From a virus: a stretch of DNA of 26,886 nt. Location of the stretch: the IMG/VR virus record IMGVR_UViG_3300010149_000129, positions 1 to 26,886 of that record, one strand, 5' to 3'. This document shows, piece after piece, positions 1 through 26,886 of the stretch (position 1 is the first letter of the stretch; each line of letters starts with the position of its first letter). A program made the position numbers and the translations under genes. Under the pieces are notes generated by a model. The model was not told the origin of the DNA. It saw only the letters and a list, made by a program, of their open reading frames with translations, and searched no databases.

Positions 1-1
1 T

Positions 2-1111
2 GCTGAAGGTATGAAATATCTTGCAGACAATCAACTAGAACTGGTTGGTTTGAGTGGAGATCAATTGAAGTTGAAAATTGAAGAGGGTATGGAGCTAAAG
101 AAAATGGGTGCTGATATGGAACACCTAAATAGTTTAGCTAGTGAAGCGTTAGATTTAGAATCATCTTTGAAAAATGAAATGAAACTCCGAGCAATGACGG
201 GTAAAGAAATTAGTTTCAATGAACTTAGAGCAGCACAAGCATCTGGTGATAAAGCCGCAATTGCTGCAGCAGAGAAGAAATTAATAGATGAGTTAGGCCC
301 ATCGTTGGAAGGAAACCTACAAGTACAGCGAATGATTTCAGATGCAACTGGATTATCCAAAGAACAAATGTTGAATTATAAAAATGCTACAATAGAAGCT
401 ACTGCCGAATCAGATAAGAATTCTGACTCAGTTGAAGGGACTACAAAAATGGCAGGTTTATTAAATCAAACATGGGTTCAGATAGGGGGTGGTATACTTT
501 TAGCTGTTGGAGCTATTGCATTATTAGGAGCTGCTATGAAAAAACTTGGAGCAGGAAAGGGGGTTGGTAGTGGTCTAGCTAAAGCATTTCGAGGATTGTC
601 ACTGGGTCTTGCATCATTAGCTAACCCCGCTTCTCTACTTGGATTAGCGGCATTAACGGTCGCTATGATTGGACTTGGATTCGCATTGAAATTAGCAGCA
701 CCTGCATTCGAAGCTATCGGTAAAGCAATCGCAACTGTAGTTAAGTCTATTGGTGAATTTATTATTGGGTTTGCAGAAATAGCAAGTCCAGAAAAGGTAT
801 TAGCTATGCTTGGACTCGCTGCATCATTTGGAGCAGTCGCTGCTGCATTATTAGCATTTGGTTCAGCGGGAATCTTCGCTATGCCCGCTATGGCAGCAGT
901 AGGTATGTTTACTGCTACGATGTCTGCACTTGGAATGAGTGGTGGTGGAGAATCAAGTGGAGATAGTGAATTGATTAGTGAAATCAAAGGACTTAGGTCA
1001 GACATTCAATCACAACCAATACTTATTAATGTGGATGGTAGGGTTGTATCACAGATAACAAAAGTTCAAAACAGAAAGAATAGTACTCGTACAAGTGGAT
1101 ATGGGGGATAA
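2..1111 (+). CDS. Tail tape measure-like protein, C-terminal part (5' truncated)
   Basis: Seen: the reading frame is open from base 2 with no stop before the first in-frame ATG (base 11), so the gene almost certainly begins upstream of the window; 369 residues are visible. The first 130 or so residues are charged and helical (many Glu/Lys/Ala). Three long Ala/Gly/Leu-rich hydrophobic stretches follow, roughly 155-175, 197-230 and 265-312 counted from base 11. The end is a short polar tail containing ILINVDGRVV and then a basic Ser/Thr/Gly-rich terminus. Known: this mix of helical repeats, hydrophobic segments and a small beta-like tail is typical of phage tape measure proteins, which set tail length and enter the host envelope during ejection. 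Context: it directly precedes tail-tube-cap, LysM baseplate and hub candidates, separated by 3 bases from the next gene. Inference: tape measure. Another membrane-active tail protein is possible. Confidence 0.62.
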   Translation, partial: AEGMKYLADNQLELVGLSGDQLKLKIEEGMELKKMGADMEHLNSLASEALDLESSLKNEMKLRAMTGKEISFNELRAAQASGDKAAIAAAEKKLIDELGPSLEGNLQVQRMISDATGLSKEQMLNYKNATIEATAESDKNSDSVEGTTKMAGLLNQTWVQIGGGILLAVGAIALLGAAMKKLGAGKGVGSGLAKAFRGLSLGLASLANPASLLGLAALTVAMIGLGFALKLAAPAFEAIGKAIATVVKSIGEFIIGFAEIASPEKVLAMLGLAASFGAVAAALLAFGSAGIFAMPAMAAVGMFTATMSALGMSGGGESSGDSELISEIKGLRSDIQSQPILINVDGRVVSQITKVQNRKNSTRTSGYGG

Positions 1112-1114
1112 TAT

Positions 1115-3451
1115 ATGGCTTTAAAAGATTTAAAATCAGACCTTTCAAAGTTTAGGATGCCAAAGAAAGACCCCTTAGAATCTAAAGAGAGGGTTGATGT
1201 AAATAAAAAGCAGAACCAAACTCCATTGAGTTCTATGGTTGAATCCGCACCTAAAATACCTCGTTCTCAGACTACAACAAATAAAGAAGGTGTAGACCCT
1301 CGTAAGTTTGACAACTCACCTAACTTTTTAGGAGAAACTGACCCATCTAAGATGAATAATCAATCTCAGTTCTTAGGTGAAACAACTCCTAATAAGGCGG
1401 ATAATCAATCTCAGTTCTTGGGTGAAACAACACCAAAACCTATGAGTTTGGAAGAAAGGTATTTGGGACAAACCACTCCAACAACATCAGAACCAACATC
1501 TCAGTTCTTAGGTGAAACTACCCCAACTCCATCTGATAGGAGTTCTAACTTTTTAGGAGAAACAACACCAACTAAAATGGTGCAGGGTGATAAGGATAAG
1601 GGTGAAACAACACCAACTACATTTAACTTCAACCCAAACCATTCGGATAGGGCGACAACACCAACTGATGTAAACTACTTTCAAGACATTCACTCAAAGG
1701 GATTCACTTCGATTTTTGGTGGTGTAGAGTCTACAAAATTTATTGGTGTAAATCCAGACCAAACACAATTTGATGGTATTGTTCCAATCACTGGAAAGTT
1801 CGTATCAAATGAATACAAAGTATCGACACAAAATGATAGTGGTATTGGAAAAGAGTACACAGATAAGGTATTAAAAACCACTTATAATAAATTCAATCTG
1901 AAAGAAGATTCGCATAACTCTTCGATATTCAAACAACCATTTATACTGAGTGGTATTCAGAGAGAAAAGGGAGAACCACAAACATTAGGGTTTGGTTCGT
2001 TCTCATTTATAAGAGGTGGTGCTGTAACTGCAACCCAACGATCGGTAATAGATGTAGCCAGATTGAGTCAGTTCTTATTAACCCCACGTGGTATAACTTG
2101 GACTGCTAAACAAGTCGGACTTCAGAGGAGTCAAAAATTTGGAAAGGTATTTACACCAGCAAATACACTTACCGCAGCAGGAGGTCAAAATCGTGGATTA
2201 CGGCCTGACCGAAGTGGTATTCTTGGTTTAGATGTGAATGGTAAATATAAGATACCATTAATAAGTGGTTACTATGATAAGTTGAATGACATATACAAAA
2301 CTGATTTTTTTGAACCTACCACATTTGTCGGCTCACCATTCACAAAGCAGACAGATAAAAGAGGTGGTTTTGATTCTGTTTATGGGATTGGTGTAACAAC
2401 CACTACGAGGTATGAAAATACGATCGACAACTCGTCTCAAAAGTCAGGTAATGATACTGCTAAATACACTCAGAAATATGAACCATTAAATCCAACTGCA
2501 TGGAAAAGCCCTAAAACTCAAGATAAATTTAAGACATACAACGATGATTTACCTGTTGCAGGTACAGATCAGTTCAAAGATTTTGGACTAACATCACAAC
2601 CTAACGAAACTGGTGGTGGTGTAGCTACCGCACAAACAAATACAGATACTATCAAAAAGTATGAAACGGTAGCATATGGAAAACTACCCGATAGAATTCC
2701 GAATTCACCAACAATAGACTTCAGAAGTTTGTTGGATGGTAAACAAAAGGATATTGCAAAATCTGATAATTATAGTAAGAACAATATAAACACAAGAGTT
2801 AACTTTCCAAATCCAGGTAAAATATCAGAAAACGAGAATCGGACTGAATGGTGGAAGACCGAACCGACCAAACTGAATGGGGGTAATAGTGATAGATATG
2901 ATAAGGTTACTGCGAGTCCCATCGGTAGTGGTGAATTAAATGATTTAGTTCATTTTTGGGTTACCAATGAAAATGGAGGAGATAGAATTCAGTTCAGAGG
3001 AACTGTTAGTGGTATATCAGATACATTCTCACCTTCTTGGGATAGTATACAATATAATGGTAGAGCAGACCAAGCATACAAATACTCTACATTCGATAGA
3101 AGTGTTTCATTTAACTTCCAAGCATACGCTACATCAAGAATAGAGATGAAACCACTTTGGAACAAACTCCAAAGATTGTCTACAATGACAATGCCAAAAT
3201 ATAGTGGTAAAAACGGATATGAGGGAATATTGGTAAGATTCAGATTGGGCAACTTATACTACAACAAATTGGCATTTATAGACTCATTGACATATACCAT
3301 ATCAGATGAATTACCTTGGGAGATATCTATGTTAGGTTCAAATGAACCAATTGGTGAAATACCAATGGGTGCTGATGTGGCTATCGGATTTAAGATATTG
3401 GATGATAGAAGACCTCAGTACAGACAAAAGGTTTATGATTGGAATTTTTAA
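1115..3451 (+). CDS. Tail tube cap / baseplate protein (gp48/gp54-like C-terminal domain) with 15-residue repeats
   Basis: A 778-residue protein. Residues 1-70 are basic and polar. Residues 71-175 hold seven copies of a 15-residue repeat starting FLGETTP. A long, low-hydrophobicity middle (about 190-590) follows. The last 180 or so residues form a compact domain: FRGTVSGISDTFSPSWDS, then a YNGRADQAYKYS segment, then SFNFQAYA, PLWNKLQRL and DELPWEI. That order of motifs matches what I recall of tail-tube-like baseplate proteins, the tube cap/initiator group related to T4 gp48 and gp54, which nucleate the tail tube on the baseplate. The next gene encodes a LysM baseplate protein 3 bases downstream, a pairing common in myovirus tail operons. 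The domain call rests on motif memory, not a search. The large N-terminal extension is unusual for this family and may have its own binding role. Confidence 0.5.
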   Translation: MALKDLKSDLSKFRMPKKDPLESKERVDVNKKQNQTPLSSMVESAPKIPRSQTTTNKEGVDPRKFDNSPNFLGETDPSKMNNQSQFLGETTPNKADNQSQFLGETTPKPMSLEERYLGQTTPTTSEPTSQFLGETTPTPSDRSSNFLGETTPTKMVQGDKDKGETTPTTFNFNPNHSDRATTPTDVNYFQDIHSKGFTSIFGGVESTKFIGVNPDQTQFDGIVPITGKFVSNEYKVSTQNDSGIGKEYTDKVLKTTYNKFNLKEDSHNSSIFKQPFILSGIQREKGEPQTLGFGSFSFIRGGAVTATQRSVIDVARLSQFLLTPRGITWTAKQVGLQRSQKFGKVFTPANTLTAAGGQNRGLRPDRSGILGLDVNGKYKIPLISGYYDKLNDIYKTDFFEPTTFVGSPFTKQTDKRGGFDSVYGIGVTTTTRYENTIDNSSQKSGNDTAKYTQKYEPLNPTAWKSPKTQDKFKTYNDDLPVAGTDQFKDFGLTSQPNETGGGVATAQTNTDTIKKYETVAYGKLPDRIPNSPTIDFRSLLDGKQKDIAKSDNYSKNNINTRVNFPNPGKISENENRTEWWKTEPTKLNGGNSDRYDKVTASPIGSGELNDLVHFWVTNENGGDRIQFRGTVSGISDTFSPSWDSIQYNGRADQAYKYSTFDRSVSFNFQAYATSRIEMKPLWNKLQRLSTMTMPKYSGKNGYEGILVRFRLGNLYYNKLAFIDSLTYTISDELPWEISMLGSNEPIGEIPMGADVAIGFKILDDRRPQYRQKVYDWNF
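1325..1639 (+). repeat. Seven 45-bp (15-codon) in-frame tandem repeats
   Basis: Within the 1115-3451 gene, the heptad FLGETTP (variants FLGETDP, YLGQTTP, DKGETTP) begins at residues 71, 86, 101, 116, 131, 146 and 161, exactly 15 residues apart each time. The eight residues between heptads are polar and variable, often ending in SQ. The last copy is degenerate and a looser ATTP follows near residue 180. The core DNA (ttaggtgaaacaac and variants) is conserved but carries synonymous changes, so the protein motif seems to be under selection. Confidence 0.9.
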
Positions 3452-3454
3452 AAA

Positions 3455-3751
3455 ATGAATAGATACAAAAACATAAACATACTAAAAACTGAAAGTGGTA
3501 AGAGGTACAAAAAGACTGTACAATACCCAATCATTGAGAAAAGTTCAGATGATATTTATATCATAGGTATTCAAGGTGATAGGTTAGATAACCTCGCATA
3601 CAAATATTATGAGGATGTTGGGTTGTGGTGGATTATTGCGAGAGCTAACAATATAGGACAAGGTAGTTTGGAAGTACCTATTGGTAAACAAATCAGAATA
3701 CCTACAAACTATATAGATATCATTGATGAATTCAGAGAACTAAACAAATAA
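3455..3751 (+). CDS. LysM-domain baseplate protein (gp53-like)
   Basis: A 98-residue protein. A short basic N-terminus leads into a single LysM-like module: GIQGDRLDNLAYKYYEDVG, then WWIIARANNI and finally VPIGKQIRIP. The spacing of DRLDNLA, the WW..IA.AN helix and the G..IRIP strand is the one usual in phage baseplate LysM proteins, including T4 gp53, a wedge component. It sits 3 bases after the tail tube cap candidate and 4 bases before the hub candidate, so it is surely part of the same structural operon. There is no signal peptide, which fits an intracellularly assembled baseplate part, not a secreted cell-wall binder. Small LysM proteins of this kind also act in phage tails as tail-completion or connector parts. 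The family call is firm; the exact T4 equivalence is inferred. Confidence 0.75.
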   Translation: MNRYKNINILKTESGKRYKKTVQYPIIEKSSDDIYIIGIQGDRLDNLAYKYYEDVGLWWIIARANNIGQGSLEVPIGKQIRIPTNYIDIIDEFRELNK

Positions 3752-3755
3752 TGTT

Positions 3756-5645
3756 ATGGCAAACTTCAATTTTAACCCAACATTTCCTGAGGGTATAAGA
3801 GACACTCTTGACGCTAGAGCGAATGCTGTACAAAATAGAGATCCGTATTGGAACTATAAAAAGTACGCTTACTTTAGAATGAGTGTATTACCACCCGAAC
3901 CATATAAAGATGATACTGCTTCATCTACATCGGTATTTGATGTCGTAACTAATGCAAAAGGTGGATTCCCAATAGGAGAAGCTCCACAAGGTGGGCATCT
4001 AAATATGTATACAGATGAGGGGGGTGTCCGAAGATTCAAACCAAAAATCTCATCGGCAAAGATGAGTTTAGATGGTGGTGGTGATTTATACAATTCATTC
4101 ATCAGAGAAGTAGACATATCATTTGAGGTATACACATTAGATGACCTAAATAGGGTAGTAACCGAATATTTTAGAATTGGTGCTAGAGTAAAAATTGAAT
4201 ATGGGTGGATGAACTCAACTCTCGATGGTGAGAGGGGTGAGGATATTATGAAAGTGTATAACTTTGGATACTCTATGGGTTCAGATGGTTCTTTTAGTTG
4301 TAACATAAAGGGATTGACGGGTGATGCATTTGCATCAGCAGCCTCCGTTGGTGGAACATTAGAGCTAACAAACACCGAAGAAATAAATGCATTGGGTGCA
4401 AAAGGTGTAAATCCTGCCGATATATCTATGGCACTTATCGCAAAGTACAAAGCAGCATTTGGTATAGATCCAAATGAAGATGAAGATGAAGATGAAAATG
4501 CATCTAAGGTTGATATAGACAATGGTCAAATAATAGAGAGTACGGATGCATCTGGACAATACGATTTATTTATAGCAGCTATAGACAATGTAGGTGCTTC
4601 AGATGGGTTTTTGGGAATCGGTGCTGATGATCCAATCAGAACACCATTTGTAAGATTTGAGTCATTTATAGCTTTAGCTAATAAACTGAGTGGTGATACA
4701 ACTAAAGAAACTTTCGTATTTTCTGAAAAAAACACAGAAATCAAAAAGAACACAAAAGAGTTCGGTTCAGCAGACCCAAGAAAATATATTTTTCCTGGTA
4801 ATATGGCAGATTATGGTGAGGGTAATGAGTATGTGAAGGTATTGGGAAAAAAAGACGCTGATATCAGAAACATATTGGTATCCATTGATAAGATTACATC
4901 AATTGTCAAAAACAGAGGTACTACAGTAAATGAAAAGTTCAGACCTCCCCAAATGACAACCATCATAAAAGATTTATCAGATGATATAAAAAAACTATCA
5001 GGTGGATTGGTCGATATAAAAGTAGTTCCAAAAACTGAAGACGCTAGTAAAGAGAACAAAAGTGGTCAATATGAAATTTTAAATTACTTCAATGTCGCAC
5101 AATTAAAAAACCGAGCACCATATGAATTTTCAGTAATAGGTGATAGAACCATTGTCAAAGATGTTAGCATAGATACTGAATTTGATATTGATATTATGAC
5201 TATGATGACAGTCGGTAATGTTAGAAATGGTGTTGTGAATCTAGCACCATTCACTAAGAGTGAATTGTACTCATTTCCAGACATAAAAATAAAAAAAGAC
5301 CCTGAACCAACACAACCAGAAACTCAAGACATCCCATCTAAACAAGGTGTAGGTATGGATGGTATCGATGATTCAAGAGCAAACTCAATAGCTTATACGA
5401 TGAGAGAAGATTTAGTAGCAGACCCAAAAGGTGGTAGTTTTGTAACATTACCATTTCAGATAAGTCTCAGTATAAAATTAGATGGTATAACTGATATACC
5501 ATTTTTATCACCCATAACAGTTGATAGACTGCCTATCAAATACAAATCAGATGGTATACGATTTTTAGTTATGGGTGTTGAACAATCATTTGATGGAAAT
5601 GGTGGTTGGGAAACTGATATCAAAACTGCTATGAAGATTGGGTAA
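3756..5645 (+). CDS. Putative baseplate hub protein (gp27/late-control-D-like)
   Basis: A 629-residue protein. The N-terminal part contains YNSFIREVDISFEVYTLDD and a VKIEYGW segment around residues 110-150, as in hub proteins built from two barrel domains. The extreme C-terminus, FLVMGVEQSFDGNGGWETD followed by IKTAMKIG, matches the usual end of T4 gp27 and P2 gpD-type hub proteins (a strand, a short loop, then GxWxT and another strand). An acidic Asp/Glu run (residues about 240-249), encoded by gat/gaa repeats, lies in a likely exposed loop. Gene order (tape measure, tube cap, LysM, then this) supports a central baseplate role, where such proteins form the trimeric hub that carries the spike. 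I see no lysozyme or spike motif. Alternative: another large baseplate wedge protein. Confidence 0.5.
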   Translation: MANFNFNPTFPEGIRDTLDARANAVQNRDPYWNYKKYAYFRMSVLPPEPYKDDTASSTSVFDVVTNAKGGFPIGEAPQGGHLNMYTDEGGVRRFKPKISSAKMSLDGGGDLYNSFIREVDISFEVYTLDDLNRVVTEYFRIGARVKIEYGWMNSTLDGERGEDIMKVYNFGYSMGSDGSFSCNIKGLTGDAFASAASVGGTLELTNTEEINALGAKGVNPADISMALIAKYKAAFGIDPNEDEDEDENASKVDIDNGQIIESTDASGQYDLFIAAIDNVGASDGFLGIGADDPIRTPFVRFESFIALANKLSGDTTKETFVFSEKNTEIKKNTKEFGSADPRKYIFPGNMADYGEGNEYVKVLGKKDADIRNILVSIDKITSIVKNRGTTVNEKFRPPQMTTIIKDLSDDIKKLSGGLVDIKVVPKTEDASKENKSGQYEILNYFNVAQLKNRAPYEFSVIGDRTIVKDVSIDTEFDIDIMTMMTVGNVRNGVVNLAPFTKSELYSFPDIKIKKDPEPTQPETQDIPSKQGVGMDGIDDSRANSIAYTMREDLVADPKGGSFVTLPFQISLSIKLDGITDIPFLSPITVDRLPIKYKSDGIRFLVMGVEQSFDGNGGWETDIKTAMKIG

Positions 5646-5647
5646 TT

Positions 5648-6277
5648 ATGTCAGACAAACGAAAACGAATATACTACACAAAGGCACAGATTACCGAAGG
5701 ATTGGTAACATCAGGCAAAGAGTGGATGTATGTTGATGGGACAGAATACATCGGACAATACCATAGATACACTACTGATGAGGTATTCTCAGAAGCAACC
5801 TACATTGATGGTAAGTCAAAGATTCTAATACCATATATTGACACTAATACTATTGGTCAACAAAATGAGTTGGGTATAGATACATCAAAGAACTTTGAAT
5901 ACAACTCTATAAAAACATTAGATGTCCAAATAAGTCAGATTCCAAACCCAAATACAGAAAGGGTTACCGACAGAGATATTGAAGTTGGGTATGTGGTAAG
6001 ATATTTTGCATACAAAGTAAATGATGGACAATTATTGGAATTGAATAAAGAAGACTATGATAGTGTAGGTTCACCAAATGGTTTGGATGCAATACTTTGG
6101 AAGAAGTTCAACCTAAGATGGAAAATCACAGGACCTGACAACGATATCTTAGATAGGTTCGGTAACATCAAAGAAAGTGGTATCATAGATACAAACAGAA
6201 GAACACTCAATCTAAAATCAGAAGAGTATCCCACATTGATGGAGTATATTACTGATTTGACAGAGTACGCAGTATAA
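5648..6277 (+). CDS. Putative virion structural/baseplate-associated protein
   Basis: A 209-residue soluble protein starting 2 bases after the hub candidate. The N-terminal segment contains EWMYVDGTEYIGQYHRYTTD, followed by a GKSKILIPYID stretch. I recall this kind of G-EY-G-YH-Y pattern from uncharacterised proteins in tail operons of marine T4-like phages, but I cannot name a characterised family. It has no signal peptide, membrane segment or enzyme motif. It is the last gene of the tightly spaced structural block; after its stop comes a 79-base gap with a promoter, so it probably ends the late operon. Structural role is inferred from position only. Confidence 0.45.
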   Translation: MSDKRKRIYYTKAQITEGLVTSGKEWMYVDGTEYIGQYHRYTTDEVFSEATYIDGKSKILIPYIDTNTIGQQNELGIDTSKNFEYNSIKTLDVQISQIPNPNTERVTDRDIEVGYVVRYFAYKVNDGQLLELNKEDYDSVGSPNGLDAILWKKFNLRWKITGPDNDILDRFGNIKESGIIDTNRRTLNLKSEEYPTLMEYITDLTEYAV

Positions 6278-6292
6278 CAACTTTAACATAAA

Positions 6293-6311
6293 TTTAACAT
6301 TTAGGATTTGG
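6293..6311 (+). repeat. Upstream promoter-associated repeat, copy 1
   Basis: TTTAACATTTAGGATTTGG; a second copy at 6683-6701 differs at one base. Both begin exactly 38 bases before a TATATTTACT -7 element, and the 3' end contains the -33 TTTG. Confidence 0.75.
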
Positions 6312-6338
6312 AAACCCCATATAAATGTTATATATTTA
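6307..6338 (+). promoter_or_regulatory. Bacteroidetes-type promoter for the 6357 gene
   Basis: -33 TTTG at 6307-6310, a 20-base spacer, and -7 TATATTTA at 6331-6338 (consensus TAnnTTTG). The start codon lies 18 bases after the box. Lacks the TCG that precedes the -7 box in the replication-gene promoters. Confidence 0.65.
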
Positions 6339-6356
6339 CTCTGTAATCAACAAAAA

Positions 6357-6671
6357 ATGGGAAAGATACCACTTGATGCATTGCAGGGTGAAATTGTAAA
6401 AGTAACCATTCCTGTAAAAGGAACTGACTTCAGCATGGACTTGAAGATATGTAAAGTAAAGGTTCGTTCGGTACTCTTTATTGAGGTAGACCGAGAAAAT
6501 CGTAAAAACATCTTTCGTAAAGTACCAATGAAGTTCCTTGATTCATATGATTCCGTTTCTGTCAAATTCAAAGAAGGTGCTCAGATTGATAAGTGGGAAT
6601 CAAGTTGGGACTCAATTGGTGCAGGACAAATCAGTTACTCCTATATCAATAATCGTTTTGGAAGACGATAA
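6357..6671 (+). CDS. Small phage protein of unknown function
   Basis: A 104-residue basic protein that I do not recognise. It is beta-rich by appearance (alternating Val/Ile/Lys: GEIVKVTIPVKG, then ICKVKVRSVLFIEV) and ends in a basic tail. No cysteine cluster, membrane segment or enzymatic motif is visible. It stands alone behind its own promoter and is followed by a second promoter, so it is probably transcribed as a one- or few-gene unit. The promoter lacks the TCG element of the replication-gene promoters and shares a 19-bp upstream element with that of the next gene, hinting at co-regulation, perhaps as early genes. Confidence 0.75.
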   Translation: MGKIPLDALQGEIVKVTIPVKGTDFSMDLKICKVKVRSVLFIEVDRENRKNIFRKVPMKFLDSYDSVSVKFKEGAQIDKWESSWDSIGAGQISYSYINNRFGRR

Positions 6672-6682
6672 TTTAACAAAAC

Positions 6683-6701
6683 TTTAACATTTAGGATTAG
6701 G
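6683..6701 (+). repeat. Upstream promoter-associated repeat, copy 2
   Basis: TTTAACATTTAGGATTAGG; matches copy 1 (6293-6311) at 18 of 19 positions, with the same 38-base offset to the -7 box. Confidence 0.75.
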
Positions 6702-6728
6702 TAGTCTCAGATATTATCACTATATTTA
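6697..6728 (+). promoter_or_regulatory. Bacteroidetes-type promoter for the 6739 gene
   Basis: -33 TTAG at 6697-6700, a 20-base spacer, and -7 TATATTTA at 6721-6728. It shares the TTTAACATTTAGGATT upstream element and the TATATTTACT core with the preceding promoter. Confidence 0.6.
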
Positions 6729-6738
6729 CTATGTAATA

Positions 6739-6984
6739 ATGATTGAGACTATGGGAATAAAGTTAAACAGAACGGTTGGAACGATGCTCAAAGTAGAGTC
6801 CTATTGTGGTTGGTGGGGAATGAAGATTCTCGCTGAAACTCCAAAGGGTCGATATCGTATTGAAGAGGTCGATAGTAATGGGAATTGTTACCGAAGAACT
6901 ATCGGTTGGGAAGCTCTATGTGACGAACAGATTTGCAATCAACGATACTGGATAAATCCTAAAGTAACTATTGAAACTATCTAA
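6739..6984 (+). CDS. Small phage protein of unknown function
   Basis: An 81-residue protein with an unusual number of Trp, Cys and Tyr residues (CGWWGMKIL, then CYRRTIGWEALCDEQICNQRYW). Four cysteines are spread through the chain without a clean zinc-finger spacing. No family recognised. It begins 10 bases after its promoter's -7 box; an in-frame ATG at 6751 is an alternative start that would remove four residues. The next gene starts 4 bases after the stop, so this gene probably heads a cluster of small genes running to 7583. Confidence 0.7.
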   Translation: MIETMGIKLNRTVGTMLKVESYCGWWGMKILAETPKGRYRIEEVDSNGNCYRRTIGWEALCDEQICNQRYWINPKVTIETI

Positions 6985-6988
6985 AACT

Positions 6989-7324
6989 ATGAAAGTATTA
7001 GGAACTAAATACGGAATCGAAATCACCAGACCTTGGAACAAAGATATGTACGACCATAACGCTAAGGTGGCTGATTTGATGAAAACAGAACTTCTTGTCC
7101 GTTTGAAGAATGCATACAATAGTGGTGATGAGGACACTTTGAGAGCGGTAACCAAAATCATCCAACCATCTAGTTATGGGTTTGGGTATACTTTTGATGA
7201 CATCTACAATGAGGCTCTCAAAGAGTTGACCTTAGTTGAGAACTATTGGTTGAATGAAGAGTTCCCTTATGGTGTTAAGAAAGGGATTGTGAGTGATGTT
7301 GGTGTTGAAATGGTTGGGTACTAA
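6989..7324 (+). CDS. Small phage protein of unknown function
   Basis: A 111-residue soluble protein, MKVLGTKYGIEITRPWN at its N-terminus, mostly helical and acidic towards the C-terminus. I chose the ATG at 6989, 4 bases after the previous stop; an in-frame TTG at 6971 would make the proteins overlap by 14 bases and adds only six residues. No catalytic or DNA-binding motif is visible. Its stop codon overlaps the next start (TAATG), indicating translational coupling with the SWIM miniprotein. Function unknown. Confidence 0.7.
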   Translation: MKVLGTKYGIEITRPWNKDMYDHNAKVADLMKTELLVRLKNAYNSGDEDTLRAVTKIIQPSSYGFGYTFDDIYNEALKELTLVENYWLNEEFPYGVKKGIVSDVGVEMVGY

Positions 7325-7509
7325 TGAAGTGGAAGTACAGAGAATTGGGTTCTCGTAACAAAAAGACCGGAAACCACTCATACTACAATGTTACGGTCAC
7401 CGATTGGGTTATCACCGATTGTGAGTGTAAAGCAAGGGAGTTCAACAGATACACCCCCTGTAAGCATATGAAACGATTGAACGAAAAGTTAACACATCTA
7501 TCAGTATGA
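7324..7509 (+). CDS. SWIM zinc-finger miniprotein
   Basis: A 61-residue basic protein. The segment DCECKAREFNRYTPCKHM carries Cys-x-Cys, a 10-residue gap, then Cys-x-His, which is the CxCx(n)CxH signature of SWIM zinc fingers. Known: SWIM domains bind zinc and occur in MuDR transposases, SWI2/SNF2-linked proteins and other DNA- or protein-binding proteins. Here the motif makes up most of the chain, so it may be a stand-alone DNA- or protein-binding regulator. Its start overlaps the upstream stop by one base and its stop overlaps a 25-codon reading frame (ATGA), a translationally coupled cluster. No target can be read from the sequence. Confidence 0.65.
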   Translation: MKWKYRELGSRNKKTGNHSYYNVTVTDWVITDCECKAREFNRYTPCKHMKRLNEKLTHLSV

Positions 7510-7583
7510 ATTGGTATCAAGTCGAAGTGGAAGCAGACAAATGGGAAGAATTGCAAAACTTACTTTTGGAAATTAACGAATAG
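7506..7583 (+). CDS. Possible 25-residue miniprotein
   Basis: An ATG overlapping the SWIM gene's stop (ATGA) opens 25 codons, MNWYQVEVEADKWEELQNLL onward, an acidic amphipathic helix ending at TAG 7581-7583. The overlap arrangement matches other coupled gene pairs here. It contains the -33 element of the next promoter. It may be a real micro-gene or chance; there is no comparative evidence. Confidence 0.35.
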   Translation: MNWYQVEVEADKWEELQNLLLEINE

Positions 7584-7596
7584 TTTCGTATATTCG
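7565..7596 (+). promoter_or_regulatory. Bacteroidetes-type promoter, polymerase-like gene
   Basis: -33 TTTG at 7565-7568, a 20-base spacer ending in TTTCG, and -7 TATATTCG at 7589-7596. The ATG at 7601 follows after only 4 bases, so the start codon lies near the expected +1. Confidence 0.75.
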
Positions 7597-7600
7597 TTAG

Positions 7601-8839
7601 ATGATTGATTTTGTAACTAACGGAAATCTCCGTATGGAGAAGATGTATATCCACCCTATATGGGCGGATGTACACTTACATCCTACACAGAACAAATTAT
7701 CATTACTTTATATTTATGACATTGAGAAGGGTGAGGAGCTTGTAGTGAACATCAATAATGTTGATTATCAAACCTCAGACTTAATTGACATATCTCTTAG
7801 TTACGAAGAAGCATATGTAATAGGGAAGAAATCGTTACTGAATCTGCTAAAACTCCCTAACTCCTACGATGCTGATTTGGTGAAGTATCTACAAGTCAAC
7901 GATACACTAAACAAAGAGCAGACTCCCACCCATTCTCATTTTTATAGAAAGTTTTATGACCTAAAATGGGTAAACAATCTTATACCCATATCCAAACACA
8001 TAGAATTCATCAGAAGAGTCAGAGATGAGTTCCTACTCTATTACGGAGGTGAGTCCACCGAAGGTGTGAAGAAATTTGACAATTTCTATATAGAGTCATT
8101 ACACAAAGTAGAAAGAGGGGGTATTTGGACAAAGGGTGGTATGGAGTGGACTGAGTATCACCCATACACTCTTACATCTCGCCCATCCAATAAGTTTGGT
8201 GGAGTGAACTATGCGGCTCTAAACAAAGACGATGGTAGTAGGGACAGATTTGTAAGTAGGTTCGAAGGGGGTAAGATGGTACAATTTGATTATGATGGGT
8301 ATCATCCACGCATCATCGGTAAGATGGTAGGACATCCCATTCGAACAGATGTATCTGCTCACCAAGCACTTGCCGATATGTATGGGGTGTCGTATGAAGA
8401 ATCAAAGGGTATAACATTTAGACAACTTTATGGTGGGGTACAATCTCAATACCTACACATACCAATGTTCAAAAAGGTATCACATATCATCGATAAGTTG
8501 TGGATGGAGTTCAATCGGAACGGATACATCGAAACTCCAATGGGTAGGAGGTTGTCGAAAAACAACCTAAAGGATATGAACGCAAACAAATTGTTCAATT
8601 ATCTTCTTCAAGCAACAGAAACAGAATTGAATATGAAGATACTATCCAAAGTGATGGAACACTTAGAGGATAAGAAATCAAAAATGGTGTTATACACATA
8701 TGATTCATATTTATTGGATATACATCCTGATGAAATTAATGTATTAAAGGATTTAAAGATACTTATAGAAGGGAACGACTTCCCTACTAAAATCGAAATA
8801 GGTGATAGATATTCTGATATGAAATCACTAAATGTATAG
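7601..8839 (+). CDS. Compact family A (Pol I-like) DNA polymerase, diverged
   Basis: A 412-residue protein. The C-terminal half follows the Pol I palm/fingers order. LTSRPSNKFGGVNYAALN (191-208) stands where Pol I has TGRLSS..PNLQNIP. QFDYDGYHPRI (228-238) is motif A, with D230. SKGITFRQLYGG (268-279) is motif B, with K269, Y277 and G278. GYIETPMGRRL (308-318) and LQATETELN (336-344) match GYVxTxxGRRR and PIQGSAADI. TYDSYLLD (366-373) is motif C, with D368. Both metal-binding aspartates appear kept, but the usual HDE of motif C has become YDS. At 412 residues there is no room for the full 5' nuclease and 3'-5' exonuclease of Pol I. The first 130 residues may be a decayed exonuclease or a new domain. 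A separate family B polymerase is encoded at 24523, so this enzyme is probably accessory: gap filling, repair, or no longer active. Confidence 0.75.
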   Translation: MIDFVTNGNLRMEKMYIHPIWADVHLHPTQNKLSLLYIYDIEKGEELVVNINNVDYQTSDLIDISLSYEEAYVIGKKSLLNLLKLPNSYDADLVKYLQVNDTLNKEQTPTHSHFYRKFYDLKWVNNLIPISKHIEFIRRVRDEFLLYYGGESTEGVKKFDNFYIESLHKVERGGIWTKGGMEWTEYHPYTLTSRPSNKFGGVNYAALNKDDGSRDRFVSRFEGGKMVQFDYDGYHPRIIGKMVGHPIRTDVSAHQALADMYGVSYEESKGITFRQLYGGVQSQYLHIPMFKKVSHIIDKLWMEFNRNGYIETPMGRRLSKNNLKDMNANKLFNYLLQATETELNMKILSKVMEHLEDKKSKMVLYTYDSYLLDIHPDEINVLKDLKILIEGNDFPTKIEIGDRYSDMKSLNV

Positions 8840-8850
8840 GAATATGGTAT

Positions 8851-11088
8851 ATGGAAGATTTTTTAAATGAGATAAGAGAGTTGTGGTGGATTAAGGTAGG
8901 TACTAAGCTCAAAAACCCAAAATCTGAAGAATGTATCAGAGGGTTGAAAACTGTGTTGAGGGATAATTTCGAACTTGACAATGATGTTATCCAATATATA
9001 GTCGAAGCACTTACAAACTCACCTTCTAATTTCTCTATGAATGTTGGCAAGCCATCAGGTATAAATGTTGGTGACAATCAAACAGCAGTCTCAGCACAAT
9101 TACATCCTGATTGGGATGATGAAGATGAGACCATTTACAATACTGATTTGGATGAGGACGAAGAGGAGAAGGATGATGAAACGGAGAAAGATGGTGACAG
9201 ACCAGATTCTGGTGATGATAAAGAAGATGCAGAAAAGGATATTCAAAAACAATCACTTACGGCATTAGAAAAGGATAAGTTGAAAGAGGTGGTTGAGGGG
9301 TTGGGAGTTTTACTATCCGAAGCATCTGTATTTGATTCTAAATACGCAGTAGGCGATAAGTTTCTCGCATTAACAAACACATCTGACTTATTTAAACAAG
9401 GATTACCTCCTAGTGAAAAATCACCCAAAGGGCCGTTCACTAAAACATCACCAATAGATGATGCCATTGAAGTGAATTTGGGTAGTGGTAAGGTTGTATA
9501 TGTAACAGATGACGCATCTGGTAAAACATATATGATTAAGGGTAGTGAAGGTAAAATCAAATCTATGTTTGGTAAGATGCGGAAAGGGAAGAAACCCACA
9601 GACATCAATTGGAATACAGATACATTAGAAACGGCTGCAGCGATGGGGTTGTATGTAAATGGGTTTGGTATCCTTAAAGACTTAAACGCATCAAAATCAT
9701 CTGATGATTTACCAAATATAATCAATTCAGTTAAATCTACATTTCAGAAAGCATTATCTATGAGTGGTGAATACTCTTCCCCAAATAATATTTTAAGTAA
9801 GTTAGATACTATGCCATTGGGTGATTTCTTCCTAACTGCACAACTTATGGCAGGAATGACTAAATTTACACAAGGTGTTGTTAAGTTCAAACCATATTTG
9901 ATTCACAAAAGTATTAAAGATTACTACAAAGCAACAGAGAGGTCTGAATTGGTAGATGGTGTAAAAGATAACACCGCTGATGTTGTTGTGTCAAGTGTTC
10001 CTGGCTCTGAATTAATAAGTGCACTAAACGATGGTAAGCAAGTTGAATTTGATTCTAAGGGAATTTGTTCAGTTAAAGGTACTAATATAAAGTTCCTACA
10101 GATTTCATTGAAGAAAGCAGAGGGTGAAGCACAACTTGGTAAGATATATGGTTTCTTAAAAGACAAATATGGATTGTTATCTAATGATGATTTAAAATCA
10201 TTAGCGTTAGAAAATGTTCAACTTAATGAAGGTCTATCTGATTTCTTCTCAAAGGGTGTAAGTTTTATAAAAAATATTGGTACTAAGCTGATGGAGAAGA
10301 TATCCCAAATCGGAAAGCTTTTGAGTGGTATGTTCAAAAAGATTGAGAAGGGATTTCAAAAATCACCAAAATCCGAAATGAAACGATTAGAGAAGGAATT
10401 GTTAAAAGCTGGGTTGCATGAGGGTGTTTTGAATGAAGCTAAAACCCCATCAATATATGAGTCGTTTGAAGAGATAGCAAAGAACCAATCTGTTTTAGAT
10501 AAGTTGGTTGATAATACAAACAAAGAGTTATCAGCATTAAGTTCTGCGGCGATGAAGAACCCGGCATTCTACTATGATGGATTCTCTAAAATTCAAGTCA
10601 AAGCACCAACAACCAAAGATAAGGTAGCTAAATTATTGACTAATTTTCAATCCGCCATCGTTGTTAAAAATATGTTAGGTGATTTATCAGCAGACGCCAA
10701 AACACTGTATAGTCAGATGATAGATTTAGAAAAGGAAATGATATATGGTAAAAGTAAATTACCACTTTTTAAAGTATATGGTTTAAGTATCGATGGAAAG
10801 GGTACTCCATATGAAACATATCCAGGATCGGAGGAGTTTGTCAAAGAAAAGATTTCTGGCGATTTAACTGATGTAGTTGTATTCTATTTCAATACCACAA
10901 AACAGGATGGTTACTTTACTATGACTGGATATGGTTTGAATGGCATATCATCAACTACTGGTGAGTTAAAGTACTCTAAATTTAGAATGGGAACAAATGA
11001 TAGTGGTAGATACAGCTATACATTCGAAGGTGTTAGTGAAGTACCACTTGGTAAGGTGTTACAAACCCTTAGAAAAAACATATCATAG
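8851..11088 (+). CDS. Large phage protein of unknown function (745 residues)
   Basis: I do not recognise this protein as a whole. Layout seen: a helical N-terminus (1-65); a highly acidic disordered linker (about 88-130, mostly Asp/Glu); a globular region with IEVNLGSGKVVYVTDD near 205-220; and a segment with TADVVV (D377) and then FLQISLKK (415-422). The last pair resembles the D...(E/Q/S)xK spacing of PD-(D/E)xK-type nuclease folds. Next come an amphipathic lysine-rich helical stretch (about 455-515) and a C-terminal domain of some 200 residues. No signal peptide or clear transmembrane segment. It starts 11 bases after the polymerase-like gene, so it is probably cotranscribed with it from the 7565 promoter. 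A virion-associated or injected protein, or a nuclease-related enzyme, are both possible; neither is supported strongly. Confidence 0.55.
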   Translation: MEDFLNEIRELWWIKVGTKLKNPKSEECIRGLKTVLRDNFELDNDVIQYIVEALTNSPSNFSMNVGKPSGINVGDNQTAVSAQLHPDWDDEDETIYNTDLDEDEEEKDDETEKDGDRPDSGDDKEDAEKDIQKQSLTALEKDKLKEVVEGLGVLLSEASVFDSKYAVGDKFLALTNTSDLFKQGLPPSEKSPKGPFTKTSPIDDAIEVNLGSGKVVYVTDDASGKTYMIKGSEGKIKSMFGKMRKGKKPTDINWNTDTLETAAAMGLYVNGFGILKDLNASKSSDDLPNIINSVKSTFQKALSMSGEYSSPNNILSKLDTMPLGDFFLTAQLMAGMTKFTQGVVKFKPYLIHKSIKDYYKATERSELVDGVKDNTADVVVSSVPGSELISALNDGKQVEFDSKGICSVKGTNIKFLQISLKKAEGEAQLGKIYGFLKDKYGLLSNDDLKSLALENVQLNEGLSDFFSKGVSFIKNIGTKLMEKISQIGKLLSGMFKKIEKGFQKSPKSEMKRLEKELLKAGLHEGVLNEAKTPSIYESFEEIAKNQSVLDKLVDNTNKELSALSSAAMKNPAFYYDGFSKIQVKAPTTKDKVAKLLTNFQSAIVVKNMLGDLSADAKTLYSQMIDLEKEMIYGKSKLPLFKVYGLSIDGKGTPYETYPGSEEFVKEKISGDLTDVVVFYFNTTKQDGYFTMTGYGLNGISSTTGELKYSKFRMGTNDSGRYSYTFEGVSEVPLGKVLQTLRKNIS

Positions 11089-11100
11089 AGGAGAGACTGA

Positions 11101-11490
11101 GTGAGAACGCAACTATTATGTACATTTACATCGGAAGATTCGTTTGAAGGTTTATTGGAGAGAGTATTTGATACATATAATCTATTCAGTAGAAAGATAT
11201 TCATTCTTAAATTAGACCCATCAAAAGAGTTGGTGATAAGTTATAACATTGTTCCTGACAGAGGAACACAATTCTTACCATCAACAATTATGGTTCACAG
11301 AAAGAAAGAAAGTAACACAATGTATACTATCAACGCATTAAACAGATTGATAGAAGATTTGAATGGTGGTGTATTGGATAAATCATATCAGATAGAATGG
11401 GGGGACTATCGTAATTCTATGATACTAACTGATGGTGATGGTTACAAAATAATGAAAACAAATTTGTTCAGAATCGTTGATGTTAATTAA
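11101..11490 (+). CDS. Small phage protein of unknown function (GTG start)
   Basis: A 129-residue protein. The start is GTG at 11101, preceded about 7 bases upstream by a GGAG/GAGGAG run, one of the few Shine-Dalgarno-like sites in this window. A central segment, TIMVHRKKESNTMYTINALN, is followed by LIEDLNGG and an IEWGDYRNSM strand. I recall similar uncharacterised proteins in marine T4-like phages but no known function. It follows the 745-residue gene by 12 bases and ends just before a promoter, so it likely closes that transcription unit. No enzyme motif seen. Confidence 0.65.
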   Translation: MRTQLLCTFTSEDSFEGLLERVFDTYNLFSRKIFILKLDPSKELVISYNIVPDRGTQFLPSTIMVHRKKESNTMYTINALNRLIEDLNGGVLDKSYQIEWGDYRNSMILTDGDGYKIMKTNLFRIVDVN

Positions 11491-11506
11491 AAATTTCGTA
11501 TATTTA
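11476..11506 (+). promoter_or_regulatory. Bacteroidetes-type promoter for the 11527 gene
   Basis: -33 GTTG at 11476-11479 (inside the end of the upstream gene), a 19-base spacer ending in TTTCG, and -7 TATATTTA at 11499-11506. The leader to the ATG is about 15-20 bases and holds AGAAGAG. Confidence 0.65.
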
Positions 11507-11526
11507 TTACAATAGAAGAGATTAAT

Positions 11527-11829
11527 ATGTCTATCAAACAAAATAGAAAATTATTTATAGAGAATATCAAAAAGATAAGGTCTTTAAAAGAGTTCTCAAA
11601 AAGTTGGGATGGTTCACATAGTTATGATAGAGCTGATATTGAGAAAGCAGAACGTAGTGTGGTGAACAGAATGTCTCGTACTATATTAGCTGAGTTAGAA
11701 GCTTTCAATAAACCCAATAACCTAAAAAAAATATCAGAAGAAGATAGAAAGGGATATTCTGAGGGTTTGTTAGAAGCTATTAAGTTAGTTGAACGTATTC
11801 AAAGTAAACCTCGTTCATACGGACTTTAA
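11527..11829 (+). CDS. Small basic phage protein of unknown function
   Basis: A 100-residue, lysine/arginine-rich, helical protein (MSIKQNRKLFIENIKKIRSL at its N-terminus). It has no cysteines and no recognised motif. It has its own promoter and an AGAAGAG sequence 9 bases before the ATG that could serve as a weak ribosome binding site. It stands between the 745-residue protein's operon and the SSB gene, so it may belong to the replication programme. Predicted soluble; nucleic-acid binding is plausible from charge alone and no more than that. Confidence 0.7.
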   Translation: MSIKQNRKLFIENIKKIRSLKEFSKSWDGSHSYDRADIEKAERSVVNRMSRTILAELEAFNKPNNLKKISEEDRKGYSEGLLEAIKLVERIQSKPRSYGL

Positions 11830-11844
11830 AAAAGTAAAACCATA

Positions 11845-11872
11845 TCAGTACATGGGATTAAATGAGTACTGA
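11845..11872 (+). other. Inverted repeat in the gap before the SSB gene
   Basis: tcagtac (11845-11851) and gtactga (11866-11872) form a perfect 7-bp stem with a 14-base loop. No T-run follows, so it is not a clear intrinsic terminator. It lies upstream of the SSB promoter, where an operator would be plausible. The rest of the gap contains several aattgaaa copies and nothing else recognised. Confidence 0.35.
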
Positions 11873-11893
11873 AATTGAAAATTGAAATATAGC

Positions 11894-11924
11894 TTGGATA
11901 ATTGAAAAATTATTCGTATATTTG
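11894..11924 (+). promoter_or_regulatory. Bacteroidetes-type promoter for the SSB gene
   Basis: -33 TTG at 11894-11896, a 20-base spacer ending in ATTCG, and -7 TATATTTG at 11917-11924, an exact TAnnTTTG match and the best -7 box in the window. It precedes a 39-base A/T-rich interval before the ATG, the longest such leader here, ending with GGAG five bases before the start codon. Confidence 0.8.
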
Positions 11925-11963
11925 TAGAAATAAATGTTTAACTAAATAAAAAATGGAGTAATT

Positions 11964-12737
11964 ATGGCAATTGACCTAAACGCAATCCGAAACAGACTTG
12001 ACAGTCTACAAACAAAGGTGACTAAAACAGATAACCTTTGGAAGCCAAAGCCTGGCAAACAACAGGTACGAATCGTACCTTATGTACACAATCAATCAAA
12101 CCCTTTCATTGAGTTGTTCTTTCACTACAACTTTGGTGGTAAGAACATTCTTTCACCTCAGACCTTTGGTGAGGCAGACCCACTTGTTGAGTTCGCTGAC
12201 CAATTGAAGGCTACAGGTGATAGGAATGATTGGAATCTTTCCAAGCAACTTACACCAAAGATGAGAACTTATGTTCCTGTATTGGTTAGAGGAGAAGAAT
12301 CTGAGGGTGTTAAGTTTTGGGGATTTGGTAAGACAGTTTATCAAGAACTTCTTGCTTTCTTCGCTGATCCTGATTATGGTGATTTGACAGACCCAACAAG
12401 TGGTAGAGATATCACTGTTGAGTTCAAAACCGCTAAAGAGTTGGGTAAGAACTATCCTGAGACTTACATCAGAGTAAAACCAAACCAAACACCTATCACA
12501 GAAGATAGAAATGTATTGGAAATGGTTAAAGACCAAATTGAACTTCCAACTATGTTTAAGAAGTATTCTTACGATGAGATGAAGTCATTGTTGGAAACTT
12601 GGATGGAAACGGGACAAGTTGCTGAGGGTGGAGAAGAGGAAACTCAACCAGCCGAAACAACCACATCAACAGATACTACTCAGACAGCTAAAGTATCTGA
12701 TGTAAAAGATGCATTTGACGATTTGTTTAACAATTAA
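11964..12737 (+). CDS. 32: Single-stranded DNA-binding protein, gp32-like
   Basis: A 257-residue protein that would coat ssDNA at replication forks and in recombination and interact with UvsX and helicase partners. The basic N-terminal peptide (RNRLDSL near 9-15) fits the cooperativity segment of gp32. The core has VRIVPY (35-40), FIELFFHYNFGGKNILSP (48-65), DWNLSKQLTPKMRTYVPVLV and KFWGFGKTVYQELL, all hallmarks of the T4-like gp32 family. The C-terminal 40 residues are Glu/Thr-rich and end in DVKDAFDDLFNN, the acidic protein-interaction tail. Oddity: T4 gp32 binds zinc through a Cys/His cluster, but here the matching stretch NILSPQTFGEADPLVEF (61-77) has no cysteine, and the whole protein contains none. 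It has its own strong promoter and precedes uvsX by 11 bases. Confidence 0.88.
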   Translation: MAIDLNAIRNRLDSLQTKVTKTDNLWKPKPGKQQVRIVPYVHNQSNPFIELFFHYNFGGKNILSPQTFGEADPLVEFADQLKATGDRNDWNLSKQLTPKMRTYVPVLVRGEESEGVKFWGFGKTVYQELLAFFADPDYGDLTDPTSGRDITVEFKTAKELGKNYPETYIRVKPNQTPITEDRNVLEMVKDQIELPTMFKKYSYDEMKSLLETWMETGQVAEGGEEETQPAETTTSTDTTQTAKVSDVKDAFDDLFNN

Positions 12738-12748
12738 AATTAAGGTAC

Positions 12749-13867
12749 ATGGCAACAAACAGAGATGAATTATCTTCACTTCTGGCCGAAAACCTTAATA
12801 AGAAGTTCAAAGGACAGCAAAAAGTTGCATATTTCTTAGATGGATCCGAACAGACACCCACCGACCTTACTGAGTGGGTGTCCACCGGAGATGATATGTT
12901 AGATTTAGCAATTTCAAATCGACCTAATGGTGGATTTCCTGTTGGAAGAATTGTTGAGGTTACAGGCTTAGAAGCGAGTGGAAAATCCCTCCTATCAGCA
13001 CATACATTGGCTAATACACAAAAGAAAGGTGGATTGGCAGTATACATTGATACGGAGAACGCAATCAATCAGGAGTTCTTAGAAGCATTGGGTGTTGATA
13101 CCAAAAAGTTACTTTATGTACCTTTAGAAGCGGTAGAAGATATCTTTGATGCAATGGATTCTATTATTGAGTCTATCAGAAAATCTGATAAGAATAGATT
13201 GGTAACCATCGTAGTTGATTCAGTAGCTGCTGCAACTACTAAAGTAGAATTGTCTGCAGACTACGACCAAGCAGGTTACGCAACTCAAAAAGCAATCATT
13301 ATCTCAAAAGCAATGAGGAAGATTACGAATCTCATTGGTAGGGAGAGAATATTGGTTGTATTCACAAACCAACTCAGAGTTAGAATGGGAGTATCCTTTG
13401 GTGACCCTTATACCACATCAGGTGGTAAAGCATTAGGTTTCCACGCATCTTGTAGATTGAGGATGAAGCAAATGGGAAAACTCAATTCTAAAGTAGGTGG
13501 TGTTGACCAAGCCGTTGGGATTAAGACCAGAGTCCAAGTTATCAAAAATCGAATGGGCCCTCCATTGAGAGCAGTTGATTTTGATATTTACTTTGACAGA
13601 GGGATTGACCGATATGGTTCTTGGTTGAATACTATGAAGACCTATAAGTTGGTAAAACAGGGTGGTGCTTGGTATACATGGGTTGATGAAGAAACTGGTG
13701 AAGAGGTTAAGTTCCAAGCCAAAGACTTCTCAACTTTGTTGGAAGAGAGACCCCAAGTGAAAGAATCAATGTACAAACAAATATGTGACGCATACATCTT
13801 GGGATATCAAGAAGCTGAGAGTAATGCAAACATAGACTCAACGGAATTTGATGACAGTATCGACTAA
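12749..13867 (+). CDS. uvsX: UvsX/RecA-type recombinase
   Basis: A 372-residue RecA-family ATPase for strand invasion and recombination-dependent replication. Walker A is GLEASGKS (73-80). The IDTENA segment carries the catalytic-type Glu (E103). Walker B is LVTIVVDS (151-158) with D157. Later come ATQKAIIISKAMRKI, VVFTNQLRVRMG and TSGGKALGFHAS, the last matching the PGGxALKF-type region of RecA. The C-terminus is acidic (EFDDSID). The length is close to T4 UvsX (about 390). The Walker A sequence is nearer to bacterial RecA (GPESSGKT) than to the T4 form, a common state in non-enterobacterial T4-like phages. It follows the SSB gene by 11 bases, so the two are probably cotranscribed; its end lies beside or overlaps the start of the RNase H gene. 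Confidence 0.93.
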   Translation: MATNRDELSSLLAENLNKKFKGQQKVAYFLDGSEQTPTDLTEWVSTGDDMLDLAISNRPNGGFPVGRIVEVTGLEASGKSLLSAHTLANTQKKGGLAVYIDTENAINQEFLEALGVDTKKLLYVPLEAVEDIFDAMDSIIESIRKSDKNRLVTIVVDSVAAATTKVELSADYDQAGYATQKAIIISKAMRKITNLIGRERILVVFTNQLRVRMGVSFGDPYTTSGGKALGFHASCRLRMKQMGKLNSKVGGVDQAVGIKTRVQVIKNRMGPPLRAVDFDIYFDRGIDRYGSWLNTMKTYKLVKQGGAWYTWVDEETGEEVKFQAKDFSTLLEERPQVKESMYKQICDAYILGYQEAESNANIDSTEFDDSID

Positions 13868-13877
13868 TTATAAACAA

Positions 13878-14888
13878 ATGTTGAATAACCTAACCAATAC
13901 ATCAAAATCTGATGTAAACGATAAGGTTATGATAGTCGATGGATTGAATATGTTCATCAGAGTCTTTGGAGCAGTTCCTACATTGAATGATGATGGAGAG
14001 CATGTCGGAGGGGTAACAGGTTTTCTGTTATCCCTTGGTGCTCTTATTAGAAACCACAAACCAACGAGAGTATTAATGGTATTTGATGGTAAGGGTGGTT
14101 CACATCGTAGGAAGAAAATGTATCCTGGCTATAAGGATGGTAGAACAGGACTAACAAAGGTAAACAGACTTGCTGGGTATGAAGACTTAGAAGACCAAAA
14201 ACAATCAATGTCTAATCAGTTTAATATGTTGATTAAGTATTTGGATTTTCTACCTGTTGACTTATGTTACATAGACTATGTGGAAGCAGATGATGTAATG
14301 GCGTATGCCGCTAGACACATATTCAAAAAAGAAGTGTTGATAGTGTCATCCGACAAAGATTTCTTACAATTGGTAGATGATAGAATTTCAGTATATCAAC
14401 CCACCAAAAAGAAGTTGATGGGTAAGGATGATGTAAAAGAGTTGTATGGTGTTCCATCTCACAATTTGGTATTCTATCGTGCATTCGATGGTGATAAATC
14501 CGATAACATAAGTGGTCTTAAAGGTGTAGGGCCGAAGACCATTGTGAACAAATTAGGGTTTCTCCAAAATGAGAGGTTGGAGTTGGATACATTGTTTGAG
14601 AGAGTATCAGAAATAGATGATGAAAAGTTGAAGAACAAAATCTTAGAGAATAAAGATGTTGTGAAGTTAAACTACAATCTGATGCAGTTATCCGATCCTG
14701 ATATCAGCTCCTCTATCAAATCAAATGTACGAAACATCATCGATTCCCCTATCAACGGACTAAACTCATTTCAGTTCAAAAAGGAGTTTATGATTGATAA
14801 GTTGTATACTGCATTTAAGAATGTAGAAACATGGTTGGTGAACACTTGGAGTGATTTGGATAAACACTCAAAACAAACTATAAAATAA
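13878..14888 (+). CDS. rnh: 5'-3' exonuclease / RNase H (flap endonuclease family)
   Basis: About 336 residues from the ATG at 13878. An in-frame ATG at 13851 overlaps uvsX by 17 bases and would add nine residues; I prefer 13878 because the 10-base gap matches the local style. The FEN/T4 RNase H acidic residues are in order: VDGLNMF (D21), VFDGKGG (D70), EADDVMA (E136, D138, D139), SSDKDF (D159, D161) and GDKSDN (D206, D209). GLKGVGPKTI supplies the helix-hairpin-helix that contacts duplex DNA. The role is to remove Okazaki RNA primers and adjacent DNA, next to the helicase and SSB at the fork. T4 RNase H is about 305 residues, so the size fits. The last gene before a new promoter at 14890. 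Confidence 0.88.
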   Translation: MLNNLTNTSKSDVNDKVMIVDGLNMFIRVFGAVPTLNDDGEHVGGVTGFLLSLGALIRNHKPTRVLMVFDGKGGSHRRKKMYPGYKDGRTGLTKVNRLAGYEDLEDQKQSMSNQFNMLIKYLDFLPVDLCYIDYVEADDVMAYAARHIFKKEVLIVSSDKDFLQLVDDRISVYQPTKKKLMGKDDVKELYGVPSHNLVFYRAFDGDKSDNISGLKGVGPKTIVNKLGFLQNERLELDTLFERVSEIDDEKLKNKILENKDVVKLNYNLMQLSDPDISSSIKSNVRNIIDSPINGLNSFQFKKEFMIDKLYTAFKNVETWLVNTWSDLDKHSKQTIK

Positions 14889-14889
14889 G

Positions 14890-14921
14890 TTTGTTAGATT
14901 AATCCTTTTTTCGTATATTAG
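14890..14921 (+). promoter_or_regulatory. Bacteroidetes-type promoter for the helicase gene
   Basis: -33 TTTG at 14890-14893, a 20-base spacer ending in TTTTTCG, and -7 TATATTAG at 14914-14921. The ATG follows after 5 bases. The 20 bases 14910-14929 (TTCGTATATTAGTAGTTATG) are identical to 19385-19404 before the MazG gene. Confidence 0.8.
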
Positions 14922-14926
14922 TAGTT

Positions 14927-16285
14927 ATGGATAAGTTCGGAAATAAGTTTGGAACAAGCTTTCAGATTAAGATTATATCATCTTTACTATCTGACAGAGT
15001 ATTTCTTCAGATGGTATACGATATCATCAAACCTGAATACTTTGACTCAGAAGCAAATGAGTGGATTGTAAAGAACATTATGTCTCATTTTGATTCTTAC
15101 AATGAATTACCCACATTGGATGTATTCAAAGTTGAAGTAAATAAGGTTGAAAGAGATGTTCTTAAACAATCAGTTGTAGACAATCTAAAGCAGGTTTGGA
15201 ATGGATTGGAGTCTGATGATTTAGACTATGTAAAAGAGAAGACATTAGAGTTCTGTAAGAACCAAGAAGTTAAGAGTGCAATCTTAGATTCGGTTACCTT
15301 ATTGGAAGAGGGTAAGTTCGATGTCATCAAATCAAAGATTGATGATGCGATGAAAGCAGGACAAGATACTAATGTTGGACACGAATACAAAGTCCATATC
15401 CAAGAACGATACGATGCTACTGTTAGGGATGTAGTTCCTACGGGATGGGATGTAATTGATGAGTTAGCAGATGGTGGTTTTGGAAAGGGTGAATTGATAA
15501 TGTTCGCAGCACCTCCTGGCATTGGTAAGTCTTGGGCATTGATTAATGTTGGAATGGCTGCTGCTAAAAGAGGTAAGACTGTAGTTCACTACACATTAGA
15601 ACTCAATGAGGGTTATGTAGGTCAGAGATACGATGCGGTACTTACAGGTACGGCAGTTCCTAATCTAAAATACAATATTGATGATGTAAGGGAGCAGGTA
15701 TCCAATCTTAGTGGTGAACTCATTATCAAATATTGGCCAACCAAAACCGCCTCTACTACGGCATTGAGGGCATCGTTAGACAAACTCAAACTTCAAGGTA
15801 AGAATCCTGACATTATTATCGTAGACTACGCAGATTTGTTGAAGGGTAATAGTCGTAAAGAACGACATGAGGAGTTGGAAGAGATTGTAGAGTCGTTGAG
15901 GGGTATTGCAGGTGAATATGAGTGTCCACTATTTACAGCATCTCAAATCAATCGTAGTGGTGCTGATGATGATATTATCACAGGTACGAAGATTGCGGGT
16001 TCATTCTCAAAACTGATGACTGCTGATTTTGTGGTGTCACTCAGTAGAAAGATTGAAGATAAGTTGGCAGGAACTGGTCGATGGCATGTAATCAAAAACA
16101 GATTTGGGCCTGATGGGATGACCTTACCATCTAAAGCTAATATGAGTAATGGTAGAATTCAGATATTTTCTGATGATTCCATTGATGGTAAAAAGACCCA
16201 AAGTGATATGAACAATGGGGAGACTTTAGTAAGAAAAAATTTGTTACAAAAATATAATGAAATGAAGGGTGATATTGATGTTTAG
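14927..16285 (+). CDS. 41: Replicative DNA helicase, DnaB/gp41 type
   Basis: A 452-residue hexameric helicase candidate for unwinding the phage fork. The N-terminal domain (1-160) is helical and DnaB-like. The RecA-fold motor begins near PTGWDVIDELADGGFGKGEL; Walker A is APPGIGKS (195-202); the H1a-like glutamate lies in HYTLELNE; Walker B is DIIIVDYADLL; ASQINRSG is the DnaB H3/sensor-like glutamine motif, and the arginine-finger region follows near KNRFGPDG. T4 gp41 is 475 residues, so the length fits. Its promoter places the start codon near +1, which predicts a leaderless mRNA. A 54-base gap with no clear promoter match separates it from nrdB. Confidence 0.9.
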   Translation: MDKFGNKFGTSFQIKIISSLLSDRVFLQMVYDIIKPEYFDSEANEWIVKNIMSHFDSYNELPTLDVFKVEVNKVERDVLKQSVVDNLKQVWNGLESDDLDYVKEKTLEFCKNQEVKSAILDSVTLLEEGKFDVIKSKIDDAMKAGQDTNVGHEYKVHIQERYDATVRDVVPTGWDVIDELADGGFGKGELIMFAAPPGIGKSWALINVGMAAAKRGKTVVHYTLELNEGYVGQRYDAVLTGTAVPNLKYNIDDVREQVSNLSGELIIKYWPTKTASTTALRASLDKLKLQGKNPDIIIVDYADLLKGNSRKERHEELEEIVESLRGIAGEYECPLFTASQINRSGADDDIITGTKIAGSFSKLMTADFVVSLSRKIEDKLAGTGRWHVIKNRFGPDGMTLPSKANMSNGRIQIFSDDSIDGKKTQSDMNNGETLVRKNLLQKYNEMKGDIDV

Positions 16286-16339
16286 TCAGTATTTATAATC
16301 ACTCAATTAAAGTTTAATGTATAAATTCAAGGAAATATA

Positions 16340-17332
16340 ATGGAAATATTTAAGGAGAGAGTACCCTTTAAACCTTTCGAATATCCACAATACTACACAG
16401 AAGGTTGGTTGAAACAAGCACAAGCCTTTTGGTTACATACGGAGATTCCGATGCAAGGTGATGTAAAGGATTGGAATGAACACCTAAATACATCAGAGAA
16501 AAATTTGGTTGGTAACATCCTATTGGGATTTGCTCAAACTGAATGTGCAGTATCTGATTATTGGACACAATATGTAACTGCTTGGTTTCCAAAGCACGAA
16601 ATCAAACAGATGGCTATGATGTTCGGTTCGCAAGAAACAATCCATGCAACAGCATACTCTTACTTAAATGAAACATTAGGATTAGAAGACTTTGAGGCAT
16701 TTCTACACGAACCTGCGATTGCAGAAAAGTTTGAATATCTAACCGCTACTACGGCAGATTGGACACATGTGGATTTGATGGTAAATCCAAAAGCGAGAAA
16801 AGAGGTAGCAAGGTCGTTAGCAATATTCAGCGCATTCGCAGAAGGTGTATCTCTATATAGTTCGTTTGCAGTGCTGTATTCCTTTCAGATGAGAAATCTT
16901 TTGAAGGGAATCGGCCAGCAAATGAAATGGTCAGTTAGAGATGAATCACTACATTCAAAGATGGGATGTCAATTGTTCAGAGATATGTGTTCTGAGTACC
17001 CTAATCTATTAGAATCTGTTAAGGACGATGTTGTTAAAGCCGCTAAGTATATGGTTGAGATGGAACATAAGTTCATTGATAAGATGTTTGAGATGGGTGA
17101 TTTGGAGAATCTGAAATCAAAGGATTTAAAGAACTTTATATCGAAGAGAGGAAATGAAAAGCTGAAAGAGTTGGGTTACGAAGGTGTATTCGAATACAAC
17201 GAAAAATCAGCTGAAGAATTAGAATGGTTCTACCATTTGACAGGGGGTACAACTCATACCGATTTCTTTGCAGTAAGACCTACGGACTACTCCAAAGCAA
17301 ATGAGGGTGAAGATTTTAACGATATTTGGTAA
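16340..17332 (+). CDS. nrdB: Ribonucleotide reductase class I beta subunit (NrdB/R2)
   Basis: A 330-residue ferritin-like radical-generating subunit that pairs with the alpha subunit encoded 6 bases downstream to make dNTPs. The metal ligands appear as E68 (FAQTE), E99 and H102 (SQETIH), E168 (FAEG), and E202 and H205 (RDESLH). A tyrosine, Y106, lies four residues after H102, the position of the radical tyrosine in E. coli (Y122). Oddity: the first ligand, Asp in E. coli-type enzymes, is Glu here. Glu at this site is known from subclass Ic and, as I recall, from the dimanganese subclass (Id) described in flavobacteria, which also keeps the tyrosine. The C-terminal tail GEDFNDIW is acidic-aromatic as expected for docking to alpha. 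No N-terminal ATP-cone. Confidence 0.93.
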   Translation: MEIFKERVPFKPFEYPQYYTEGWLKQAQAFWLHTEIPMQGDVKDWNEHLNTSEKNLVGNILLGFAQTECAVSDYWTQYVTAWFPKHEIKQMAMMFGSQETIHATAYSYLNETLGLEDFEAFLHEPAIAEKFEYLTATTADWTHVDLMVNPKARKEVARSLAIFSAFAEGVSLYSSFAVLYSFQMRNLLKGIGQQMKWSVRDESLHSKMGCQLFRDMCSEYPNLLESVKDDVVKAAKYMVEMEHKFIDKMFEMGDLENLKSKDLKNFISKRGNEKLKELGYEGVFEYNEKSAEELEWFYHLTGGTTHTDFFAVRPTDYSKANEGEDFNDIW

Positions 17333-17338
17333 TTAGTT

Positions 17339-19105
17339 ATGAAGAATTATGGAGAAGAATTTGGGTGGGAGGTTGATGTAGACTTTCCATCTTGGGCAAA
17401 CACAGAAATATATGCAAAAACAATATCTAAGGGTTACCTTTTAGAAGGTGAAGCTCCAAAGGATGCATATTGGAGAGTAGCGACATCAGTTGCTAGAAGA
17501 TTGGGTAAACCACAAATGGCATCAAAGTTCTTTGATGACATTTGGAGAGGTTGGTTGAACTTGGCAACACCCGTACTATCAAATACTGGAACAGACAGAG
17601 GACTACCTATCAGTTGTTTTGGTATCGATGTTGGTGATTCTATCCAAGAGATTGGACAGAAGAATTTGGAGATGATGTTACTCGCTAAACATGGTGGTGG
17701 GGTTGGTATTGGTATCAACCAAATCAGACCCGCAGGAAGTGTAATCACAGGAAATGGTACATCAGATGGTGTAGTTCCATTTGCTAAGATTTACGACTCA
17801 ACGATATTGGCTACCAATCAAGGTGCAGTTCGTAGAGGTGCTGCATCTGTGAACCTCAACATTGAACACAATGACTTTGATGAGTGGATTGAAATCAGAG
17901 AACCAAAGGGTGATGTAAATCGTCAATGTTTGAACCTACATCAATGTGTGGTCGTTGGTGATAAATTTATGAGGAAGTTAGAAGATGGTGATAACGAAGC
18001 GAGACGAAGATGGGGTAAGGTACTTCAGAAACGAAAAGCAACGGGTGAACCATATATTATGTATAAGGGTAATGTAAACAAACAAAACCCTGAGGCATAC
18101 AAACAAAACTCACTCAAAGTCTTTATGACAAACATCTGTAGTGAGATTACATTACATACTGATGAATCACATTCGTTCGTTTGTTGTCTATCATCTCTCA
18201 ATCTATCTAAGTACAACGAATGGAAAGACACCGATTTGGTTTATACATCAACTTGGTTCTTAGATGGTGTATTAGAGGAGTTCATTCAGAAAGCAAAGAA
18301 TATGAGAGGGTTCGAAAACTCAGTTCGTTCAGCTGAAAAGGGTAGAGCATTAGGATTGGGAGTATTGGGATGGCATACATACTTACAACAGAATGGAATT
18401 CCATTCGATTCACTTACGGCTCAATTTGAGACGAGAAGAATATTCTCTCAGTTGAAGATTGAATCAGAGAGAGCGAGTAGGGATATGGCATTAGAATATG
18501 GTGAACCCCTATGGTGTGTTGGTACAGGTATGAGAAATACTCACCTAAGAGCAGTTGCACCAACGGTATCTAATTCAAAGTTGAGTGGTAATGTATCGCC
18601 AGGCATCGAACCTTGGGCAGCGAATGTATTCACCGAACAAACGGCAAAGGGTACATTTATTCGTAAAAACAAAGAGTTGGAGAAGGTTCTCAGAAAGGTT
18701 GGTATCAACAACAAAGAAACTTGGGATAAGATACTTGCTGATGGTGGTTCAATACAAGACATTTCTGAATTGGACAATTGGGTTTATTGTGATGGTAAAC
18801 TGATGAACATTAAGGATTGTGACAAAGAGTTTGATAGAGTAAAGGATGTATTCAAAACATTCAAAGAAGTAAATCAGTTGGAGTTGGTAAGGCAGGCAGG
18901 TATTAGACAACAATACATCGACCAATCAGTATCATTGAACCTTGCGTTCCCATCACAAGCAACTCCAAAGTGGTTGAACCAAGTTCATATGGAAGCTTGG
19001 AAGCAGGGAGTCAAAACCCTATATTACACAAGAACTGAATCAGTTTTGAGAGGTGATATCGCTGACAGAGCAATGGATGAAAATTGTATTAGTTGTGATG
19101 GTTAA
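17339..19105 (+). CDS. nrdA: Ribonucleotide reductase class I alpha subunit (NrdA/R1)
   Basis: A 588-residue catalytic subunit reducing ribonucleoside diphosphates. Catalytic features: LPISCFG with C93, the first redox cysteine; TNICSE (264-269) carrying the N-x-C-x-E active site, N265, C267 and E269; FVCCLSSLNL with C282/C283, the partner cysteine; LYYTRTES with Y562 and Y563, the radical-relay pair; and a C-terminal C583-x-x-C586 shuttle. It starts directly in the barrel-associated helical region, with no N-terminal ATP-cone (E. coli NrdA, with one, is about 760 residues), so overall dATP inhibition is probably absent. The reduced shuttle cysteines would be served by the thioredoxin gene 18 bases downstream. 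Gene order is nrdB, nrdA, thioredoxin. Confidence 0.94.
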   Translation: MKNYGEEFGWEVDVDFPSWANTEIYAKTISKGYLLEGEAPKDAYWRVATSVARRLGKPQMASKFFDDIWRGWLNLATPVLSNTGTDRGLPISCFGIDVGDSIQEIGQKNLEMMLLAKHGGGVGIGINQIRPAGSVITGNGTSDGVVPFAKIYDSTILATNQGAVRRGAASVNLNIEHNDFDEWIEIREPKGDVNRQCLNLHQCVVVGDKFMRKLEDGDNEARRRWGKVLQKRKATGEPYIMYKGNVNKQNPEAYKQNSLKVFMTNICSEITLHTDESHSFVCCLSSLNLSKYNEWKDTDLVYTSTWFLDGVLEEFIQKAKNMRGFENSVRSAEKGRALGLGVLGWHTYLQQNGIPFDSLTAQFETRRIFSQLKIESERASRDMALEYGEPLWCVGTGMRNTHLRAVAPTVSNSKLSGNVSPGIEPWAANVFTEQTAKGTFIRKNKELEKVLRKVGINNKETWDKILADGGSIQDISELDNWVYCDGKLMNIKDCDKEFDRVKDVFKTFKEVNQLELVRQAGIRQQYIDQSVSLNLAFPSQATPKWLNQVHMEAWKQGVKTLYYTRTESVLRGDIADRAMDENCISCDG

Positions 19106-19123
19106 CATTAAAAAGGATAAAAG

Positions 19124-19363
19124 ATGAAGTATTTGTATTTTTCAGCACCGTGGTGCGGGCCATGCAGAACATTGGGGCCTATTATGAATGAGGTAGCTAC
19201 TCAGGTGCCTGTAACAAAAATTGATGTTGATTCAGATTATGAGTTGGCACAAAAGTATAATGTCAGAAATGTTCCAACGGTTGTGTTGATGAACGGAGAA
19301 TCTGAAGTGAAGAGGTTTGTAGGTGTTCAACCTAAAAATGTATACATTCAAGCCGCAAGTTAA
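19124..19363 (+). CDS. Short thioredoxin
   Basis: A 79-residue thioredoxin-fold protein. SAPWCGPCRTLGP carries the classic WCGPC redox motif with C11 and C14; NVRNVPTVVL has the cis-proline loop. It lacks the N-terminal strand and helix of full-length thioredoxin (about 105 residues), as do many phage thioredoxin/glutaredoxin-like proteins such as T4 NrdC. Placed directly after nrdA, it most likely reduces the C-terminal CxxC of the alpha subunit. An AAAAAGGATAAAAG sequence before the ATG may act as a weak ribosome binding site. The last gene of the nrd unit, ending just before the next promoter. Confidence 0.92.
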   Translation: MKYLYFSAPWCGPCRTLGPIMNEVATQVPVTKIDVDSDYELAQKYNVRNVPTVVLMNGESEVKRFVGVQPKNVYIQAAS

Positions 19364-19364
19364 A

Positions 19365-19396
19365 TTTGTATAATCAAAAATAAATTCGTATATTAG
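19365..19396 (+). promoter_or_regulatory. Bacteroidetes-type promoter for the MazG gene
   Basis: -33 TTTG at 19365-19368, a 20-base spacer ending in ATTCG, and -7 TATATTAG at 19389-19396. The ATG follows after 5 bases. The core through the ATG is identical over 20 bases to the helicase promoter. Confidence 0.8.
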
Positions 19397-19401
19397 TAGT
19401 T

Positions 19402-19812
19402 ATGAAAAAACAATTAGAACAACTATCAGAGTTTCAGACATCATATAACTCTACAATGAATACTGAACCTACTCTTATCTCAGATGATGATTACTCATTG
19501 AGATATCGGTTGGGTAAGGAAGAGTTGATTGAGTATTTTGATGCATGTAAGGATGGTAATCTCACAGAGATTGCAGATGCCCTTGCAGACCAACTTTACA
19601 TTTTGTTGGGTACTATTGTATCTCACGGAATGCAAGAGGTTATTGAACCAATTTTCAATGAGGTTCATAGGTCGAATATGAGTAAGTTGGGTGCAGATGG
19701 AAAACCTATCTATAGAGAGGATGGAAAGGTATTGAAGGGTGAGAATTATTCACCACCTAATATATCTCAGTATCTACCCGATGACAATCAGATGGAACTA
19801 CCATTTGAATAG
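19402..19812 (+). CDS. mazG: MazG-like NTP pyrophosphohydrolase
   Basis: A 136-residue all-alpha NTP pyrophosphatase. The signature is E40-E41-x-x-E44, then E56-x-x-D59 and D63 (KEELIE and EIADALADQLY), the Mg-binding EExxE...ExxD pattern. It is followed by LLGTIVSHG and the EVHRSNMSKLGADGKPI segment typical of the phage and cyanophage MazG/HisE-like group. Such enzymes hydrolyse (d)NTPs to monophosphates. In phages they may adjust nucleotide pools or, as has been proposed, affect (p)ppGpp. Own promoter with a predicted leaderless start. The next gene begins 7 bases after the stop. Confidence 0.88.
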   Translation: MKKQLEQLSEFQTSYNSTMNTEPTLISDDDYSLRYRLGKEELIEYFDACKDGNLTEIADALADQLYILLGTIVSHGMQEVIEPIFNEVHRSNMSKLGADGKPIYREDGKVLKGENYSPPNISQYLPDDNQMELPFE

Positions 19813-19819
19813 GTATAGG

Positions 19820-20023
19820 ATGGCTCTTAGAGGAGAATCACACCCTGCCCACAAACTTACGGAGCAGCAGGTGAACACTATTAGAAGACTATGGAACATT
19901 GGACATAGGAATATTAAGGTGTTGGCTAGGAACAATAAGGTGTCACCTGCTAATATCCGTAGGATTGTTCGTAATGAAACATGGACACATTTATTGATTG
20001 GTGAATTCGATAAATATCAGTAG
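19820..20023 (+). CDS. Small helix-turn-helix protein, homing-endonuclease-type HTH
   Basis: A 67-residue basic protein. I chose the ATG at 19820, 7 bases after the MazG stop; the frame is open further upstream only because it runs through mazG. The order RGESHPAHKLTEQQV, a first helix, then VLARNNKVSPANIRRIVRNETW is the short HTH module that usually accompanies phage HNH homing endonucleases (G-E-x-n-K-L-T...VS...I.RIV....W). No nuclease domain is attached. It could be a free-standing DNA-binding regulator or a remnant of a homing endonuclease. Its TAG overlaps the GTG of the next gene by one base, so it is coupled to the Mom-like pair and may regulate it. Confidence 0.65.
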   Translation: MALRGESHPAHKLTEQQVNTIRRLWNIGHRNIKVLARNNKVSPANIRRIVRNETWTHLLIGEFDKYQ

Positions 20024-20781
20024 TGAAGGTTGAAGGTAAGGAATATTGTGATACATCAAAGTTATCAGTACGGGGTGTATCCAAATCAGTTGCAAAAGAA
20101 ATCATAATCAATAACCACTATAGTGGGTTGTGGACAAAGGTATCTTACGCATTGGGTTTGTATATAGAAGATGACTCACATCAGTTCTTCAATACTTCAG
20201 AAAAGCTTATAGGTATTGCATGTTATGGTGACCCGATCGGGAGGTTAACAGGACAATCCATATCAGAAACTTTAGATAGAACTGAAGTGTTGGAGTTAGT
20301 CAGATTGTTCGTTTTCGATGGGTATGGTTCAAATATTGAAAGTTGGTTTTTGTCACAAACATTTGATTGGTTAAGAACAAATGTTCCAAAGGTAAAAGCA
20401 CTAATATCGTATTCAGACCCAAAGGAGGGGCACGCAGGAACAATCTACCAAGCAACAAATTGGATTTATCAGGGTAATAAACTCAGATTCAATGATAGTT
20501 GGAGTTTTAAGTTTGAAGAAGATGGGAGGTGGACACATGGTAAAACTATATTCCCACAATACAAAACAAACGACCCTAAGAAAATACAAGAACAGGTAAA
20601 TAAACCTTTTTGGATTCGTAAAGAACCTCGTAAACATCGATATGTTTACATTCTTCTAAAGGGGGGTGAACGGAGAAAGTTGCTGAAGAGTTTAAAACAC
20701 CCAACATTCCCATATCCAAAAGGAAATGATGACATTGAAATGGAAATACATAAATTAGAGCCAATTGAAAGTAGAGGGTAA
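20023..20781 (+). CDS. Mom-like DNA-modification protein (GNAT fold), copy 1
   Basis: A 252-residue protein with a GTG start overlapping the upstream stop (TAGTG). The N-terminal MKVEGKEYCD is shared with copy 2, which supports this start. Motifs: NNHYSG (30-35); LELVRLFVFDGYGSNIESWF (90-109), the acetyl-CoA-site-like strand and helix of GNAT proteins; and LISYSDPKEGHAGTIYQATN (127-146) followed by WIYQG. Known: phage Mu Mom, which modifies adenine in phage DNA and blocks restriction, is a diverged GNAT-family protein, and phage homologues carry a comparable S-x-x-D...GH.GT.YxAxNW.Y.G block. Inference: this protein modifies bases in phage DNA. The acyl donor and target base cannot be read from sequence. 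Its last 17 bases overlap copy 2. A basic C-terminus (KEPRKHRYVYILLKGGERR) may contact DNA. Confidence 0.66.
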   Translation: MKVEGKEYCDTSKLSVRGVSKSVAKEIIINNHYSGLWTKVSYALGLYIEDDSHQFFNTSEKLIGIACYGDPIGRLTGQSISETLDRTEVLELVRLFVFDGYGSNIESWFLSQTFDWLRTNVPKVKALISYSDPKEGHAGTIYQATNWIYQGNKLRFNDSWSFKFEEDGRWTHGKTIFPQYKTNDPKKIQEQVNKPFWIRKEPRKHRYVYILLKGGERRKLLKSLKHPTFPYPKGNDDIEMEIHKLEPIESRG

Positions 20782-21568
20782 AGAATATTGTGATGTAAGT
20801 AGAGTGAGTGTTTCACGAATAGCAAAGTCTATCGCTAAAGATATTATCATAAAGAAACACTATACTCACGCTTGGACTATGTGTAGATACGCATTGGGTA
20901 TTTACTATAAGACTGATGAAGTGGATGTGTTTGGTAATCAACACCAACTCATAGGATGTGCAATATACGGATTCCCTGTTGGAGCAAAGGCATCCACATC
21001 AGTATGTGAGGGTCTGAGTAAAGACAATATATTGGAGTTGACTCGTTTGTATGTTGATGATGGGTATGGTTCTAATATCGAATCAAACGCATTGTCCAAG
21101 ACATTTAAGTGGATTAAGGAAAACGATAAGAACATCAAAGTTCTACTATCATATGCAGACAATGGTCAAGAACATTTAGGAGGTATCTATCAGGCAACCA
21201 ATTGGATTTATCAAGGTTTGAATACTGATATCGCTCTAATGCCTAATTGGGGCATCTCATTATCTAAAGACCCATATCAATGGATCCATAGTAGAACTGT
21301 ATTCAACAATTGGGGGAGTGGTAATTTAGAACATCTAAAAAGAGAAATTGGTAAAGATGGATACAAAGAGTTTTGGAGAAGAGAAGAACCACCAAAACAT
21401 AGATACATCCAATTACTACCTCAGAATAAAAAAGAAAAAAAGGCTTTGATGAAAAGGTTGAAGCACGAAATCAAACCTTATCCTAAATCAGCAAGAGATT
21501 ACAATACGGATATTATCAGACACGATGCATATCCACCAGAAGAATCTAATGAGATAAATTTTTGGTAG
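20765..21568 (+). CDS. Mom-like DNA-modification protein (GNAT fold), copy 2
   Basis: A 267-residue paralogue of the preceding gene. The start is TTG at 20765, overlapping copy 1 in another frame by 17 bases; the resulting N-terminus MKVEGKEYCD matches copy 1 exactly and the two align without gaps to about residue 152. Shared blocks: HY (32-33), the identical DGYGSNIES (99-107), LLSYADNGQEHLGGIYQ (127-143) and ATNWIYQG (144-151), and later FW-R-EP-KHRY and LKH...PYPK. The segment between residues 152 and 190 and the GH/EH position (GHAGT against EHLGG) differ, as expected for paralogues with different substrate or site preference. DNA identity is moderate, so the duplication is old. It probably acts with copy 1 in one DNA-modification pathway. 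Confidence 0.65.
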   Translation: MKVEGKEYCDVSRVSVSRIAKSIAKDIIIKKHYTHAWTMCRYALGIYYKTDEVDVFGNQHQLIGCAIYGFPVGAKASTSVCEGLSKDNILELTRLYVDDGYGSNIESNALSKTFKWIKENDKNIKVLLSYADNGQEHLGGIYQATNWIYQGLNTDIALMPNWGISLSKDPYQWIHSRTVFNNWGSGNLEHLKREIGKDGYKEFWRREEPPKHRYIQLLPQNKKEKKALMKRLKHEIKPYPKSARDYNTDIIRHDAYPPEESNEINFW

Positions 21569-21592
21569 TTTCAAAAACATTTCGTATATTAG
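21561..21592 (+). promoter_or_regulatory. Bacteroidetes-type promoter for the 21601 gene
   Basis: -33 TTTG at 21561-21564 (inside the end of Mom-like copy 2), a 20-base spacer ending in TTTCG, and -7 TATATTAG at 21585-21592. The ATG lies 8 bases after the box. Confidence 0.78.
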
Positions 21593-21600
21593 TATAACAA

Positions 21601-23388
21601 ATGAAATATATAAATAAAATGACTAAATTTGAAAAGTGGTTGAAAGAAAAGTATCTACTATGGACTTCAGATACCACAAAATACGAAGACCGAGTTGCTA
21701 ACTTTTCAATATCACCGAAAGAGTTACAATCTATTTGGTTGAACAAAGACGAGAGCCGCGAAGTACAACCTATTGCTGAAACTGATATTAAACCTATTAT
21801 AAAGAATAGTATATCAAATCGACCACCAAATTATAGTAACATAAGTAAACGAAAGCTAAAAATATCCTATTTGTTAGGTGCTATTTCATACATTCGTGAT
21901 TATAACCAACTTGCAGTATCCTTGATTATTAAAGAAAAGGGTAAGTTGAACTTTGACCACTTGTTAGCCAAAGATAGAGGTACATTTAACTTCTATATGA
22001 CCAAAATGGATAAAAAGCAAACTATTCCTTTTTGGAAGGATATTGTTAACTTAAACAATCAGTTTGAGAGCAATAATCGTATGAAGCAAATTTTGAGTCG
22101 TATTGAAGAACTTATAGGTAAGGGTGCCGAATTTAGCGTTAGAGAGGCTGTTCCAAGTTCGTTGTTAAATGAGTGGGAATCTGATGAAGAAATGATTTCT
22201 ATCCGAATGAAGTATGAAACATACAGAAATCATACTGGTGAGATGGATAGAATGAATAATAATCCAAATCCGTGGGTAGAGCATAACCACATTATGAACA
22301 ATACAATTGTCCCTATGATATATGAATATCCGAATGTGTATACAGAGGAAACTCTAAATAAGGCCTACGATAGGGTTTGTGAATACCCACTTTTTTCAGG
22401 TAGCCACAAACTTTGTATGACATCAATACCGAACTCTACTGTTGAGGAAAGTGAAGGTTTCATTCCATGGATGTTCCATTCCCTAACTTATGGTAAGTTA
22501 ACGCCACTTGAAATTGTGTCCACAATCGCTCGCCAATCTGAAACTAATACTCAAACAAAGTCCAAACACTACAAACTTGCGTTTCAATCCAAAGGTAAGT
22601 TCTTGGATGAGTTTACCACCTCATTGGAATTTATGAATACCATCGCAAACCACCCTATGGTATCATCGTGGGTAACAGAATACAATGATTATGTTGAAGC
22701 TAACTATCCAAACGCACGGAAGACTCCCACTAACATTAAAGACTTACGAATCTCAAAGTGGGATACATTTTTCACAGTTGTGGTTAGTATTAAAGATATT
22801 CAAACGACAACTAAACGAACTGGTAAGGAACGACTGAATGGTATCGTAGATAATTTCTTCAAATCAGCTATTGAGTGTTTATCTGATGTAAATTTGATGA
22901 AAGATTTGGCTGATACAAATGGTGGACTTACAACTCGTTTTGAACTATTTTGGGAAAAGGTTTCACTAAAAACGATAGATAAGTTAAATTTGGCTGAACA
23001 AGGTCAATTTGATGTAACGAACTTACAATGCATTTTGAAAATGAACTTGGTAGATTCAGGTATGTGGGGTAATAATATAGAAATTTATGACCGAAAATCG
23101 TCAACTGAATTTGAGTTGATTGATATTTCTGACTTCAAAAATTTACAAGAGGGTCACTTGATACCAACGGTTGCTATTACATATGGTAACATTGTGTTAC
23201 AACCAAAGGGTGATAACAAATTCAATAATAATCACCCTATCAAAAACATTGATAATTACATTGATGAGTATATGTCAGAGCTAAATGAATTCTTTGAAAA
23301 CTCATCAATTAGTCAAAACCCTCTGGCTGTCCTTCGTACAAAAACAGTGTTGGAGAGTTGGAAACAACAAAAAGAATATAAAGTGTGA
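21601..23388 (+). CDS. Large protein with C-terminal HNH-like motif, putative endonuclease
   Basis: A 595-residue soluble protein that I do not recognise over its first 500 residues, which are helical and of mixed charge with no visible ATPase or methylase motif. Near the C-terminus, IEIYDRKSS leads to QEGHLIP (H519), then GNIVLQPKGDNKF (N530, N539) and NNNHP (H545). The order GH-x-P, N-x-V-x-Q and N...H resembles an HNH/beta-beta-alpha-metal nuclease site as found in some restriction-like and phage endonucleases. The zinc-binding CxxC pairs are absent. Another in-frame ATG at 21619 is a possible start. It has its own promoter directly after the Mom-like pair and overlaps the next start (GTGTGA). 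Candidate roles: phage-encoded nuclease against unmodified DNA, or mobile endonuclease. Both are inference. Confidence 0.5.
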   Translation: MKYINKMTKFEKWLKEKYLLWTSDTTKYEDRVANFSISPKELQSIWLNKDESREVQPIAETDIKPIIKNSISNRPPNYSNISKRKLKISYLLGAISYIRDYNQLAVSLIIKEKGKLNFDHLLAKDRGTFNFYMTKMDKKQTIPFWKDIVNLNNQFESNNRMKQILSRIEELIGKGAEFSVREAVPSSLLNEWESDEEMISIRMKYETYRNHTGEMDRMNNNPNPWVEHNHIMNNTIVPMIYEYPNVYTEETLNKAYDRVCEYPLFSGSHKLCMTSIPNSTVEESEGFIPWMFHSLTYGKLTPLEIVSTIARQSETNTQTKSKHYKLAFQSKGKFLDEFTTSLEFMNTIANHPMVSSWVTEYNDYVEANYPNARKTPTNIKDLRISKWDTFFTVVVSIKDIQTTTKRTGKERLNGIVDNFFKSAIECLSDVNLMKDLADTNGGLTTRFELFWEKVSLKTIDKLNLAEQGQFDVTNLQCILKMNLVDSGMWGNNIEIYDRKSSTEFELIDISDFKNLQEGHLIPTVAITYGNIVLQPKGDNKFNNNHPIKNIDNYIDEYMSELNEFFENSSISQNPLAVLRTKTVLESWKQQKEYKV

Positions 23389-24506
23389 GAGTATTAGTAA
23401 TACCCAATTATACTAATTTTGGACAAGTAAAGGACATCAATAGGGATTCGTTCCTATTGGTGTTCAAGTCCTTTTTGGACAATACACAAATTGGTAAAGA
23501 ATGGGAATGGATTCTACCATATCCTGGCGGACACCATAACCATCCTGGTATTATTAATAGGTTTGAATATCCAAATGTTAGTTTACGGAAGATGGATATC
23601 ATTGAACCATTCCCACCTAAGATGCGGGTCGATTATCCATATAGGTTCTTTGATAAACTTATAGAGAAAGAAGAATCAAAATTCAATTTGATTTGGTCGC
23701 ATCTTCCTGAGTGGACTAACAATTATGTTATTACTAGAATCTATAACAAATTACAACCGATTATTGGGTACTGTCATTGGAGTGAAATACCTGATAATGG
23801 GGCAAGAACTGAGAATTCGTTTTGGAACAACCTTAGAGGTATCTTACAAATGAAAGTATGTGGTGTAAACTCAAACTATCAGAAAAGTGTTATTCTTGAA
23901 AACGCAGCTAAAGATTTCCAACCACATATCGTTGAAAAGTTAGATAAGATTATTCAACCTTGGTATTTAGGTTGTGATTCAGCGACTCCATCAAATGGGT
24001 ATGCTGAGAGAACAATTGTGTACAATCACAGAGAAGGTGTTTATACTGGTTCTAAATGGTTCTTTGAAACTATGGATAAACTATGGGAAGAAAGACAGGA
24101 TTTCAAAGTTTACACTACTTTGAAGGAAATGGATAAACCATACACTAAATACATCGGACACTCTGATAGAAAGGTGTATTTAAATCAGTTATCAAAAGCA
24201 CATTTTGGAGTGGGATGTTTTCAAGGTTATTCAGCTTGGAGTATGAGTGCTACTGATGGATTAAGTAGAGGTGTACCATATCTACTTCCAAATGATTTTT
24301 GTTATCCTGAAATGGTAGGTGAAGATTATCCACTACTATATAACACTAATGATGAGTTTAAAGAAATGGTAGTTAAGTTGTTAGATGGTGAAATTGAAAG
24401 ACCAGATGTAACAAATATAGCACAATCACTACTATGGGAAAGTCAATTAAAGAAATGGAATATCGAAAATAATTTCGTTAAGAATTGTAGGATATTTGAA
24501 GAATAA
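23385..24506 (+). CDS. GT-B fold glycosyltransferase (family 4-like)
   Basis: A 373-residue protein with a GTG start overlapping the previous stop by 4 bases. The N-terminal half begins with MRVLVIPNYT and contains FNLIWSHLPEW and a GYCHWSEI strand-loop. The C-terminal half has the GT-B donor-domain pattern: VYNHREGVYTGSKWFFE (212-228), FKVYTTL, YLNQLSKAHFGVGCFQGYSA (265-284), DGLSRGVPYLLPND (291-304) and the usual tail helix. The SRGVPYLLP turn is the G-x-P-V/Y-ll motif of GT1/GT4 enzymes. Known: T4 alpha- and beta-glucosyltransferases are GT-B proteins that glucosylate hydroxymethylcytosine, while other phage GTs act on host surface sugars. Placement beside the Mom-like genes and before the DNA polymerase favours DNA modification, by inference only. 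Confidence 0.7.
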   Translation: MRVLVIPNYTNFGQVKDINRDSFLLVFKSFLDNTQIGKEWEWILPYPGGHHNHPGIINRFEYPNVSLRKMDIIEPFPPKMRVDYPYRFFDKLIEKEESKFNLIWSHLPEWTNNYVITRIYNKLQPIIGYCHWSEIPDNGARTENSFWNNLRGILQMKVCGVNSNYQKSVILENAAKDFQPHIVEKLDKIIQPWYLGCDSATPSNGYAERTIVYNHREGVYTGSKWFFETMDKLWEERQDFKVYTTLKEMDKPYTKYIGHSDRKVYLNQLSKAHFGVGCFQGYSAWSMSATDGLSRGVPYLLPNDFCYPEMVGEDYPLLYNTNDEFKEMVVKLLDGEIERPDVTNIAQSLLWESQLKKWNIENNFVKNCRIFEE

Positions 24507-24518
24507 ATCGTATATTTA
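24484..24518 (+). promoter_or_regulatory. Bacteroidetes-type promoter for the DNA polymerase gene
   Basis: -7 TATATTTA at 24511-24518 preceded by ATCG. The best -33 candidates are ATTG at 24484-24487 (23-base spacer) and TTTG at 24495-24498 (too close), so the -33 is weaker than in the other copies. The ATG follows after 4 bases. Confidence 0.62.
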
Positions 24519-24522
24519 GTAA

Positions 24523-26886
24523 ATGTATCAAAATGTATATTGGCAGAAAGATGGTGGTATCATCCATTGTTGGGATGATGAGAAAGGTTACTTTACAAAG
24601 AAGTATCGCAACTACGCATATGTAAGAGATGGAAATGGTTCGTATGAATCAATCTATGGTGAGAGGTTAAAGAAGATTAACTATTGGAAAAAGGAAGACA
24701 ATCTGAAGTTGTACGAATCGGATGTTAATGAGGTAACTCGTTTTCTGATTGATGAGTATGGTGACTCAGATGAAATGTCAAAGGGGCATGTGATTATGAC
24801 TTTTGATATTGAGGTTGAGATGAACTCAGGTCTGCCAGATACCAATGAAGCTACAAATGAGATTACATCAATTGCATTCCACGACTCAGCAACAAATGAC
24901 TACTTTGTTTATGTTGTAAACGATGGTGATGAGATAAACAAAACCATCAAAGGAGCACAAGTCCGTTCGTTTAAAAACGAAGAGGGGATGTTGTCATCGT
25001 TTGTAAATAAGTGGGAAGAGATATGCCCCACTATCATAACTGGGTGGAACATTGATTTCTTTGATGTCACTTATCTGTATAACAGACTGAAAAGATTGTT
25101 TGGAACTTCAGTTGCTAATAGATTATCACCTATCAAAAAAGTACATTGGAATCAGTATCGTAGTAGATACATCATTGCAGGTGTATCCGCATTGGACTAT
25201 ATTGCATTGTTCAAAAACTTTACATATACAGAATATCCAAACTACCGATTAGACACAATCGCTCGGTTGGAATTGGGTAAGGGTAAGGTTGAGTACGATG
25301 GTAACTTAGACCAATTGTTCAGAGATGATTTAGAAAAGTTCATTGAGTACAACTTGGTGGATGTGGAGTTGGTAGTTGAGATGGATAAGAAACTTCAGTT
25401 CATTGATTTGGCTAGAGCAATCTGTCACGCTGGCCATGTATTCTATGAAGACTTTCTGTTCTCATCAAAATGGCTAGAGGGTGCTATTTTGACATTCCTA
25501 AGAAGGAGTGGTAGGGTTGCACCTGATAGACCTTTGAGAAGGAATAGGAAAGAAGATGGATCGGATGGTGAGGATAAGTTTACAGGCGCATATGTGAAAC
25601 AACCCAAACCAGGTCTTTATAAATGGGTCTATGATTTGGACTTAACATCCCTGTATCCATCAATTATTATGACCATCAACATTTCACCAGAAACAAAATT
25701 GGGTAAGGTTCAGGGTTATAATGCAGAATCCCATATGAAAGGTAAACTCAATGAGTATCTTATTACTGATACAAATGGTAAACAATACCCACCGATGGAC
25801 AGAGATAAGTTTATGGATTTCATCACTAAGATGAACTTTTCAGTTGCATCAAATGGTGTAATCTATACACAAGAAAAGGTTGGGGTGATACCTGAGATTC
25901 TGAATGTATGGTTTGATAAGAGGGTTGAGTACAAAGACTTAATGAAGAAGTATGGTAAGGAGGGAGATGACGAACTTTATAAGTTCTATTCTCAACGCCA
26001 ATTAGTACAGAAGATTATGTTGAACTCACTCTATGGTGTATTAGGACTACCTGCTTTCAGATTCTATGATGTTGACAATGCGGAGGCAGTTACACTTACA
26101 GGTCAAACTGTAATCAAAACTACTGAGATGATTGCTAACCAATACTATATTAAGAACATTGGTGAGGAAGCAGACTATAATGTATATACAGATACTGACT
26201 CAGTATTCTACGAAGCAGCACCATTGGTAAAAGCTAGGAATCCAAACATTGATGTTAATTCGGATGAACAGATGATTCCTGCAATCCTATCAGTAGCTAA
26301 AGAGGTACAAGACCACATCAATTTGGTGTACGACACTATGGCAAAAAAGATGTTCAATGTAGATTCGCATCGATTTGATATCAAACAAGAAACAATTGCT
26401 AAGGGTGGATTTTGGGTATCAAAGAAGAGATACGCACAATGGATTATTAACGACAACACCATAAATTGTGATAAGTTAGATGTTAAAGGATTAGATGTAA
26501 AACGAAGTTCATTCCCAACTTATTTCAAAGAAGTGATGTCAACAGTATTGATGGATATTCTGAAGGACGAACCCAAAGAGAACATTGATGATAAGATTTT
26601 GAACTACAAAGACGCTATGGCAGAACAACACTTTGTGGATATTGCAAAGAACTCAGCAGTCAAAGATATGAGTAAGTATGTGTTCAAAAAACAATCATTG
26701 GGTGAGTTTGTAAAAGGAACACCTGCTCATGTAAAAGCAGCGATTACATACAATCAGTTACTCAAATATTATGATGTACCATACAAATATGAACCAATGA
26801 AAGATGGTGATAAGATTAAGTGGGTGTATCTAAAGAGTAATCCATTAGGTTTGAGTTCGGTTGGATTGACTGGGTACAACGACCCA
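24523..26886 (+). CDS. 43: Family B DNA polymerase, gp43-like (3' truncated by window end)
   Basis: 788 codons are open to the last base without a stop, so the gene continues past the window (T4 gp43 is 898 residues). Exonuclease domain: ExoI TFDIEVE with D95 and E97; ExoII TGWNIDFFDVTYL; ExoIII YNLVDVEL. Polymerase domain: motif A YDLDLTSLYPSIIM with D371 and D373; motif B KIMLNSLYGVLG; motif C YTDTDS with D557 and D559. Both proofreading and synthesis residues look intact, so this is the main replicative polymerase. The start is the ATG at 24523, just 4 bases after a -7 box. There is no intein or visible frameshift in the part seen. It pairs functionally with the gp41-like helicase and gp32-like SSB upstream. 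Confidence 0.95.
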   Translation, partial: MYQNVYWQKDGGIIHCWDDEKGYFTKKYRNYAYVRDGNGSYESIYGERLKKINYWKKEDNLKLYESDVNEVTRFLIDEYGDSDEMSKGHVIMTFDIEVEMNSGLPDTNEATNEITSIAFHDSATNDYFVYVVNDGDEINKTIKGAQVRSFKNEEGMLSSFVNKWEEICPTIITGWNIDFFDVTYLYNRLKRLFGTSVANRLSPIKKVHWNQYRSRYIIAGVSALDYIALFKNFTYTEYPNYRLDTIARLELGKGKVEYDGNLDQLFRDDLEKFIEYNLVDVELVVEMDKKLQFIDLARAICHAGHVFYEDFLFSSKWLEGAILTFLRRSGRVAPDRPLRRNRKEDGSDGEDKFTGAYVKQPKPGLYKWVYDLDLTSLYPSIIMTINISPETKLGKVQGYNAESHMKGKLNEYLITDTNGKQYPPMDRDKFMDFITKMNFSVASNGVIYTQEKVGVIPEILNVWFDKRVEYKDLMKKYGKEGDDELYKFYSQRQLVQKIMLNSLYGVLGLPAFRFYDVDNAEAVTLTGQTVIKTTEMIANQYYIKNIGEEADYNVYTDTDSVFYEAAPLVKARNPNIDVNSDEQMIPAILSVAKEVQDHINLVYDTMAKKMFNVDSHRFDIKQETIAKGGFWVSKKRYAQWIINDNTINCDKLDVKGLDVKRSSFPTYFKEVMSTVLMDILKDEPKENIDDKILNYKDAMAEQHFVDIAKNSAVKDMSKYVFKKQSLGEFVKGTPAHVKAAITYNQLLKYYDVPYKYEPMKDGDKIKWVYLKSNPLGLSSVGLTGYNDP

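Follow-up and report, generated by a model that had tools for sequence, protein, structure and literature searches.

Two diverged Mom-family genes form a conserved tandem in a T4-like environmental phage and its relatives

Two diverged genes of the Mom DNA-modification family lie head to tail in the genome of an environmental phage, and dozens of related environmental phages retain both Moms with intact active sites. The window, i.e. the whole stretch of 26,886 nt that was analysed, covers positions 1 to 26,886 of the IMG/VR record IMGVR_UViG_3300010149_000129. A first-pass annotation had pointed to a tandem pair of paralogous proteins of 252 and 267 residues, and both open reading frames were found as described, on the plus strand: mom1 (copy 1; 20023–20781, 252 aa, GTG start) and mom2 (copy 2; 20765–21568, 267 aa, TTG start). 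The 3' end of mom1 and the start of mom2 share 17 nt, and the same 17-nt overlap is present in 38 loci. The proteins are identical at 110 of 250 positions (44%, E = 3e-74). They align without gaps over their first 151 residues; the gapless N-terminal stretch noticed earlier stands, but its length had been given as 152.

Phage Mu uses Mom to hide its DNA from bacterial restriction enzymes. The enzyme is known in the singular: a lone Mom with one type of chemistry and a single, loose preference for sequence. The Mu protein places a methylcarbamoyl group on the N6 atom of adenine (PMC8281217), a reaction described as acyl transfer to N6 (PMC7824862), and it (8bv8, PHROG 1384) has been classed as a dimer (PMC13232217). 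Both proteins of the pair match the Pfam profile of the family (PF25680 Mom, curated cut-off 27.1 bits) over practically its entire length: mom1 with an E-value of 1.6e-43 (149.2 bits, profile positions 2–202 of 202) and mom2 with 4.8e-45 (154.2 bits, positions 3–202 of 202). Since these scores are far over the cut-off and both proteins also match PHROG 1384, 'Mom-like DNA modification protein' (1e-49 for mom1, 9e-47 for mom2), a chance match is excluded. They are the sole Mom matches in the 26.9 kb record, and there is no fused nuclease, the Mom domain alone covering each of the two frames. An AlphaFold model was made for copy 1 alone (pLDDT 92.9). Mu Mom (8bv8) ranked first in a Foldseek search with this model (E = 1.8e-13), and the structural alignment (VIA) with 8bv8 had a Z-score of 21.0, with an rmsd of 3.5 over 183 residues and 26% identity, versus 12.0 for the best other GNAT protein. 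For mom2, the connection to 8bv8 was made by sequence (phmmer, E = 1.8e-5). The Mom/GNAT membership proposed for both proteins is thus borne out, by profiles placing both inside the Mom family and, for copy 1, by the suggested comparison of a predicted structure with Mu Mom.

Membership in a family does not fix the substrate, and one or both of these Mom-fold proteins could act on something other than DNA, as a protein or small-molecule acyltransferase. The GNAT fold is generic, and no assayed member of the mom1/mom2 subfamily was found in the literature searched; however, the match spans the whole Mom domain, the model is much closer to 8bv8 than to the next GNAT (see the Z-scores above) and all the invariant residues of the Mom family are present, which makes such a substrate most improbable.

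The active sites were compared on an alignment of 84 mom1 and 87 mom2 sequences, in which 55 columns have one and the same residue in both families, with conservation of 95% or more. H32, Y33, E91, R94, S107, Y142 and N146 are conserved in both, and five of them (H32, Y33, R94, S107 and Y142) align with H48, Y49, R101, S114 and Y149 of Mu Mom. The PDB title of 8bv8 reads 'inactive mutant S124A', S124 being the same serine in the annotated numbering; the counterparts of the other residues are catalytic in Mu Mom. Because the Mu Mom active-site residues, including the serine of the inactivating mutation, are kept in both copies, neither looks catalytically dead. The two families have different fixed residues at 14 sites (40, 41, 86, 109, 131, 158, 159, 162, 182, 185, 188, 198, 209 and 247, in copy 1 numbering). 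Some adjoin active-site residues in sequence: 40–41 come after the HY pair, 109 after S107, and 131 is beside D132; 158–162, 198 and 209 are further cases. The first-pass annotation had placed a difference between the copies at a GH/EH site. This was overstated: the residue before H137 does differ, but H137 itself is identical and the fixed family differences are elsewhere.

When IMG/VR was scanned with copy 1, mom1 and mom2 were found in the same order in 72 of 80 loci; in the remaining eight, the available sequence stops within or shortly behind mom1. The scan with copy 2, which has many contigs in common with the previous one, gave 66 of 80 loci with both genes (L171, where there is a third Mom, and 65 others). 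Among the full pairs there are 81 distinct mom1 sequences. The mom1 orthologues are about 60–98% identical to copy 1 and about 43% identical to copy 2; the mom2 orthologues show the opposite pattern. When whole contigs of up to 271 kb were searched with profiles, each long contig bearing the pair had exactly two Moms, and L171/G026 had three. Variable small genes are located between mom1 and mom2 in some loci; in L075 (5772–7125), the insertion consists of an ATP-grasp protein gene (RimK-like, by eye) and small ORFs. Among isolates, Mom genes are usually single, as had been remarked: tblastn with four Mom queries hit almost exactly one place per record (276 places in 276 records, 191 in 191, 326 in 326 and 290 in 289), although these four queries, even with 20 named records also searched by profile, may have missed a strongly diverged second Mom in the other records.

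In the maximum-likelihood tree, mom1 and mom2 form separate clades (support 100/100 and 99/93, respectively). A third clade, S, from contigs with one such Mom gene (100/97), groups weakly with mom2 (94/83). The pair may still stem from a simple local duplication: a topology that joins mom1 and mom2 as sisters was not rejected (AU p = 0.24). Both genes are under purifying selection, with median dN/dS values of 0.13 (mom1) and 0.14 (mom2), and their distances are correlated across loci (Mantel r = 0.51, reached by 0 of 500 shuffles). Because they fall in separate clades and are both under purifying selection, mom1 and mom2 are old and probably non-redundant paralogues. Conservation of two distinct, diverged copies fits distinct roles, and they probably do different jobs, not one job twice. 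Mere dosage, the two copies providing more of the same enzyme, would agree with their being in one operon with the same active-centre residues. Yet redundant copies are expected to be lost or homogenised, whereas the 44% identity, the separate clades, the 14 fixed differences and the purifying selection on both copies indicate long separate conservation; we therefore view redundancy as improbable.

The pair is preceded by a small gene (19820–20023, plus strand) for a 67-aa protein with weak matches to HTH_38 (E = 0.014) and phrog_517 (E = 1e-4). The last base of its stop codon is also the first of the mom1 start codon (TAGTG). This HTH gene is directly upstream of the pair in most loci, and its product is a candidate regulator of the two genes. 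After mom2 comes a 595-aa ORF (21601–23388, plus strand) to which no function is assigned; it has no Pfam or PHROG match above cut-off, an orthologue was recognised in some loci only, and it is probably a neighbour and not a member of the system. It is followed by a gene (23385–24506, plus strand) for a 373-aa glycosyltransferase of the GT-B fold, GT4-like (AlphaFold pLDDT 83.5), whose model matched GT4-type enzymes in Foldseek (7qsg, E = 9e-13; MshA; BshA). The glycosyltransferase gene lies between the mom pair and PolB in most loci and was unrecognised in L171–L174. It was considered as a member of the modification pathway and set aside: its matches are of the GT4 type, with no DNA glycosyltransferase recognised among them, and it is not recognised in all loci. 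The common gene order is NrdB-NrdA-thioredoxin-HTH-mom1-mom2-(ORF)-glycosyltransferase-PolB. The genes around the pair, which code for baseplate, UvsX, DnaB-type helicase, NrdB, NrdA, thioredoxin, MazG-like and family B DNA polymerase proteins, are those of a T4-like (PolB/UvsX/NrdAB) environmental phage. Judged by DNA polymerase, the closest isolate is Microcystis phage Mel-JY01 (50%, against 32% for the runner-up), in which no Mom gene was found. A nucleotide search of the phage collection gave zero matches, and PADLOC gave no defence-system match for the mom pair or its neighbours, apart from a weak hit to the MazG-like gene that stayed below the threshold. Besides the PolB gene at 24523, the window contains a 412-aa ORF (7601–8839) which matches a DNA polymerase PHROG over residues 304–409 only.

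The two copies could differ in their chemistry. One would make the Mu-type N6-(carbamoylmethyl)adenine and the other would add a different group, or would target a different base or one already carrying a modification, the result being a phage with two hypermodified bases. GNAT enzymes do differ in their donors (PMC8072286), and the fixed differences at 40–41, 109 and 131 adjoin the active site in sequence. In addition, the GT4-like glycosyltransferase is a conserved neighbour, and in cyanophage S-SSM6a a carbamoyltransferase gene (L288, from 3542) is situated about 1.5 kb behind an Enterococcus-phage-type Mom gene. However, all catalytic-type residues are the same in mom1 and mom2, and the glycosyltransferase, missing from the recognised genes of the pair-bearing L171–L174, resembles GT4 enzymes acting on small molecules or polysaccharides. 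Two chemistries are, in our opinion, rather unlikely. In Microbacterium phage Appa, a tRNA-Gly gene is found right behind mom (L094:2477–2551). The Mu modification contains a glycine-like unit, and a link of this tRNA with the donor is conceivable.

Mom genes were also encountered outside the tandem. In L104, L118 and L148, mom2 is present without mom1 between its usual neighbours, and in the first two the HTH gene immediately precedes mom2; L104 and L118 are short contigs (7 and 12.6 kb), so that copy 1 could sit elsewhere in those genomes. A single mom2-like gene was found on contigs of 70–304 kb from related phages (e.g. G044, G048 and G052). On contig G042, a mom1-type gene is about 41 kb away from a mom2-like gene, and in the marine MAG TMED198 the mom1-type protein is encoded on a contig different from that of two other Moms. 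Mom1-type genes were found only with a mom2-like Mom in the same virus or MAG/bin, while mom2-like genes without mom1 are common. Other combinations exist. L148 has an Enterococcus-phage-type Mom along with mom2, L171 has all three (mom1, mom2 and the Enterococcus-phage type), G056–G058 have a T-type and an Enterococcus-type Mom, and L181 has three Moms; sets of Moms are thus carried by several phage lineages. L181 is a second, independent Mom tandem: two very diverged Moms (181–939 and 935–1735) are arranged head to tail with overlapping ends, and the phage has a P12002L-type Mom besides. In G043 (C1:56699–57213, L254), a Mom gene broken by a TAA stop is a decaying extra copy.

These distributions bear on the proposal that mom1 and mom2 form a mixed dimer in which one copy tunes DNA recognition. 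The classification of Mu Mom as a dimer (PMC13232217), the overlap and co-divergence of the two genes, and the presence of mom1-type genes only where a mom2-like gene exists in the same virus or bin are all compatible with it. On the other hand, the mom2-only loci and the large contigs with a single mom2-like gene indicate that mom2-like proteins do not need mom1; the two genes are far apart in G042, and a purely structural partner would not need the full active site that both copies have. A heterodimer is accordingly an unlikely arrangement, and its obligate form, or an obligate pair, is disfavoured by L104, L118 and L148. A broader proposition is that DNA is hypermodified by two (in some phages three) different Moms, which would yield different modified bases or form a mixed dimer with a recognition that neither has alone; we hold this possible but on balance doubtful.

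The explanation that we favour, tentatively and at close to an even chance, is that both Moms modify adenine in the DNA of their own phage and differ in sequence preference. The operon behind the small HTH gene would encode two active Mom-type DNA-modification enzymes. Each of them, probably a homodimer like Mu Mom, would act at N6 of adenines in the DNA of its own phage, with a different sequence accepted around the target by each enzyme. Between them, they would reach a larger number of sites, or deal with a broader set of host restriction enzymes, than a lone Mom could. Mom2-like enzymes may form the base, and mom1-type enzymes an add-on, in a repertoire of partly independent specificities; the few relatives that have lost copy 1 and the other combinations of Moms would fit this picture. 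Activity, target base and sequence context are presumed here by analogy with Mu Mom. A different donor for one copy fits the data equally, and the constant association of mom1-type genes with a mom2-like gene is what a heterodimer would also predict.

Compared with Mu, the pair has in common the whole-domain sequence match, the fold and the active-site residues, but there are two diverged mom genes instead of one, and their place is among the clustered replication genes of a T4-like phage, whereas mom of Mu lies at the genome's right end. In both cases a small gene overlaps the mom start (com in Mu, the HTH gene here). This likeness is one of position only: profile searches found no Com match for the upstream gene, whose product is HTH-like and not a zinc-finger Com. 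Microbacterium phage BarnCat (PP978804) has a similar layout: a small HTH gene (L085:1747–1983), placed as com is in Mu, shares one base with the start of mom, and mom is followed by a gene for a DNA polymerase. BarnCat is, however, an unrelated phage with one mom, and its polymerase is DNA polymerase I instead of PolB. The closest isolate relative comes from Polaribacter phage P12002L (NC_028924), whose Mom shares about 42% identity with either copy, but this phage has a single mom, with an adjoining DNA methyltransferase gene, in a 49 kb genome. Mom-family modification is also known from jumbo phages, where the Mom domains are fused to restriction-type nucleases (PMC7824862), unlike the free-standing, tandem Moms described here.

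The literature searched, which left most subscription papers outside, described neither a phage carrying two Mom genes nor any characterised two-gene Mom system, in agreement with the first-pass annotation. The enzyme family is known, and it is the conserved two-gene Mom arrangement that appears to be new. Many environmental phages keep both paralogues, with complete active sites and with fixed differences in their surroundings, which shows that Mom has diversified in phages and that more than one version is maintained side by side. With 44% identity, one operon and 14 fixed differences, the pair offers a natural comparison for the basis of sequence preference or donor use by Mom. It also suggests a route by which phages may widen their protection against restriction.
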